DNA from: Paenarthrobacter sp. PH39-S1
GTDB taxonomy: Bacteria > Actinomycetota > Actinomycetes > Actinomycetales > Micrococcaceae
DNA length: 64,000 bases
Reading direction: 5' to 3'
Assembly: GCF_030063245.1 (NCBI RefSeq)
Contig: NZ_JASISR010000011.1
Coordinates: 39,886-103,885, forward strand
This document shows positions 1 to 64,000 of the stretch, piece by piece. Within the stretch, counting starts at the first letter, position 1. Every line of letters begins with the position of its first letter. Position numbers and translations under genes: made by a program. The notes beneath the pieces were generated by a model. The model was not told the DNA's origin and made no database searches. It worked only from the letters and a program-made list of their open reading frames with translations.

Positions 1-36
1 GTTATGGCACTCAAAACGCGTTTTGAGTGCCATAAC
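1..36. repeat. Perfect 36-bp palindrome, member of a dispersed intergenic repeat
   Basis: Two 18-base arms (left arm GTTATGGCACTCAAAACG) are exact reverse complements with no loop. The bases that follow (AACTGCGACCTACTTGGG, 34-51) closely match the right flank of a second element at 48413-48478, so both belong to one repeat family. The element begins at the window edge and may continue to the left. Confidence 0.75.
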
Positions 37-137
37 TGCGACCTACTTGGGTGGGCGGTGGGCTCGGGACGGATCGAGCGGTCAAGGTCGGCCCGGGACC
101 GTATCGCGCCGTCGATGACCTCACCTGAGGCTGGGTC

Positions 138-324
138 AGGCCTCCAGCGCTGCGCTCAGGAAGGCCAGCGTCTTGCCATGCGTCGTCCGCGGCACCCTGC
201 CGGTAGGCACACTTGTTGCTGTCATTGAAGAAAGCATGCCCCGCGTCCGGATAAACGACGGCGGTAAAGGCCACGTCCGCCTCTTGCATGGAGTCCTTCA
301 GCGCCGGAGCTTGGCCTCCGTTTC
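138..324 (-). pseudogene. Remnant of a dienelactone hydrolase C-terminus
   Basis: Read on the minus strand, the stretch contains VVYPDAGHAFFND, the typical region around the catalytic His of the dienelactone hydrolase family, followed by GAADDAW. The reading frame then breaks, and the family's ending (KTLAFLSAALEA, then stop near 138) continues in another frame. Only about the last 60 residues of a roughly 240-residue enzyme remain, and upstream the frame is closed by a stop near 325. A decayed gene fragment is the best reading. It has no link to the neighbouring DinB gene. Confidence 0.6.
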
Positions 325-463
325 ATAAGAACTCCCACTATCGAAAATGAGGCGGCTGACCGCGATCGCCATCCGCAGCCGCAGCTGTGGCGGTGGCGCA
401 TCCGGAGCGGTAGTCTCCTGTGGAGCGATCAATTCCGGTAATTCCTGCTGAAGGCGGACCCCC

Positions 464-985
464 ATGACCTCGTCTATCAATACCGAAACCGGCGAACGGT
501 CCGATCTGCTCGAATCCCTGAACCGGCATCGGTCCTTCCTGCGCTTCACCGTGCGCGACCTCACTGACGAGCAGGCGGCGGAACGTCCCACTCGAAGCGA
601 GCTGTGTCTGGGCGGTCTGCTCAAGCACGTTGCAGCCACTGAGCAGGGGTGGGTCAACTTCATGATGGACGGCGCAACCGCTTTGGGCTCGGCGGACGAT
701 GCGGACTTGGGCGACCGGGCCCTCGAATTCAGCATGCTGAAGGGCGAGACGCTCACCGGTCTGCTGGAGGCGTACGATCAGGTCGCCGCCCGGACCGACG
801 AGCTCGTCGCCACTCTGCCCGACCTGGACATTTCGCACCCGCTGCCTGCGGCCCCCTGGTTCGAGCCCGGCGCGCGGTGGTCCGCCCGCCGCGTCCTGCT
901 GCACATCATCGCCGAGACCGCCCAGCACGCTGGCCATGCGGATATCCTCCGCGAGTCCCTCGACGGCGCCAAGACCATGGGGTAG
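464..985 (+). CDS. DinB/DUF664 family protein (mycothiol-dependent enzyme type)
   Basis: This 173-residue protein has the four-helix DinB-like fold signature of actinobacterial DUF664 proteins, which include putative mycothiol S-transferases and maleylpyruvate isomerase-like enzymes. A first likely metal-ligand His is at residue 54 (LLKHVAATE). Two more are near the end in a strongly family-typical helix, AETAQHAGHADILRE (His155 and His158). The length is normal for the family. The start ATG at 464 lies at the end of a poorly conserved stretch with only a weak ribosome-binding site. It is followed 5 bases later by a flavin reductase-like gene, so the two are probably co-transcribed. The substrate cannot be told from sequence. 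Confidence 0.8.
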   Translation: MTSSINTETGERSDLLESLNRHRSFLRFTVRDLTDEQAAERPTRSELCLGGLLKHVAATEQGWVNFMMDGATALGSADDADLGDRALEFSMLKGETLTGLLEAYDQVAARTDELVATLPDLDISHPLPAAPWFEPGARWSARRVLLHIIAETAQHAGHADILRESLDGAKTMG

Positions 986-990
986 CAACT

Positions 991-1494
991 GTGCGCATGG
1001 ATGAAGCCGTCGACGCATTTGCCGAGGACCTGGATTACCCCATGTATATCGTTACCGTGGGTAGGGACCAGCAGTCACCACCGGAATCCCGCTCCGGCTG
1101 CCTGGTCGGGTTCGCCACCCAGTGCAGTATCGACCCGCCGCGTTTCCTGGTCTGTATCTCCAAGGCCAACCACACCTATAGACTCGCCCGCAGCGCATCC
1201 ATCCTGGGGCTGCACGTCCTAGGCCCCGAGCAGCATGATCTGGCCCAGCTGTTCGGCGGCGAAACCGGGGACGACGTCGACAAGTTCGCCGGCTGCCAAT
1301 GGCGCCACGGTCCCGGAGGAGTTCCCTTGCTCACCCAGTGCCCGCGCTGGCTGGTCGGAAATGTTCTGCACCGGACCGATCTCGGCGACCACGCCGGATT
1401 CCTGCTGGAGCCGACGCAGATCCACACCGGCCCCGGCCCCGCCGGGCTGTACTTTTCGCAGCTGCAGGACATGCAGGCGGGCCACCCGGCCTAA
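991..1494 (+). CDS. Flavin reductase-like, FMN-binding protein
   Basis: About 167 residues. The central segment (SGCLVGFATQCSIDPPRFLV followed by ISKANHTYRLAR) is characteristic of the flavin reductase-like domain, which forms a split-barrel dimer binding FMN non-covalently. Members reduce flavin with NAD(P)H or act directly on small substrates. The start is GTG 991 or ATG 997; both are in frame, and neither has a strong ribosome-binding site, which fits translational coupling to the DinB gene ending at 985. The C-terminus is complete. No partner monooxygenase is adjacent, so its role is open. Confidence 0.8.
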   Translation: MRMDEAVDAFAEDLDYPMYIVTVGRDQQSPPESRSGCLVGFATQCSIDPPRFLVCISKANHTYRLARSASILGLHVLGPEQHDLAQLFGGETGDDVDKFAGCQWRHGPGGVPLLTQCPRWLVGNVLHRTDLGDHAGFLLEPTQIHTGPGPAGLYFSQLQDMQAGHPA

Positions 1495-1512
1495 GGGCGC
1501 CGACCCGCATTG

Positions 1513-1998
1513 TCAGGGCGCGGGCTCGCGGAGGATCCAGTGCTGCGGGTCCAGACCACGGACCACCTTGCGGCCGATCCGCGCGAGGTCGGCCGCGTCG
1601 TCGTCGTCCAGTTGGTCAAACACCAGGGCGCGCACAGTGTCCACATGCCCCGGCGCCAGCGCCGCGATCAGTTCCATTCCAGGATCCGTGACCGTGGCCG
1701 TGGTGACCCGCGCGTCCTCCGCGTGCGTGCAACGCGTGACGTAGCCGCGGCCTTCCAGCTTCTTCACGACGTGCGACAGCCGCGACAGCGACGCACTTGT
1801 CCGGGCGGCAAGCTCGCTCATGGGCAGGGTCCGCTCCGCGGCTTCGGAGAGCATGGCCAGCACGTTGTAGTCGAACAGCGAGAGCCTGGCCTCCTGCTGT
1901 AGGTGCCCATCCAAGGCTCCGGGCAGCAGCGTCATGGTGGACAACAACGCCAGCCACGCCTGGCGCTCCTGCGCGGACAACCACCTCGGTTCACTCAT
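1513..1998 (-). CDS. MarR family transcriptional regulator
   Basis: The 161-residue protein has the usual MarR layout: an N-terminal dimerisation helix, a winged helix-turn-helix (about residues 45-105, including MSELAARTSASLSRLSHVVK and the wing around HAEDARVTTATVT) and a C-terminal dimer helix. It is divergent from the NAD(P)-binding protein gene at 2092, with 93 bases between the starts, and probably controls that promoter and its own. MarR proteins usually respond to phenolics, oxidants or drugs. The effector is unknown here. A redox role is plausible given the flavin- and NADP-type neighbours, but that is inference. Confidence 0.88.
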   Translation of the reverse strand: MSEPRWLSAQERQAWLALLSTMTLLPGALDGHLQQEARLSLFDYNVLAMLSEAAERTLPMSELAARTSASLSRLSHVVKKLEGRGYVTRCTHAEDARVTTATVTDPGMELIAALAPGHVDTVRALVFDQLDDDDAADLARIGRKVVRGLDPQHWILREPAP

Positions 1999-2019
1999 AA
2001 ATTAATTATCCCACAACAC

Positions 2020-2048
2020 TTGACCCTTCAACTTTTTTGGCCTACATT
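2020..2048 (+). promoter_or_regulatory. Sigma70-type promoter of the NAD(P)-binding protein gene
   Basis: TTGACC (2020-2025) and TACATT (2043-2048) are separated by exactly 17 bases. The site lies in the short divergent region between the MarR gene and the gene starting at 2092, so MarR binding here would block it. Confidence 0.6.
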
Positions 2049-2091
2049 TAGTTGTAGCTTCAAGTAAACGTCTTCCAGCAGAACAGATCCC

Positions 2092-2781
2092 ATGACCTCG
2101 CTCCTGAACCGCCTTTTCGGAAAGAAGAAAACCATGAGCAGCACCGACATCACCATCATCGGCAACGGCAGTATGGCCCGCGGTATCGCCACCCGGGCGC
2201 TGGCCGCCGACCGCACCCTCCAGATCCTGGGCCAGGACGCGGCCAAGTCGCAGGCTCTCGCCGCTGAGCTCGGCGCCAACGCCACCTCCGGCACCATGGA
2301 TCAGGCCCCCGAGGGCCAGATTGTTGTGCTGGCCGTTCCGTTCGGAGCGGCCAAGTCCGTGGTCTCGGCTTATGGCACCGCCCTGGCTGGCAAGACCCTC
2401 GTGGACATCACCAATCCGGTGAACATGGAGACCTTTGATTCCCTGGTCGTCGCACCGGGCAGCTCCGCCGCCGAAGAATTAGCCGCGCTGGCGCCTGCCG
2501 GCACGCACGTAGTGAAAGCCTTCAACACCACGTTCGCCGGTACCTTAGTGGCGGGCGAAGCCGCGGGCCAGCCGCTGGATGTCTTCATCGCAGACGATGA
2601 CACGGCGGCCAATTCCGCGGTGAGCAGCCTCGTGGCTGACGGCGGCATGCGCCCGCTGGTGGTAGGGCCGCTCAAGCGCGCCCGCGAACTCGAAGGATTC
2701 CAGTTCGTCCTGATGACTCTGCAGGCCAACCCGGAGTTCACCGACTTCAACTGGAACACCGGTCTGAAGATCCTGAGCTAG
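2092..2781 (+). CDS. NAD(P)-binding oxidoreductase of the F420:NADP reductase-like family
   Basis: This 229-residue protein has a Rossmann fold at its N-terminus (ITIIGNGSMARGIATRAL) and then motifs seen in NADPH:F420 reductase-like proteins (VVLAVPFGA, LVDITNPV, HVVKAFNTTFAGTL, DVFIADDD). An internal start at 2134 (MSSTDITIIG) would remove a basic 14-residue extension and begin just before the nucleotide-binding strand, as in most homologues. It probably reduces a flavin-like or dinucleotide substrate. Whether F420 is the partner cannot be decided from sequence. Divergent from the MarR gene, which likely regulates it. Confidence 0.8.
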   Translation: MTSLLNRLFGKKKTMSSTDITIIGNGSMARGIATRALAADRTLQILGQDAAKSQALAAELGANATSGTMDQAPEGQIVVLAVPFGAAKSVVSAYGTALAGKTLVDITNPVNMETFDSLVVAPGSSAAEELAALAPAGTHVVKAFNTTFAGTLVAGEAAGQPLDVFIADDDTAANSAVSSLVADGGMRPLVVGPLKRARELEGFQFVLMTLQANPEFTDFNWNTGLKILS

Positions 2782-3233
2782 CGTCCTCGGCGGCGGCCTG
2801 GGAGCGGAACGCGCCCCGCCTGTCGGCGCGCTCCGACCGGAAAGTCCGACGACGCAAGGCGGGCAGGCGCCGTCGTCGTCCTGCCGGCAGGACAACGGCG
2901 GCGGCCGGCGCCGCCGTCGTCCTGCCGTACGTCGTGGAACTGAGGCGGAATCGGACCATCCATAACATCTTCGGCGCCTCGGCTGAAGCGCTGGAAACTG
3001 CAGGCCCGTCGAAGGTCTGCGGCTTTACGGCTGCGGAACGGCAAGACCAGAGCGCGAACCGGCCGCTCCGTCGCGCTTCTGAGCGCGCGGACGCCCACCC
3101 GGCCAGCGGGCGCCAAACCGCAACCGAGACGGACAGCCGCGGCTGAAATAGCAGGGGTTGGCCGTTTCTGGTGCGCACATGCCGGGCACCCGCTCGTCAT
3201 GGCAGTTTCCTCGGTTCTGGTGAATGTGAGCCC
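2782..3233. other. Non-coding stretch with GC-rich inverted repeats
   Basis: About 450 bases contain no gene that I can support. The part at 2860-2930 is made of overlapping direct and inverted copies of CGCCGTCGTCGTCCTGCC-like sequence. This opens long but unconvincing frames on the minus strand, whose product is Arg/Ala-rich and lacks recognisable domains. It may act as a terminator region for the gene ending at 2781. Confidence 0.5.
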
Positions 3234-3286
3234 TTGACCGCAAGCGACTTAGGGCGTAGATTTTTTATCAATTAGTTAGTTGATAA
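3234..3286 (+). promoter_or_regulatory. Promoter with overlapping ArsR-type operator
   Basis: TTGACC (3234-3239) and TAGATT (3257-3262) have a 17-base spacer. Starting 2 bases after the -10 box is an inverted repeat, TTATCAA (3265-3271), 8 bases, TTGATAA (3280-3286), covering the expected transcription start. This layout fits autorepression by the ArsR-type protein encoded directly downstream. Confidence 0.65.
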
Positions 3287-3295
3287 AGAAGGAGG

Positions 3296-3685
3296 TTGAT
3301 AACCATCACCGACACCGGCGACGACGACCGTCTCGACAGAGCATTCCTAGCCCTCGCAGACCCGGCCCGCCGCCGCATCATCGCCAGACTCAGCAGGGGA
3401 CCGGCCACGGTCAACGAACTTGCCGAACCCTTCGCCATCACCAAGCAGGCGATCTCAAAACACATCCAGGTCCTCGAACAGGCACAACTGGTCACGCGTA
3501 CCCGCGACGCCCAGCGCCGACCGGTTCACTTGAACCCCCTTCAGCTGGAGGCACTCACCGCGTGGATCGACCAGTACCGGCTGGTCCGTGAAGGGCAGTT
3601 CCGCGGCCTTGATGCAGTACTTCAAGCCCAAGCCATACTCCGATCCCAAGCCGCCGAAGCAGACGGCCAGCAGACAAAGGACTGA
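3296..3685 (+). CDS. ArsR family helix-turn-helix regulator
   Basis: A protein of up to 129 residues with a single winged helix-turn-helix: RAFLALADPARRRIIARL leads into the fold, followed by PATVNELAEPFAITKQAISK and the wing ending near residue 75. It is of the SmtB/ArsR type usually found before SRPBCC (AHSA1) genes, as here, where the next gene starts 2 bases after its stop. No metal-binding Cys cluster is present, so it is not a classical metal sensor. The start is uncertain. A strong AAGGAGG (3289-3295) abuts the TTG at 3296 with no spacing; the best-spaced in-frame codon is ATC at 3305. No ATG or GTG precedes the conserved domain. Confidence 0.85.
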   Translation: MITITDTGDDDRLDRAFLALADPARRRIIARLSRGPATVNELAEPFAITKQAISKHIQVLEQAQLVTRTRDAQRRPVHLNPLQLEALTAWIDQYRLVREGQFRGLDAVLQAQAILRSQAAEADGQQTKD

Positions 3686-3687
3686 TC

Positions 3688-4161
3688 ATGAGCAACGCAC
3701 TCAAACTCACCGTCCCCGACGGCGTCCCGTTCATTGACTTTGAGCGGGAGTTTGATTTCCCCGTGGCGGCCGTGTTCCGGGCGCACTCTGAGCCGAAGCT
3801 GATCGCCCAATGGCTCGGTCCGCGCCACAACAAAATCGAGATCGACCACTACGATTTCCGCACCGGCGGCAGCTACCTTTACCACCACACCGGTCCCGAC
3901 GGCGTCTCCTACGCGTTTAGCGGCGTCTTCCATACCGTCCGGGAAAACGAGTTTGCCATCCAAACTTTCGAGTTCGACGGCTATCCGGACGTAGTCAGCA
4001 TCGAATTCGCGACGTTTGAAGACCTCGGCGACGGACGCACGCGGCTCCGCGGGCACGCCGTCTACCCCAGCCAGGAGGCCCGCGACGGCATGGCTTCCGC
4101 TGGCATGGAAGGCGGCTTGTCCGAGGGATACGAACGGCTCGACGAGCTGCTGGGAATCTAA
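3688..4161 (+). CDS. SRPBCC (AHSA1-type) domain protein
   Basis: This 157-residue protein has the START-like fold typical of the activator of Hsp90 ATPase homologue group: the entry strand FEREFDFPVAAVFRAHSE, the motif IAQWLGPR, and DYDFRTGG-like and SYLYHHTGPDG strands, ending in a long C-terminal helix with GMEGGLSEGYERLDELL. Such proteins bind small hydrophobic ligands, and most have no assigned substrate. It forms an operon with the ArsR-type gene (2-base gap), a pairing very common in actinobacteria, so expression is most likely controlled by that repressor. Confidence 0.87.
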   Translation: MSNALKLTVPDGVPFIDFEREFDFPVAAVFRAHSEPKLIAQWLGPRHNKIEIDHYDFRTGGSYLYHHTGPDGVSYAFSGVFHTVRENEFAIQTFEFDGYPDVVSIEFATFEDLGDGRTRLRGHAVYPSQEARDGMASAGMEGGLSEGYERLDELLGI

Positions 4162-4172
4162 GTAGACGGACC

Positions 4173-4266
4173 ATGGACTTGACCTTCGAAGCTGTCGTCC
4201 TGCCGGCCAGTGACACTGACCGGCTATCGGGTTCTACCGCGACAACGTCCGGGCCGAAAAACCGCT
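4173..4266 (+). pseudogene. Remnant of a glyoxalase/VOC-family gene start
   Basis: The ATG at 4173 opens MDLTFEAVVLPASDTDR, a typical beginning of vicinal-oxygen-chelate proteins. The next family segment (GFYRDNV) lies in a different frame a few codons later, and nothing recognisable follows. A VOC gene often follows an ArsR-SRPBCC pair, so this is probably the third gene of that operon, now reduced to about 30 codons with a frameshift. Confidence 0.55.
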
Positions 4267-4325
4267 AATCCCCCTCGAGCACCGCGGCCGTTAGTCGGGG
4301 TGGAACAGCAGGAAGACAAGATTTC

Positions 4326-4390
4326 GCACCAGCTGTGGACATCCGCCCCCGCTATTCCAGATTGCAGGCGCCGATGTCCACAGCTGGTGC
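4326..4390. repeat. Long inverted repeat with 18-base perfect arms
   Basis: GCACCAGCTGTGGACATC (4326-4343) is exactly complementary to 4373-4390 across a 29-base loop. It lies between the VOC remnant and the convergent X25-domain gene. It could end transcription from both sides, although no T-run follows, or be a repeat element. Confidence 0.6.
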
Positions 4391-4443
4391 CTCCGGTGCG
4401 TCCGGTGCGGAACATCATCCCCCGCCCGCCGCCCACGTGGCCG

Positions 4444-5397
4444 TCAGTCAGTCAGGACGTCCTTGGTGCCGTGGTCGTAGCGGAAAGTGATCGTTCCGCC
4501 GGCATGGTGCAGCTCGTGGTTGGACCCGCTGCGCACCCCAAATGCCCCGTAGTTCTCGTCCCAGCTCCGATTGACCACGGCCTTGTAGCTGTAAAAACCT
4601 TCGGGCAGTTCGGCGCTCAGCTTCCAGAGCCGATCCGAGTCGTCGAAGCTCATCTGCACTTCGGCAAAGTCGGGTTCCCAGTTTTCCGGCGCGCCCAACA
4701 GAATGCCGAAGTCACCCACGATGGCGACCGAGTCCGGCTGCGGGCCGAGTTCGACGGCGGACGGGCCACCTTGCGCGGGTTCCGGCGCCTGCGCTATGGG
4801 CGTCTGCGCTTCGGGTGTCTGCGCATCGGGTGCCAGCGCTTCGACAGACGCTGGGGCGTCCGGCGCGGCAGCAGCCTTACGCGGACGGGATTTCCGTGTG
4901 CCGGTCGCCGCTGCTTCCGCCGCGCCAGTCCCGGGCTGGTCCACCGCCGTCGTCGCTTTTGCCCGCGCCGCCGGAGTCTTTGCGGACGCCTTTGCGGCAC
5001 GAGCCACTGTTTCCTTTGGCTGCTCGGGCGCGGCGGTCGGCACCGGCATGTCGGCCGGTACCGGCGTCCCGGCCGCAAGCGCAGCCGCCAGCGAGTCCGC
5101 GTCGGGGAAGGCCACCGTGGCCCGCAGCCCGTCGTCGGTGAGCGACCAACCGGACCGTCCCTTCAACAGCCATCCGGCCTTCACCAGCTTGGCGGTTGCC
5201 GTGGTCAGCGCCTTGTGGCCCCTCGGCACTCCCCCGCTGAGCAACTGGCTTTCCTCGGCGTCCAACGGTACCCGCTCGACGGCCTCCGTCAGTACCGTCC
5301 CGGCGCCCGGCTTCTCGCCCCGCCAGACCCCGGCCGCCATGATGTCGAGCACGGCTTTAAGGCGGCGGTTGCTGTTATTCCCGATGTCAAGTCCCAC
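4444..5397 (-). CDS. Protein with Ala/Pro-rich linker and C-terminal pullulanase X25-type domain
   Basis: This 317-residue protein starts at GTG 5397 behind a good AGGAGG. Residues 1-115 look like a small helical, winged-helix-like domain. Residues 120-215 form a low-complexity Ala/Pro/Thr linker with repeated AQTPEAQTP units. Residues 220-317 match the X25 module of bacillary pullulanases (SVAIVGDFGILLGAPENWEP, SYKAVVNRSWDENYG, GTITFRYDHGTKDV). X25 modules are normally attached to secreted starch-degrading enzymes. Here there is no signal peptide and no catalytic domain, so a cytoplasmic carbohydrate-binding or regulatory role is possible. The function is not known to me. Confidence 0.75.
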   Translation of the reverse strand: MGLDIGNNSNRRLKAVLDIMAAGVWRGEKPGAGTVLTEAVERVPLDAEESQLLSGGVPRGHKALTTATAKLVKAGWLLKGRSGWSLTDDGLRATVAFPDADSLAAALAAGTPVPADMPVPTAAPEQPKETVARAAKASAKTPAARAKATTAVDQPGTGAAEAAATGTRKSRPRKAAAAPDAPASVEALAPDAQTPEAQTPIAQAPEPAQGGPSAVELGPQPDSVAIVGDFGILLGAPENWEPDFAEVQMSFDDSDRLWKLSAELPEGFYSYKAVVNRSWDENYGAFGVRSGSNHELHHAGGTITFRYDHGTKDVLTD

Positions 5398-5615
5398 GGT
5401 TTTCCTCCTGCGAGTTTCAGTGTGCTCCCAGTCTGCCAGCCGCGGGCCCGGCGCACCATGCGGGGCCTATCTTCACCGTCATAAAAGAACCCATCGACGG
5501 CGGGGCGGCACATCAGGCCCGGCAGCGCCGCTGATCACTGCATCCGCCGCGGCAGAAACCGGGCGAGGGTGCGGAACTCCCCGGACTCGGTGTTCAGGCT
5601 CCCGTCGTCATCATA

Positions 5616-5630
5616 TTCCACGATGCGGAT
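5616..5630. promoter_or_regulatory. Putative IclR-type operator, copy 1
   Basis: TTCC-ACGATGC-GGAT within ATATTCCACGATGCGGATAT. The same arrangement (TTYC, 7 bases, GRAA) occurs before the other purine and glyoxylate units and twice beside the IclR gene. This copy is 276 bases upstream of the NCS1 start. Confidence 0.5.
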
Positions 5631-5807
5631 ATTTCTTCTTCTATTGCGGAAACATGTGATGCGGATTACAGTTGTCTCAATCCTCCACGGTGAGGTGGAA
5701 CGAATGATTGGTTCTGATCGATGCATACTTCCAAGCACACTGCGCTGAAAGCGAGTTCGGCAGCAGTCAGGGAGACCCGGGCGACTCCGCCTGGCTTCCC
5801 CTTACGT

Positions 5808-5840
5808 GTATCTGATCGCCCAAGCGGCGCATTCAGATAC
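5808..5840 (+). other. Leader hairpin before the NCS1 permease gene
   Basis: GTATCTGA (5808-5815) pairs exactly with TCAGATAC (5833-5840), and inside it CGCC (5817-5820) pairs with GGCG (5826-5829). The stem lies 65 bases before the start codon, within the likely 5' leader. It matches no riboswitch class that I recognise. Confidence 0.45.
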
Positions 5841-5864
5841 CGGTCCCTCAACATTCTGACGCGC

Positions 5865-5879
5865 TTCCATATATCCGAA
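5865..5879. promoter_or_regulatory. Putative IclR-type operator, copy 2
   Basis: TTCC-ATATATC-CGAA, 26 bases before the NCS1 start. It keeps the spacing of the family but has a poorer right half, so it is a weaker member than the copy at 5616. Confidence 0.35.
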
Positions 5880-5905
5880 GCGCCTTCCCGCAGAAAAGGT
5901 TCCCG

Positions 5906-7504
5906 ATGAGTTTCGCCCCGAACGCCACGCCACCTGCCGACATGACCCCGAACGAACACAACGAACACAACGAACACCACGAACACCACGAACACCACAA
6001 ACACCACGACCCGATAATGCATCAGCCGCCGGCCGTAGCGCTGGGTATCCAGGGCGTCCCCTCCACTAGTCCGCGGCTCTACAACCAGGACCTCGCCCCT
6101 ACTCAGATGGCCGGCCGGCGGTGGAGCGCGTACAGCATTTTCACGCTGTGGGCCAACGATGTGCACAGTCTGGGCAACTATGGTTTCGCTCTTGGACTCT
6201 TTGCACTGGGCCTTGGCGCTTGGCAGATTCTGCTGGCCCTGGGCATTGGCGCGGTTCTCCTATTCATACTGCTGACGTTTTCTGGATTTATGGGGCACAA
6301 GACCGGTGTCCCGTTCCCGGTCATGAGCCGCATCGCATTCGGCATTCATGGGGCACAAATTCCCGCCCTGATCCGAGGCGGGGTCGCCATCGTCTGGTTC
6401 GGCATTCAGACCTATCTTGCATCCCTGGTGCTGCGCGTTCTGTTGATCGCTCTCGTCCCCGGGCTCAAGGATCTGGACGGCAACTCGATCCTCGGACTGT
6501 CCACCCTGGGTTGGGTCACTTTCGTGTTCCTCTGGATTGTGCAGGTCGTCATCGTCAGGTACGGCATGGATATGATCCGCAAGTACGAGGCGTTCGCAGG
6601 ACCCATCATCCTCGTCACCATGATCTCCCTGGCCGTGTGGATGTTCGTCCAGGCCGGCGGATCCATCGCGTGGTCCACGAGCCACAGCCTCACCGGCGGT
6701 GAGATGTGGCGCACCATCTTCGCCGGTGGCGCCCTCTGGGTCTCCATCTACGCCACCTTCGTGCTCAACTTCTGCGACTTCACCCGTTCCTCCACTACCC
6801 GCAAGTCCATCATCAAGGGTAATTTCTGGGGCATCCCGATCAACATGCTGCTCTTCGGCGTCATCGTCGTCGTCCTGGCCGGCGCCCAGTTCAAAATCAA
6901 TGGCACTATTATCGCCAGCCCGTCCGACATCGTGCAGACCGTCCCCAACACGATCCTGCTGGTGGCCGCCGCACTGGCCCTGCTGGTGCTGACCATCGCG
7001 GTGAACCTGATGGCCAACTTCGTCGCTCCTATCTATGCACTCACCAACCTGTTCCCCAGGAAGCTGAACTTCCGCCGCGCCGGCCTGGTCAGCGCCATCA
7101 TCGGACTGGTCATCCTGCCCTGGAACCTGTACAACAACCCAGTCGTGATCGTGTACTTCCTCGGTGGCCTGGGGGCCCTGCTCGGCCCGCTGTTCGGCGT
7201 TATCATGGCCGATTATTGGCTGATCCGCCGCACCAGGATCGACGTCCCGCAGCTATACAGCGAGGTCGCCAGCGGATCCTACTTCTACCGCAACGGCTTC
7301 AACGTGCGGGCAATCGCCGCATTCATCCCTGCCGCCGTCATCTCCCTCGTCATCGCCTTTGTTCCTGTGCTTGAGCCGCTCTCCGCGTTCTCGTGGTTTT
7401 TCGGCGCCGGCCTCGGGGCAGTGCTCTACTTTGCACTGGCCGACCGCAAGCGGACATTCCGTGATGTTTCGGGCGAGCCGATCGCCGTTCCCAGCGTGCA
7501 CTAA
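5906..7504 (+). CDS. NCS1-family nucleobase/hydantoin/allantoin:cation symporter
   Basis: This 532-residue membrane protein has about 12 hydrophobic segments and NCS1 hallmarks: RLYNQDLAPTQMAGRRW at the entrance, FTLWANDVHSLGNYGFALG in helix 1, GVPFPVMSRIAFGIHG in helix 3, and FVLNFCDFTRSS in the central region. The family includes the hydantoin transporter Mhp1 and the allantoin permease PucI. Residues 17-34 are an unusual run of six three-residue repeats (EHN, EHN, EHH, EHH, EHH, KHH) encoded by a 9-bp minisatellite. It is followed after 117 bases by a hydantoin/allantoin racemase-like gene, which supports uptake of allantoin or a hydantoin. Two putative IclR-type operators lie upstream. 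Confidence 0.9.
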   Translation: MSFAPNATPPADMTPNEHNEHNEHHEHHEHHKHHDPIMHQPPAVALGIQGVPSTSPRLYNQDLAPTQMAGRRWSAYSIFTLWANDVHSLGNYGFALGLFALGLGAWQILLALGIGAVLLFILLTFSGFMGHKTGVPFPVMSRIAFGIHGAQIPALIRGGVAIVWFGIQTYLASLVLRVLLIALVPGLKDLDGNSILGLSTLGWVTFVFLWIVQVVIVRYGMDMIRKYEAFAGPIILVTMISLAVWMFVQAGGSIAWSTSHSLTGGEMWRTIFAGGALWVSIYATFVLNFCDFTRSSTTRKSIIKGNFWGIPINMLLFGVIVVVLAGAQFKINGTIIASPSDIVQTVPNTILLVAAALALLVLTIAVNLMANFVAPIYALTNLFPRKLNFRRAGLVSAIIGLVILPWNLYNNPVVIVYFLGGLGALLGPLFGVIMADYWLIRRTRIDVPQLYSEVASGSYFYRNGFNVRAIAAFIPAAVISLVIAFVPVLEPLSAFSWFFGAGLGAVLYFALADRKRTFRDVSGEPIAVPSVH

Positions 7505-7621
7505 CTCACGTGCACTAACTCAGTGCCCCCGGGCGCACTAACACGGGCCGCCGGCCCGGATGACACCGGGCCGGCGGGCACTGACAGCCAACTGAACCAG
7601 CCAACCTGAAAGATCACTCTG

Positions 7622-8365
7622 ATGCGCATCCTGATCGCCAACGTGAACACGACCCGGTCCATGACCGATTCCATCGCCAACCAAGCCCGTGCCGTGGCGG
7701 CGCCGGGCACCGAAATCATCGGGCTGACGCCGCGGTTCGGAGCGGACTCCTGCGAGGGGAACTTCGAAAGCTACCTGGCCGCCGTCGCCGTGATGGACAA
7801 GATCCTTGCTTATCCGGAGCCTTTTGACGCCGTCATCCAGGCCGGGTACGGCGAGCACGGGCGCGAAGGGCTGCAGGAGCTGCTGGACGTGCCGGTGGTG
7901 GACATCACCGAAGCGGCGGCGAGCACCGCCATGTTCCTGGGGCACAAGTACTCCGTGGTGACCACCTTGGATCGGACGGTCCCGCTCATCGAGGACCGGT
8001 TGAAACTGGCCGGACTGGACGCACGCTGTGCCTCCGTCCGGGCCAGCGGACTTGCGGTGCTGGAACTCGAGGAAGACCCCGCGCGGGCCGTGGCTGCGAT
8101 CATCGACCAGGCCGAACGCGCGGTAACGCAGGACAAGGCAGAAGTTATCGTCCTCGGCTGCGGCGGCATGGCGGGCCTCGACGAACAGATCCGCACCCGG
8201 CTGGGCGTCCCGGTGGTGGACGGCGTAGCCTCCGCAGTGACCATCGCAGAATCCTTGGTCCGGATGGGACTTTCCACCTCAAAGGTGCGCACCTACGCCA
8301 CACCACGCCCGAAGAAGGTCATTGGCTGGCCCCTTGAACTGCGTCTCGACGACGCCACCGTCTGA
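7622..8365 (+). CDS. Asp/Glu racemase superfamily protein (hydantoin/allantoin racemase-like)
   Basis: This 247-residue protein aligns over its full length with hydantoin racemases (HyuA/HyuE) and the allantoin racemase HpxA: RILIANVNTTRSMTDSI at the start, DVPVVDITEAAAS and KYSVVTTLDRTVPLIEDRL in the middle, and EVIVLGCGGMAGL near residue 180. The second catalytic cysteine (Cys180) is present. At the place of the first, where the family usually has ACFGDPG, this protein has AGYGEHG, with Gly75 instead of Cys. It may therefore use one-base chemistry, or another residue, or do a different reaction. Its position after the NCS1 permease suggests it acts on the imported ureide. Confidence 0.82.
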   Translation: MRILIANVNTTRSMTDSIANQARAVAAPGTEIIGLTPRFGADSCEGNFESYLAAVAVMDKILAYPEPFDAVIQAGYGEHGREGLQELLDVPVVDITEAAASTAMFLGHKYSVVTTLDRTVPLIEDRLKLAGLDARCASVRASGLAVLELEEDPARAVAAIIDQAERAVTQDKAEVIVLGCGGMAGLDEQIRTRLGVPVVDGVASAVTIAESLVRMGLSTSKVRTYATPRPKKVIGWPLELRLDDATV

Positions 8366-8494
8366 TTCGGCTTCCGCGGCGCGTGACTCGGCACCCGCCG
8401 CGCGTGACTCGGGTTCCGCCGGCGACCTTCCACCATCAGGCGCGCAGGAGGGACAGCATCGCGGTGGTGGCCGAATGATACGGATGCGGTTTCG
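8366..8494. other. Intergenic stretch with a short direct repeat
   Basis: After the racemase stop, the 13-base sequence GCGCGTGACTCGG occurs twice in quick succession (about 8379-8412). No gene is seen. Confidence 0.4.
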
Positions 8495-8523
8495 TTGACT
8501 AACCCGAGGGAAAGTCCTAGCAT
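8495..8523 (+). promoter_or_regulatory. Promoter of the HpcH/CitE-like gene
   Basis: TTGACT (8495-8500) and TAGCAT (8518-8523) are 17 bases apart. The putative IclR-type operator at 8547-8561 follows just downstream of the expected transcription start. Confidence 0.55.
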
Positions 8524-8546
8524 TATTTCACTGGACAATATTTTCT

Positions 8547-8561
8547 TTTCACGATACGAAA
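8547..8561. promoter_or_regulatory. Putative IclR-type operator, copy 3
   Basis: TTTC-ACGATAC-GAAA, the most symmetrical copy except for the one at 47498. It lies between the promoter and the ribosome-binding site of the CitE-like gene, a repressing position. Confidence 0.55.
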
Positions 8562-8580
8562 TCAACGAAGGAGGCACCTC

Positions 8581-9492
8581 GTGATGCACAGCGCCACCAT
8601 CAGCAGGGAACCACTGCGCGCCGAATCCTCAAGCGAGCCGGCGCAGGCTAAGGCAGTGCGGTCCAAGACCGTAGAGCCCGACGTCGCCCGCTCGTGGCTG
8701 CTGGTGCCGGCCACCCGCCCCGAAGCCTTCGGAGAGGCCGCAGCCTCGGCCGCCGACGCCATCGTGCTGGACATAGAGGACGCCGTTGATCCGGGTAAAA
8801 AACCTGAGGCCAGGGAGGCCGTCAACCGCTGGCTGCACGACGGCGGCAGGGCGTGGGTGCGCGTCAATGACGCGACCTCGGACTTCTGGGCCGACGATCT
8901 GGCGGCCCTCCGGGATGCGCCCGGTCTGCTGGGCGTGATGCTCGCGAAAACCGAATCGCCGGAACAGGTCTCGACCACCTTTGACCGGCTCGGCGGCAAG
9001 CACCGGATAGTCGCCCTGGTCGAATCCGCCTGCGGCATCGAGGAGGCAACCCACATCGCGAGAGCCCACGGCGCCTTCCGGCTGGCGTTCGGCAGCGGCG
9101 ACTTCCGGCGCGATACCGGCATGAGTGCGGACCGGGAGGCCATGGCTTACCCGCGGGCAAAACTGGTGGTGGCCAGCCGTGCAGGGAACCTTCCCGGTCC
9201 CATCGACGGCCCGACCGTTGGCACCAGTCATCCGATCCTGCGGGAGCAGTCGGGCATTACCGTGATGATGGGAATGACCGGCAAGCTGTGCCTGTCCACA
9301 GATCAGACGCCAGTGGTGAACGAGGTCATCAGCCCTACCCCGACGGACATGGCCTGGGCCTGCGACTTCCTTGCCGATTTCGAAGCCCGCGGCGGGATTA
9401 TCCGGGACGGCAGCGATCTGCCCCGGATAGGCCGCGCCCGCAAGATTCTCACCCTGGCAACGGCGCTCGGCCTTGCTCCGGCGCTTCCGTAA
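8581..9492 (+). CDS. HpcH/HpaI aldolase / citrate lyase beta subunit-like protein
   Basis: This 303-residue protein of the CitE-like TIM-barrel family contains SWLLVPATRPE, VLDIEDAVDPGKK (acidic Mg site), WVRVND, ALVESACGIEEA and LAFGSGDFRRDTGM. These residues bind Mg2+ and a CoA thioester or keto acid in malyl-CoA, citramalyl-CoA or citryl-CoA lyases. No citrate lyase alpha or acyl carrier subunit is nearby, so it is not part of citrate lyase. In this context it could cleave or hydrolyse malyl-CoA or another glyoxylate adduct (inference). The start is GTG 8581 behind AGGAGG at 8570. An N-terminal tail of about 35 residues precedes the barrel. Confidence 0.8.
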   Translation: MMHSATISREPLRAESSSEPAQAKAVRSKTVEPDVARSWLLVPATRPEAFGEAAASAADAIVLDIEDAVDPGKKPEAREAVNRWLHDGGRAWVRVNDATSDFWADDLAALRDAPGLLGVMLAKTESPEQVSTTFDRLGGKHRIVALVESACGIEEATHIARAHGAFRLAFGSGDFRRDTGMSADREAMAYPRAKLVVASRAGNLPGPIDGPTVGTSHPILREQSGITVMMGMTGKLCLSTDQTPVVNEVISPTPTDMAWACDFLADFEARGGIIRDGSDLPRIGRARKILTLATALGLAPALP

Positions 9493-9600
9493 TCCGGCCC
9501 GGTCCGCCGACCCGGCCAAGCCGACGGCTGAAGTCCGCGGAGAGATTTTGCCGCCAAAAACCGATAACCCAACCCTTCAGAAGAAAATTAAGGACCCACC

Positions 9601-10071
9601 ATGTCGTCACAACTCAAGCCCGGAACAACTGCGCCCGGCTTCAGCCTCCAGGATGCCTCCGGCAGCACCGTTTCCCTCTCCGATTTCAGCGGCCGCAACG
9701 TTGTGGTGTATTTCTATCCCAAGGCCGCGACGCCGGGGTGCACCACCGAGGCCTGCGACTTCCGCGACAGCCTCGGCTCGCTGAAGAAGGGCGGCTACGA
9801 GGTGGTCGGGATCTCCCCCGACTCACCCGAAGAGTTGAGCAGTTTTATCGAGGACCAGGGCCTGACCTTTCCGCTGCTGTCCGACGACGGCGCGCAGGTA
9901 GCGCGCGAATGGGGCGCCTGGGGGGCTAAAACCGTGGGCGGCAAGGAAACGGAGGGTGTGCTGCGCTCCACCTTCGTGCTGGACAGCGAGGGCCGCGTGA
10001 CCCACGCAGCCTACAGTGTTGCGCCAACCGGTCACGTCGCGCAGCTGCGGGAGACCCTCGGCGTGAGCTGA
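9601..10071 (+). CDS. bcp: Thioredoxin-dependent thiol peroxidase (peroxiredoxin Bcp/PrxQ type)
   Basis: This 156-residue peroxiredoxin reduces hydrogen and organic peroxides in the cytoplasm, with thioredoxin as reductant. The active-site region reads FYPKAATPGCTTEACDFRD. Cys47 is the peroxidatic residue and Cys52 the resolving one, five residues later as in the PrxQ type. The rest (VVGISPDSPEELSSF, FPLLSDDGAQVAREWGAWG, LRSTFVLDSEGRV) is canonical and the length is normal. It sits 108 bases after the CitE-like gene and may be read from the same promoter or its own. Confidence 0.93.
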   Translation: MSSQLKPGTTAPGFSLQDASGSTVSLSDFSGRNVVVYFYPKAATPGCTTEACDFRDSLGSLKKGGYEVVGISPDSPEELSSFIEDQGLTFPLLSDDGAQVAREWGAWGAKTVGGKETEGVLRSTFVLDSEGRVTHAAYSVAPTGHVAQLRETLGVS

Positions 10072-10223
10072 CCCCATCCACGACAGGCCCCGACCCGGAC
10101 GCTCCGGGCCTGGGCTTTGGCGCGCCCGAAACCTGCGGCTTCCGGCTGCGGGGCGGGGGCCTTGGCGCGCCGCCGCGTCCGGTCCTCTGGACAAAACTTT
10201 CCCGAGAATTTTTCGTCGCGGGC

Positions 10224-10289
10224 TTGACAGCATCGATGTGACACGGTTCACTATTACATATGCTGAAATAACAGTTCCACGATGCGAGA
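10224..10289 (+). promoter_or_regulatory. Promoter region of the urate operon with IclR-type operator, copy 4
   Basis: A perfect -35 hexamer TTGACA is at 10224-10229. The -10 box is less clear (within 10247-10256). TTCC-ACGATGC-GAGA (10275-10289) matches the shared operator motif and is nearly identical in its core to the copy at 5616. The start codon of uraD is 60 bases further on. Confidence 0.5.
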
Positions 10290-10348
10290 TTTATTTTCGT
10301 ATAGCCCTACACCGTGGATGCCAGCATTTTTAGTACGAGGTACAAGCA

Positions 10349-10861
10349 ATGTTGCTTGAACAAATGACCCTTGAGCGATTCAATCAGTTAGAGCCCTCCG
10401 AAGCAGTCGCCGTCCTCCGCCCCTGTATTGACGTATCGCGTTGGATCGACGAGATCGCCCAGGCCCGGCCTTTTACCAGCATCGAAGCCTTGCTGGACTG
10501 CGCCGGCAAGGCAGCCAATCCGTTCGCAGACGCGGAAATCGATTCGGCGCTCTCCCACCATCCCCGGATCGGGGAACGCGCAGCCGGCAGCAATGCCGAG
10601 GCTGCCCTGTCTCGTTCCGAACAGGCAGCTCTCGGCCCCACCGATGCACAGGTGGCGGCAGAGCTCGTGGCGGGAAACCGGGCATATGAGGAAAAATTCG
10701 GCCGGGTCTTCCTGATCCGCGCCGCAGGCCGGAGTTCCCGCGAAATCCTGGCCGCCCTCAACGAGCGTCTGCAGAACACTCCCGAAACCGAGAATCCCAT
10801 CGTTGCCCAGCAGCTGCGCGAAATCGCCCTGTTGCGGCTCAAAGGAGGAGTAACCGCGTGA
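10349..10861 (+). CDS. uraD: OHCU decarboxylase
   Basis: This 170-residue enzyme converts 2-oxo-4-hydroxy-4-carboxy-5-ureidoimidazoline (OHCU) to S-allantoin, the last step of urate oxidation. The signature HHPRIGER (residues 70-77) carries the catalytic His, and LSRSEQAAL near residue 92 provides the conserved Ser-Glu-Gln substrate contacts. FRVFLIRAAGRSS-like and ILAALNERLQN segments complete the all-helical fold. It is the first gene of uraD-uraH-urate oxidase-permease and overlaps uraH by 4 bases (GTGA), so all are surely translated together. Confidence 0.93.
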   Translation: MLLEQMTLERFNQLEPSEAVAVLRPCIDVSRWIDEIAQARPFTSIEALLDCAGKAANPFADAEIDSALSHHPRIGERAAGSNAEAALSRSEQAALGPTDAQVAAELVAGNRAYEEKFGRVFLIRAAGRSSREILAALNERLQNTPETENPIVAQQLREIALLRLKGGVTA

Positions 10862-11199
10862 GCGTCTCCCATGTGACCACCCACATTCTGGATACCGCAG
10901 CCGGCACGCCGGCCGCAGGTGTCGCCGTCGAGCTTTATGCCCGCGACGGTGACGCTTGGTCCACGATTGCGACGGGCAAAACAGATGCCGACGGGCGGGT
11001 GAAAGACCTTGGGCCCGAGCGGCTTGCCTCCGGAGATTACCGGCTGCACTTTGCCACCGGGGCCTACTTCGCCGGCATCAACACGGACACCTTCTTCCCG
11101 GAGGTTGTGCTGACATTCACCGTCGCCCAGAGCGAGGCGCACTACCACGTGCCGCTGCTGCTCAGTCCATTCGCCTACTCAACGTACAGAGGAAACTAA
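10858..11199 (+). CDS. uraH: 5-hydroxyisourate hydrolase (transthyretin-like)
   Basis: This 113-residue protein hydrolyses 5-hydroxyisourate, the product of urate oxidase, to OHCU. It has the transthyretin-related signature: SHVTTHILDTAAGTPAAGV at the start, with the active-site His, the RLHFATGAYF strand, and the ending YHVPLLLSPFAYSTYRGN. The family's C-terminal tetrapeptide is usually YRGS; here the final residue is Asn. The GTG start overlaps the uraD stop. The order decarboxylase, hydrolase, oxidase is the reverse of the pathway. Confidence 0.94.
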   Translation: MSVSHVTTHILDTAAGTPAAGVAVELYARDGDAWSTIATGKTDADGRVKDLGPERLASGDYRLHFATGAYFAGINTDTFFPEVVLTFTVAQSEAHYHVPLLLSPFAYSTYRGN

Positions 11200-11201
11200 T
11201 C

Positions 11202-12101
11202 ATGAGCAGCAACAACATCATTCTCGGCGCCAACCAGTTCGGCAAAGCCGAGGTCCGCGTGGTCAAGGTCACCCGCGACACGGACCGCCACCAGATCGAG
11301 GACCTCAACGTCACCTCCGAGCTGCGCGGCGACTTCGAGGCAGCCCACCTGGAAGGCGACAACGCGCATGTCGTCCCGACGGATACGCAGAAGAACACCG
11401 TCTACGCCTTTGCCCGTGAAGGCGTCGGCTCGCCGGAGAAGTTCCTGCTCCGCTTGGCCGAGCACTTCACCTCCGGCTTCGAGTGGGTGGACGGCGGCCG
11501 GTGGGCGGCAGAGTCCTATTCCTGGGACCGCATCGTGGCCGATGGGTCACCGCACAACCACGCGTTCGTCAAGAACGGAACGGAAACCCGGACCGCCGTC
11601 GTCGTCAAGGACGGCAACGATGTCCAGGTCGTGGGCGGCCTCAAGGGCCTGACGGTCCTAAAGACCACTCAGTCCGGCTTCGAGGGCTTCCCGGTGGACA
11701 AATACACCACCCTGCCTGAGACAAGTGAACGGATCTTGTCGACCGAGGTCGCAGCCCGGTGGCGTTACAACACCACCGACGTTGACTTCAACAAGTCCTA
11801 CGACGACGTCAAGGCCCTGCTGCTGGAAGGGTTTACGGAGAACTACTCCACAGCCCTGCAGAACACCCTGTACGGAATGGGCAAGAAGGTCCTCGAGGCC
11901 CACCCGGAAATCGATGAGATCAAATTCTCCATGCCGAACAAGCACCACTTCCTCGTGGATCTGTCCCCCTTCGGGTTGGACAATCCGAACGAGGTCTTCT
12001 TCGCCGCTGACCGTCCGTACGGTCTGATCGAAGCAACGGTCCTGCGTGAAGACGCATCCGACGCCGGCCGGGCTTGGGAAGGCATCGCCGGCTTCTGCTA
12101 G
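11202..12101 (+). CDS. uox: Urate oxidase (cofactor-free uricase)
   Basis: This 299-residue enzyme oxidises urate with O2 to 5-hydroxyisourate and H2O2 without a cofactor. Family marks are RVVKVTRD near residue 20 (active-site Lys), VVPTDTQKNTVYAFAR around 58-73 (catalytic Thr of the Thr-Lys dyad), QSGFEGF, and MPNKHHFLVDLSPFG near 245. As expected in bacteria it lacks a peroxisomal SKL tail; it ends in GFC. The start at ATG 11202 is 2 bases after the uraH stop, with AGAGGAAA upstream. The H2O2 formed here may explain the peroxiredoxin gene 1.1 kb upstream (inference). Confidence 0.95.
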   Translation: MSSNNIILGANQFGKAEVRVVKVTRDTDRHQIEDLNVTSELRGDFEAAHLEGDNAHVVPTDTQKNTVYAFAREGVGSPEKFLLRLAEHFTSGFEWVDGGRWAAESYSWDRIVADGSPHNHAFVKNGTETRTAVVVKDGNDVQVVGGLKGLTVLKTTQSGFEGFPVDKYTTLPETSERILSTEVAARWRYNTTDVDFNKSYDDVKALLLEGFTENYSTALQNTLYGMGKKVLEAHPEIDEIKFSMPNKHHFLVDLSPFGLDNPNEVFFAADRPYGLIEATVLREDASDAGRAWEGIAGFC

Positions 12102-12107
12102 AACGCC

Positions 12108-12137
12108 CCCGGGGACGGGCAGCCGCCCGTCCCCGGG
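12108..12137 (+). terminator. Strong intra-operon hairpin after urate oxidase
   Basis: CCCGGGGACGGGC (12108-12120), loop AGCC, GCCCGTCCCCGGG (12125-12137): a perfect 13-bp stem 7 bases after the stop codon. There is no T-run, so it could be a weak terminator or an mRNA-stabilising end that lowers expression of the permease behind it. Confidence 0.55.
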
Positions 12138-12199
12138 CACTCTTGACCGGACACTTTTGCGCGGCCAATCCGCCGGAGGAAGTAACAACCGGACAGCTT

Positions 12200-12246
12200 C
12201 ATGACCAAAGCTTTTCATGCCCAACACATGACCAAAATTTTTCATG
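12200..12246. repeat. Two tandem 20-base near-palindromes before the NCS2 permease
   Basis: CATGACCAAAGCTTTTCATG (12200-12219) and CATGACCAAAATTTTTCATG (12227-12246) differ at 2 positions and repeat with a 27-base period. Each has CATGA/TCATG ends. If translation starts at 12201 they encode a repeated peptide (MTKAFH, MTKIFH); if it starts at 12285 they are untranslated leader DNA. Confidence 0.5.
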
Positions 12247-12284
12247 ACGGCACTACTTCATTGCCGGGACGGAGATACAGCAAA

Positions 12285-13775
12285 ATGTCTAAATCAACCA
12301 GAGTACGCCGCTCGCGGCCCGCGAGCACCGACAGGCCCGAAGACGAGCGGATGTCCATAGGGGCCAGCTTCGGCTACGGCCTCCAGCACGTTCTGACCAT
12401 GTACGGCGGCATCATCGCCGTTCCGCTGATCGTCGGCCAAGCGGCCGGAATGAACACCGCGGATGTCGGCCTGCTGATTGCCGCCTGCCTTTTCATGGGC
12501 GGCCTCGCCACGTTGCTGCAGACTGTGGGTGTGCCGTTCTTCGGCTCCCAGCTGCCGCTGGTCCAAGGCGTATCGTTTGCCGGCGTTGCGACCATGGTGG
12601 CAATCGTCAAGGGCGGTGGCGGCATCCAATCCGTCTTCGGCGCCGTCATTGTCTCCTCCGTGATCGGGTTCCTGATCACCCCCATCTTTTCCAAGATCAT
12701 AAAGTTCTTCCCGCCCGTGGTGACCGGGACCGTGATCACCGTCATCGGGCTGTCCCTGATGCCCGTCGCGGCCAATTGGGCCATGGGGGGCAACGCCAAA
12801 GCCCCGGACTACGGCAGCGTCGCAAATATTGGGCTGGCAGCCCTGACCCTGGCCATCGTCCTGCTGCTCAGCAAGCTTGGCAGCAGCACCATTTCGCGCC
12901 TCTCGATCCTGCTGGCCATTGTGATCGGCACGCTGGTGGCTGTACCCCTCGGGATGGCCAACTTCTCCAAAGTCGGCGTCGGCGAGATCGCCGCGTTCCC
13001 CGTACCGTTCCACCTGGGCTTGCCCACGTTCAACATTGCCGCCATCATCTCCATGTTCATCGTTGTTTTGGTCATCATGGTGGAGACCTCAGCGGATATC
13101 CTGGCGGTCGGCGAAATCGTCGGCACGAAGGTTGATGCCAAACGGCTCGGCAACGGCCTGCGGGCGGATATGGCCGCCAGTGCCGTGGCCCCCATCTTCG
13201 GCTCTTTCACGCAAAGCGCCTTTGCCCAGAATGTGGGTCTGGTGGCCGTCACGGGCATCAAGAGCCGGTTTGTGGTTGCCGCCGGCGGCGTCATCCTGGT
13301 GATCCTGGGTCTGTTGCCCGTGATGGGACGCGTGGTGGCCGCCGTGCCGACGTCGGTCCTGGGCGGGGCGGGCATCGTCCTGTTCGGTACGGTTGCCGCC
13401 AGCGGTATCCGTACGCTCTCCACGGTCAGCTACAAAAACAACATGAACCTGATCATCGTGGCGACTGCCATTGGTGCGGGGATCATTCCTATCGCGGCCC
13501 CGACGTTCTACAACAAGTTCCCCGACTGGTTCGCGACCATCTTCCACTCGGGCATCAGTTCTGCAGCCATCATGGCGATCCTGCTGAACCTGCTGTTCAA
13601 TCACCTCAAAGCCGGCAACTCGGAGAACCCATCCGTTTTCGCCGCCGCTGCGGACCGTTTGGTGCCTGCGGAGGTGGTGGAAGCTCTGGAGCACGGCGAC
13701 CACTGGGAAGACGGCAAACTCATTGATGCTTCCGGCTCCGAGGTGCCGATCCGCCGGGTCGAATCCGGGCACTAG
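12285..13775 (+). CDS. NCS2-family urate/xanthine permease
   Basis: Counted from ATG 12285 (MSKSTRVRR) this is a 496-residue membrane protein with about 14 hydrophobic segments. NCS2/UraA-fold marks include FGYGLQHVLTMYGGIIAVPL in helix 1, PFFGSQLPLVQGVSFAGV in the first half-helix region, and VETSADILAVGEI and GSFTQSAFAQNVGLVAVTGI around the substrate site; the Q-N-x-G core is typical of urate and xanthine carriers. Its place after urate oxidase points to urate or xanthine uptake by proton symport. An in-frame ATG at 12201 would add 28 residues of repeated sequence. I prefer 12285, since the homologous part begins soon after it. Confidence 0.9.
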   Translation: MSKSTRVRRSRPASTDRPEDERMSIGASFGYGLQHVLTMYGGIIAVPLIVGQAAGMNTADVGLLIAACLFMGGLATLLQTVGVPFFGSQLPLVQGVSFAGVATMVAIVKGGGGIQSVFGAVIVSSVIGFLITPIFSKIIKFFPPVVTGTVITVIGLSLMPVAANWAMGGNAKAPDYGSVANIGLAALTLAIVLLLSKLGSSTISRLSILLAIVIGTLVAVPLGMANFSKVGVGEIAAFPVPFHLGLPTFNIAAIISMFIVVLVIMVETSADILAVGEIVGTKVDAKRLGNGLRADMAASAVAPIFGSFTQSAFAQNVGLVAVTGIKSRFVVAAGGVILVILGLLPVMGRVVAAVPTSVLGGAGIVLFGTVAASGIRTLSTVSYKNNMNLIIVATAIGAGIIPIAAPTFYNKFPDWFATIFHSGISSAAIMAILLNLLFNHLKAGNSENPSVFAAAADRLVPAEVVEALEHGDHWEDGKLIDASGSEVPIRRVESGH

Positions 13776-13782
13776 ATTCACG

Positions 13783-13840
13783 TCGACTGTGCAGCAGGTG
13801 ACCGAACGGGGTCTCCTTCACTCATCTGCTGCACAGTCGA
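13783..13840. terminator. Inverted repeat after the urate operon
   Basis: TCGACTGTGCAGCAGGTGA (13783-13801) pairs with 13822-13840 with one mismatch in 19, around a 20-base loop. It begins 8 bases after the permease stop and lies between convergent genes. It has no T-run; it may be a bidirectional terminator or a repeat element. Confidence 0.55.
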
Positions 13841-13946
13841 TGCGTTGGGTACACCGGATCCGCAGCCGGCACAACGCTGCCGTCAGCAGCCCTGTCGGGA
13901 AGCGGACGGCAGCGTTTTGCCGGCTGTTTCCATTGACTGCATCTGA
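13841..13946. other. Short spacer between convergent genes
   Basis: About 100 bases with no recognisable feature beyond the inverted repeat that precedes it. Confidence 0.4.
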
Positions 13947-14783
13947 TCAGCCCCGGCCTATGAACGGCATGCCAGCAGCCGTGATCAGCACGGATCCAAC
14001 GCTGACCGACGGCGGCATATCCACCATCATCAGCACCGCCCGGGCCGCTTCGGCCACCGGGAACGTGGGCTCCACCAGGCGCCGGCCGTCCGCCTGCAGG
14101 GCACCCGTGCCAACGCCGAGGGTTGACATGATGTCCGTCGCGGTGTTGCCGATGTCGATCTGCCCGCAGGTGATGCCGAATTCGCGCCCGTCCAGTTCGA
14201 TGGACTTGGTCAGCCCCGTCATGGCATGTTTGGTCACCGTATAGGCTGCAGACCGGGGCCGCGGCGAATGCGCGGAGATCGAGCCGTTGTTGATGATCCT
14301 TCCGCCCTGCGGCTGTTGCGCCTTCATGGCCCGTACTGCGGCCGCGGCGCAAAGCATGGATCCGGTCAGGTTCACGGACACGGTACTTTCCCAGTCCCGC
14401 AGGGAGATCTCGTCCACCGACCCGGCTGGACCAAAAATGCCCGCGTTGTTGAACAGCACATCCACCCGTCCGAATTCCCGCACACCGCGGTCAAAGAGTG
14501 CTTCGACCTCGTCCGGCAGGGTCACGTCGGTTTGCTGTATCAGTGCGGCGGCATGACCGTCGGCGGTGTCGTGGAGTTCCTGCTCCCTCCGACCGGCCAG
14601 GACCAGCCGATATCCGGAGCGCAGCAGCAGTCGTGCCACGGCCCGGCCGATCCCCGAGCCGGCGCCGGTCACGACGGCGACCCTGCCGCCGTCGTTCTTC
14701 CCGCCGACGCACCCGCTGCCCGGGTCGCCGTCCGACATACTCCCCGCGTCATTCCTCGAGTCGCTGCTTAGTCCGCTGCTCAC
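13947..14783 (-). CDS. Short-chain dehydrogenase/reductase
   Basis: A classical SDR of 278 residues. The NAD(P) motif is [14 protein letters not shown] (residues 38-51), followed by [10 protein letters not shown], a catalytic Ser in the [12 protein letters not shown] segment, and the catalytic pair in AYTVTKHAM. The first 34 residues are Ser/Gly/Asp-rich and unlike the family; starting at Met16 (MSDGDPGSG) would shorten them. The arginine after the glycine-rich loop ([11 protein letters not shown]) suggests NADP(H) preference. It is divergent from aceE, with 168 bases between them carrying an IclR-type site. The substrate is unknown. Confidence 0.87.
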
Positions 14784-14831
14784 GGGATCTCCATTTCAAC
14801 ATTTAACCGACATGCCACCGGGCGAGGGGTA

Positions 14832-14860
14832 TTGACCGCTCCCGCAGACACCTGTATTCT
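14832..14860 (+). promoter_or_regulatory. Promoter of aceE
   Basis: TTGACC (14832-14837) and TATTCT (14855-14860) have a 17-base spacer. The expected start of transcription (about 14867) lies just before the putative operator at 14879. Confidence 0.6.
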
Positions 14861-14878
14861 CATTCTACAATATTTGTT

Positions 14879-14893
14879 TCTCATAATACGGAA
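14879..14893. promoter_or_regulatory. Putative IclR-type operator, copy 5
   Basis: TCTC-ATAATAC-GGAA, embedded in TTTCTCATAATACGGAAAAT. Its core AATACGGAA resembles the copy before the malic enzyme gene (AATACGAAA at 38982). The downstream position fits repression of aceE. Confidence 0.5.
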
Positions 14894-14951
14894 AATATGA
14901 CGTACCGGTCGAATCTCCGGGAGAAACGCTTTCAACGACGAAAGGTCTGAC

Positions 14952-17693
<2,742 letters not shown>

Positions 17694-17764
17694 CGCCGCG
17701 CCGGCGCCCCACTAAAGACGGGGTTTCGCCGTCGTCCCGGCGGCAGGACCTGCCACCGGGAGTG

Positions 17765-17803
17765 CACAGAAAAGCCGGCCCGTGACGGACCGGCTTTTCT
17801 GTG
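17765..17803. terminator. Bidirectional terminator-like hairpin
   Basis: CACAGAAAAGCCGGCCC (17765-17781), loop GTGAC, GGACCGGCTTTTCTGTG (17787-17803): 17-bp stem with one mismatch. The CTTTTCTGTG end provides a T-rich tail in both directions, between the convergent aceE and reductase genes. Confidence 0.8.
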
Positions 17804-17871
17804 CGGATCTGACCCGGCAGGACGAAAGGGTCCACGTGCACACCGGCTCCGTGAACAGATCCGAAGCCTTG

Positions 17872-18837
17872 CTAAAGGTCCAAAACGAGCCGTTTACCCT
17901 TGCAGCGCGAGACGCAGATCATCATGGTATCCCCGGCCAGTCGCTCGTCCTCCGAAAGCAGGCTGTCCCGGTGATCGATCTCGCCGCTGACCACCGCTGT
18001 CTCGCAGGTACCGCAAATGCCCTCTTGGCAGGAGCTGAGCACCGGCAGGCCGGCGCCTTCCAGTGCCTTCAGGACGGTGGTTCCGGCCGGCACTTCGACT
18101 TCGGAGCCATCGGACAGCTCCACGGTGAAATCGTGGTCTCCGTCCACCACCGCCGCAGCAGCACCGGCGTCCGCCGGGTCCGGGACAAACCGCTCAAAGT
18201 GAAACCGGGAGGCGTCCGCCCAGGCCCCGGTCATGGACTGGATGATCTTAAGCAGCGGCCCCGGTCCACAGGTGTAGAGATGGAATCCGGCGCCGGGCTG
18301 GTGAAGCAGCTCCGCCAGCGGGAAAAGCCCGCTTTCATCGTCGGCATGGATGTGGACGCTGCCGCCGTAGGCCTCCAGCTCGTTAAGGAATGCCATGCTG
18401 TTCCGGCTGCGGCCCAGATACACCAGGCGCCAGGGCACACCGGTCTCCGCGGCCCTGCGGATCATCGGCAGGATCGGGGTGATGCCGATGCCGCCGGCGA
18501 TGAACAGGTATTCGGGGGCCGGCACCAGCGCGAAGTTGTTCCGCGGTGGACGGACTTGGACCTTGGTGCCGGGCCGCAGCTCATCATGGACAAAGGCAGA
18601 GCCACCGCGTCCGGCCGGTTCGCGCAGCACGGCGACACGCCAGTCCGCCTGGCCGGTTTCCGAACACAGGGAGTACTGGCGCATCACCCCGTTGGGCAGC
18701 ATTAGATCCACGTGCGCCCCGGGCTCCCACTGCGGCAGCTCCCCGCCTAAGGGGCACTGGAGCGTCAAGGAGACCACGCAGTCCGACTCCCGGCTGATGC
18801 TGCTGACGTTAACGTCGAAGAACTCTGCTGTTTTCAT
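17872..18837 (-). CDS. PDR-type ferredoxin reductase (VanB-like oxygenase reductase)
   Basis: This 321-residue electron-transfer protein is ordered like phthalate dioxygenase reductase: a flavin domain (MRQYSLCSE for FMN or FAD), an NAD domain (LFIAGGIGITPILPMIRRA; YTCGPGPLL) and a C-terminal plant-type [2Fe-2S] ferredoxin with Cys near 270, 275, 278 and 308 (CQEGICGTCE). It passes electrons from NADH to a terminal oxygenase. The obvious partner is the Rieske oxygenase at 22137-23198, at the other end of the same minus-strand gene series, separated from it by transporter genes. That arrangement strongly suggests one catabolic operon. Confidence 0.92.
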   Translation of the reverse strand: MKTAEFFDVNVSSISRESDCVVSLTLQCPLGGELPQWEPGAHVDLMLPNGVMRQYSLCSETGQADWRVAVLREPAGRGGSAFVHDELRPGTKVQVRPPRNNFALVPAPEYLFIAGGIGITPILPMIRRAAETGVPWRLVYLGRSRNSMAFLNELEAYGGSVHIHADDESGLFPLAELLHQPGAGFHLYTCGPGPLLKIIQSMTGAWADASRFHFERFVPDPADAGAAAAVVDGDHDFTVELSDGSEVEVPAGTTVLKALEGAGLPVLSSCQEGICGTCETAVVSGEIDHRDSLLSEDERLAGDTMMICVSRCKGKRLVLDL

Positions 18838-18881
18838 TGCTTTACTTTCGGTCGTCGGGGCCGGTGGCCATCGGCTGCCCG

Positions 18882-19667
18882 CTACTCGGAGAGCACTGAT
18901 GCCAAGAAAGACTTGGTGCGCTCATTATGGGGATTGGTGATGACGTCGCGGGCCGGTCCCTCTTCAACTACGTGTCCGCCGTCCATGAAGATCACCCGGT
19001 CCGCCACATCCCGGGCGAAATTCATCTCGTGGGTGACGACGACCATGGTCATGCCGGACTGTGCGAGGTCCTTCATCACCTTGAGCACCTCGCCCACCAG
19101 CTCAGGGTCCAAGGCGGAGGTCGGCTCGTCGAAAAGCATGAGCTTAGGCTCCATGCACAATGCCCGGGCGATGGCCACGCGCTGTTGCTGACCACCGGAG
19201 AGCTGCCGCGGGTAGGCGCCGGCTTTGTCGCCCAGCCCCACTTTTTCCAGCAGCCGCAATGCGCGTTCGGCCGCCACCGACTTCTTTTCCTTGCGCACCA
19301 ACCGTGGAGCCTCGATCAGATTTTCCACGACGGTCATATGCGGGAACAGGTTGAACTGTTGGAAGACCATGCCGATGTCGGTGCGTTGGCGGCAGATGTC
19401 CTTGTGGCTCTGTTCGTGGAGCTTCGTGCCTTTGAGGTCATAGCCGACGATCCTGCCGTCGACCCACATCCGCCCGCCGTCGACTGTTTCCAAGTGGTTG
19501 ATGCAGCGCAGGAAAGTACTCTTCCCGGAACCGGAGGGACCAATCAGGCAGATCACTTCACCGGAGGCCACCTGCAGGTCGATTCCTTTGAGGACCTCGA
19601 GGGACCCGTAGCTTTTGCAGATCGCATCCGCCTTGATCATCGGCTCCAGTGTTGTTTGTGCCGTCAT
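18882..19667 (-). CDS. Polar amino acid ABC transporter, ATP-binding protein
   Basis: The 261-residue GlnQ/HisP-type ATPase starts at MTAQTTLEP (ATG at 19667), which overlaps the permease stop by ATGA. It contains Walker [10 protein letters not shown], the Q-loop region [13 protein letters not shown], the signature [15 protein letters not shown], Walker [15 protein letters not shown], and the H-loop VVVTHEM. It energises import through the permease at 19664 with the lipoprotein at 20618. A longer open frame upstream lies within the permease gene and is not coding. Confidence 0.95.
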
Positions 19668-20614
19668 GGCCGTCCGCCTTTCAGGGAGAGCGCATCGTGG
19701 GTGCGGAAGAACTTCTTTAGCTGCTGCAGGGGTGTGGGCGGCAGGGCCCGCTGGTTGCCGCGGGCGTAACGGCGTTCCAGGTAGTACTGGCCGACGGTCA
19801 ATACGGACGTAATGAGCAGGTACCACAGGCTGGCAACTATCAGCATGGGTATCGTTTCGAAGGTACGCGCGTAGATGACCTGGGCCGAGTACAGCAGCTC
19901 GGGCACCGAGATGACGCTGACCAATGAGGTGGCTTTGAGCATCCCGATGGTTTCATTGCCGGTGGGCGGGATGATGACGCGCATGGCCTGCGGCAGCACT
20001 ATCCGGCGCATGGTCTGCATCCGGGTAATCCCGAGTGCCTCGGCCGCCTCGATCTGCCCGTTGTCCACGGATAGAATGCCGGCGCGGACAATCTCGGACA
20101 TATACGCGCCCTGATTCAGGCCCAGTCCCAGAATGGCCGCGGTCATTGGTGTGATCAGTTGATTGGCGTCCAGATGGATGCCGGGGATGCCCAGGGTGAT
20201 GACCGGGTATAGCGCCGCCAGGTTGAACCAGAACAGCAGCTGCACCAGGACCGGTGTGCCCCGGAAAAAGTTCACGTAGCCAAATGCCGCCGTGCGCACC
20301 ACCGGGTTGGTTGACAGCCGCATCACGGCGAAGATGACGCCGAGCACGGTGCCGATCACCATGCTGATGGCCGTCAGTTCAAGCGTAATTAGGATCCCCC
20401 TGCCGATGGACACCTCGCTGAGGTAGAGCACGACGACGTCCCAGCCGAAGTGGGGATTCGTCAGGACAGAGCGCAGGAACAGTCCCGCCACGGCCAGGAT
20501 GACGACGGCGGACACCCAGCGGCCGGGATGCCGGGCCTTGACGACGGTGTAGGCGTCGCCTGACGGCTCCGCCGTTGCCGCCGGAGCCGTCAGGGTCGCT
20601 GAATCTTCCTTCAT
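19664..20614 (-). CDS. Polar amino acid ABC transporter, permease
   Basis: This 316-residue inner-membrane protein is of the HisMQ type. After a cytoplasmic head of 30 residues it has about five hydrophobic helices. The amino acid permease motif is [19 protein letters not shown], and the EAA loop for ATPase contact is [22 protein letters not shown] single permease probably works as a homodimer. It starts 3 bases after the binding-protein stop and overlaps the ATPase gene, so the three are translationally linked. The substrate class is an amino acid or an amino-acid-like compound. Confidence 0.94.
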
Positions 20615-20617
20615 CGC

Positions 20618-21550
20618 TTACTTCTTATCCAGTACGTCGGAGGTCACCAGAACGCTGTCCGGAAGGCCCCATTTGCTGCTGATGCCGCGGTAGAAGGTGC
20701 TGTCGAGGACATCCCGGGTGGCTTCCGTGACGGCGTCCTTCAGCCCGGAATCCTTGGCCAGCGCCAGCCCCACGGGGGCCGGGTCGTAGTCCTTGCCCTT
20801 GGCCAACTCGAACTTATTGCCGGCCAGTTTGCTCTGGTAGGCCAATGAGGTGCTGTCCGCCACCACTCCATCGACGCGCCCGGACGTCAGGGCGAGATTG
20901 GCCTCGGTTTGCGCGGGGAAGTTCTGCACCTCGATAGCCGCCTTTCCGCTTGCGGTGCATTCCTTGGAGAAGGACGGAATCAGTTCCATGGACTGGATGG
21001 ACCCCTTCTGCCCGGCAATCTTCTTGCCGCACATCGACGTCGGATCCATCGTGATGTTCTGTGGGTTTCCGGCCATGACGGCAACACCGGAACCACCGTT
21101 GATGTACTGGACAAAGTCAACAATTTTCTCGCGCTCGGGCGTGATCGAGTAGGCCGAAAGGGCCATGTCGTATTTGCCCGATGCCAGTCCGGGCAGGATG
21201 GTGTCGAAGGTTCCGGCCACATGTTCCGCCTTCAGCCCCAGAGCTGCGGCGACGGCGTCGGAAAAGTCGACATCCCAGCCGATGATGGTCTTATTGTCCG
21301 TATCGAAGTACTCAAACGGGGCGTAGGTGGGGTCGGACGCGACTCGCAGGACCCCGGCCGAACGGATGCTCTCGGGCAGCAGATCCCGGGCCTTCTGATT
21401 GACTTTGATCTCGGTGATGGACGGCGCTGCGGCCGATGTGTCCACTCCGGAGTTCTTCGGTGCGGCCTCCGAAACGGTGGTACAGGCGCTCATGGACAGC
21501 GCCAGGAGGAGGCAACCGGTCACGAGGATGGATTTGCGGGAAGGATGCAT
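20618..21550 (-). CDS. Polar amino acid ABC transporter, substrate-binding lipoprotein
   Basis: 310 residues from MHPSRKSILV. A lipoprotein signal (LLLALSMSAC, acylated at the Cys near residue 22) is followed by the family 3 solute-binding fold: GVLRVASDPTYAPFEYFDTD, IIGWDVDFSDAVAAALG, VAGTFDTILPGLASGKYDM and ALSAYSITPEREKIVDFVQY. This is the amino acid/opine class. The C-terminal half has a normal hinge and second lobe. An alternative start (MTKGIQ) lies 6 codons upstream. Since it stands between oxygenase and ATPase genes, its ligand is probably the substrate of the Rieske oxygenase or a conjugate of it. Confidence 0.93.
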   Translation of the reverse strand: MHPSRKSILVTGCLLLALSMSACTTVSEAAPKNSGVDTSAAAPSITEIKVNQKARDLLPESIRSAGVLRVASDPTYAPFEYFDTDNKTIIGWDVDFSDAVAAALGLKAEHVAGTFDTILPGLASGKYDMALSAYSITPEREKIVDFVQYINGGSGVAVMAGNPQNITMDPTSMCGKKIAGQKGSIQSMELIPSFSKECTASGKAAIEVQNFPAQTEANLALTSGRVDGVVADSTSLAYQSKLAGNKFELAKGKDYDPAPVGLALAKDSGLKDAVTEATRDVLDSTFYRGISSKWGLPDSVLVTSDVLDKK

Positions 21551-21628
21551 TTGGATACCTTTTGTCATGGGCCGACCTGAATGGTCCGGCAACAGTGTCT
21601 CTGGACGTAATCGACGAAATTTAGTGCA

Positions 21629-21670
21629 GCACCGCGCAGTTTTGACGTGTGCGGCACTGCGCGGTTTTGA
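21629..21670. repeat. Direct repeat between the binding protein and its upstream gene
   Basis: GCACCGCGCAGTTTTGA (21629-21645) and GCACTGCGCGGTTTTGA (21654-21670) differ at 2 of 17 positions and are 25 bases apart. They sit in the 129-base gap before the binding protein gene and may be paired regulator sites or an mRNA processing region. Confidence 0.45.
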
Positions 21671-21679
21671 GGGAACCCG

Positions 21680-22129
21680 TCAGGGTACCCACCGGAGTAC
21701 CTTGGCCTTCGTTGGTGCGAGCGTAATGACCTGCACAGCGGAATCTCCGACGGGCAGCGACAGCCGGAGGGTCTCCGGATCTTCGCCTTCGACGATGAAG
21801 ACATCACCGCGGCGCAGCCACCGTTCCCACGGCCCGTTCTCCGCGGCCACGAGTGCTTCGCCCGTCAATGCCGCCACGATGAGCTGCTCCCCGGCACCGC
21901 GCTGAAATAGGCCGGTGTACCCGCCCTCGTAGCGTGCACTGACCGCGGCAATGTGGCTTTCATCCGCCTCCAGCCTCACAGCCGGTTCCACCGCCGACTC
22001 GTTCAGCTCTATCGTCCAGCGCCACGGGTCGCCACGTTCGGCCGAGTCAGGACAGGCCGCAAGGATCCTCGCACCCGACTCGGCGGAGGTTTCCGCGCCC
22101 AGGGCGTTGGCCCTGATCAGCATCCACAT
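21680..22129 (-). CDS. Conserved hypothetical protein in the Rieske oxygenase operon
   Basis: 149 residues from MWMLIRANALGAETS. I do not recognise a family with confidence. The sequence is acidic and beta-rich, with a pattern near the end (ERWLRRGDVFIVEGEDPE) that resembles the last strands of a single cupin barrel, as in HutD-like proteins, but the typical HutD start is missing. It begins 7 bases after the stop of the Rieske gene, so it is co-translated. It may be an accessory protein for a substrate with limited stability, or a small enzyme acting after the oxygenase. Confidence 0.65.
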   Translation of the reverse strand: MWMLIRANALGAETSAESGARILAACPDSAERGDPWRWTIELNESAVEPAVRLEADESHIAAVSARYEGGYTGLFQRGAGEQLIVAALTGEALVAAENGPWERWLRRGDVFIVEGEDPETLRLSLPVGDSAVQVITLAPTKAKVLRWVP

Positions 22130-22136
22130 ACCGGAC

Positions 22137-23198
22137 CTACCCGTTCCTGGCGGCAGCAGGCTCCAGTCGTGCCGCCTCCTGGACCTGTGGCCGGGCCTGA
22201 TGCTCTTTCTTGAGAAGAGCATTGAAGATGCGCCGGGCCTTGGCCACGCCGCCGTCCTGGGCGATGAGGACGTCATGTTCGCCGTCGGGGCGCGTCTGCA
22301 TACCGATCTCCTGCGCCTCAAGCGCCTCGGCATCTTCGTCCAATACCGTGCCCAGCCCGACGCGCAGTTCCTCGGTGGCCTGTTCATTGTCTACGGCGAA
22401 GTTGCGGCTGAATGCGTAGTAGTACCAGGCATTGTGTTCGTCAATGGGGGTTATACCGTTGAGTACCTTGATCAGGTACCCCTCGTCGCGCGGGCGGCCC
22501 ACACCGGTGATACCGGAGTGCAGTACATGCATATTGGGCACGAAGAACTCGGTGCAGTGGAAGCGGTCGAACAGCCCCCGGGCGTCCATCGTCTCGGCGT
22601 ACAGCGGCGGCGCAGCGACGGACGGCATCAGCCGGTCCACACTGACCACGTTGCCTTCCACCTCAACCGTTATGCCGTGCTCGTAAATGTAGTCATCGCC
22701 CACAGTTGTTTTGTGCAGGAAGGATTCGTGGGTCAGATCCAGCAGGTTATCGTGGATCAGGGAGGCACGGCACTTGAAATGGTAGGAGTGCGTGACGGTA
22801 GCCCACTCGGGGTCGACCATCCAATGCGTGTCCGGCACATCGGCCGGATCGGCCAATTCCGCGTCTCCCGTCCAGACCCAGATCCACCCGTCTTTTTCAA
22901 CGACGGGGTATTTCCGCACTCGTGCACGCTCCGGAACCGTGGTCTGTCCCGGCACCTTGGTGCACACTCCGTCGGCACCGTAGGTGAAACCGTGGTATCC
23001 GCACTCCACCGAATCTCCGATGGTTCGCCCGGCCGAGAGCGGGAACGCCCGGTGGGCACAGCGGTCGGCCAACGCGACTGCTGCATTGTCCTGCGTGCGG
23101 AAGAGCACGATCGGCTGCTCGCAAATGACGCGACGTACCGGTTTGCGGGTCACTTCGTTGGACCACGCAGCCACGTACCAAGTATTTAATACATACAT
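22137..23198 (-). CDS. Rieske non-haem iron oxygenase (VanA/phthalate oxygenase group)
   Basis: 353 residues from MYVLNTWYVAAWSNEV. The Rieske [2Fe-2S] ligands are Cys47-x-His49 and Cys66-x2-His69 (RCAHRAF and ECGYHGF). The catalytic iron site lies in HDNLLDLTHESFLH (His156, His161, with the usual Asp/Asn before it), and the order is that of vanillate O-demethylase-like oxygenases, which demethylate or hydroxylate aromatic acids. It heads the minus-strand operon that ends with the PDR-type reductase. The substrate is unknown; an amino-acid-type ABC transporter between the two suggests an amino-acid-linked or N-containing compound (inference). Confidence 0.92.
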   Translation of the reverse strand: MYVLNTWYVAAWSNEVTRKPVRRVICEQPIVLFRTQDNAAVALADRCAHRAFPLSAGRTIGDSVECGYHGFTYGADGVCTKVPGQTTVPERARVRKYPVVEKDGWIWVWTGDAELADPADVPDTHWMVDPEWATVTHSYHFKCRASLIHDNLLDLTHESFLHKTTVGDDYIYEHGITVEVEGNVVSVDRLMPSVAAPPLYAETMDARGLFDRFHCTEFFVPNMHVLHSGITGVGRPRDEGYLIKVLNGITPIDEHNAWYYYAFSRNFAVDNEQATEELRVGLGTVLDEDAEALEAQEIGMQTRPDGEHDVLIAQDGGVAKARRIFNALLKKEHQARPQVQEAARLEPAAARNG

Positions 23199-23220
23199 TT
23201 CAAGTCTCCTGACTGACGAT

Positions 23221-23235
23221 GTATACAATGTATTC
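23221..23235. promoter_or_regulatory. Putative GntR operator before the Rieske operon
   Basis: GTATAC-AAT-GTATTC. On the other strand it reads GAATAC-ATT-GTATAC, the same half-site and spacing as the perfect palindrome before the M20 gene (24235). It lies 22 bases upstream of the Rieske start, on the side facing the GntR gene. Confidence 0.6.
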
Positions 23236-23387
23236 GAAGTCACAGTCGGGGGTCAAGGGTTTTTTGTTACGCTTACCTTAATTCGTCGCTCCGAGGCGAT
23301 GGGGAGAGTTATCCAGGTCGGTGGCGAAGAAAACCTGAAGCCACGCCAAGATGCCAGAGTTGAACGAACAGAAAGCGGAGGAAGGCC

Positions 23388-24092
23388 TTGGCCGCGCAAC
23401 CTAGAGACGTAAGACCCTTGGCGGTGCGGGTCTACGAACACATCAGCGGCGACATCGTAAGTGGGGTGCTCCCCGCCGGCACGGCCCTGATCCAGGAACA
23501 GGTCGCGGCCCAGTACAGCGTCTCCCGCACTCCTGTCCGGGACGCATTGACACAGCTAACGTTGGAAAACCTGACCACCCTGGTGCCGGGCAGAGGGTAC
23601 ATTGTCAATCAGCTCGACGACCGTGAGATCGCCAATGTCTTCGAAGTCCGCTATGCCCTCGAAACGCTGGCCGTCCGGCGCACCTGCGGTGTCTACACCC
23701 CGCAGCAACTGATCCGCATGAACAGCCTCGTTGAGGAAACCGCGATCATTGATCCGGCGGACAGCCTGGAAATCTTCCGCCTCGGCCGGGCCTTCCATAT
23801 AGCCCTGATGGAGCCCTCCGGCAATGATTTCCTAGTCAATGTGCTCACCTCCATTTGGAACCACCCCGTCCAAAAACGGATCACCCTCACCTACCGCCAG
23901 GGCGCAACCTATCTAGCAAAAGTCGTGCATGACCACCGCGGCATACTGCAGGCGCTAAGGGACAATGATGCGGTGGCCGCCGTCGAGGTGCTGAGCCGGT
24001 GCCATGATGTCAGCGACCCTAACCGGGCGGAATCGCAGTCACAGCCGCAGGAAGCACAGAAGACCTTCGAGCCCGAGGCTGGCGGAAGCTAG
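23388..24092 (+). CDS. GntR family regulator, FCD (FadR) subgroup
   Basis: 234 residues from TTG 23388, with GCGGAGGAAGG as ribosome-binding site. The N-terminal winged helix includes PAGTALIQEQVAAQYSVSRT and PVRDALTQLTLENLTTLVPG. The C-terminal FCD helical domain (residues 85-210) carries the usual Asp/His metal-site pattern (FEVRYALETLAVRR, AFHIALMEPSGND, VVHDHRGILQAL). It lies between the divergent Rieske operon and the M20 amidohydrolase gene, both of which have a GAATAC-type palindrome, and is the obvious regulator of both. The tail after residue 205 is Ser/Gln/Glu-rich. Confidence 0.92.
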   Translation: MAAQPRDVRPLAVRVYEHISGDIVSGVLPAGTALIQEQVAAQYSVSRTPVRDALTQLTLENLTTLVPGRGYIVNQLDDREIANVFEVRYALETLAVRRTCGVYTPQQLIRMNSLVEETAIIDPADSLEIFRLGRAFHIALMEPSGNDFLVNVLTSIWNHPVQKRITLTYRQGATYLAKVVHDHRGILQALRDNDAVAAVEVLSRCHDVSDPNRAESQSQPQEAQKTFEPEAGGS

Positions 24093-24214
24093 ACCCGGCT
24101 CATCCGGCTCGTCCGGCCGCCGTTCCTGACGGGCTTCTTTGCCGCAACCGAGTAGGACCACCGAGCCAGCGCCGCCAAGTCCCGGGCCGGTAGAATTCCT
24201 CATCGTATAATTTG

Positions 24215-24249
24215 TTGATTTGAGGGCAGACACCGAATACTGTGTATTC
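24215..24249 (+). promoter_or_regulatory. Promoter and GntR operator of the M20 amidohydrolase gene
   Basis: TTGATT (24215-24220), 17 bases, TACTGT (24238-24243). The perfect palindrome GAATAC-TGT-GTATTC (24235-24249) covers the -10 box, so bound repressor would prevent transcription. Confidence 0.65.
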
Positions 24250-24277
24250 AAACCGCTCAATCCCCGCCCGATAGAAA

Positions 24278-25504
24278 ATGGTCACAGTGCCTTCACTTCA
24301 GCATGACGCGGACGCCATCCGAGATGAGATCATCGATTTCCGCCGGGCCCTGCACCGCATCCCGGAAATTGGCCTCGACCTGCCGCTGACACAGCGGCTG
24401 CTGCTTGACCGGCTGGAGGACCTTGACGGCTTGGAGATTACCCTGGGCCACCGGCAAAGTGCCGTCACTGCCGTGCTGCGCGGCGGGCGGCTCAGGGAAG
24501 ACGGCACCGCCGGCCCAGTGGTTTTACTGCGGGGGGACATGGACGCGCTTCCGGTCAGCGAGGAGACCGGCCTGGATTTCAGCTCCGAAATTCCCGGATC
24601 CATGCACGCCTGCGGGCACGATATGCATGTGGCCGCCCTCTACGGCGCCGTCCGTGTGCTGCACCAGCGACGGGAGGATCTCTGCGGCGACGTGGTTTTC
24701 ATGTTCCAGCCGGGTGAAGAAGATTACAACGGCGCACGCTTCATGGTTGAAGACGGCGTCCTGGACGCAGCGGGCCGGCGGGTCGAGGCCGCGTTCGGGC
24801 TCCATGTCTTTTCCGGCAAGTTCGACAATGGAGTTTTCTACTCCCGTCCGGGCACGCTCATGGCTGGCTGTGAAGAATTTTATGTCACCGTCAGAGGCGA
24901 GGGCGGACACGGGTCGCAGCCACATCTGGCCAAGGATCCGGTGCCCGTAGCCTGCGAAATGGTGCTCGCCATGCAGACCCTGGTGACGCGCGGTTTCGAC
25001 GTATTCGACCCGGTGGTGGCCACCGTCGGGCGGATCGCGGCAGGTACTCTGGGGAATATCATTCCCGACACGGCAAGTTTTGATCTGACGCTGCGGGTCT
25101 TCTCGTCGGAGAACCGGGACAAGATCGTCGCCGGTGTCCAGCGCCTGTGCCGCGGCATTGCGGATGCCCACGGCATGACGGTGGAGCTCGTGCAGACACC
25201 GGACTACCCCGTCACCGTCAACGCGCCGCAGGAACACCAATACCTGACGGACATCATCACCAAAACCTTCGGAACCGGCAGCTTCCGCGAATTGGATGTG
25301 CCGATGACGGGTTCGGAGGATTTCTCCCACGTACTGCACGAAGTTCCCGGCGCCTATGTGCTGCTCGGCGCAACTCTCGAGGAGGAACCCCTGAAGGCAG
25401 CTATGAACCATTCTCCCCGCGCTGCCTTCGATGACTCTCTCTTGCCGAAAGCCGCGGCTGTCCTAGCCGAGCTGGCCTTCCAGCGGGCGGACTATTCTGC
25501 CTGA
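24278..25504 (+). CDS. M20D-type amidohydrolase (hippurate / N-acyl amino acid hydrolase-like)
   Basis: This 408-residue metal-dependent amidase belongs to the IAA-amino acid/hippurate hydrolase group. It contains RALHRIPEIGLDL, LLRGDMDALPV, the metal-binding HACGHDMHVA (Cys112, His114), FQPGEEDYNGA (Glu147-Glu148), HVFSGK, the dimer-domain entry GGHGSQPH, and GSEDFSHVL near the end. Such enzymes release an amino acid from N-acyl or N-aroyl conjugates. It is not the allantoate amidohydrolase type (M20 AllC lacks this CGHD form). Control by the neighbouring GntR, together with the Rieske and amino acid transport genes, suggests cleavage of an imported aromatic-amino acid conjugate (inference). 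Confidence 0.9.
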   Translation: MVTVPSLQHDADAIRDEIIDFRRALHRIPEIGLDLPLTQRLLLDRLEDLDGLEITLGHRQSAVTAVLRGGRLREDGTAGPVVLLRGDMDALPVSEETGLDFSSEIPGSMHACGHDMHVAALYGAVRVLHQRREDLCGDVVFMFQPGEEDYNGARFMVEDGVLDAAGRRVEAAFGLHVFSGKFDNGVFYSRPGTLMAGCEEFYVTVRGEGGHGSQPHLAKDPVPVACEMVLAMQTLVTRGFDVFDPVVATVGRIAAGTLGNIIPDTASFDLTLRVFSSENRDKIVAGVQRLCRGIADAHGMTVELVQTPDYPVTVNAPQEHQYLTDIITKTFGTGSFRELDVPMTGSEDFSHVLHEVPGAYVLLGATLEEEPLKAAMNHSPRAAFDDSLLPKAAAVLAELAFQRADYSA

Positions 25505-25530
25505 GTCCCGGGTGGGGATAGATTAGCGCT

Positions 25531-26277
25531 ATGGCATGGGCGGGGACAGCGGACTCCGGAACAGCGCAAGCTTCAGATGCGCAGGTCAGCAGGGACATGA
25601 CCGGGACGACGACGGCGGTCCTGCTGGCCGCGGGTGCCGGCCGCCGGTTGGGCCGGGGCCCGAAGGCCCTCCTTGCGTTCCGGGGAACAACGCTGGTTGA
25701 GCATCTGGCCGGCGTGCTCCGCGCGGGCGGCTGCCGGGACGTCGTCGTCGTACTGGGCGCGGATGCTCAGCTGGTCCGGTCCCGCACCGATCTGCGGTCC
25801 TACCGGATCCTCGAGAACCCGCGCTGGGCGGAGGGCATGAGCACCTCGTTCCGGCTGGGCATCGGCGCTGCCCATCCCGGGAACCACGTGCTGGTGGCGC
25901 TCGTGGATCAGCCCGCACTCACCGCTGCGACGGTGACCCGACTGCTGGAGGCGCACCGGGGCGGAAGGGTGACCGCCGCCGGGTACATCCCCTCCCCCGA
26001 AAGCGCGCCCGCCAACAGTGCTTCCAGCGACAGCCCGTCCTCTCACGGCGCATCCCCGGACAGTGCGTCCTCCTGCAGCGCAGCGGTCCTGCAGCGCGGG
26101 CATCCGGTCCTTTTCGATTCATCTCTGGCCCGGCAGGCGGCTGCTGTAGCGTCCGGAGACTCTGGCGCCCGTACTTTCCTGCGGACCAACCCAGGGCTAG
26201 TGGATCTGATCGACTGCTCGGACCAGTCCGACGGTGCCGACGTTGACACCGTCGCGGGCCTGCATCTGCTGGGCTGA
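25531..26277 (+). CDS. Molybdenum cofactor cytidylyl/guanylyltransferase-like protein (MocA type)
   Basis: 248 residues. The nucleotidyltransferase motif is AVLLAAGAGRRLGRGPKALL (residues 29-48), followed by VVVLGADAQ, NPRWAEGMSTSFRLG and VALVDQPAL. MocA-type enzymes add CMP to the molybdopterin cofactor used by xanthine dehydrogenase, which fits the convergent xanthine dehydrogenase genes. An in-frame start at 25597 (MTGTTTAV) is equally possible and better matches the family. Residues about 154-184 are a Ser/Ala/Pro-rich insert absent from typical members. The last 81 bases overlap, antisense, the 3' end of the xanthine dehydrogenase gene. Confidence 0.85.
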   Translation: MAWAGTADSGTAQASDAQVSRDMTGTTTAVLLAAGAGRRLGRGPKALLAFRGTTLVEHLAGVLRAGGCRDVVVVLGADAQLVRSRTDLRSYRILENPRWAEGMSTSFRLGIGAAHPGNHVLVALVDQPALTAATVTRLLEAHRGGRVTAAGYIPSPESAPANSASSDSPSSHGASPDSASSCSAAVLQRGHPVLFDSSLARQAAAVASGDSGARTFLRTNPGLVDLIDCSDQSDGADVDTVAGLHLLG

Positions 26278-29037
26278 GCCGACGTCCGCCAAGCCAGCGT
26301 CCCGCAGGCCCAGATAGATCCTGTCCCGCGCCAGCGGCAGCTCGGTGAACCTGACCCCGGTGGCGTTCCGGATCGCGTTGGCCAGCGCTGGCGCCACCGG
26401 GTTGAACGGGCTCTCACTCATGGACTTCGCTCCGAGCGGACCCAACTCGTCCGAGGTTTTGGCAAAATAGACCTCGCTGCGCGGCACATCCGCGAACGTG
26501 GGCAGGTGATACTGCCGAAAAATTTTCGTCTCCACCGCCCCTTCCGCGCCAACCACCACGTCCTCGTAGAGCGCCGCACCCATAGCCTGCGCAATGCCGC
26601 CCTCCACCTGGCCGCGGCACTGCATCGGATTCACCACCACACCGGCGTCGGCCGCCTGGACGCTTTGCATGATCCGCAGCTCGCCCGTGCCTGAATTCAC
26701 CGCCACCCGGAAACCGTGCACATTGAAGGCCACGGACCGCGGGCTGCCACCCCAACGTCCCTGCGCCAGCAGCGGCGTTCCGGCGGCCTCGGCGTGCCGG
26801 TACAGCTCCTCCAGCGGGATGCGGACGCCGGCGCAACCGACCGAGCCGGAGTCCAGCCGGCAGTCCGACACGTCCGCGCCGCTGATAACGGCGGCGGACT
26901 TCAGCAGTATGCAGGCGAGTTCCTCCGCCGCAGCCAGCGATGCCTTGCCCGCCACCACGGTGCCGGTGGAACCGAATGCCCCGCTGTCATGGCCGACGAC
27001 GTCGGTATCGGACTGCCGGACCAGGACCCGGTCCGCCGTGGTCCCCAGCGCGGTGGCCACCAACTGGGCGTGCACCGTCGTCGTGCCGTTACCGAACTCC
27101 GCTGTGCCCACGCTTGCCTGGTAACAACCGTCCGGCAGCAGCGCCACCGTGGCCTCGGCAAAATGGCCGCGCGGCGGCACCGTGTCGATCATGGACACCG
27201 CGGACCCTTCGCCGACCAGCCACCCCGGCCCGGGATCATCAACGCCGGCCGCCCGCTCCCGTTCGCGGCCGCGCGCCAACGCGTCCGCGGTCAGTGCAAT
27301 GCACTGGTCCAGCCCGTAGCTGCCCGGCAGCAGGATCACATCCTCCTCCGGCTCCGGCTGGGTGGACAACATCACGTCCCCCTTGGCGATGATGTTGCGC
27401 CGGCGGAACTCCATCGGGTCCATCCCGATGCCCGCCGCTAGCTCATCCATTGCGGATTCGACGGCGAAGATCATCTGGCTCAGACCATAACCGCGGAAGG
27501 CACCGGCCGGAACCGTGTTCGTGTAGACGGCGTGGGCGTCCACCTTCTTGTTGGCGCAGCGGTAAATGGCAATGGATTCACCGCAGCCGTGGAACATTAC
27601 GCCGGGGGCGTGGTTGCCGTAGGCACCTGTGTTGGTGACAACGTCGAAGGACAGCGCGGTCAGCGTTCCGTCGCGGCGCGCGCCGGCCCGGACATGGATC
27701 CGGAAGGGGTGCCGGGTGGTGGCCGCGGTGAATTGTTCTTCGCGCGTGAATTCCAGCTGCACCGGGCGTTTCAGCTTCAGCGCAGCGAGCGCCACGATGT
27801 CCTCGGTGAGCATTTCCTGTTTACCGCCGAATCCGCCGCCCACCCGTTCGCAGATCACCCGGACCTCTTCCGGCGGCAGGCCGAAGACGCGGCAGAGTGC
27901 CCGCCGGGTCAGGAAGGGCACCTGCGTTGAGGTGCGCAGCACCAGGCGGTCGGCGGCGTCGAAATAGGCAATGGCGGCGTGCGTTTCCAGGGCAGCGTGC
28001 TGCACGCGCTGGGTCCGGTAGGTGTTTTCGTGGACAAAGTCTGCACCAGCAAGCCCGGCCTCCACATCCCCCAGCTCGCTGTGCAGTTCCGCCACCACGT
28101 TGTGTTCGGGGCGCGAAATGCGGGACTCCAGCGGATCCTTTTCCCCGTGGATCACCGGCGCCCCCGGCCTCATGGCCGCCACCGGATCGAACACCGCCGG
28201 CAGCACCTGGTAGTCAACGCGGAGCCTGCGCACTCCCTCTTCGGCCGCGCCGACGCTGTCCGCCACCACCGCGGCGACGCGCTGGCCGATGAAGCGGACC
28301 ACGTCGTCGAGCACCCGGGTATCATCCGGATCATCCAGATAGCCCTCGTGCTGGGCGGTGGAGAAGCACTGGGCGGGGGCGTCCTCGTGGGTGAAAACCG
28401 CCTGAACACCGGGCACCCCCAGCGCGTCCGCGGCATCAATGGAAAGAATGCGGGCGTGCGCGTGCGGCGAGCGCAGCACCTTCAGATGCAGTAGGTCCGG
28501 GAGCTCCCCCGCCGGAACATCCAGCGTGTACCGCGCTGCCCCGGTCACCACGCCCAGACCGGCGGGGGCGGCCACGTTGTCGCCGGCCTGCTGGCGGTCC
28601 CCGCCGACATGACAGACCCCGCGGACCGCATCCTCGATGGCGCGGTAGCCGGTGCAGCGGCAGAGGTTACCCTTGAGGTTCCGGGGCAGGTTCCGCTTCT
28701 GTTCCTCATCAAAGGTGGCCGCTGTCATCAGCATTCCGGCGGTGCAGAACCCGCACTGGAAACCCTGGGCGGCCAGGAAATTCTCCTGCATCGGGTGCAG
28801 GCCCTCCGGCGTGGCCAGACCCTCCACGGTGGTGACCTGCCGGCCATCGGCGCGGACCGCCGGGTAGATGCAGCTGTGCACCGGTTTCCCGTCCACGTGG
28901 ACCGTGCAGGCTCCGCAGTCGCCGCCGTCACAGCCCTTCTTGACCCCCAGGTTGCCCTGCTCACGCAAAAAGGTGCGCAGGCACTGGCCGGGACGGGGCT
29001 GGGCGTCCGTGGACGAGCCGTTGATGTCCATCGCCAT
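26197..29037 (-). CDS. Xanthine dehydrogenase, fused FeS and molybdopterin-binding subunit
   Basis: This 946-residue protein oxidises hypoxanthine and xanthine to urate. The N-terminus carries two [2Fe-2S] clusters: Cys36, 41, 44, 56 (GCDGGDCGACTV) and Cys95, 98, 126, 128 (QCGFCTAGM; GNLCRCTGY). From about residue 165 follows the Mo-binding part: VTGAARYTLD, VGGGFGGKQEM, AGAFRGYGLSQ, and near the end GAKSMSESPFNPVAPALANA with the catalytic Glu. The small and large subunits, usually separate (about 160 and 750 residues), are one polypeptide here, with the FAD subunit encoded just upstream (3-base gap). The 3' end overlaps the convergent mocA-like gene. Confidence 0.93.
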   Translation of the reverse strand: MAMDINGSSTDAQPRPGQCLRTFLREQGNLGVKKGCDGGDCGACTVHVDGKPVHSCIYPAVRADGRQVTTVEGLATPEGLHPMQENFLAAQGFQCGFCTAGMLMTAATFDEEQKRNLPRNLKGNLCRCTGYRAIEDAVRGVCHVGGDRQQAGDNVAAPAGLGVVTGAARYTLDVPAGELPDLLHLKVLRSPHAHARILSIDAADALGVPGVQAVFTHEDAPAQCFSTAQHEGYLDDPDDTRVLDDVVRFIGQRVAAVVADSVGAAEEGVRRLRVDYQVLPAVFDPVAAMRPGAPVIHGEKDPLESRISRPEHNVVAELHSELGDVEAGLAGADFVHENTYRTQRVQHAALETHAAIAYFDAADRLVLRTSTQVPFLTRRALCRVFGLPPEEVRVICERVGGGFGGKQEMLTEDIVALAALKLKRPVQLEFTREEQFTAATTRHPFRIHVRAGARRDGTLTALSFDVVTNTGAYGNHAPGVMFHGCGESIAIYRCANKKVDAHAVYTNTVPAGAFRGYGLSQMIFAVESAMDELAAGIGMDPMEFRRRNIIAKGDVMLSTQPEPEEDVILLPGSYGLDQCIALTADALARGRERERAAGVDDPGPGWLVGEGSAVSMIDTVPPRGHFAEATVALLPDGCYQASVGTAEFGNGTTTVHAQLVATALGTTADRVLVRQSDTDVVGHDSGAFGSTGTVVAGKASLAAAEELACILLKSAAVISGADVSDCRLDSGSVGCAGVRIPLEELYRHAEAAGTPLLAQGRWGGSPRSVAFNVHGFRVAVNSGTGELRIMQSVQAADAGVVVNPMQCRGQVEGGIAQAMGAALYEDVVVGAEGAVETKIFRQYHLPTFADVPRSEVYFAKTSDELGPLGAKSMSESPFNPVAPALANAIRNATGVRFTELPLARDRIYLGLRDAGLADVGSAQQMQARDGVNVGTVGLVRAVDQIH

Positions 29038-29040
29038 GTC

Positions 29041-30027
29041 CTACGCACCTTCCTGGCGGGTTCCGGCAGGGCCGTTTCCGGCAGGTCTGTCTCCGTCGGA
29101 GGTGATTGCGGTGATTCCGTCAAGGTTGTTTCCGGGAGGGAGAAGCTCGGCGCGGATTTCCTCCGCCAGCCGATAGGTCATATCGCGGCGCCACGCGGGC
29201 AGACCGTGGATGTCATCGTGATAGAGCGACTGCGGAATCGCCGCGTCCAGCGCAGCCCGCAGCCCGTCAGCGGTAGGCACGCCACCGCCGTCGCGCATTC
29301 CGCCGCCGTCGGTCAGGCCGGTCGACGACGGCGCAAAGCGCAGCTTGACCGGGCGCTTTGTCGCGGCCGTGACCGTCAGCACGAAGCCGCCGTCGTCGTC
29401 GCGCCGGCCGATCAGCAGCACGCCCGACCGCCCCAGGTTGGACAGCGACAGCCGGCGGAAGGCTGTCTGCGCGCGCAGGGCGGCGGCCGGCAGGGTAATG
29501 CTGCGCAGCAGTTCGCCGGGCGCCAGCGACGTCACGCCGTCTCCGACCACCAGCTCTTCGACCGCCACGACGCGCGTGCCGCCGTCGACCGTCCAGATTC
29601 TGGCAGTCCCGTCCAAGGCTGCGGTCAGCGACGTCATGGGTCCGGCCGGCAGCGCGGTGCACAGATTCCCGCCCACCGTGGACATGTTCCAGATTTTGAA
29701 GGAGGCCACAAAGGCGTCGCAGCACGGGCGCACCAAGTCAAGCCCGGGCCACGTCGCCGGCAAATTTGGCTGCCCTGCCACTTCCGCCGTTTCCGCCGAT
29801 TCCGGTAGGGCATACAGCTCGGCGATGGTGCAGGTAGCGGCCAGCTCAAGGCCGTCTGCCGTAACGGTGACGGACGTCCAGCCTGCGGCGCTGATGTCCA
29901 GCAACCGGCGCAGCACGCTGCTCCCGTAGGAAAACAGCACTGTCCCGCCGGCCAGCCACGCGTCGCCCGGCCGCCAGCGCCCCGGGTCCGTGGTGTGGAT
30001 GGTGGATTCGATGGTGTTCATATCCAT
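29041..30027 (-). CDS. Xanthine dehydrogenase FAD-binding subunit
   Basis: This 328-residue protein of the CO dehydrogenase medium-subunit family has the FAD loops WLAGGTVLFS (residues 25-34) and SVGGNLCTALPAGPM in the form MSTVGGNLCTAL, followed by the C-terminal domain (FRRLSLSNLGRSGVLLIGRR). It transfers electrons from the FeS clusters to NAD+. It starts 25 bases after the xdhC stop and ends 3 bases before the fused catalytic subunit. An alternative start (MNTIES) lies 2 codons in. The C-terminal 70 residues are longer and more variable than in typical members. Confidence 0.92.
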   Translation of the reverse strand: MDMNTIESTIHTTDPGRWRPGDAWLAGGTVLFSYGSSVLRRLLDISAAGWTSVTVTADGLELAATCTIAELYALPESAETAEVAGQPNLPATWPGLDLVRPCCDAFVASFKIWNMSTVGGNLCTALPAGPMTSLTAALDGTARIWTVDGGTRVVAVEELVVGDGVTSLAPGELLRSITLPAAALRAQTAFRRLSLSNLGRSGVLLIGRRDDDGGFVLTVTAATKRPVKLRFAPSSTGLTDGGGMRDGGGVPTADGLRAALDAAIPQSLYHDDIHGLPAWRRDMTYRLAEEIRAELLPPGNNLDGITAITSDGDRPAGNGPAGTRQEGA

Positions 30028-30052
30028 GCCAAGCTCCTAATGTTGCGAAAAA

Positions 30053-31282
30053 TCAGTGGTGCGCGGTGGCATGCACGAAAGCAGCGGGCAACGGCCCATC
30101 ATCGACCCGACCAGCGCCATGGATGGGACCGGCACCATGGCGCAACGGGCTGGCACTGCGCTTTCCGGCGCGGGTGGCCAGAATCTCCGCGGTGATGGAA
30201 ACGGCCACCTCGGCCGGTGTCACCGCGCCCAGGTCCAGGCCGATGGGTGAATGCAGGCGGTCCAGCCTCGCCGGCGGAACTCCGGCGTCGAGCAGCGCCT
30301 CGGTCCGCTGAGCATGGCTGCGCCGCGATCCCATGGCCCCCAGATAGGCAACGTCAAGGTCCAGCGCCGCCGTGAGCAGCGGGATATCGAATTTAGGGTC
30401 GTGGGTGAGCACGCAGATCACGCTGCGTCCATCCACCCGGCCCGCCGCGGCCTCCGTCCGCAGGTAGCGGTCCGGCCAGCTGGTGACCACCTCGTCCGCG
30501 CGGTCGAAGCGGGGCTGCCCGGAGAAGGCCGGGCGTGCGTCGCAGAGCGTCACGTGGTAACCGAGCAGCTGCGCGGCCGGCAACAGCGCGGCACCGAAAT
30601 CATTGGCTCCAAACACAAGGAACCGCGGCGCACTGAGCCGGGATTCAACGAACAATGTGGGCGGCTCGCCGCAACAATCGGCCGAGTCGGTGGTCAACCG
30701 GAGCTGCCCGTTCCAACCCGCGCGCAGCAGCGGTATCAGTTGCGCGGCGGCCGTTTGCACCGCAACCCCCTCTCCCAGCATGGCGGTCAACCCGGTGATG
30801 ATGGACTCCGGCTGCACGTTCTGCGGTTCGGAAACGACGACGACGCCGCCACCGCCTGCGTCGATGCGCCGGATCAGCGCGGCCGCCGCCATCGGGCTGC
30901 GCCCGGCTAACGCCGCCAACGCGCCGGCCGTCAACATCGGCCCCGCGGGAGTCCGTTCTCCCGCGGAGACCGGCTGAACCAGCACCTCGAGACTGCCTCC
31001 GCAGGTCAGCCCGACAGCGAGCGCGTCGGAGTCGGGGTAACCGAAATGCCGCCGGCTCGACTCACCGCTGGCAATCGCTTCGAAGGCGGCCTCGACGACG
31101 GCGCCTTCGATGCAGCCGCTCGAGAGACTGCCCGTCAGCGCACCGTCCGGGCTCACCAGCATGGACGTCCCGAGCGCCCGCGGCACCGAACCCGTTGCTC
31201 CCACGATGGTGGCGACGGCGTACGGGCGGCCGTCGCCGGACTCTGCCAGCAGTGCCAGCAGCGAATCCAGAAGATCCAACAT
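30053..31282 (-). CDS. xdhC: XdhC-type molybdenum cofactor chaperone
   Basis: 409 residues from MLDLLDSLLALLAES, preceded by GGAGGAG. The XdhC/CoxI N-terminal domain has VATIVGATGSVPRALGTSML and SLSSGCIEGAVVE, whose Cys binds the cofactor. The C-terminal Rossmann domain has LVFGANDFGAALLPAAQLLGY, VLTHDPKFDIPLL and YLGAMGSRRSHAQR. XdhC inserts the sulfurated molybdenum cofactor into xanthine dehydrogenase and protects it on the way. It is the first of three xdh genes on the minus strand, after the AzgA-type permease. Confidence 0.93.
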   Translation of the reverse strand: MLDLLDSLLALLAESGDGRPYAVATIVGATGSVPRALGTSMLVSPDGALTGSLSSGCIEGAVVEAAFEAIASGESSRRHFGYPDSDALAVGLTCGGSLEVLVQPVSAGERTPAGPMLTAGALAALAGRSPMAAAALIRRIDAGGGGVVVVSEPQNVQPESIITGLTAMLGEGVAVQTAAAQLIPLLRAGWNGQLRLTTDSADCCGEPPTLFVESRLSAPRFLVFGANDFGAALLPAAQLLGYHVTLCDARPAFSGQPRFDRADEVVTSWPDRYLRTEAAAGRVDGRSVICVLTHDPKFDIPLLTAALDLDVAYLGAMGSRRSHAQRTEALLDAGVPPARLDRLHSPIGLDLGAVTPAEVAVSITAEILATRAGKRSASPLRHGAGPIHGAGRVDDGPLPAAFVHATAHH

Positions 31283-31445
31283 GACTGTATTATTCCTCCT
31301 CCGCGGGTGGTGCGGCCTTGAATCCCGGTTTGGCGTGTGGGCCGCGGGCCTGGACATCGCCTGTGGGTCGCGCATCTGGTCGGGTAGGGGCAGGCACGCG
31401 GCGCGGCTCCGGGAGGGACCCCCCGAACCGCGCAGCGCCTACGTC

Positions 31446-32945
31446 CTAGCCGCCCATCCAGGCAGCGATCGGCCCACGGGCAAAATAGACCAGGAAACCG
31501 GCCGCAACCACCCACATCAGCGGATGGATCTTTTTCCCCTTGCCCGAAGCACCCCGGACCACCACCCAGCTGATGAACCCCACGCCGATTCCGTTAGCAA
31601 TCGAGTAGGTCAGCGGCATGGTGACAATCGTCAGAAAGACCGGCAGGGCCACCGAGAACTTCTTGAAGTTAATCTCCCGGATCTGGGCCACCATCATGGC
31701 ACCAACCGCCACCAGCGCCGCTGCGGCAACCTCTATGGGCACCACCGCGGTGAGCGGCGTCAGGAACATAGAGCCCAGGAACAACAGGCCCGTGACCACC
31801 GAGGCCAGTCCCGTGCGGGCGCCCTCGCCAATCCCGGCGGCGGAATCCACATAGACCGTGTTCGATGATCCGCTGGTCATTCCGCCGGCGACGGCGCCGA
31901 TCCCCTCGACGATGAACGCGGACTTCAGCCGGGGGAAAGTCCCGCGCTTGTCCGCCAGTCCCGCACTCTTGGCCAGTCCCGTCATCGTTCCCATCGCATC
32001 GAAGAAGTTCGTGAAAACCAGGGTGAAGACGAGCATGGTGGCCGCGAGCGCCCCCAGCCGGCCGAAGGCTCCGAAGAGATCGAAGTGTCCCAGCAGCCCG
32101 AAGTCCGGCACGGATACGAGCGTTCCGGAGAGCTCCGGCTTGTTCAGATGCCAGCCGCCCGCGTTGGACGGTCCGGACGAACCGATCCGGAAGACCGACT
32201 CGATGACGACGGCGGCGATGGTGCTCACGATGATGCCGATCAGCAGACCGCCCTGAACCTTGCGCGCCAGCAGGATCCCGATCAGCAGCAGGGCGCCGAC
32301 GAAGACCAGGGTCGGCACCGAGGTGATGGAGCCGCCGTCGCCCAACTGAACGGGCGGCCCGCCCTTAGTCGGCCGGACAAAGCCGGAATCGACAAATCCA
32401 ATGAAGGCGATGAACAGACCGATGCCCACGGTGATGGCGGCTTTAAGTTCGCGCGGCACCGCCCGGAAAATGGCCGTCCGCGCGCCGGTGATGCCGAACA
32501 GCACGATCAGGACGCCGTTAATCACCACCAGTCCCATGGCTTCCGGCCAGGTCACCTCGCCGATGACGGAGACAGCAAGGAAGGAATTGATGCCCAGGCC
32601 TGCCGCCAGTCCGAACGGCAGGTTCGCCACGATGCCGAACAGGATCGTCATGACCCCGGCCGTCAGACCAGTGACGGCGCCGACCTGCGCCGCCGGCAAC
32701 CAGCCGCCGGCCACATCCACCGGCGCGGTCGACGCATTGAGGCCGCCCAAAATCAACGGGTTGAGGATGACGATGTAGGCCATCGTGAAGAAGGTGACCA
32801 GCCCGCCGCGCATTTCCCTGGCAATGGTTGAGCCGCGCTCGGCGACCTGGAAGAAGCGGTCCAGCCGGGGAAACGCCCGCACGCGGCCCTTGCCTGTGGC
32901 TGAGGCGGGGTTCTGCTCTTCGCTTGTTTTCGTCAGAAGTGTCAT
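31446..32945 (-). CDS. NCS2/AzgA-type guanine-hypoxanthine-adenine permease
   Basis: This 499-residue membrane protein has about 13 hydrophobic segments. The AzgA/PbuG group signature is seen in EMRGGLVTFFTMAYIVILNP at the start, GLAAGLGINSFLAVSV, and TNFFDAMGTMTGLAKSAGL, followed by VEGIGAVAGGMTSGSSNTVY, which forms the substrate and proton site. It imports hypoxanthine, guanine or adenine by proton symport. It follows the guanine deaminase gene by 15 bases, so uptake and the first degradation step are linked; a gap of 163 bases separates it from xdhC. Confidence 0.93.
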   Translation of the reverse strand: MTLLTKTSEEQNPASATGKGRVRAFPRLDRFFQVAERGSTIAREMRGGLVTFFTMAYIVILNPLILGGLNASTAPVDVAGGWLPAAQVGAVTGLTAGVMTILFGIVANLPFGLAAGLGINSFLAVSVIGEVTWPEAMGLVVINGVLIVLFGITGARTAIFRAVPRELKAAITVGIGLFIAFIGFVDSGFVRPTKGGPPVQLGDGGSITSVPTLVFVGALLLIGILLARKVQGGLLIGIIVSTIAAVVIESVFRIGSSGPSNAGGWHLNKPELSGTLVSVPDFGLLGHFDLFGAFGRLGALAATMLVFTLVFTNFFDAMGTMTGLAKSAGLADKRGTFPRLKSAFIVEGIGAVAGGMTSGSSNTVYVDSAAGIGEGARTGLASVVTGLLFLGSMFLTPLTAVVPIEVAAAALVAVGAMMVAQIREINFKKFSVALPVFLTIVTMPLTYSIANGIGVGFISWVVVRGASGKGKKIHPLMWVVAAGFLVYFARGPIAAWMGG

Positions 32946-32960
32946 GGAGATCGCCGGCGC

Positions 32961-33446
32961 CTAGTAATCGATCCGGGTGTCGCTGGCCAGCCATGCTTTG
33001 AACGGCGCCAGTGGGCTCGTTTCCTCCGGGGTCAACCGGCGCACCGGCATCGACCGCAGTTCCACCGGCGTTTCGAAATAGTCGTAGAAGACGGCGTCAT
33101 CGAAGCCGGCCCGCGCCGCATCGTGCCGGTCGGCCGCGAAGATGACCTGGTCAATGCGCGCCCAAAGCGCCGAAGCCAGGCACATGGGGCATGGCTCGCA
33201 GCTGGTGTAAAGGGTGGCTCCGGTCAGATCAAAGGTTCCGGATCCGGCACAAGCCGCCCGGATAGCGGTGACTTCCGCGTGTGCGGTGGGGTCATTGGTG
33301 GCCGTGACCCGGTTGAGTCCTTCGAACGCCCGGCCTTCGGCGGTGACGACGACGGCGCCGAACGGGCCGCCGTTGTTGTGGACGTTCCGGGTGGCCAGGT
33401 CAATGGCCTGGACCAGATAGGTTTCGAGCTCAGCTGCAGATTTCAT
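32961..33446 (-). CDS. guaD: Guanine deaminase (cytidine deaminase fold)
   Basis: This 161-residue enzyme of the small, Bacillus-type guanine deaminase class converts guanine to xanthine and ammonia. Zinc ligands are His56 (PTAHAEV), Cys86 and Cys89 (CEPCPMCL); Glu58 is the proton shuttle. NNGGPFGAVVV near residue 24 forms part of the base pocket, and the C-terminal swapped segment (APFKAWLASDTRIDY) is typical for this class and not for tRNA adenosine deaminases. It is the first gene of the minus-strand guanine-to-urate series. Confidence 0.92.
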   Translation of the reverse strand: MKSAAELETYLVQAIDLATRNVHNNGGPFGAVVVTAEGRAFEGLNRVTATNDPTAHAEVTAIRAACAGSGTFDLTGATLYTSCEPCPMCLASALWARIDQVIFAADRHDAARAGFDDAVFYDYFETPVELRSMPVRRLTPEETSPLAPFKAWLASDTRIDY

Positions 33447-33681
33447 GGCGACTTCCTTGCGTCAGAAGCAGCCCGGCCGCGCAGATGGTACGCGGTGTAA
33501 CGGCGAGTCAGGAGCGGCCCGGCAGCTTCAGTGAGTATGAAGGTTCAGTTACCCGGTAGATAGCATTCCGCTGAAGGTATGCCCGCCTGTGGCTGAAGAC
33601 GACACTAACAGCAAATTGTGACTGGCACCATACTTTCTTTGAAACTTTTTTCTCGACAGACGAAATATTTTGACGGCGACG
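33447..33681. promoter_or_regulatory. Upstream region of guaD with possible IclR-type operator, copy 6
   Basis: TCTC-GACAGAC-GAAA at 33651-33665 keeps the half-sites and 7-base spacing, but its centre differs from the other copies. Immediately before it is the palindrome TTTCTTTGAAA (33634-33644). The sites are about 190-210 bases from guaD. Confidence 0.3.
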
Positions 33682-34314
33682 TTAGTGGTGGGCGGTCCGC
33701 CTCTGAATCGCGTCCAGCTGCTGGGCCAGCCCATTCATCACGATGCGCAGCCCATAGTCGAAAGCTTCATCCGAGCGCTGCTGGGTGCTCGGCGGCGGCG
33801 TCGCCAGGGCGGCGGCCAAGGCGGGTCCGGCCTGATCCCCCGGCGTCCATACCACTTCAGGGGCGGCAACGTCGAGCGCCGAGCCGAGCACGAAGCTGTC
33901 CAGCGTGGTAATCGCCTTCAGCACTTCCACCGGATCAAAACCGGCGTCGGTCAGCACCTCCGCCAGCAGGTTGTACATCCGGGTGGTGGCTGGGTGGGAG
34001 ACCGGGTAAGCGGTCAGCAGCGGAATCAACCGTGGGTGGCGTGCATAGCTGTTGTGATACTGCCGGCAGATCTCGGTAACTGTGGCGTACCAGTCGGAGC
34101 CGTGGTGCGGCAGGTGAATGTGGTCGGAGGCCAATCCGCGCATGAGTTCCACGATCTCGGCCCGGCCGGACACGTGGTTGTACAGCGAGGACGGCCGGAC
34201 GCCCAACTTTGCGGCGAGGCCGGGGATGGTGAACTCCCCGCTGTGGTCAACCAGTGCCAGAGCGCTCTTCGCGATTCTCTCCACGGATAACAGTGGCGTC
34301 AACGGGCGAGCCAT
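33682..34314 (-). CDS. TetR family regulator of the agmatine operon
   Basis: 210 residues from MARPLTPLLSVERIAK. The helix-turn-helix is GEFTIPGLAAKLGVRPSSLYNHV, with a TetR_C-type all-helical ligand domain after residue 75. It is divergent from aguB-aguA-permease. Between them lies a perfect 10-3-10 palindrome (34421-34443), its probable operator. The ligand is likely agmatine, N-carbamoylputrescine or putrescine, judged only by the neighbours. Confidence 0.9.
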   Translation of the reverse strand: MARPLTPLLSVERIAKSALALVDHSGEFTIPGLAAKLGVRPSSLYNHVSGRAEIVELMRGLASDHIHLPHHGSDWYATVTEICRQYHNSYARHPRLIPLLTAYPVSHPATTRMYNLLAEVLTDAGFDPVEVLKAITTLDSFVLGSALDVAAPEVVWTPGDQAGPALAAALATPPPSTQQRSDEAFDYGLRIVMNGLAQQLDAIQRRTAHH

Positions 34315-34420
34315 GGTGCTCCTTGAATAGATGGCAGATGGTTGCCGGGATGGATGCCTACCTTCGAATCTATCAATTCCCGGAACAAGCTCTTGCATCC
34401 ATTCGCCGCTGCCTCCATAA

Positions 34421-34443
34421 TAAAACGAATGGTATTCGTTTTA
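34421..34443. promoter_or_regulatory. TetR operator in the agmatine divergent region
   Basis: TAAAACGAAT-GGT-ATTCGTTTTA is a perfect inverted repeat of 10 bases per arm, located 45 bases before aguB and 107 bases before the TetR start. Its size and symmetry are typical of TetR sites. Confidence 0.75.
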
Positions 34444-34487
34444 CGTGAGCCAACTCTCATTGTGGCCACTCCCGTCAGGAGCCAAGC

Positions 34488-35483
34488 ATGCTTGAAATAA
34501 CCACATTTGAACCCCCGACATCGTTCGCCCGCGTCGATGCACCCCGCCGCCGTCCTTTGCGGGTCGGCCTCGTGCAGCACCGCTGGCTAGCTGACGCCGC
34601 TGCGCTGCGTGCCGAACTCAACCAGGGCATCGCCCGTGCCGCCGGGCACGGCGCCGGCATCGTTTTTCTTCCAGAACTCACCTTGTCCCGCTACCCGGCC
34701 GACACCGTGCCGACGTCGGCCCCCGGCACGACGGCGGAGGATTTGGCCTCCGGGCCCACCTTTACCTTCGCAGCCGAAGCGGCACGTGCCCACGGTGTGC
34801 ATGTGCACGCGTCCCTGTACGAAAGGGCCGAGGCCGGTGACGGACTGGGTCTCAACACCTCCATCCTGGTCTCCCCTGCCGGCGAGCTCGTCGGCCGCAC
34901 CAGGAAACTGCACATCCCGGTCACCGAGGGCTACTACGAAGACAAGTATTTCCGCGGCGGCGACGCCGGCCAGCCCTACCCGGTCTACAACATCGAGGAC
35001 CTCGTCGATGTCCGGTTGGGCATGCCCACCTGCTGGGATGAGTGGTTCCCCGAAGTGGCCCGCCTCTACTCACTCGACGGAGCGGAACTGCTCGTCTACC
35101 CGACAGCGATCGGTTCCGAGCCGGCCCATCCCGGCTTCGACACGCAACCGCTCTGGCAGCAGGTGATCGTCGGCAACGGAATCGCCAATGGCCTGTTCAT
35201 GGTGGCACCGAACCGTTACGGCGACGAGGGGGCGGTGACCTTTTACGGCTCTTCGTTTATCTCCGACCCTTATGGCCGGATCCTCGTCCAGGCGCCGCGG
35301 AACCAATCCGCGGTCCTGGTGGCGGACCTGGATCTGGACCAGCGCAAGGACTGGCTGGATCTCTTTCCCTTCCTCGCCACCCGCCGCCCGGACACCTACG
35401 GCCGCTTGACCGATCCGGTCAATAACACCATCAATGGACTGCAGCCGCAGACCACCCACATGGACCATCAGGTGCGGGCATGA
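34488..35483 (+). CDS. aguB: N-carbamoylputrescine amidase
   Basis: This 331-residue protein of the nitrilase superfamily has the catalytic triad Glu63 (VFLPELTLSRYP), Lys140 (GRTRKLHIP) and Cys182 (MPTCWDEWFPE). It hydrolyses N-carbamoylputrescine to putrescine, CO2 and ammonia. The C-terminal half has the expected APNRYGDEG and YGSSFISDPYG segments. A 25-residue N-terminal extension precedes the first strand. It overlaps aguA by ATGA, in the order amidase then deiminase. Confidence 0.92.
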   Translation: MLEITTFEPPTSFARVDAPRRRPLRVGLVQHRWLADAAALRAELNQGIARAAGHGAGIVFLPELTLSRYPADTVPTSAPGTTAEDLASGPTFTFAAEAARAHGVHVHASLYERAEAGDGLGLNTSILVSPAGELVGRTRKLHIPVTEGYYEDKYFRGGDAGQPYPVYNIEDLVDVRLGMPTCWDEWFPEVARLYSLDGAELLVYPTAIGSEPAHPGFDTQPLWQQVIVGNGIANGLFMVAPNRYGDEGAVTFYGSSFISDPYGRILVQAPRNQSAVLVADLDLDQRKDWLDLFPFLATRRPDTYGRLTDPVNNTINGLQPQTTHMDHQVRA

Positions 35484-36520
35484 GTTGGCGGATGCCGGCG
35501 GAGACCGAGCCGCAGGAACGAATCTGGATGGCCTTCCCGGTGGACGGCTACACACTGGGCGGGACGGCAGCCCAAGCTCACGAAGCGCGCTCAACGTGGG
35601 CCGCCGTGGCCCACGCCGCGGCCGAGTTCGAGCCGGTCACTGTGATGGTTGACCCGAGCGCCGCGGCTGTCGCCCGGCAGTACCTCTCGGCTGATATAGA
35701 CATCGTTGAAGCGCCGCTGAACGATGCTTGGATGCGGGACATCGGGCCGACCTTCGTGGTCGACGACGGCGGCAGCCGGCTCGGCGCCGTCGACTGGGTC
35801 TTCAACGGTTGGGGCCAGCAGGGCTGGGCCACGTGGGACAAAGACGCCACGATCGGAGCCCAGGTGACGGCCGCAGCCGGGGCCGTGCCGGTAGCCTCCA
35901 AGCTGGTCAACGAGGGCGGCGCCATCCATGTTGACGGCCGGGGCACCGTGCTAGTCACTGAGACCGTCCAGCTTGATCCGTGCCGCAACCCGGGCGCGGG
36001 CAAATCGGACATCGAGGCCGAACTGGCACGAACCCTCGGGGCCAGCAACGTGATCTGGCTGCCGCGCGGGCTCACTCGCGACGCCGATACCTTCGGCACC
36101 CGCGGCCATGTCGACATCGTCGCGACCATTCCCTCCCCAGGCGTCCTGCTGGTGCACCGGCAAGCGGACCCGGAACACCCGGACTTCACGATCTGCCAGG
36201 ACATCATCGACCATCTCGCCACCACGGCGGACGCAGAGGGGAACCCATGGCGAATCGTGGAGCTTCCCGCGCCGGCGACATTGCAGGACGAGGAAGGATT
36301 CGTCGACTACAGCTACGTCAACCATCTTGTGGTCAATGGTGGCGTCATCGCCTGCCGTTTCGACGATGTTGCGGACCAAACCGCGGTGGAAATTCTCCGC
36401 GCATGTTACCCAGGCCGACGGGTCGTCACCGTCGACGCCCGACCGCTGTTTGCACGCGGAGGCGGAATCCATTGCATAACGCAACAACAACCCGCACTAC
36501 ACATTGATACCCCGCGCTGA
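35480..36520 (+). CDS. aguA: Agmatine deiminase
   Basis: This 346-residue enzyme of the peptidylarginine deiminase/PPAD fold converts agmatine to N-carbamoylputrescine and ammonia. It contains MPAETEPQERIWMAFP at the start, NDAWMRDIGPTFVV, VNEGGAIHVDGRGTVLVTE, TFGTRGHVDIVA and the active-site Cys332 in GGGIHCITQQ. All catalytic segments are present and the length is typical. Its start lies within the aguB stop. With aguB and the APC permease it makes a complete uptake and conversion pathway from agmatine to putrescine. Confidence 0.95.
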   Translation: MSWRMPAETEPQERIWMAFPVDGYTLGGTAAQAHEARSTWAAVAHAAAEFEPVTVMVDPSAAAVARQYLSADIDIVEAPLNDAWMRDIGPTFVVDDGGSRLGAVDWVFNGWGQQGWATWDKDATIGAQVTAAAGAVPVASKLVNEGGAIHVDGRGTVLVTETVQLDPCRNPGAGKSDIEAELARTLGASNVIWLPRGLTRDADTFGTRGHVDIVATIPSPGVLLVHRQADPEHPDFTICQDIIDHLATTADAEGNPWRIVELPAPATLQDEEGFVDYSYVNHLVVNGGVIACRFDDVADQTAVEILRACYPGRRVVTVDARPLFARGGGIHCITQQQPALHIDTPR

Positions 36521-36557
36521 CGCATTCGGCGACCACGCACATCAGAAAGGCGACAAA

Positions 36558-37943
36558 ATGTCACCGCAATACGGAACACTGCAGCGCCGGCTGAAGCTGC
36601 GACATGTAGTCTTCATCGGCCTTGCCTATATGTCACCATTTGCGATGTTCGATACCTTTGGCATCGTGACCGAGGCGACCAACGGGCACGTCCCGGCGTC
36701 GTACATCATCGTCACGATCGCCGTCATCTTCACCGCATTCAGCTATGCCAAGATGGTTCGGATCTACCCGTCTGCCGGGTCGGCGTACACCTACACCCGC
36801 AAGACCATCAATCCGGGAGTGGGCTTCCTCGTCGGCTGGGCTGCGCTGCTGGACTACCTGTTCCTGCCGATGATCAATGCCTTGTTGGCCAAGATCTATC
36901 TCTCCGCCGAGTTCCCCGACGTCCCCGGCTGGGTCTGGATCGTCGGCCTCATCGTCGTCGTCACCGTACTCAACATCGTGGGCGTGAAGATCAGCGCTTC
37001 CGCCAACATGATCATGGTCGTGTTCCAGGCAGTCGTCGCCGTCGTGCTCGTTGCCCTCACCATCAAGGCGATCCTGTCGGACAACGCCCTGCAGTTCTCC
37101 CTCGCCCCCTTCTACGCGATGGATATGGACACGGCCAGCCTGATCGGCGGCGCCTCCGTGCTTGCCCTGGCCTTCCTGGGCTTCGATGCTGTCACGACAC
37201 TGTCCGAGGAGACCGTCGAGCCCAAGAAGAACATGCCGCGCGCGATCATGTGGGTCGCAGCACTCGGTGCCCTGTTCTTCATCACGGTCACCTACTTCCT
37301 GCAGACCCTCGTCCCGGATTTGGCGTCCTTGGAACAAATCACCACGGATACGGAGAGCGCGTCCCCGCACATTGCCCTCTTCATTGGCGGCATTATCTTC
37401 CAGACGATCTTCCTGGTCGGAGCAACCTTCTCCGTGCTGTCCTCGGGCCTCGCCTCCCAGACGAGCGCGTCCCGCCTGCTGTACGCGATGGGCCGGGACG
37501 GGATCCTGTTCAAGCGTTTCTTCGGCTACGTGCATCCGCGATTTGGAACACCTGTACTGAACATTCTCGCCATCGCGGTGATCGCCTTGACCGCGCTGAT
37601 GCTGGACCTCAACTCCGCGACGTCCCTGATTAATTTCGGTGCGTTCACGGCGTTCGCCTTCGTGAATTTGTCGGTGATCGCGTTCCACATCCGCCGCAAG
37701 GGCGTCCATTTCGATGGCTCGACGCTCGGGTGGATCACGGCGCCGGCGATTGGGTTCCTGATCAATGCGTACCTGTGGGCCAATCTAGATCCGCTGGCCA
37801 TGACCGTAGGTGTCGTGTGGACCCTGATCGGCGTCGTCTACCTACTGTGGATCACTCGAGGATTCCGTCGGCCGACGCCGGAAGTGGCATTCGATGAGGC
37901 CGACGGGACTCCGCAACGCGAATCGGAAGTCGAGCTTGCGTGA
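36558..37943 (+). CDS. APC-family amino acid/polyamine permease
   Basis: 461 residues from MSPQYGTLQRRLKLRHVVF, with AGAAAGG 8 bases before. Twelve hydrophobic segments are visible. APC marks are FIGLAYMSPFAMFDTFGIV in helix 1, SAGSAYTYTRKTINPGVGFL and LAFLGFDAVTTLSEETVEPKKNMPRA. The latter two are typical of the putrescine/amino acid importers PuuP and YhdG. It follows aguA by 37 bases. Agmatine or putrescine import is the likely task. Confidence 0.9.
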   Translation: MSPQYGTLQRRLKLRHVVFIGLAYMSPFAMFDTFGIVTEATNGHVPASYIIVTIAVIFTAFSYAKMVRIYPSAGSAYTYTRKTINPGVGFLVGWAALLDYLFLPMINALLAKIYLSAEFPDVPGWVWIVGLIVVVTVLNIVGVKISASANMIMVVFQAVVAVVLVALTIKAILSDNALQFSLAPFYAMDMDTASLIGGASVLALAFLGFDAVTTLSEETVEPKKNMPRAIMWVAALGALFFITVTYFLQTLVPDLASLEQITTDTESASPHIALFIGGIIFQTIFLVGATFSVLSSGLASQTSASRLLYAMGRDGILFKRFFGYVHPRFGTPVLNILAIAVIALTALMLDLNSATSLINFGAFTAFAFVNLSVIAFHIRRKGVHFDGSTLGWITAPAIGFLINAYLWANLDPLAMTVGVVWTLIGVVYLLWITRGFRRPTPEVAFDEADGTPQRESEVELA

Positions 37944-38064
37944 CGGCATCGAGAATTAAAGGTCGAGAACTGACCACCCTACTCGGCGGCCTGGCCGCGA
38001 TCACAGTCATGGCTCGGCCCCGACGCACGCGGGTGCAGCGCGGGCGGGGCGGTGGCTCAGCAGG
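37944..38064. other. Spacer between convergent permease and IclR genes
   Basis: About 120 bases without a recognisable gene, hairpin or repeat. Confidence 0.4.
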
Positions 38065-38862
38065 CTAGGACGCGCGGCTGGCCTGGTCCAGGTCGTCGCC
38101 GATGATCCGGGCGGCAGCGTGCAGCAGCGGAATCGCCCGGTCCGCAAAACCTTCGTCCACCCGGGAGACCGGTCCGGACACGGAAACGGCCGTGGGCGTG
38201 GGGGCGCCGGGAATCGCCACCGCGAAGCAGCGGACGCCGATTTCCTGCTCGTTGTCATCGATGGAATAGCCGCGCTCACGGATCCGCTGCAGATCCGCCA
38301 GCAGCTCCTCGACGTCACCGATGCTCCGGTCCGTGGGGGTGGGCATGCCGGCGCGGCCGACGATGCCGCGCACCACGTCGTCGTCGAGCTGGGCCAGAAT
38401 CGCCTTGCCCACGCCGGAATCGTGGGTGTGCACGCGGCGCCCCACCTCGGTGAACATCCGCATCGAGTGCGCGGACGGCACCTGCGCGATGTAGACCACC
38501 ATGTCGCCGTCGAGCATCGCCATATTGGACGTCTCGCCCAGCTTTTGAACGAGCGACACCAGCTGCGGCCGGACCAGCGCGCCGAGCTGCTTACTGGCGC
38601 CGTCGCCGAGCCGGATCAGCCGCGGACCGAGCGCATAACGCCGGTTCGGCAGCTGCCGGGCGTAGCCCAGTTTGACCAGCGTACGCAGCAGCCGGTGGAT
38701 CGTGGGCAGCGGCAGATCGGTGGAACCGGCCAGCTCGGACAGCGTCACCTCGCCGCCGGCATCGGTGACGAGCTCCAGCAATTCGAAGACACGCTCCACG
38801 GACTGCACGCCGCCGGCAGGTTTTACAGCCATTTCCATCGTCTCCCGTAAGTCATGCGACAT
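38065..38862 (-). CDS. IclR family regulator of the purine/glyoxylate genes
   Basis: 265 residues (shorter starts at MEMAVK or MAVKPAGG are possible). The winged helix, residues 18-75, includes VQSVERVFELLELVTD, VTLSELAGSTDLPLPTIHRL and LRTLVKLGYAR. The C-terminal effector domain has GETSNMAMLDGDMVVYIAQV, HTHDSGVGKAILA and a region with Cys (IGVRCFAVAIP) that in AllR and GclR senses glyoxylate or allantoin. It is divergent from malic enzyme-malate synthase-DUF6986-allE. A putative operator lies right before its own start and another before the malic enzyme gene; the same motif precedes the other purine units, so I propose it as their common regulator, AllR-like in role. Confidence 0.88.
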   Translation of the reverse strand: MSHDLRETMEMAVKPAGGVQSVERVFELLELVTDAGGEVTLSELAGSTDLPLPTIHRLLRTLVKLGYARQLPNRRYALGPRLIRLGDGASKQLGALVRPQLVSLVQKLGETSNMAMLDGDMVVYIAQVPSAHSMRMFTEVGRRVHTHDSGVGKAILAQLDDDVVRGIVGRAGMPTPTDRSIGDVEELLADLQRIRERGYSIDDNEQEIGVRCFAVAIPGAPTPTAVSVSGPVSRVDEGFADRAIPLLHAAARIIGDDLDQASRAS

Positions 38863-38867
38863 TATTT

Positions 38868-38882
38868 ATCCGCATCGCGAAA
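38868..38882. promoter_or_regulatory. Putative IclR operator, copy 7 (autoregulatory)
   Basis: ATCC-GCATCGC-GAAA; on the opposite strand TTTC-GCGATGC-GGAT. It ends the 5' leader of the IclR gene, six bases before the upstream-most start codon, and its core GATGCGGAT is identical to that of the copy at 5616. Confidence 0.55.
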
Positions 38883-38948
38883 TATCCGCCCTCGTAGTCC
38901 CAAGATACCGCACCGTCGGACGCGCCGGGCCTTGAAGTGCCAAAGGGA

Positions 38949-38990
38949 TTGTGTTTCCGCAAGATAGATAATAATATCCATAATACGAAA
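38949..38990 (+). promoter_or_regulatory. Promoter of the malic enzyme operon with IclR operator, copy 8
   Basis: TTGTGT (38949-38954), 17 bases, TAATAT (38972-38977). The operator ATCC-ATAATAC-GAAA (38976-38990) starts within the -10 box and covers the start of transcription. Confidence 0.55.
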
Positions 38991-39041
38991 AGGTTTCTAT
39001 CGCAGACGACGCCGGCCCGTCCGGCACCAGGAGGAAATTCA

Positions 39042-40448
39042 ATGGCGAGTCCCAGCCCCGGAAATTCGATCACCCTGCGCGTTGAAGCGCCGTCCAGCTT
39101 CACCGCCACGAGCGAGCTGGCCGCCGCGGTTGCCGCCGCGGGCGCAGCCGTCACCGCGCTGGATGTCACCGAATCCCACCACGAGCGCCTGGTGGTGGAC
39201 GTCACCTGCAACACTACCGACGATGCGCACGCCGTCCGCGTCAAAGATGCGTTGGACGCGCTCGACGGCGTCACCGTCCGCAAGGTCTCTGACCGCACCT
39301 TTTTGATGCACCTGGGCGGCAAGCTCGAGGTCGTCCCCAAGGTAGCCCTGCGCAACCGGGACGATCTGTCCCGTGCTTACACACCCGGCGTCGCCCGCGT
39401 CTGCATGGCAATTGCTGAAGATCCCAGCGCGGCCCGCAACCTGACCATCAAGCGCAACACGATTGCCGTCGTCACCGATGGCTCCGCCGTCCTCGGCCTG
39501 GGCAATATCGGCCCCGCCGCGGCGCTGCCGGTGATGGAAGGCAAGGCCGCGCTGTTCAAGCAGTTCGCCAACGTTGACGCGTGGCCGGTCTGCCTGGACA
39601 CCCAGGACACCGAAGAGATCATCATGATCGTCAAGGCGCTGGCCCCGGTTTACGGCGGCGTCAACCTCGAGGACATCGCTGCCCCGCGCTGCTTCGAAAT
39701 CGAAAAGCGGCTGCGCGATGAACTCGATATCCCGGTCTTCCACGATGACCAGCACGGCACTGCCATTGTCACCCTGGCCGCGCTGACCAACGCCCTGCGC
39801 GTGGTGGACAAGAAGATCGGCGACGTGAAGATCGTGGTGGCCGGCGTCGGTGCCGCGGGCAATGCCATCATCCAGCTGCTGATCGCCGAGGGCGCCAACA
39901 ATATCGTCGCCTGCGGGCGCAACGGCGCCATCAACCGCACAGAAACCTACACCGATGCGCACCGCACCTGGCTGGCCGAGAATACCAACCCGGACAACTT
40001 CACCGGCACCCTGCACGAGGCCGTCGCCGGCGCGGACGTGTTCATCGGCGTCAGCGGCCCGAATGTCTTGGGTGAGGAGCAGGTGGCCAGCATGGCGGAG
40101 AAGTCCATCGTCTTCGCGATGGCAAACCCCACCCCTGAGGTGGATCCGGCCATCGCGTCCAAGTACGCCGCCGTCGTAGCCACCGGGCGCAGCGACTTCC
40201 CCAACCAGATCAACAATGTACTTGCCTTTCCCGGATTCTTCCGCGGGCTGCTCGATGCCGGCGTTGCCGACATCACGCCGGAAATGCTGGTTGCCGCCGC
40301 CACTGCAATTGCCAACCGTGTGGGCGATGATGAGCTGAACGCCAGCTTCATTGTGCCGAGCGTTTTCGACCAGCACGTTGCCGGCGACGTGGCATCAGCC
40401 GTAGCCGCCGCTGCCGGACACACCACTGAGAAGGGACAACTTTCATGA
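39042..40448 (+). CDS. NAD(P)-dependent malic enzyme with N-terminal ACT-like domain
   Basis: 468 residues from MASPSPGNS, with AGGAGG upstream. Residues 8-85 form an ACT-like regulatory domain, and residues 95-460 the malic enzyme: [33 protein letters not shown], the Lys/Asp metal region [11 protein letters not shown], the Rossmann motif [12 protein letters not shown] and [10 protein letters not shown]. It oxidatively decarboxylates malate to pyruvate. As the first gene before malate synthase (ATGA overlap), it turns the malate made from glyoxylate and acetyl-CoA into pyruvate, which AceE could convert back to acetyl-CoA. The coenzyme preference cannot be fixed from sequence. Confidence 0.92.
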
Positions 40449-42061
40449 CCTCCGCATCCACACCCGCCCTGACCCTTTCCGATGCGAACCCGATCGACCG
40501 GGCCGAGGAGATCCTCACTCCCGAGGCACTGGCGTTCATCGAGGAACTGAACCGCCGCTTCGCCCCGACGCGCCGGAAGCGCCTGAACGACCGTGCCGCT
40601 AAGCGCGAGCAGGTGGCCCGGACCGGCCGGCTGGATTTCCTGCCCGAAACCGCCGATGTCCGCGCCGGCGATTGGAAGGTTGCCGCCGCGCCGGCGGCGC
40701 TGCAGGACCGCCGGGTTGAAATGACCGGCCCCGCGTCCCCGGCCAAAATGGCGATCAACGCGCTCAATTCAGGCGCCAAGGTCTGGCTGGCCGATCTGGA
40801 GGATGCCAGCACCCCCACCTGGCCGAACGTGATCGACGCAGTGCTGAACCTGCGCGACGCCGCCGCCGGGACACTGAGCTACACCTCGCCGGAGGGCAAA
40901 GAATACCGGCTGCGCACCGACGCACCTCTTGCCACCGTGATCGCCCGCCCGCGCGGCTGGCACATGGACGAACGGCATGTGCTGGTCGACGGCGAACCGG
41001 CCGTGGCCGCGCTGGTGGACTTTGGTCTGCTGTTCTTTCATACCGCCAAGCTGCTGCTGGCTAACGGCGCCGGTCCGTATTACTACCTGCCGAAGATGGA
41101 AAGCCATCTGGAGGCCAGGCTGTGGAACGAGGTCTTCGTCTTCGCGCAGGACTACCTGGGCGTGCCGCAGGGCAGCATCCGCGCCACGGTGCTGATCGAG
41201 ACCATCCCGGCCGCGTTTGAAATGGATGAGATCCTCTTCGAGCTGCGCGACCATGCCTCCGGCCTCAACGCCGGCCGTTGGGACTACCTTTTCAGCATGA
41301 TCAAATACTTCCGCGACGCCGGCGAGGCGTTCATTCTCCCGGACCGCGCATCCGTGGCCATGACGGCCCCGTTCATGCGCGCCTACACGGAGCTGTTGGT
41401 CAAGACCTGCCACGCCCGCGCCGCGTTCGCGATGGGTGGGATGGCAGCCGTCATTCCGAACCGGCGCGAGCCCGAGGTCACCGAGCAGGCCTTCGCGAAG
41501 GTCCGTGCGGACAAAACCCGCGAGGCCAATGACGGCTTTGACGGCTCCTGGGTAGCGCACCCGGACCTGGTTCCCATCTGCCAGGAGGTATTCGACGCCG
41601 TCCTCGGAGACCGCCCGAACCAGCTGGACAAGCAGCGCCCGGAGGTCTCCGTCACCGCGGATCAGCTCCTGGACGTGGCCTCCGCGCCGGGCGAGGTCAC
41701 CGAGGCCGGAATGCGGGCGAACCTGTATGTAGCGGTGGCCTACACCGCCGTCTGGATCTCCGGCAACGGCGCGGTGGCCATCCACAACCTGATGGAGGAC
41801 GCCGCCACGGCGGAGATTTCCCGCTCACAGGTGTGGCAGCAGATCCGCAATGAGGTCACCCTCACGGACACCGGCAACACCGCCACCCGCGAGCTCGTCA
41901 CGCGGATCCTGGCCGAGGAAACGGAGAAGCTGCGCGGCGAGGTGGGCGAAGAATCCTTCGAGAAGTACTACAAGCCCGCCAGCGAACTGATTGCTGATAT
42001 CTGCCTCTCCGAGGAGTACACGGACTTCCTGACCACTCCCGCCTACGAACTGGTGGGCTAG
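40445..42061 (+). CDS. aceB: Malate synthase A
   Basis: This 538-residue enzyme condenses glyoxylate with acetyl-CoA to malate. The form is that of malate synthase A (about 540 residues, not the 720-residue G form). It contains KVWLADLEDASTPTW, ARPRGWHMDERHV, FHTAKLLLANGAGPYYYLPK, the catalytic-site segment VLIETIPAAFEMDEILFEL, SGLNAGRWDYLFS with the metal-binding region, and MGGMAAVIP. It overlaps the malic enzyme stop by 4 bases and is followed 2 bases later by the DUF6986 gene. Pairing with allE and the IclR gene indicates use on purine-derived glyoxylate rather than, or as well as, acetate growth. Confidence 0.96.
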   Translation: MTSASTPALTLSDANPIDRAEEILTPEALAFIEELNRRFAPTRRKRLNDRAAKREQVARTGRLDFLPETADVRAGDWKVAAAPAALQDRRVEMTGPASPAKMAINALNSGAKVWLADLEDASTPTWPNVIDAVLNLRDAAAGTLSYTSPEGKEYRLRTDAPLATVIARPRGWHMDERHVLVDGEPAVAALVDFGLLFFHTAKLLLANGAGPYYYLPKMESHLEARLWNEVFVFAQDYLGVPQGSIRATVLIETIPAAFEMDEILFELRDHASGLNAGRWDYLFSMIKYFRDAGEAFILPDRASVAMTAPFMRAYTELLVKTCHARAAFAMGGMAAVIPNRREPEVTEQAFAKVRADKTREANDGFDGSWVAHPDLVPICQEVFDAVLGDRPNQLDKQRPEVSVTADQLLDVASAPGEVTEAGMRANLYVAVAYTAVWISGNGAVAIHNLMEDAATAEISRSQVWQQIRNEVTLTDTGNTATRELVTRILAEETEKLRGEVGEESFEKYYKPASELIADICLSEEYTDFLTTPAYELVG

Positions 42062-42063
42062 CG

Positions 42064-43332
42064 ATGGCTGAAACTCAATCACTGACAGCCGCGGACCTGG
42101 CGCACATCGATGCTTCCTGCGCCGCCACGGACCAGTTGCTTGACCGCAACTACCCGGGCGACGACGGCACCCGCCAGCCCGTGCACACCGTGTACGTGCC
42201 GGCGGACAAGTTCACCACCACCTTTGCCGCCGACTGGGGCGCACAGGGCCTTGAGGCGATCAACAACGCCGGCGGCCTCGAGCGCCTCGGCGCGCTGCTG
42301 GGGCAAGACGGGGAACTGGCTGCGGCCGTGGCTCCCCGGGTTGCCGCCAAGCTGGCGAACGAGCCGATTGAGGACCTGCGCCTGGACTTTGAGGACGGCT
42401 TTGGCAACCGCGGCGACGACGTCGAGGATGCCGCCGCCGTGACGGCCGCCAAGACCGTCAGCGCCGCAGTGGCCGCCGGGACGGCCCCGCCGTTCGTGGG
42501 CATCCGCTTCAAGTGCTTCGAGGCACCGACCCGGGCCCGGGGCGTGCGCACCCTGGACCTGTTCGTCTCCACCCTGGCGCAGGCGGGGGAACTCCCCGAC
42601 GGCCTGGTGCTGACACTGCCCAAGGTGACCACGGTCGATCAGGTCAAGGCCATGGACTTCGCCGTGGGCCGTTTAGAGGAAATCCACGGACTGCATGCCG
42701 GACGCCTGCGTTTTGAGGTGCAGGTGGAAACCCCGCAGCTCATCCTGGGCCCCGACGGCACCTCCCCCGTAGCGCAGCTGCCCCACGTGGTCCCCGGACG
42801 CATCAGCGGTCTGCACTACGGCACCTACGACTACAGCGCCTCGCTGGAGATCTCCGCCGAGTACCAGTCCATGGAGCACCCGGTGGCGGACTTCGCCAAG
42901 GAAATCATGCAGCTGGCCGTGGCCGGAACGGGCATCCGCCTCTCCGACGGCTCTACTAACATCATGCCGATCGGCGACGGCGCGGACGCCGCCTGGGCAC
43001 TGCACGGCCGGCTAGTGCGGCGTTCCCTGGAACGCGGCTACTACCAGGGCTGGGACCTGAACCCCGCCCAGCTGCCGAGCCGTTTCAGCGCCACGTACGC
43101 CTTCTACCGCCAAGGCCTCCCGGCAGCCGCCGTGCGCCTGCGCAACTACGTCCAGCAGACCCCGGGCGCCGTCATGGACGAACCGGCCACGGCACGCGCC
43201 TTGGCCAACTTCATCCTGCGCGGCCTGGTCTGCGGCGCCGCCGGCGCCGAGGAAGTGCTGGCCCTGACGAGCCTTGACCAAACCCAACTGACGGCGCTGG
43301 CCCACCCGCGGCTCGCCACCGTCTCTCACTGA
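42064..43332 (+). CDS. DUF6986 family protein, CitE/aldolase-like barrel
   Basis: 422 residues of a family without a settled function. Several segments echo the HpcH/CitE barrel: LRLDFEDGFGNRGDDVEDAA (acidic metal site), FVGIRFKCFE, FEVQVETPQLIL (metal-binding Glu) and SGLHYGTYDYSASLEI (equivalent of the FGSGDFR loop). These suggest a Mg2+-dependent lyase or synthase acting on a keto acid. It begins 2 bases after malate synthase and ends 11 bases before allE, so it is almost certainly part of the ureide/glyoxylate pathway. Possible substrates are ureidoglycolate, oxalurate, or a glyoxylate-derived hydroxy acid (inference). Confidence 0.8.
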   Translation: MAETQSLTAADLAHIDASCAATDQLLDRNYPGDDGTRQPVHTVYVPADKFTTTFAADWGAQGLEAINNAGGLERLGALLGQDGELAAAVAPRVAAKLANEPIEDLRLDFEDGFGNRGDDVEDAAAVTAAKTVSAAVAAGTAPPFVGIRFKCFEAPTRARGVRTLDLFVSTLAQAGELPDGLVLTLPKVTTVDQVKAMDFAVGRLEEIHGLHAGRLRFEVQVETPQLILGPDGTSPVAQLPHVVPGRISGLHYGTYDYSASLEISAEYQSMEHPVADFAKEIMQLAVAGTGIRLSDGSTNIMPIGDGADAAWALHGRLVRRSLERGYYQGWDLNPAQLPSRFSATYAFYRQGLPAAAVRLRNYVQQTPGAVMDEPATARALANFILRGLVCGAAGAEEVLALTSLDQTQLTALAHPRLATVSH

Positions 43333-43343
43333 AGGATTCACTG

Positions 43344-44156
43344 ATGGGCAAGTACTACTACCCCGAGGGCGGCCTGCCGCCGCAAACACACCTCACCACC
43401 GAACGCGCCATCGTCAAGGAGGCCTACACGGTCATCCCCAAGGGCGTGCTGACGGACATCGTCACGAGCAACCTCCCGGGATTCACCAACACCCGGTCCT
43501 GGATCATCGCCCGCCCGATCTCCGGCTTCGCCACCACCTTCTCCCAGCTGATCGTGGAGATCGGTGCCGGCGGTGGCTCCGAGAAGCCCGAGCAGGAGGC
43601 TGGCGTCGAAGGGGTCATCTTCGTCACCAAGGGCAAGGTCAACCTGACCCTCGAGGGCGAGCTGCACCCGCTGGCGGAAGGCGGCTACGCCTACCTGGCC
43701 GCCGGTGACGCATGGAGCCTGGAGAACGTCTCCGACGACATCGTCTCGTTCCACTGGATCCGCAAGGCTTACGAGCGTCTCGAGGGCTACGAGGCCAAGT
43801 CCTTCGTCACGAGCGACGCCGAGGTGGCGCCCAACGAGATGCCCGACGTCGACGGCGTCTGGAAGACAACCCGCTTCGCCGACCCGAACGACCTGGCTCA
43901 CGACATGCACGTGAACATCGTGACGTTCCGGCCCGGCGGCGTGATCCCCTTCCCGGAGACCCACGTGATGGAGCACGGCCTGTACGTGCTCGAGGGCAAG
44001 GCCATGTACCTGCTCAACAACGACTGGGTCGAGGTGGAGGCCGGCGACTTCATGTGGCTGCGCGCTTTCTGCCCGCAGGCCTGCTACGCCGGCGGCCCGG
44101 GCAACTTCCGCTACCTGCTGTACAAGGACGTCAACCGGCAGATCCGCCTGACGTAA
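43344..44156 (+). CDS. allE: (S)-ureidoglycine aminohydrolase (bicupin)
   Basis: This 270-residue protein with two cupin barrels releases ammonia from S-ureidoglycine to give S-ureidoglycolate. The start (YYYPEGGLPPQTHLTTERA) and the segments FVTKGKVNLTLEGE and GGVIPFPETHVMEHGLYVL, with the metal ligands of the second cupin, are typical; so are the final AFCPQACYAGG and YLLYKDVNRQ. It works after allantoate amidohydrolase, which is not encoded in this window. It ends the operon led by malic enzyme. Confidence 0.95.
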   Translation: MGKYYYPEGGLPPQTHLTTERAIVKEAYTVIPKGVLTDIVTSNLPGFTNTRSWIIARPISGFATTFSQLIVEIGAGGGSEKPEQEAGVEGVIFVTKGKVNLTLEGELHPLAEGGYAYLAAGDAWSLENVSDDIVSFHWIRKAYERLEGYEAKSFVTSDAEVAPNEMPDVDGVWKTTRFADPNDLAHDMHVNIVTFRPGGVIPFPETHVMEHGLYVLEGKAMYLLNNDWVEVEAGDFMWLRAFCPQACYAGGPGNFRYLLYKDVNRQIRLT

Positions 44157-44487
44157 CCGGCGGCATCTCGCTTGGTCGATCGCTACCGTCCGGTGATCCA
44201 GACTCCTTTTGCCGCTCGTCTGGACGGATGCCGCTGAAATTTCCACGGTATCCGTCCATTTCCACGGCATCTCGGGAGCCGGTGGCGCCTGATGACTCCG
44301 TGATGCCGTGCGAATTTTGACCCCTGACCCACACGGTGATCGACCAGGGCCGGCCACGGCCGCGTGGAGATCCCAGGCGAGCCCGCCAGGTCACCTTTCG
44401 TCTGGGTTACGGACGCCGTTTGCCGGCGCGGTACCGACACCACAGGAGCCACCGATCGGCCGATGTCGCTTCTGCTAGGGTCTGTCC
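44157..44487. other. Non-coding stretch with short direct repeats, possible insertion-sequence scar
   Basis: No gene is supported. ATTTCCACGG occurs twice close together (about 44237 and 44258), and the segment TTTTGACCCCTGACCCAC (about 44316-44333) resembles the ends of some insertion sequences. No transposase fragment remains, so this is only a hint. Confidence 0.35.
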
Positions 44488-45975
44488 ATGGATGAGAACC
44501 TGGGGAAGTTCATCGCAGACTTCGGCACGCTGGCGCGCCTGGCGCAGGCCGGACTGGAGCTGGTGAAGGGCGGCGATGAGCTGCTCCGGACACTCACCGA
44601 TCACCTTGGCGCGGCCGCTCAGGACCTATCTGTTGTGGTGGAGGAGATCGCACCGCACCGCCTGGTGGACCTCGACATCCTGCTGGAAGCCATGGCTGGC
44701 GGGGATCCGGACAACAGGCTGGTGGGCATCGGCGGCGGCGAGCAGCGCAACCATATGTCCCTCGGCGACATCATCCAGCAATCGCTGATTTTTCCGAACT
44801 TCCCGCTGTCCCAGCCCGACTACACGAATCTTGCCGTCGGCCCCGACGAGCAGCGCCAGGCCGTGGCGCTGGGATTGCGGCTCTTTACGTACGCGAGCTC
44901 GCCCGTCGCGGTCCTCCAACGCGAAGCGAAACCCAAATTCGGCCGGCAGTTCGCCGCGCTGGAGGTCCTCGCCGCCCGGCCCTCCGTGGCCGCCGATTTC
45001 CTGGCCAATGTGCGCCGCGAAATGGAGCACCGAAGCGTCTTCAAGGGCCAGATCATCGCCCTGAGCATCAGCGATTTCGGGCCCAGCGTCGGCGGGGTGA
45101 CGTTCGTGCGGCGCCCCGAACTGTCCGACAGCGACGTCATCCTCCCCGACGGCCTCCTCAGCAGGGTGGAGAACCACACTCTGGGCATCGCCCGGCAGGC
45201 CGACGTCCTGAGGGCGCACGGGCAGCACCTCAAGCGCGGCCTGCTCCTGTACGGTCCGCCGGGGACCGGCAAGACGCACACAGTCCGCTATCTCCTGAGT
45301 CAAAGTGAGGGCACGACGGCTGTGCTCCTCTCGGGCGGTTCGCTCGCCCGAATCTCGGAGGCGGCCAAGACCGCACGGGCCCTCGCGCCCTCAATCGTCG
45401 TGCTGGAGGACTGCGACCTGATCGCCGAGGACCGCAGTTTCGGCCACGGCCCGCAGCCCCTGCTCTTCGAAGTGCTCGATGCCATGGACGGGCTGGATAA
45501 CGATTCTGACGTCGCCTTTGTCCTGACCACCAACCGCGTGGACATGCTGGAGCGCGCCCTTGCCCAGCGGCCCGGACGCGTGGACCTGGCCGTGGAAATC
45601 CCGCTCCCGTCCGAGCATGAGCGCACGGAACTGCTGCGCCTGTACTCGCGCGGGCTTGCCTTTTCACCGTCGGCGCTCGAGTCCGCCACGGCACGAACCG
45701 CGGGCACCACGGCCTCGTTCGCCAAGGAGCTGGTCCGGCGCTCCGTGGTTGCTGCGTCATTGGCCGCCGAGGACCCCGCCGATGCACACCTCGCCGCTGC
45801 CGTGGACCAGCTCATGGCCGACGGCGAAGCTCTCACTCGCAGCCTGCTGGGCACGAACGCCGACCCCGGGGAACGCGGTCCGGGGGGCCAACCGGGGTTC
45901 CCGGGACCGTATCCCGCCCCGTATGGCTCAATGATGCGGTACGGCGCCAGCTACAGGCCGGTGGAAGGGGCGTAA
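44488..45975 (+). CDS. AAA-family ATPase with unusual N-terminal domain
   Basis: 495 residues. Residues 1-240 are not recognised: a helical start, then a region around SDFGPSVGGVTFVRRPEL that looks like a small beta domain. From 245 there is one AAA module: Walker A GPPGTGKT (256-263), Walker B IVVLEDCDLI (303-312), then FVLTTNRVDMLERALAQRPGR, which contains sensor 1 and the arginine finger, as in CDC48/FtsH/ARC-type ATPases. The tail after 455 is Gly/Pro-rich. There is no protease domain or membrane segment, so it is probably a remodelling or chaperone-type ATPase. Neighbours give no partner. It starts an accessory-looking region. Confidence 0.82.
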   Translation: MDENLGKFIADFGTLARLAQAGLELVKGGDELLRTLTDHLGAAAQDLSVVVEEIAPHRLVDLDILLEAMAGGDPDNRLVGIGGGEQRNHMSLGDIIQQSLIFPNFPLSQPDYTNLAVGPDEQRQAVALGLRLFTYASSPVAVLQREAKPKFGRQFAALEVLAARPSVAADFLANVRREMEHRSVFKGQIIALSISDFGPSVGGVTFVRRPELSDSDVILPDGLLSRVENHTLGIARQADVLRAHGQHLKRGLLLYGPPGTGKTHTVRYLLSQSEGTTAVLLSGGSLARISEAAKTARALAPSIVVLEDCDLIAEDRSFGHGPQPLLFEVLDAMDGLDNDSDVAFVLTTNRVDMLERALAQRPGRVDLAVEIPLPSEHERTELLRLYSRGLAFSPSALESATARTAGTTASFAKELVRRSVVAASLAAEDPADAHLAAAVDQLMADGEALTRSLLGTNADPGERGPGGQPGFPGPYPAPYGSMMRYGASYRPVEGA

Positions 45976-46125
45976 TCCTTCGGCAGCGAGGATGCCGGCG
46001 CGGAACAAGCGCGTGGAGATCCGGACGATATGTCTGGGTCCCCTTGACCCATTGATAAGGCGAGATCAGACTTTTATCGCCATAGCCGGGAAGCACCGTG
46101 ACGTCGAGCCTTGGCGATAGGAGAA

Positions 46126-46245
46126 ATGACGGGCACGGTTGGGAGTCCACCGGTATTCGAAGCCTGCGCCAGTCTCGTGACATTGAGCGATGCTGGAATC
46201 CTGCTCGGTCTCTCCACCCAGCGGGTGCACCAACTCTCCAAATAA
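46126..46245 (+). pseudogene. Short helix-turn-helix gene fragment
   Basis: A 39-codon frame from ATG 46126 with TAGGAG upstream. Its second half, LSDAGILLGLSTQRVHQLSK, is a clear helix-turn-helix of the MerR/excisionase-like kind found in small DNA-binding proteins, and the frame then stops at TAA. Such a domain normally continues for 30 or more residues. It adjoins the decayed toxin-antitoxin genes and is probably another remnant, though a very small intact protein cannot be excluded. Confidence 0.45.
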
Positions 46246-46302
46246 TGGAGCGCTCGAACAGCGGATCGCCGTTCATGGAATCTGCACCGCGATCCCGAGG
46301 TA

Positions 46303-46881
46303 TCAGCAGTGGCTGACCAGCCAGTCAAAGCCCGGACCCGCACTGAATATCACTCCGCCGGTGGTCGTCGGGGTCAGATCCCTGACACCAACGCGGTCAC
46401 CGAAGAGTACGAACGCTGCGTCCGTATTGCGCCGGTAACTCATCCAGACGACGCCGTGGAAACCCGATTTGTAGGCAGCTTCGGCCCAACGGACTGTCCT
46501 TGAGTACTGGGACGCTGTCGTCGCGCTCAGGGTCCCTGCGTCGGTTCCCAACACACGCAGACCATCTCCCATGAATGCTGCAAGTTTCAGTTCCCGTGTG
46601 GTGGCGATAGTTGCGGCAACACCGTCGGCGAAACTCGGGTACAGGATCTTGCCGTTGCGCAATGGAACGCTATGGAGGATCGTTTCACAGACAGCAGCCT
46701 TAGGGGTGTCTGCGGCATAAAGAACCGGCACAGCGGGGTTTGCCGAAAAAGGCAAACCGGGTGCGGCTGCCGAAGCCTGGATTGAATTCCGCAGCCAATC
46801 GGGTGTTGGAGAAGACCCGCCACAGCTTAGTGCCTTCCTGCAGTACCAAGGCCTGCGCCTCAAACGGCTGAGGAGGGGCTA
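46303..46881 (-). pseudogene. Frameshifted RES-domain toxin
   Basis: The minus strand encodes a RES toxin split between two frames. The first part (GTKLWRVFSNTRLAAEFNPG, then SRTRFAFF) is in the frame of the upstream antitoxin remnant. The rest (VPVLYAADTPKAAVCETILH, GFHGVVWMSYRRNTDAAFVL, FGDRVG) lies in the next frame to a stop at 46303. The switch falls in the run of five T near 46744-46748, consistent with a one-base insertion. RES toxins degrade NAD+ with Arg, Tyr/Glu and Ser residues in these motifs. No proper start codon remains at the front. Total about 190 codons, the usual size. Confidence 0.72.
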
Positions 46882-46883
46882 CC

Positions 46884-47311
46884 TCACCACTGAACGTTGA
46901 AACTCTGCTCCGCGGCGTAGACGACTTCGTCCCCGCGATCCAGCCGGTCGACCGGCCGTGCGTGCCCCTCGGCCGGTTGATCGCCAACAACCTTCCTGCG
47001 GACCGCTGCTCGGAAGCCCAACTCCGATTCGGCGACTTCGATCCAACTGCCGCGGAGACCTCGTTACTGGTCAGGAGACCAAACTCGGCGTCCATTTCTC
47101 GCCAGGTATTTTCGGTCTCCTGCATGACGGCGGCCAGTTGGGGCGACACGGCGACGTCCACGGCAGCGAGAGCAGGGCCGAGCGCTTCGACGCTGCGCGC
47201 CATATTTTCGGCCATTTGCAGCAGCAGAGGGCGTTTCCCCTGCGCTCCAGTGAGTGATTCTTCCTGTTGTTCCGTCGTCACTTTGGTTCTCCCGTCCGAC
47301 GCTTTCGACAC
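46884..47311 (-). pseudogene. Decayed antitoxin of the RES/Xre (MbcTA-like) pair
   Basis: The first 105 codons (MSKASDGRTK onward) match the start of antitoxins paired with RES toxins: LLLQMAENMARSVEALGPAL, REMDAEFGLLTSNEVSAAVG and SKSPNRSWASEQRSAGRLLA. The central DUF2384-type part is missing. The family's end (ARPVDRLDRGDEVVYAAEQ, then SFNVQW and stop at 46884) follows directly in another frame. So an internal deletion removed roughly 60 codons and shifted the frame. With the toxin also frameshifted, the pair is inactive. Confidence 0.68.
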
Positions 47312-47491
47312 AGGGGTCTACCTGTCCAGATCGTCAGGCGCCATGACACGGCGCCTGGGAATGCCTGGAGATCTCCACCCTCGCGGACCTCCACGCAGCC
47401 GCGGGTGGCACCGGTCAACGGCTAAGAGAGGCGGCCGCTCAGCAGGGGTTGACGGTATGGCATCGCAGGCCTAAACTTTCATTAGGCAAGA

Positions 47492-47516
47492 TATAGTTTT
47501 CATTATGTGAAAACTA
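47492..47516 (+). promoter_or_regulatory. -10 box and IclR-type operator, copy 9, of the hyi-glxR-gcl-glxK-allB operon
   Basis: TATAGT (47492-47497) is a good -10 box; no clear -35 is seen. A perfect palindrome TAGTTTTCA-TTATG-TGAAAACTA (47494-47516) overlaps it and contains TTTC-ATTATGT-GAAA, the exact architecture of the other putative IclR sites. Confidence 0.6.
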
Positions 47517-47564
47517 TGGAACCATTAACACGAATCATCAAGACGCTGGCGAAGGACACCCTTA

Positions 47565-48347
47565 ATGACATACACAGTGAACTGCTCCATCCTCCTGACG
47601 GATCTCCCTCTGCTGGAGCGGCCGGCCGCGGCCAAGGCTGCCGGCTTTGACGCCGTCGAATTCTGGTGGCCCTTCGCTGAGTCGGTTCCCGCCGATGCCG
47701 AGGTGGCAGCCTTCGAAAACGCCATCACGGACGCCGGAGTCCAGCTCACAGGTCTGAACTTCAACGCCGGGAACATGCCGGCCGGGGACCGCGGACTGGT
47801 GTCCTGGAAGGGCCGCTGCTCGGAGTTCAAGGACAATATCGACGTCGTCGCCGGCATCGGCGCACGCCTGGGCTGCAAGGCCTTCAATGCCCTCTATGGC
47901 AACCGGATGGCTGAATTCACGCCCGAGGAGCAGGACGAACTCGCCGTGAAGAACCTGGTGGCCGCGGCCCAGGGCGTGGCCGGGATCGGTGGGACAGTGC
48001 TGCTGGAGCCTGTCAGCGGCGCCGAGCTCTACCCGATCAAGACTGCCGCGCAGGCCATGGACGTGATCGGCAAGGTCCGCGCCGCCGGTGCGGAGAACAT
48101 CGCGCTGCTGGCGGATTTCTACCACCTCTCGGTAAACGGTGACGATGTGGCCGCCGTGATCGACAGCTACGCCAAGGACTTCGGCCACATCCAGATCGCC
48201 GATGCACCCGGCCGCGGCGCCCCCGGTTCAGGCAAACTCCCCCTCGGCGACTGGATCACGAAGAGCCGCGACCTCGGCTACGACGGCCACATCGGCCTCG
48301 AATACAAGGCGGAGACGGACCAAGCCTTCGCCTGGCTGATCCGCTAG
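47565..48347 (+). CDS. hyi: Hydroxypyruvate isomerase
   Basis: This 260-residue TIM-barrel protein of the xylose isomerase-like fold interconverts hydroxypyruvate and tartronate semialdehyde. It contains VNCSILLTDLPLLERPAAA, AGFDAVEFWWPF, LTGLNFNAGNMPAGDRGLVS, and late metal ligands in LLADFYHLSVNGDD, HIQIADAPGRGAPGSG and GLEYKAE. It leads the glyoxylate-to-glycerate operon. Downstream come the tartronate semialdehyde reductase and glyoxylate carboligase. Confidence 0.93.
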   Translation: MTYTVNCSILLTDLPLLERPAAAKAAGFDAVEFWWPFAESVPADAEVAAFENAITDAGVQLTGLNFNAGNMPAGDRGLVSWKGRCSEFKDNIDVVAGIGARLGCKAFNALYGNRMAEFTPEEQDELAVKNLVAAAQGVAGIGGTVLLEPVSGAELYPIKTAAQAMDVIGKVRAAGAENIALLADFYHLSVNGDDVAAVIDSYAKDFGHIQIADAPGRGAPGSGKLPLGDWITKSRDLGYDGHIGLEYKAETDQAFAWLIR

Positions 48348-48412
48348 CCGGCATCTTAGGCGCAGCGCAGCACCCCACACCGCCCGCACCCCAGCGCAGC
48401 GACCCTCCCCCT

Positions 48413-48478
48413 CCCAACTAGGTCGCACTTGAGGCACTCAAAACCGCGAATGAGTGCAACAACTGCTACCTAGTTGGG
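48413..48478. repeat. Dispersed palindromic intergenic repeat, second copy
   Basis: CCCAACTAGGT (48413-48423) pairs perfectly with ACCTAGTTGGG (48468-48478), and an inner stem is formed by GCACTCA and TGAGTGC. The inner part and right flank match the element at window position 1-51. It lies between hyi and glxR without breaking the operon. Confidence 0.7.
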
Positions 48479-48524
48479 CACACACCCCGCAGACGCACAA
48501 ACGCGAAGACCCAAAGGATTCATT

Positions 48525-49412
48525 ATGACAAACGTTGCAGTTATCGGACTCGGCATCATGGGCCTCCCCATGGCCACTAATCTCGTCAAGGCCGGCTTCA
48601 CCGTCACGGGCTTCAACCGCAGCCAGGACAAGATTGATGCCTTGGTCGAGGCGGGCGGCAACGGCGCCGGCAACATTGCCGAGGCCGTCAAGGATGCCGA
48701 CGTCGTCATCACCATGGTGCCGGACTCCCCCGATGTTGAGGGCGTCGTGTCCGGCCCGGAGGGCGTCTTCGCCAACGCCAAGTCAGGAGCGTACTGGGTC
48801 GACGCGAGCAGCATCCGCCCGGATGTCAGCGTCCGGCTCGCCAAAGACGCCAAGGAAGCCGGCGTCAAGCCCCTCGACGCTCCGGTCTCCGGCGGTGAGC
48901 AGGGCGCCATCGACGCCGTGCTCTCCATCATGGTTGGCGGGGACGCCGCGGACTTTGATGCCGTTGCTGACGTGCTGAACGCCGTCGGCAAGACGATTGT
49001 GCACGTCGGCCCCTCCGGTTCGGGCCAGACGGTCAAGGCGGCCAACCAGCTGATCGTGGCCGGCAACATCGAGCTGCTCGCGGAGGCCATCGTCTTCCTC
49101 GAGGCCTACGGCGTGGACACCAAGGCCGCGCTGAAGGTGCTCGGCGGCGGCCTGGCCGGCTCCAAGGTCCTCGAGCAGAAGGGTCAGAAGATGCTGGACC
49201 GCTCCTTCGAGCCCGGCTTCCGCCTGCAGCTGCACAACAAGGACATGGGCATCGTCACCTCCGCCGCCCGCGAAGCCGGGGTCACCATCCCGCTCGGGGC
49301 CCTGGTCGCACAGCTGGTCGGCTCCATGGTCAACCAGGGCGACGGCGGCCTGGACCACTCCGGTCTCTTCAAGCTCGTCGAGCAGCTTTCCGGCAAGTCC
49401 GGAAAAAACTAG
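48525..49412 (+). CDS. glxR: 2-hydroxy-3-oxopropionate (tartronate semialdehyde) reductase
   Basis: 295 residues from MTNVAVIGLGIMGLPMATNL, a beta-hydroxyacid dehydrogenase. The NAD(P) motif is GLGIMG; the substrate motif is PLDAPVSGGEQGAIDA; the catalytic Lys lies in SGSGQTVKAANQ; the C-terminal helix reads KDMGIVTSAAREAGV. It reduces tartronate semialdehyde from Gcl to D-glycerate. It starts after the palindromic repeat, 178 bases behind hyi. Confidence 0.94.
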   Translation: MTNVAVIGLGIMGLPMATNLVKAGFTVTGFNRSQDKIDALVEAGGNGAGNIAEAVKDADVVITMVPDSPDVEGVVSGPEGVFANAKSGAYWVDASSIRPDVSVRLAKDAKEAGVKPLDAPVSGGEQGAIDAVLSIMVGGDAADFDAVADVLNAVGKTIVHVGPSGSGQTVKAANQLIVAGNIELLAEAIVFLEAYGVDTKAALKVLGGGLAGSKVLEQKGQKMLDRSFEPGFRLQLHNKDMGIVTSAAREAGVTIPLGALVAQLVGSMVNQGDGGLDHSGLFKLVEQLSGKSGKN

Positions 49413-49413
49413 C

Positions 49414-49550
49414 CAAGCCCGATCAACGGACCGTCCCGCACGATCCAATAACCGGAGCAACCGGCACGGTTTAATCAACCGCACCGCTTAATCAACCGGA
49501 CCGCCCAACGCAGTCCAATCAGCCGGATCAACCGGCACAAAACTATTTAC
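49414..49550. repeat. Cluster of ATCAACCGG-like short repeats
   Basis: Between glxR and gcl the words ATCAACCG and CAACCGGCAC recur several times, including the tandem pair TTAATCAACCGCACCGC / TTAATCAACCGGACCGC. The spacing is irregular and no coding frame is present. Confidence 0.5.
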
Positions 49551-49556
49551 AGACTT

Positions 49557-49587
49557 CCCCCGGCCGGTGCGCAGCGCCGGCCGGGGG
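49557..49587 (+). other. GC-rich hairpin just before gcl
   Basis: CCCCCGGCCGG (49557-49567), loop of 9 bases, CCGGCCGGGGG (49577-49587): a perfect 11-bp stem ending 19 bases before the gcl start and 5 before its ribosome-binding site AGAAGGAG. It may stabilise the processed mRNA end or tune gcl translation. Confidence 0.5.
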
Positions 49588-49606
49588 ACACCAGAAGGAG
49601 AATCCC

Positions 49607-51385
<1,779 letters not shown>

Positions 51386-51394
51386 GAGAAGCAC

Positions 51395-52552
51395 ATGCGC
51401 ATTGTCATAGCCCCGGATAAATTCAAAGGCTCGCTCGCCGCTCCGGAGGTGGCCGCGCACCTGGCCGCCGGCCTGCTGGCCGCGGATCCGGGGCTGACAG
51501 TGGAGCAAATTCCAGTGGCCGACGGCGGCGAGGGGACGTTGGACGCCGCCGTCGCCTCAGGCTTTGAGCGCCGAAGCGCTACGGTGGCCGGCCCGACGGG
51601 CCTGCCGATCAGCGCGGACTTCGCGGTCCGCGGCAGCCAGGCGGTCATCGAAATGGCGGTGGCCTCCGGGCTCGCCGTGCTCCCCAACGGTGAACTGGCA
51701 GCGCTGACTGCCACCAGCCGCGGCACCGGGGACCTGATCCGGGCCGCCCTGGACGCCGGCTGCACGGACATCGTCCTCGGTGTGGGCGGCAGCGCGTGCA
51801 CCGACGGCGGCGCCGGGCTGCTCAGCGCACTGGGCGTGAAACTGCTGGACGCACGCGGGCAGAAACTGCCCGACGGCGGCGGCGCCCTGGCGCGACTGGC
51901 GGAGGTGAGCGTCTGCGGGCTGGACCCACGGCTGGCCACCGCAAACATAGTGCTGGCCAGCGATGTGGACAACCCGCTGCTGGGCCCCAACGGCGCGGCG
52001 GAAATCTTCGGCCCGCAAAAGGGCGCCTCCCCGCAGGACGTACTGGCGCTGGAGCACGGGCTTGAATGCTACTTCCGGCTGCTCTCCAACGCCATCGGCA
52101 CGCATGCCGTCACCAGCTCCGATGCTCCCGGAGCCGGGGCCGCCGGCGGTGTGGGCTACGCGGCACTGGCCGTGCTGGGTGCGGTGCGTCGACCCGGCAT
52201 CGAGGTGGTCCTTGACTTCACCGGGCTGGACGGGAGAATTGCGGGAACAGATCTGGTCATTACCGGCGAAGGCAGCCTGGATGAGCAGAGCCTGGGCGGC
52301 AAGACACCGATGGGAGTGGCGCAGGCCGCGGCGCGCGCCGGCATCCCGGTGATCGCCGTCTGCGGGCGAACCACCCTTGACCGCGGGACTCTGGCCGCCG
52401 CCGGCTTTGCCCAAACGTATGCCCTGACGGAGCTCGAGGCGGATGTCAGTAAATGCATGACGGAGGCCGGCGTGCTGCTGGAACAGCTGGGCGCGAAGAT
52501 CGCCCTGCAGTGGGCCACCGAATCCGATACAAAGGAGTATTTCAATGTCTGA
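51395..52552 (+). CDS. glxK: Glycerate kinase (GarK/GlxK family)
   Basis: 385 residues. It phosphorylates D-glycerate, probably at the 2-position as class II-type GarK/GlxK enzymes do, to feed glycolysis. It contains the starting motif IVIAPDKFKGSL, VADGGEGTLDA, TGLPISADF, GVGGSACTDGGAGLLSALG, LASDVDNPLLGPNGAAEIFGPQKGA (the last segment binds nucleotide) and ITGEGSLDEQSLGGKTPMGV. It follows gcl by 9 bases and overlaps allB by 8 bases. Confidence 0.95.
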   Translation: MRIVIAPDKFKGSLAAPEVAAHLAAGLLAADPGLTVEQIPVADGGEGTLDAAVASGFERRSATVAGPTGLPISADFAVRGSQAVIEMAVASGLAVLPNGELAALTATSRGTGDLIRAALDAGCTDIVLGVGGSACTDGGAGLLSALGVKLLDARGQKLPDGGGALARLAEVSVCGLDPRLATANIVLASDVDNPLLGPNGAAEIFGPQKGASPQDVLALEHGLECYFRLLSNAIGTHAVTSSDAPGAGAAGGVGYAALAVLGAVRRPGIEVVLDFTGLDGRIAGTDLVITGEGSLDEQSLGGKTPMGVAQAAARAGIPVIAVCGRTTLDRGTLAAAGFAQTYALTELEADVSKCMTEAGVLLEQLGAKIALQWATESDTKEYFNV

Positions 52553-53921
52553 ATCAACAGCAGCGCCCGATGCGGCACCCAAGGCCGCGTTCGATCTCGT
52601 CATCCGAGGAGGGCGGATCCTGACCACCGCTGGCATCGTGGCCCGCGAGGTGGGGATCCGCGACGGCGTGATCGTCGCCATCGAACCCCTAGGCAACGGA
52701 TTGGAAGGCGCCAGGAGCATTGACCTGGCCGACGACGAAACGCTGATCCCGGGCCTGGTGGATACCCACGTTCACGTCAACGAGCCCGGCAGGACGGAAT
52801 GGGAAGGCTTTGCCTCCGCCACCCGCGCCGCCGCGGCCGGCGGAGTCACCACCATCATCGACATGCCGTTGAACAGCATTCCGCCGACGACGACGGTGGA
52901 AGCCCTGGAGCTCAAGCGCAGCGTGGCGCGTGACCAGGCCTTCGTAGATGTCGGTTTCTGGGGCGGTGCCATCCCGGGCAACAAGAAAGACCTGCGTGGG
53001 CTGCACGACGACGGCGTCTTCGGCTTCAAATGCTTCCTGCTGCACTCCGGTGTGGACGAATTCCCCCATCTCGAGGCGGATGAGATGGAAGCGGACATGG
53101 CCGAGCTCAAGAGCTTCGACTCCCTGATGATCGTCCACGCGGAAGACTCACGGGCCATCGACCATGCGCCCAGCGCCGAGGGGAACCACTACGACAGGTT
53201 CCTGGCCTCCCGTCCCCGTGGAGCGGAAAACGTAGCGGTTGCCGAGGTCATTGAGCGCGCGCGCTGGACCGGAGCCCGTGCGCACATCCTGCACCTGAGC
53301 TCCTCCGACGCGCTGCCCATGATCGCCACCGCCAAGCGTGACGGCGTCCGGCTCACGGTGGAGACCTGCCCGCACTACCTCACACTGATGGCGGAGGAAA
53401 TCCCCAACGGTGCCACCGCCTACAAGTGCTGCCCCCCCATCCGCGAAGCAGCCAACCGCGAACTCCTTTGGGCCGGGCTGGAGGATGGCACCATCGACTG
53501 CATCGTGTCCGATCACTCCCCCAGCACTCTGGATCTGAAGGATCTGGAAAACGGCGACTTTGCCGTTGCCTGGGGCGGGGTCTCCTCGCTGCAGCTGGGG
53601 CTGTCCCTGATCTGGACCGAGGCCCGGCAGCGCGGCATCACGCTTGAACAGGTCATCTCGTGGATGTCCACCAAACCAGCGCAACTGGCCCGGCTGACCC
53701 AAAAGGGCCAGCTGGCACTGGGCTACGACGCCGACCTGGCCATCTTTGCCGCCGACGACGCCTACGTGGTGGACGTCTCGAAGCTCAAGCACAAGAACCC
53801 CATCACGCCCTACGACGGCCGCCCGCTGGCCGGAGTGGTCCGCAAAACCTTTTTACGCGGCCATGAAATCGACGGCATGACGCCCACCGGGAACCTGCTG
53901 CGCCGCGGGGACGTGGGCTAG
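52545..53921 (+). CDS. allB: Allantoinase
   Basis: 458 residues of the cyclic amidohydrolase family. It opens the ring of allantoin to allantoate. The metal site begins with His75 and His77 in LVDTHVHVNEPGRTEWEGF; the carboxylated Lys162 is in FGFKCFLLHSGV, and further ligands occur in IVHAEDS and ILHLSSSDA, with the Asp in IVSDHSPSTLDLK. GRTEWEGF distinguishes allantoinases from dihydropyrimidinases. It ends the hyi-glxR-gcl-glxK operon. Allantoate amidohydrolase, the next step, is not in this window. Confidence 0.95.
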   Translation: MSESTAAPDAAPKAAFDLVIRGGRILTTAGIVAREVGIRDGVIVAIEPLGNGLEGARSIDLADDETLIPGLVDTHVHVNEPGRTEWEGFASATRAAAAGGVTTIIDMPLNSIPPTTTVEALELKRSVARDQAFVDVGFWGGAIPGNKKDLRGLHDDGVFGFKCFLLHSGVDEFPHLEADEMEADMAELKSFDSLMIVHAEDSRAIDHAPSAEGNHYDRFLASRPRGAENVAVAEVIERARWTGARAHILHLSSSDALPMIATAKRDGVRLTVETCPHYLTLMAEEIPNGATAYKCCPPIREAANRELLWAGLEDGTIDCIVSDHSPSTLDLKDLENGDFAVAWGGVSSLQLGLSLIWTEARQRGITLEQVISWMSTKPAQLARLTQKGQLALGYDADLAIFAADDAYVVDVSKLKHKNPITPYDGRPLAGVVRKTFLRGHEIDGMTPTGNLLRRGDVG

Positions 53922-54329
53922 CCGGTCCAACCGGTCCATCGGTCGAACCGCACCAGCCGGTCGGGGCCCTTTAGCCGTGTGGTCGCATCCATCCGCAGAC
54001 CGCGGCGCGGGAAAACCGCCAGCCCCGCGCTTGCCCTGGGCAAGCAGGCGCAAGCTCTCGTAGCTTCGGCCGATCCTCCCGGCGATCGTCTTAAGCGAAA
54101 CGAGATCTTCCTCATCGATGCCATTGACCTGAAACCCAGCCCGGGCAGCGTCCTCGACAACGCTGATGATCGCTGCACTCGGCGATACCGCTTCCCGGTT
54201 TACATCCAGCACACCTCGACCGTCTCGCGTGCCGGGAAAAGCATCGTCAAGACCGGCCTCAAAGAGTCGGTCGTAGTCCTCGTCGACGGGAGCCCGATCG
54301 AGGAAGACCGTGAATTCAAAATCGCTCAC
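53918..54329 (-). pseudogene. Frameshifted small helix-turn-helix protein
   Basis: From GTG 54329 the frame encodes VSDFEFTVFLDRAPVDEDYD, then GTRDGRGVLDVNREA, followed by a helix-turn-helix (DLVSLKTIAGRIGRSYESLR) and RGAGGFP. This is a common family of short actinobacterial DNA-binding proteins. The usual ending (PRRGLRMDATTRL and the following helix, stop at 53918) is in the next frame. The shift occurs in the TTTTCCC run near 54013, consistent with one inserted base. The gene overlaps the end of allB tail to tail. It may be a remnant, or an intact gene with a base-calling error. Confidence 0.6.
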
Positions 54330-54533
54330 GTTTGGCGGCCCGCGCTGACCATGCATTTAAGCGAACATCTGGGCGTTGTGAGTTTACAACAGCCTCCACG
54401 TGGTAGACTCCAGCCGCTCGGGCCCAGCTAAGGCCTTTAGCCGAGGGGTCGCTATCTCTCGCTTCACACTCACTTTGGTACCCTCAAAGCGACAGACAGT
54501 GACCAATCGCTGTGAGCATTCGGAAGGAGACCC

Positions 54534-55403
54534 ATGAGCAGCAGAGCGCTCGTCCTCGGCGGCGGCGGAGTTACCGGCATCGGCTGGGAAACCGGGCTGA
54601 TTGCAGGACTCGCTGAGCGCGGTATCCACCTCAGCGAAGCCGACCGCATCATTGGAACATCCGCTGGCTCCAGCGTCGCCGCCACCCTGACCTCCGGCAT
54701 CTCCGCCAACGACGCCTACCAAACCCAAATCGCCAGCCACGGAAGCGAAAAGGCCGCCACGCTCGGCATCAGCAACATCGCACGCCTCCTCGGCCCACGA
54801 CTCCTCCCCGGTTCCGACCCGGCCATCGCCCGGCGAATCGGCCGTGCCGCCCTCCGAGCCAGCACCGTCAGCGAGGCCGAGCGCCGCGAAATCATCGCCC
54901 ATCGCGTCCCCTCCGCCAAGTGGCCGGAAACCGACCTGCGCATCATCGCCATCAACGCCAACACCGGCGAGCGCCGCGTCTTTACCAAGGACAGCCGTGC
55001 CTTCAAAGACAGTGGCGTTTCCAAAGACAGTGGCGTTTCCTTGGTCGATGCCGTTGCCGCAAGCTGTGCCGTTCCAACCGTCTGGCCACCCGTCACCATC
55101 GGCGCTCACCGTTATATCGACGGCGGAACCCTCTCCGGCACCAACACCGACCTCGCCGCCGGCTGCGACGTCGTCGTCGTCCTCGCTCCCATCGCCATAG
55201 CACTACGGAAGCGCTGGTCGGCGGCCGGTCAACTGGCCGCGCTGGGCCCCTCGGTCCGCACCCTGCTGATCACCCCCAGCAACGCCGCTAAGCAAGCCAT
55301 GGGCCGCAACTCCCTCGACCCGGCCTTCCGTGAAACCGCTGCCCGCGCCGGCAAGGATCAAGCAGCGACGGTCGCTGACGCCGTCCACCGTCTCTGGTCC
55401 TAA
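54534..55403 (+). CDS. Patatin-like phospholipase family protein
   Basis: 289 residues with the full patatin core: the oxyanion-hole stretch ALVLGGGGVTGIGWETGL, the nucleophile in IIGTSAGSSVAA (Ser43) and the dyad Asp196 in YIDGGTLSGTNTD. Patatins hydrolyse acyl groups from membrane lipids. There is no signal peptide, so it is cytoplasmic or peripheral. Within it, codons 157-168 are a perfect 18-bp tandem duplication (KDSGVS twice). A ribosome-binding site (GGAAGGAG) precedes ATG 54534. It stands alone between remnants of other genes. Confidence 0.88.
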   Translation: MSSRALVLGGGGVTGIGWETGLIAGLAERGIHLSEADRIIGTSAGSSVAATLTSGISANDAYQTQIASHGSEKAATLGISNIARLLGPRLLPGSDPAIARRIGRAALRASTVSEAERREIIAHRVPSAKWPETDLRIIAINANTGERRVFTKDSRAFKDSGVSKDSGVSLVDAVAASCAVPTVWPPVTIGAHRYIDGGTLSGTNTDLAAGCDVVVVLAPIAIALRKRWSAAGQLAALGPSVRTLLITPSNAAKQAMGRNSLDPAFRETAARAGKDQAATVADAVHRLWS

Positions 55404-55489
55404 CGCAGCAGCTACTCACCGACAGACGAACTTCTGCAAGCTTGCGAAGAAATAACGCGAAGAGCAAGCGGGAAATCGGACTACCCTAG

Positions 55490-55700
55490 TTGGTTACCAG
55501 CGGACGAGGTCGAAACCAGTACATCGTCAATTCGCTCATTGAGGAAGCCATCACTTCCAGCCAGTTGGAGGGAGCCTCAACCTCCCGGCGTGTCGCCAAG
55601 GAAATGATTACTGGCCGTCGAACGCCTGTGGGAGAACTCCCTGGCCGGGCGTATGAAACAGCACCGGTCCTTGCCGCCTACTCGCCCTACTCCGCTTCCG
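55490..55700 (+). pseudogene. N-terminal fragment of a Fic-family protein
   Basis: From a TTG at 55490 the frame gives NQYIVNSLIEEAITSSQLEG and then ASTSRRVAKEMITGRRTP, the characteristic inhibitory-helix region of class II Fic proteins; SSQLEG is the S/TxxxE-G motif that blocks the AMP-transfer site. The Fic core itself (HPFxxGNGR) is absent, and after about 50 codons the sequence runs into the 3' end of the opposite-strand gene. It is a truncated remnant. Confidence 0.65.
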
Positions 55701-56151
55701 AAGGCAACGCCTCATGGTTCACACGCCCATGGGAGCGGCGGTCTTCCTTCATCCCGGCCTCGAAGAGGTGCCGCTTCCCGTCAACAAGCTCCTGGCGGGC
55801 CAGTTTTTCCGCCGCCTTGAACTCCGCGTAATAGCCGTCGTCGTAATCCTCAATGACCTGGAACGTCCACCGGCCGTCGATCACGTTCCGGCCCACGATC
55901 TGCTGATCCAGCTTATCCGCCAGTCCGGTGTGTCCGGCTTCGCGGAGCTGATCGACTGCCTCACCCAGCGCCAGGTCTGCCTTACCGGTCAGCCGATGAA
56001 ATCCGTAGAGGTAGCCTCGTGCTTGTTCGACCACTTCGAGGGCCTCGGACAGTTTGCCAAGGGCCATCACGGTCGCGTCCGTCACGCCGTCCGGGCGCTG
56101 GTGGTTGGCATCGGGACCGTCGGGCGCGGAGTTACTCATGCTGCTTAGCAT
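55687..56151 (-). CDS. Conserved hypothetical actinobacterial protein
   Basis: 154 residues from MLSSMSNSAPDG. I do not recognise a named family. The central part is helical (TVMALGKLSEALEVVEQARG, then YLYGFHRLTGKADLALGEAV and DQLREAGHTGLADKLDQQIV), followed by GRNVIDGRWTFQVIEDYDDG with a compact strand region and a charged end. It resembles small soluble proteins widely kept in related genera. It converges on the Fic fragment and is followed upstream by the DUF6458 gene, both on the minus strand. Confidence 0.7.
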   Translation of the reverse strand: MLSSMSNSAPDGPDANHQRPDGVTDATVMALGKLSEALEVVEQARGYLYGFHRLTGKADLALGEAVDQLREAGHTGLADKLDQQIVGRNVIDGRWTFQVIEDYDDGYYAEFKAAEKLARQELVDGKRHLFEAGMKEDRRSHGRVNHEALPSEAE

Positions 56152-56164
56152 ATAGGCGGAGCGC

Positions 56165-56422
56165 TCAGAGGCCGGTGTCGCGGCTCTCGTTGCGGGTGAT
56201 GTGTTCACCAGTGTTGGGGTCCACCACGGACCTGCTCTCAGTTACTCGGCGCTGCCGGCGGGAGCCGCTCATCACCAGCGAGATGATGAGCCCCAGGACA
56301 CCCACGATCAGCAGAATGTAACCGACCAGGTGCAGATCAACGTAAGGGACGGCGCTGCCATCAATGGCAAAAGCCAGAATAGCTCCGACAGCGATCAGGA
56401 AAATGGACGATCCGATTCTCAT
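56165..56422 (-). CDS. DUF6458-type small membrane protein
   Basis: 85 residues with two membrane helices: residues 5-20 (SIFLIAVGAILAFAI) and 30-52 (LHLVGYILLIVGVLGLIISL). A basic linker (SGSRRQRRV) and a polar tail with VDPNTGEHITR follow. This is the actinobacterial DUF6458 layout; its function is unknown. A good ribosome-binding site (GAGGAGG) is seen before ATG 56422. Confidence 0.85.
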   Translation of the reverse strand: MRIGSSIFLIAVGAILAFAIDGSAVPYVDLHLVGYILLIVGVLGLIISLVMSGSRRQRRVTESRSVVDPNTGEHITRNESRDTGL

Positions 56423-56546
56423 TTTGAACCTCCTCGTGGGACGGCATGGGCACAGGGCCCGCTGCGCGGATGGCCAGCCGTGAATGCAGCCTACATCACA
56501 GTCGCTGCGGCGCGGTGCAGGCCAGCTGTATCGATGATCGAAGATT

Positions 56547-56568
56547 CCTTCGGCTTCGAAGCCGAAGG
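56547..56568. repeat. 22-bp perfect palindrome in a divergent promoter region
   Basis: CCTTCGGCTT-CG-AAGCCGAAGG. It lies between the divergent DUF6458 and lipoprotein genes, 125 bases from the former and 129 from the latter, and could be an operator or a cruciform-forming repeat. Confidence 0.5.
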
Positions 56569-56651
56569 CACCTTCGATGTATCACCAGTGACAGTCACCC
56601 TCACGGCAACGGTCGAAGCCCTCGGCATGACCAGTCGGACCACGTGGCCGC

Positions 56652-56687
56652 CGGGCCTACCGGGCCTACCGGGCCTACCGGGCCTAC
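56652..56687. repeat. Four perfect 9-bp tandem repeats before a lipoprotein gene
   Basis: The unit CGGGCCTAC is repeated four times without mismatch and ends 9 bases before the ATG at 56697. Right after it comes CATGGAGGAATGA, a mini-frame (Met-Glu-Glu-stop) that contains the ribosome-binding site and overlaps the gene start. Confidence 0.7.
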
Positions 56688-56696
56688 CATGGAGGA

Positions 56697-57236
56697 ATGA
56701 AGGGCAGCGGAAATGTGCGCGCGAAAACCGCGCTGCTAACGCTGGTGGCGGTGCTGCTTGCCGCGGGCTGCGGGTTGCCGCAAGGCAGGGGAAGCACTGG
56801 TGGTTTCCCGGAAATCCAACCCTTGCCGACGCCGTCGAACATCTCAGACTCACCGTCCGCAGCGCCGGACACGGCGGCACCACTCACGCCGTCGCCGTCG
56901 TCCACACCGCCGGCAGCGTTCACCGGCAACGCCGCGGACTATCAACCCATTTCCAGCGCACCGTCGGTGACCAGCCCGGGAGTATCCCTGGACTGGCTGC
57001 TTGACGGGGTGGACGATTCGCTCAACCGGGTTTACCTGACGGCCATGGTACCCGCCTGCAACCGCCCGCTGCAGGCCATCATCACGGAAGAACCGTCCCG
57101 TGTAGTCCTGACACTCGCCGGCGCCTTACCGACGCCGGGGATGGTCTGCCCACACAACGTGGCCATGATCCACGGCTATGTGCAGCTTGCGGATCCCGTG
57201 GGCAGCAGGAAATTGGCTCCCCGACCGGCCGGTTAG
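56697..57236 (+). CDS. Putative lipoprotein
   Basis: 179 residues. A type II signal peptide ends in the lipobox LLAAGC (Cys25). A Pro/Ser/Thr-rich spacer (residues 40-80) follows, typical for surface-anchored actinobacterial lipoproteins, and then a small domain with two Cys (VPACNRPLQAII and PGMVCPHNVAMIHGYVQLAD). The function is not recognised. ATG 56697 stands only one base after GGAGG; GTG 56715 (VRAKTALL) is a better-spaced alternative and would give a normal signal peptide. A 9-bp tandem repeat array directly upstream could vary in copy number. Confidence 0.72.
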   Translation: MKGSGNVRAKTALLTLVAVLLAAGCGLPQGRGSTGGFPEIQPLPTPSNISDSPSAAPDTAAPLTPSPSSTPPAAFTGNAADYQPISSAPSVTSPGVSLDWLLDGVDDSLNRVYLTAMVPACNRPLQAIITEEPSRVVLTLAGALPTPGMVCPHNVAMIHGYVQLADPVGSRKLAPRPAG

Positions 57237-57333
57237 TTGCGGGGCTCCCGGCGTCGGCCGCAACCGGTGGGCCAGGTCCCCGAAACCGGTGGGCCATAAA
57301 CCCCGGGCAGAGCTTTGGCGTGGTCAGCCGTGG

Positions 57334-57972
57334 TCAGCACGGCTCCGTTAGCACGGTGGTCTGCACCGTCGCAACGCCTGGTCGTGACGGAACACTACTG
57401 AACCCGAATCGGACCGGTGGCCGGATGGGTGCCAGCTCGCCGGCGTCGCGCCCCTCCCAGCTAACCACGGCCGCGTCAATCCACCGTACATCGGTGACCC
57501 CATAAAACTCCCGGCGGCCGTCCCGGGCGGAACCGGCGGTCTGGATCCCTGGACTCAGCCGGGCCGCCACCGGGCTGATGGCGCGCAGCCAGCGCGGGTG
57601 AACCGCCAAACGCCGCGGCAGCAGCGCCGCCGCATAGCCCAGAATGGATTTGGCCCCCACACGGGCCCGGATCCGCAGCGGCCCGGCTTCGACCACCAGG
57701 TTCCCCGCGTCAAAGGTAGCCGTCACCTCCACCAGACGCGTCTCGTCAAAGACGTACGTGTCCCCGATGAACTCGGCTGTTGCGGCATCCGGGGCCAGCA
57801 GAATCCTGTGTCCGGGTGCCAGCTCCACCATCACATCGGCGAACTGTCCGAAAGGAGACGTCGCCCAGACTCCGACCACAGCGCGGAGCCCGGAAGCAGT
57901 CCCCAGCCCCGCAATATGGCCGACGAAGATCAGCGGCGCTCCGTGGCGGGCCAGGTCAGTTGGTGACGTCAG
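57334..57972 (-). CDS. Conserved hypothetical protein, likely CTG start overlapping the SRPBCC gene
   Basis: About 212 residues. The sequence GAPLIFVGHIAGLGTASGLR and VVGVWATSPFGQFADVMVEL, followed by HRILLAPDAATAEFIGDTYV, belongs to a conserved actinobacterial hypothetical family, all beta-rich and lacking known catalytic motifs. The conserved part begins directly after the stop of the SRPBCC gene. No ATG, GTG or TTG is available there, but a CTG at 57972 overlaps that stop as CTGA, which would mimic the usual ATGA coupling. An open frame continues upstream inside the SRPBCC gene in another frame and is not conserved. Confidence 0.7.
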   Translation of the reverse strand: MTSPTDLARHGAPLIFVGHIAGLGTASGLRAVVGVWATSPFGQFADVMVELAPGHRILLAPDAATAEFIGDTYVFDETRLVEVTATFDAGNLVVEAGPLRIRARVGAKSILGYAAALLPRRLAVHPRWLRAISPVAARLSPGIQTAGSARDGRREFYGVTDVRWIDAAVVSWEGRDAGELAPIRPPVRFGFSSVPSRPGVATVQTTVLTEPC

Positions 57973-58451
57973 TTGGTGTGGTGCGGTCCGGCCACGGCTT
58001 CGGCCAGCTTCCCGAGCGACCCCTCCAGCTGGTGCGCCTCTACCACCGGGAAGGAGATCTGCCGCAGCACGTCCTTGTCCGTCACCTGGCTCCAGTCGTA
58101 CGTGAGCGAGACTTTGGTGGAATCCGGCGCGGTCGCTTCCAGTTCCCAGACCCATTCCCAGCCGGCCGGTTCCTTGCCTGCGTCGGCCGTCTTCCAGGCC
58201 AGCAGCTTGTTCGGATCAAACCCCACCACATAATTCTCTGTCTGGTACTCCCCGCCCAACTTGTCCCAGAACATGTTCATCGTGAACACCTGCCCCACGG
58301 CGGTGATCCGGTCCGTCTTCTCATCCGAGCGCACCATCCCCGAGCCATCGAGCTGAGCATGGTTCGCCGGGTTGCTCAGCAGCTTGAAAATCTCCTTCGC
58401 CGGGGCATCGATTACGCGGTCCACTGTCAGTCTTCCTTCGGTTTCAGTCAT
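57969..58451 (-). CDS. SRPBCC family protein (polyketide cyclase-like)
   Basis: 160 residues. The START-like fold begins with [20 protein letters not shown], has [15 protein letters not shown] and [15 protein letters not shown], and ends in a helix ([13 protein letters not shown]). [20 protein letters not shown] is a strand pair of the same fold. It binds a hydrophobic ligand of unknown kind. It is translationally coupled to the hypothetical gene that follows on the minus strand. Confidence 0.85.
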
Positions 58452-58608
58452 CGTTCCAGCATTGCGCAGTTTGCTGATGAATTCCAGTGCACCACGTTAC
58501 GACGACGACGGCGGGCAGTCAGGCGGCGACGGCGCGGCTGGTGGCGGTGGTGTCCAGTGCTTAAATCCGTCCCGGAATATCGACGGGCAGCACGTGGTTG
58601 CCGCCACC

Positions 58609-59493
58609 ATGACTATCCACAAAACCCAAAGCAGCCACACGCCGTCGACCATTGACCTCAAGGACCTCGGCACCGTGCACCGCCTCGGCTTCGGCGCCAT
58701 GCGCATTGTCGGGGACGGAGTGTGGGGTGAGCCCGCGGACCGGCGCGCCGCCGTCGCCGTCGTGCGCCGCGCCGTCGAACTGGGCGTGGACTTCATCGAC
58801 ACCGCCGATTCCTACGGGCCGAATATCAGCGAGGAGATCATCGCCGAGGCCGTGCACCCCTATGGCGGCAGCCTGAAAATCGCCACCAAGGTCGGGTTCA
58901 CCCGCACCGGACCCGACAAGTGGGTGCCGGTGGGTCGCGCGGAATACCTGCGTCAGCAGACCGAGCTGAGCCTGCGCAAGCTCAAGGTTGACGCGCTGGA
59001 CCTCCTGCGACTGCACCGCATTGACCCCAAGGTGGACGCCGAGGAGCAGTTTGGCGTGCTGCGCGACTTGCAGCAGGAAGGCAAGGTCAAGGCGCTGGGC
59101 CTGTCGCAGGTCAGCGTCGACGAGCTCAAGGCCGCGGCCAAATTCTTCACCGTCTCCACCGTGCAAAACCGCTACAACCTCACGGACCGCTCCTCCGAGG
59201 ACGTGCTGGACTACGCGGAAGAAAATGACATTGGCTTCATCCCTTGGGCACCGATTTCCGCCGGCGAACTGGCACAGCCCGGCGGCGCGCTGGACGAAGC
59301 AGCCAAGCGGCTTGGGGCGACGACGACGCAGGTGGCCCTCGCGTGGCTGCTGCGCCGTTCCCCCGTGATGATGCCCATCCCGGGCACCGGCTCCGTCAAG
59401 CACCTCGAGGAGAATCTGGCAGCGGCCGGCGTCGTGCTGGACGATGCGACGTTTGCGGAGCTCAGCGCCGCGCGGCATGGCTCGGCGAAGTGA
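58609..59493 (+). CDS. Aldo/keto reductase
   Basis: 294 residues from MTIHKTQSS. It has the AKR barrel with the catalytic tetrad: Asp in [13 protein letters not shown], with the Tyr in the same motif, Lys in LKIATKVGF, and His in LLRLHRIDP. The C-terminal NADPH loop is [15 protein letters not shown]. It reduces an aldehyde or ketone with NADPH; the substrate is not evident. The ORF is open further upstream, but the homologous part begins after 58609. A perfect 8-bp hairpin follows the stop (59503-59521). Confidence 0.92.
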
Positions 59494-59502
59494 TCTGTTG
59501 TC

Positions 59503-59521
59503 CCAGGACTCATAGTCCTGG
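59503..59521 (+). terminator. Short hairpin after the aldo/keto reductase gene
   Basis: CCAGGACT-CAT-AGTCCTGG, a perfect 8-bp stem with 3-base loop 10 bases after the stop codon. It has no T-run, so termination is uncertain. Confidence 0.5.
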
Positions 59522-59669
59522 CTGCGTTGGTTGCAGCCGGAACGGGTGATCATCAATCCTGTAGTCCAGTACATCTTCGCGGCTGAGGTAGTCCGCGCCA
59601 TCATTGGGCGTGCGGCCAGCCACGCCATGGCCTCTTCCGCAGTGGCGGGGTCTGCGATAGCCGCAGTAG

Positions 59670-60020
59670 CTACGGTAAGGGGATTCCCAGCGCCGCCATC
59701 AGGCCGACGTTGACGTTGGCCATCGCCGCCATTGACACGCCACTTAGCTCAGCGACTGGTTCGTCATCATAAAGAGTTGTGACCTCGTCGCATAGAGCCC
59801 AACCGTTCACAGCGTTCTCTGGAGGGAGGGCAACACGGCTGGGGCGGTCGCTGCGGACGGTCGTGGTGATGCGAATCGCCAGGGCGTTGCCGAACGCCTG
59901 GTTGCGCTGGTTATTCGAGACAACGAGCCAATACTTTTCGCCGACTTCCTCGGAGAGCGTGGCCGCGTAGATTACACCCCGGCGCAGCGGCAAGGTCGGC
60001 CGCTTTCGGTTGGGACTCAT
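59670..60020 (-). CDS. mazF: MazF/PemK-type endoribonuclease toxin
   Basis: 116 residues. The PemK fold is recognised by LRRGVIYAATLSEEVGEKYW, LVVSNNQRNQAFGNALAIRI and TTVRSDRPSRVALPP, then the conserved CDEVTTLY region, in which the Thr helps form the active site. Such toxins cut mRNA at short sequence motifs. It overlaps the antitoxin gene by ATGA (60017-60020), the usual order antitoxin then toxin. All core motifs are present, so it appears intact. Confidence 0.88.
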   Translation of the reverse strand: MSPNRKRPTLPLRRGVIYAATLSEEVGEKYWLVVSNNQRNQAFGNALAIRITTTVRSDRPSRVALPPENAVNGWALCDEVTTLYDDEPVAELSGVSMAAMANVNVGLMAALGIPLP

Positions 60021-60325
60021 TCGCCTACGCTATGCCCGCGCGGACGGCGGCGCATCGCAGCTGCCTCACGCTGGTGCTCGGGGTCGTCAGCTTCTTCAGC
60101 GTAACTCAACGCCGCGATTTCTTCCCGAAGAGACTTTACACCTGCATCAAAAATTGCGCTGGCAACCATGGACTCAGGCGACTCCGCCGTAATTTTTGCG
60201 TGCGCGAAGGCAGCGAGTACGACGTAGTCCTCAGGTTTGCTGCGAATCTCTTGAATGAAAAGCGCACGGTCCTCGGTCAATGGCAGGCCAATCCGTGGAG
60301 TACGGCGGGCTTTCACATCAGTCAT
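60017..60325 (-). CDS. Antitoxin of the MazF-type pair
   Basis: 102 residues, acidic and helical, with an N-terminal basic segment (MTDVKARRTPRIGLPL). The sequence is not close to MazE or AbrB types and has no classical helix-turn-helix that I can see. Its role follows from its position and 4-base overlap with the toxin gene. A -10-like TAGGAT ends 6 bases before the ATG, suggesting a leaderless mRNA. Confidence 0.75.
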   Translation of the reverse strand: MTDVKARRTPRIGLPLTEDRALFIQEIRSKPEDYVVLAAFAHAKITAESPESMVASAIFDAGVKSLREEIAALSYAEEADDPEHQREAAAMRRRPRGHSVGE

Positions 60326-60463
60326 ATCTTAATCCTACACGTGGTGCCATTGCGGCAGCCAGCATGGACTCCGTTGTGGTCGCCACCCCGGCAAAGACTG
60401 GGGCTGGCAGTACGTGCTGCCGCCGTCGTCGCTCGCGCCATGCAACTCCGGCCAACGTCCCGG

Positions 60464-61471
60464 TTACCGGAACAGCCCGCTGTAGGCGTTCAACGCTGGC
60501 TGTCCGCCCAGGTGCGCGTAGAGGACGTTGCTGGTGGCAGGAATGTCGCGGCTCTTGACCAGGTCAATCAGGCCCGCCAGGGACTTGCCCTCGTAGACCG
60601 GGTCCGTGATCATTCCTTCCAGAGAGCCGCCCAGCCGAATGGCGTCCAGGGTCGATTCGACCGGGATGCCGTAGAAGTCTCCGGCCCAGCCTTCCAGCAC
60701 GTTGATTTCGTCGTCGCGCAGTTCGCGTCCCAGACCGATCAGCTCGGCGGTGTTGCGGGCGATTCGCTCCACCTGGTCGCGGGTCTTCCGCAGCGTGGCC
60801 GAGGCGTCAATGCCAATCACGCGGCGCGGCCTGTCCTGGCCGGCGAATCCGGCGATCATACCGGCGTGGGTTGAGCCGGTCACAGTGCAGACCACGATGG
60901 TGTCGAAGAAGATCCCGAGGTCCTTCTCCTGCTGTTCCACTTCATAGGCCCAGTTCGCGAAGCCAAGGCCGCCGAGCTTGTGGTCGGAGGCGCCCGCCGG
61001 GATGGCGTAGGGCTTGCCGCCGGCTTCCTCCACCTCATGGATGGCCTGCTCCCAGCTGCTGCGGATGCCGATGTCGAACCCTGCATTGTCGAGGGTGACG
61101 TGTGCGCCCATGATGCGGGAGAGCAAGATGTTGCCGACCCGGTCGGTCAGCGGGTCGGGCCAGTCCACCCAGTTTTCCTGCACCAGGCGTGCCTTGAGCC
61201 CGAGCTTGGCCGCCACTGCTGCGACCTGGCGCGTGTGGTTCGACTGATAGCCGCCGATCGAGACCAGGGTATCGGCGCCTTGGGCCAGCGCGTCCGGCAC
61301 CAGGTACTCCAGTTTCCGGGTTTTGTTGCCGCCGAAGGCCAGCCCACTGTTGACGTCCTCGCGCTTGGCCCAGATCTGCGCACCGCCCAAATGCTGGCTC
61401 AATCGCGGCAGCGGGTGCACCGGACTGGGCCCAAAGGTGAGGGGATAGCGTTCAAAATCGGTGATGGCCAC
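60464..61471 (-). CDS. acdS: 1-aminocyclopropane-1-carboxylate (ACC) deaminase
   Basis: 335 residues from GTG 61471 (AAGGAGATTCT before it). A fold II PLP enzyme that splits ACC, the ethylene precursor of plants, into 2-oxobutyrate and ammonia. PLP is bound by Lys50 in [12 protein letters not shown]. Residues that separate true ACC deaminases from D-cysteine desulfhydrases are kept: the Tyr-Glu pair in DPVYEGKS and the Leu in [24 protein letters not shown] forms the phosphate site. A GntR gene is divergent, and TGTAATATATTGCA (61548-61561) lies between. A plant-associated lifestyle is suggested but not proven. Confidence 0.93.
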
Positions 61472-61547
61472 AGAATCTCCTTGTTGTGGGTTTAGCGGAG
61501 TTCGGGAGGGAAACGCGTTGGCCGTCGACTCCTTAGGCGACCCAACA

Positions 61548-61561
61548 TGTAATATATTGCA
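61548..61561. promoter_or_regulatory. Near-perfect palindrome in the acdS-GntR divergent region
   Basis: TGTAATATATTGCA is symmetrical except for one pair. A related sequence TGTATATCATTTGCA (61690-61704) stands right before the GntR start. Both are good candidates for GntR binding, at acdS and for autoregulation. Confidence 0.55.
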
Positions 61562-61707
61562 ACTCCTTAAAAGCCGCCTGTCAAGGTTCCAAGAGGTGGC
61601 CGACGGCGGCTGCCGGGCGCCGCCGTCAGCTGTCCGGCCCAATGGGCGGAAGCCGAAGGCCGGGACGAAGCGCCGGCGCCGCGGAGCATGTGTATATCAT
61701 TTGCAGC

Positions 61708-62361
61708 ATGCCTATCCCGTCCGTTCAAGGCGTGCACAAACGCTCGCTCCTGCGCGACGACGTGTATCAGTCGCTCCGCGATGCCATCGTCGACGGAACA
61801 TTCGCGCCGGGTGAGAGACTGAAGGATACCGAGCTGGAGCAATGGCTGGGTGTGAGCCGGACGCCCATCCGGGAGGCACTTTTGCGGCTGGAGCGCGCGG
61901 GCCTGGCCATCGCCGTGCCCGGCCGGGCCACCATTGTTGCGCCCTTCGACCTGACATCCACTATCAGCGCGCAGCAGGTGGTGGCCGCTATGCACGAGCT
62001 GGCTGCGCGGTTGGCGGTTCCCTCCCTGACAGCGGAGAATATTGCCGCAATGGAGGACGCCAATACGCGTTTCGCCATGGCCTTGCAGGATCACAATGTG
62101 GACGACGCGCTGCTGGCGGACGATGACTTCCACGGGGTATTCGCAGCCCGCTGTGGAAATACTGTGGTTCCCGAGGTGCTGGAACAAAGCACTCCGGTGC
62201 TGCGCCGGGTGGAGCGGGTCCATTTCGCGTCCTTTGCCGCACGGACCTCCGTGTCCCAGCACGCTGAAATCATCCGTTTTGCGCGCGATGGAGACGCGGA
62301 GGGCGCAGCCCGGGCCAGCCGGGAAAACTGGCTCAGCCTGCGTTACACGCTGCCCGAATAG
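61708..62361 (+). CDS. GntR family regulator, FCD subgroup, of the ACC deaminase gene
   Basis: 217 residues from MPIPSVQGVHKRS. The winged helix contains LRDAIVDGTFAPGERLKDTE and LEQWLGVSRTPIREALLRLE. The FCD domain (residues 80-210) follows, with the metal-binding pattern DDDFHGVFAARCGN and SVSQHAEIIRFARDGD. It is divergent from acdS, at 236 bases. Regulation of ACC deaminase by a GntR protein occurs in other actinobacteria; here it is inferred from the arrangement. Confidence 0.9.
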   Translation: MPIPSVQGVHKRSLLRDDVYQSLRDAIVDGTFAPGERLKDTELEQWLGVSRTPIREALLRLERAGLAIAVPGRATIVAPFDLTSTISAQQVVAAMHELAARLAVPSLTAENIAAMEDANTRFAMALQDHNVDDALLADDDFHGVFAARCGNTVVPEVLEQSTPVLRRVERVHFASFAARTSVSQHAEIIRFARDGDAEGAARASRENWLSLRYTLPE

Positions 62362-62434
62362 GGGTGCCGCGGCAGCAGTCGTGGATCATCAGCGCGGTGA
62401 CCCGGCGGAGGCGTGGCAGGGCTGCCGGGTCAAA

Positions 62435-62465
62435 TGGGTGCACAGTGCACCCACTCGTTGATATT
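62435..62465 (+). promoter_or_regulatory. VapB operator and promoter
   Basis: TGGGTGCA-CAG-TGCACCCA (62435-62453) is a perfect 8-3-8 palindrome. GATATT (62460-62465) is a plausible -10 box. The ATG at 62474 lies where transcription would start, so the mRNA may be leaderless and the palindrome covers the -35 region. Confidence 0.6.
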
Positions 62466-62473
62466 CTCTCCTT

Positions 62474-62716
62474 ATGCCCAGAGTAATCCAGATCCGCGAT
62501 GTACCCGAGGACGTCCACGAAGCCTTGACGAAAGCTGCGGCGGCGCAGGGCATCTCCCTGACAAGGTACCTGCTGCGCGAACTTGAGAACCTGACGCAAC
62601 GGGCGCAGGTGCCGCACATTAATGCTGCCGTCGTTCGACAGACACAGGCCAAGGTCCAGGGCCATGCTGGCAGAGATAAAATTCTCAGCGCTCTTCGGGA
62701 AGACCGCGGCGGATGA
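62474..62716 (+). CDS. vapB: VapB/FitA-type antitoxin
   Basis: 80 residues. The ribbon-helix-helix start is RVIQIRDVPEDVHEALTKAA followed by GISLTRYLLREL, as in FitA-like antitoxins. The C-terminal half (HINAAVVRQTQAKVQ) is the toxin-wrapping tail. It binds its own promoter with the toxin; the 8-3-8 palindrome just upstream is the likely operator. The stop overlaps the vapC start by ATGA. Confidence 0.9.
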   Translation: MPRVIQIRDVPEDVHEALTKAAAAQGISLTRYLLRELENLTQRAQVPHINAAVVRQTQAKVQGHAGRDKILSALREDRGG

Positions 62717-63090
62717 ACGTAATCGACGCGAGTGTCATTGTCGAGTTGCTCGCCAACGATCTCGATCCCGACCTACTCGGTAATGAGGAGTTGATAGCTC
62801 CGCACCTCATCGACAGTGAAGTGACCAATGTCTTGCGCCGCCTTGTGGCTCACGGTGCGCTGAGCGAGGAGCAGGGCACGCTCGCCTTCGACGGATTCAC
62901 CCGCCTGATTTTGACGCGATTTCCGGCTGATTGGCTACGCCCCAGGATGTGGGCGCTCCGACACAATCTGAGCGCGTACGATGCGACATACGTGGCGCTT
63001 GCCGAGATGACAAACGCCAAGGCACTTCTCACCACCGATGCTCGGCTGGCGAGGGCGCCGGGCATCCAATGTCACGTCCAGGTACTCTGA
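62713..63090 (+). CDS. vapC: VapC-type PIN-domain ribonuclease toxin
   Basis: 125 residues. The four PIN-domain acids are Asp5 (NVIDASVIV), Glu36 (IDSEVTNVL), Asp90 (LSAYDATYVALAE) and Asp109 (LLTTDARLA), all present, so it appears active. VapC toxins cut tRNA or rRNA in a Mg2+-dependent manner. It is coupled to vapB by a 4-base overlap. The end of the gene is followed, 31 bases later, by an unrelated gene. Confidence 0.92.
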   Translation: MNVIDASVIVELLANDLDPDLLGNEELIAPHLIDSEVTNVLRRLVAHGALSEEQGTLAFDGFTRLILTRFPADWLRPRMWALRHNLSAYDATYVALAEMTNAKALLTTDARLARAPGIQCHVQVL

Positions 63091-63121
63091 CAAACACCAC
63101 CGCAGCCCCCGCTCTGCCACA

Positions 63122-64000
63122 ATGGCAAGCATGGGAAATGCCGAAAAAGGACTTGAACTCCGCATCTCGCTGGACGGGATCGCGCCGCCGATCTGGCGCT
63201 CGATCCGTGTCCCGGAAAGCATTGAGCTAGCGGAGCTGCATCGGGTGATCCAGTTGTCGTTCGGCTGGGAGGACCGCCATCTGCACCAGTTCACCGCCGG
63301 AACCGACGCGGATAAGCAGCGAATCCTCTCGGACGAAGAGACCGCCCAGGAGATCGGTGTTGAAGCCGAGACCGGCGTGTTACTGACCGCCGTGCTGGAG
63401 ACGGTGGCAGGCGCAGGCAGCGCAGGCAGCGCAGGCAGCGCCGGCACCGCCGCAATCCAGGCCGGCACGCTGGCGTATGAGTATGACTTCGGCGATTCCT
63501 GGGACCACACCATCACGGTGACCGGCCGGTGCCTGCTCCAGGACGGTCGGACTATCTGCACCTCAGGTGAGCGCCGCGGCCCGGTGGAGGATTCCGGCGG
63601 CATCGGCGGCTACACGCAGCTGTGCGAGGTGCTCGCGAACCCGCGGCATCCGCAGTATGAGGACCTCGCGGTTTGGTATGCGGGGGCCGCATCGACGATC
63701 GGCACCCTCGACGCTGCCCCGTTTGACGCCGAGGCCTTCGATATCGACGCCGTCAACGCGAAACTGGCACGTTTTACCTTGCTGCGCACTGCCGGCCCGC
63801 CCACCGATACCGAGCTTGCCGCCGTCGTCCGTCCCGTTCGTTGGCTGCTGCAGCGCGCCGGCACCGACGGCCTTGAGCTCACGGCAGCCGGCTACCTGAA
63901 ACCCGCTGTGGTGCGCGCGGCGGTGGCGGAGCTGGGCTGGCAGGAGCGCTGCTACGGAGCGGTTAACCGCGAGGACCAGGCCATTGCTGTGACGGCGCTG
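63122..64000 (+). CDS. Plasmid pRiA4b ORF-3 family protein (3' end outside the window)
   Basis: At least 293 residues; the frame is open at the window end. The start is ATG 63122 or 63131. The IS1096/pRiA4b ORF-3-like domain is seen in LELRISLDGIAPPIWRSIRV, then ELHRVIQLSFGWEDRHLHQF, and later LAYEYDFGDSWDHTITV and CTSGERRGPVEDSGGIGGY. The function is unknown; the fold is often encoded on mobile or accessory DNA. A Gly-Ser-Ala run near residue 100 is encoded by three perfect copies of the 9-bp unit GCAGGCAGC (63413-63439), which probably varies between strains. Confidence 0.85.
   Translation, partial: MASMGNAEKGLELRISLDGIAPPIWRSIRVPESIELAELHRVIQLSFGWEDRHLHQFTAGTDADKQRILSDEETAQEIGVEAETGVLLTAVLETVAGAGSAGSAGSAGTAAIQAGTLAYEYDFGDSWDHTITVTGRCLLQDGRTICTSGERRGPVEDSGGIGGYTQLCEVLANPRHPQYEDLAVWYAGAASTIGTLDAAPFDAEAFDIDAVNAKLARFTLLRTAGPPTDTELAAVVRPVRWLLQRAGTDGLELTAAGYLKPAVVRAAVAELGWQERCYGAVNREDQAIAVTAL

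Follow-up and report, generated by a model that had tools for sequence, protein, structure and literature searches.

Are the two transcription units on either side of a GntR-type regulator gene governed by that regulator? The 64,000-nucleotide stretch of DNA analyzed here (the window) carries a Rieske oxygenase operon on the minus strand and an M20 amidohydrolase gene on the plus strand, and the original prediction held that the two share an operator, GAATAC-N3-GTATNC, and are functionally coupled. The regulator gene (23388 to 24092, plus strand, TTG start) does lie between the two sites. Its product scored 54.0 bits against the Pfam GntR profile (cut-off 27) and 79.7 bits against FCD (cut-off 24.3), which places it in the FadR subfamily; we propose that it is a repressor.

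The Rieske operon comprises, in order, genes for the Rieske oxygenase (22137 to 23198), a conserved 150-residue protein that we call X150 (21680 to 22132), a family 3 ABC transporter solute-binding protein (20618 to 21592), a permease (19664 to 20614) and an ATPase (18885 to 19664), both of the polar amino acid type, and, as its last gene, an oxygenase reductase with FNR-like and 2Fe-2S ferredoxin domains (17872 to 18837). The three transporter proteins were assigned by domain profiles. The oxygenase carries Rieske and VanA_C domains above cut-off (Pfam PF00355 and PF19112), making it a member of the VanA type, and its nearest solved structure is the dicamba O-demethylase DdmC. The genome (G000) encodes another Rieske protein of the VanA type (C63:18716-19711; L153, L160; 54%), which has an amino acid ABC transporter encoded in its vicinity and lacks this operator. 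X150 is conserved among GntR-linked Rieske clusters. It had no Pfam or NCBIfam match, including to HutD/Ves-type profiles, and none in Pfam even at an E value of 5. Its structural model (pLDDT 88.7) was closest to HutD structures (Z 12.2-12.8, rmsd 2.6-3.0 over 123-131 residues), with pirin as the next family (Z 11.0). We conclude that X150 is predicted to adopt a HutD-like cupin fold. The M20 gene (24278 to 25504, plus strand) encodes an amidohydrolase of the N-acyl-amino acid hydrolase type, nearest among solved structures to ILL2 and YxeP. Beyond it, at 25531 to 26277 on the same strand, is a gene for a MobA-like protein that matches the NCBIfam nicotine blue oxidoreductase (274 bits, cut-off 260) and adjoins xanthine-dehydrogenase-type genes.

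Both sites were present at the positions given in the original prediction. Operator 1, GTATACAATGTATTC (23221 to 23235), reads GAATAC-ATT-GTATAC on the minus strand, contains TGTATACA and stands, as predicted, 22 bases ahead of the Rieske ATG. Operator 2, GAATACTGTGTATTC (24235 to 24249, plus strand), reads GAATAC-TGT-GTATTC and lies 28 bases ahead of the M20 ATG at 24278. The description as a perfect palindrome held for operator 2, whereas operator 1 is imperfect (GAATAC/GTATAC). The shared motif is rare: GNATACNNNGTATNC occurred exactly twice in the window, against 0.01 expected from shuffled sequence, and three times in the 4.65-Mb genome, the third copy (GCATACCTGGTATGC) lying within a coding sequence. 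Hence, operators 1 and 2 were the only noncoding matches found in the genome. A search for further regulon members, which had been suggested as a check, gave eight more matches when one mismatch was allowed, against four for a reversed control, and revealed no further promoter-type site in the genome, as all eight lay within predicted open reading frames. The opposite box order, GTATWC-N3-GWATAC, yielded nothing promoter linked beyond operator 1, with L178 and L179 left unplaced. The GntR regulon in this genome thus appears to be confined to this locus. The strict pattern GWATACNNNGTATWC was present in 51 of 395 genomes from the family, and outside this cluster it occurred about 0.1 times per genome. 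Separately, GAATACACTGTATTC occurred once each in G015, G044 and G089 (genus g12), where it is possibly the operator of a different regulon.

Where do the sites lie relative to the promoters? A candidate sigma-70 promoter for the Rieske operon, TTGACC-18-TACATT (23227 to 23256, minus strand), has as its -10 element TAC-ATT, the junction inside GAATAC-ATT-GTATAC, so that operator 1 covers the -10. TTGAC is found at a spacing of 17 to 18 bp in nearly all orthologous Rieske promoters. A candidate M20 promoter, read by eye, is TTGATT-17-TACTGT (-35 at 24215 to 24220, -10 at 24238 to 24243); operator 2 would cover its -10 in the same register as the site in the Rieske promoter. A better -10, a perfect TATAAT (24206 to 24211) that precedes operator 2 by 23 bases, is accompanied by no good -35. 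Because it is an alternative -10, the transcription start of the M20 gene is uncertain. With these candidate promoters, the operators cover the -10 and start region in both cases, which is the usual position for a repressor.

Comparison of orthologs refined the operator. In 15 of 15 strict-pattern Rieske promoters, the right-hand box was preceded by T and followed by A, two positions that had been left free in the search pattern, giving TGTATACA. This sequence fits the FadR-subfamily form NyGT-Nx-ACNy (GT-AC spacing of 2 or 3) with a gap of 2 bases (GT-2-AC), and GntR regulons are known to include weaker half-sites at a distance of 7 to 12 nt (PMC4494728). Given the invariant flanks and the fit to the consensus, we favor reading the operator as a FadR-subfamily palindrome, TGTATACA, accompanied at 9 bp by a second box, over reading it as a GAATAC-N3-GTATTC inverted repeat. 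The M20 site has TGTATTCA with GAATAC, that is, one mismatch and no intact TGTATACA, and we predict that it is the weaker, more degenerate operator despite its perfect symmetry. ATACNNNGTAT alone was dropped as the motif: ten promoters, mainly of genus g23, lack it yet have GTATAC with neighbors at 9 bp. A seeming additional site 47 to 48 bp into the Rieske coding start (L062, L072 and L073) was set aside as coding constraint, reflecting N-T-W-Y-V at the Rieske N terminus.

Absence of the sites from orthologous regions would have spoken against a shared operator. GntR relatives were found in 31 of the 395 family genomes, and surrounding regions of up to 20 kb were compared; boxes were present in every GntR-linked Rieske promoter found. 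The strict site was present in the Rieske promoter of 14 of 24 same-family clusters with an adjoining GntR, the window included. The remaining 10, mainly from genus g23, have 9-bp-phased variants of the GTATCC/GTATAC/GAATAC type, such as GTATCC-ACT-GTATAC-GGT-GAATAC, at the equivalent position behind TTGAC. We defined a phased pair as boxes with at most one mismatch from GTATAC at a 9-bp step. By this measure, phased boxes occur in every one of the 25 GntR-linked Rieske promoters (G615 included), against 0.006 or less per locus after shuffling. The pairs are also concentrated in position: of the 41 present across 30 related regions (569 kb), 40 fall no more than 260 bp ahead of a Rieske, gntR or M20 gene, and those in the window are exactly operators 1 and 2.

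The site follows the regulator. In G615, which belongs to another family, a distant GntR (41%) is encoded at the far end of the operon, and the Rieske promoter keeps GAATACACTGTATAC. Two loci with the GntR and transporter genes and no Rieske gene (L079 and L080) have TGTATACA upstream of gntR. The strict site was not found upstream of six Rieske loci that lack this GntR (L154, L155 and L157-L160), nor in G041 (L068), where the GntR is kept and the Rieske cluster is missing. The recognition motif of the helix-turn-helix (HTH), SRTPVRDAL, is kept in nearly all close GntR orthologs. The window GntR shares 74% identity with its counterpart in G376, from another genus, versus 57% with those of genus mates, and its grouping with the G376 and G384 proteins has full support. 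Because of this, the cluster was probably acquired or else represents a paralog lost elsewhere. A plasmid search returned only generically named Rieske homologs of less than 60% identity, and a related-locus search of genome contigs returned a single distant match.

Does the M20 gene belong to the same pathway? In 20 of the 25 clusters (L063-L066, L070-L078 and L085-L091), a gene with the AstE/AspA fold, gene Y, lies inside the Rieske operon, about -2.6 to -1.5 kb from the Rieske start. Its product is nearest to the deacetylase DoeB, below the cut-off (242 versus 402.7). Gene Y is missing from the clusters of the window, G376, G384, G011 and G615, and M20-linked clusters are without it. The window M20 has a partial likeness to DoeB2, its NCBIfam NF038260 score of 265.9 bits falling short of the cut-off for membership (550). 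In G376 (L062), a truncated and frameshifted M20 relic lies about 0.7 to 1.3 kb after the gntR start on the gntR strand, in the same GntR-M20 order as in the window and directly behind an intact-looking operator, GAATACTGCGTATAC, at the matching place relative to gntR. G376 is the only other genome in which an M20-side site was seen. In a second G209 cluster, an M20 gene (64%) comes immediately after gntR, and the site lies between gntR and a solute-binding protein gene. Genus mates G002 and G004 carry M20 genes 73 to 74% identical elsewhere with no site, so M20 is not obligately in the regulon. G384, G011 and G615 have the Rieske cluster and neither gene Y nor M20 nearby, which speaks against a strict coupling of that cluster to the deacylation step. 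We conclude that M20 has probably replaced a DoeB/AspA-type deacylation step, under the shared operator.

Site rarity, conservation and linkage to this GntR support the functional coupling of the Rieske and M20 units. Very probably, a local GntR repressor acting on GTATNC boxes controls the Rieske operon and M20 jointly and is released by a ligand, with M20 supplying deacylation. The GntR would bind the boxes (core TGTATACA, 9-bp repeat) over the -10 and start of both promoters, that of the divergent Rieske-X150-ABC-reductase operon and that of M20, which lies downstream of gntR. A pathway substrate or intermediate would bind the FCD domain and release the repressor from the two promoters, so that uptake, oxygenation and amide hydrolysis would be induced together. 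The window M20 would supply the deacylation that most relatives encode within the Rieske operon as a DoeB/AspA-type gene. From what was observed, namely, the positions, rarity and conservation of the sites, their linkage to this GntR and the gene content, we infer that the GntR binds the sites, that it represses and does not activate, that a pathway compound is the inducer and that M20 acts in the pathway.

Perhaps only the Rieske-side site is real, the M20-side match being chance or a relic and M20 being expressed independently from TATAAT? The lack of an intact TGTATACA at the M20 site, its only other occurrence ahead of a decayed gene and the site-free M20 genes of genus mates are what such a reading would lead one to expect. 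However, phased pairs outside these promoters occur about once per 569 kb, so that the odds of a chance match in the roughly 100 bp ahead of M20 are of the order of one in several thousand. The site moreover sits on the candidate -10 in a Rieske-like register, and G376 has GAATACTGCGTATAC at the equivalent place. We therefore consider an unregulated M20 unlikely. Activation or dual regulation by GntR at both sites is compatible with the sequence and is somewhat harder still to credit: the site overlaps the -10 in both promoters, where a bound protein would usually block RNA polymerase, and catabolic regulators of the FadR subfamily are mostly repressors.

The boxes could also owe their conservation to a function as promoter elements (-10 and start region) and not as a GntR operator, given that the left box (TAC-A-N-T) forms the -10 with TTGAC 17 to 18 bp upstream. 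We think this very improbable. The invariant TGTATACA (15 of 15) extends past the -10, Rieske loci without the GntR have no strict site, and the Rieske-less loci L079 and L080 keep TGTATACA upstream of gntR. About a dozen other FCD-type GntR proteins are encoded in the genome, any of which might be the main binder in place of the product of the gene between the sites; yet the site follows this GntR lineage, including the position in G615, and is missing where the GntR is missing, which leaves a paralog hardly credible. The proposed regulatory logic, a local FadR-subfamily regulator, is ordinary and well supported by the sequence comparisons.

What compound does the pathway consume? Judging from the gene content, it would resemble an amino acid and carry an amide to be cut as well as a group for the Rieske enzyme; the tie-in of M20 narrows the substrate to one carrying both an amide and an oxidizable group. 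That it is a histidine derivative is a guess. The hints are the HutD-like fold of X150, hut genes beside one cluster (G011) and an aminotransferase gene beside five. The hut genes, encoding HutI, a HutF-like protein and HutU, lie directly downstream of gntR in G011 only (L069:10315-16018), and the class III aminotransferase gene is beside the clusters L071, L073, L076, L077 and L091, in three genera. The aminotransferase loci of genus g23 also have an MMSDH-like dehydrogenase and a PucR regulator. A gene for a ThDP-dependent enzyme lies by gntR, about 0.9 to 2.5 kb after its start, in four g8 genomes (L063-L066), and L156 has a different ThDP enzyme divergent to the Rieske operon. A literature search for links between Rieske enzymes and methylhistidine, or between Rieske enzymes and GntR in Arthrobacter, found nothing relevant. 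A more specific proposal, which we hold to be doubtful, is an undescribed pathway, all under one GntR, whose substrate would be a histidine derivative, for example, an N-acyl or beta-alanyl N-methylhistidine. The polar amino acid ABC transporter would take up the compound, M20 or the DoeB/AspA-type enzyme would cut the amide and the VanA-type Rieske enzyme would demethylate the ring, assisted by the HutD-like protein. If true, the same regulator would have recruited two unrelated hydrolases as interchangeable modules.

The analysis adds an exact regulon, a refined operator and an apparent hydrolase exchange. The regulon is small, serves an uncharacterized Rieske oxygenase cluster and appears to tie in a separately transcribed amidohydrolase. 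The exchange is a case of a DoeB/AspA-like enzyme apparently replaced by an unrelated M20 with its own operator copy.

How does this system compare with known ones? It shares with the FadR-subfamily GT-2-AC regulons (the HypR, PrpR, UxuR, MdcY and GntR groups) an FCD regulator, a palindromic TGTATACA core, an extra half-site 7 to 12 nt away and a divergent promoter beside the regulator gene (PMC4494728). It differs from them in ligand and targets, in a second box placed exactly 9 bp away and conserved nearly to the level of the core, and in that its operator is predicted from sequence. NanR of Escherichia coli, with its (GGTATA)3 operator, is likewise an FCD-type repressor that recognizes short tandem GTAT-containing boxes, and its 32-residue N-terminal extension is required for cooperative binding of three dimers (PMC8012715). 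In contrast, the window sites have two boxes and the HTH of this GntR begins at about residue 10 to 12, leaving no extension of about 32 residues; a NanR-type multidimer repressor was hence rejected. The closest parallel to the hydrolase exchange is the ectoine pathway, whose N-acetyl-diaminobutanoate deacetylases DoeB and DoeB2 likewise represent two unrelated folds, AstE/AspA and M20, for one type of deacylation. Unlike DoeB and DoeB2, the window M20 and its relatives' gene Y score far below the cut-offs of those families.
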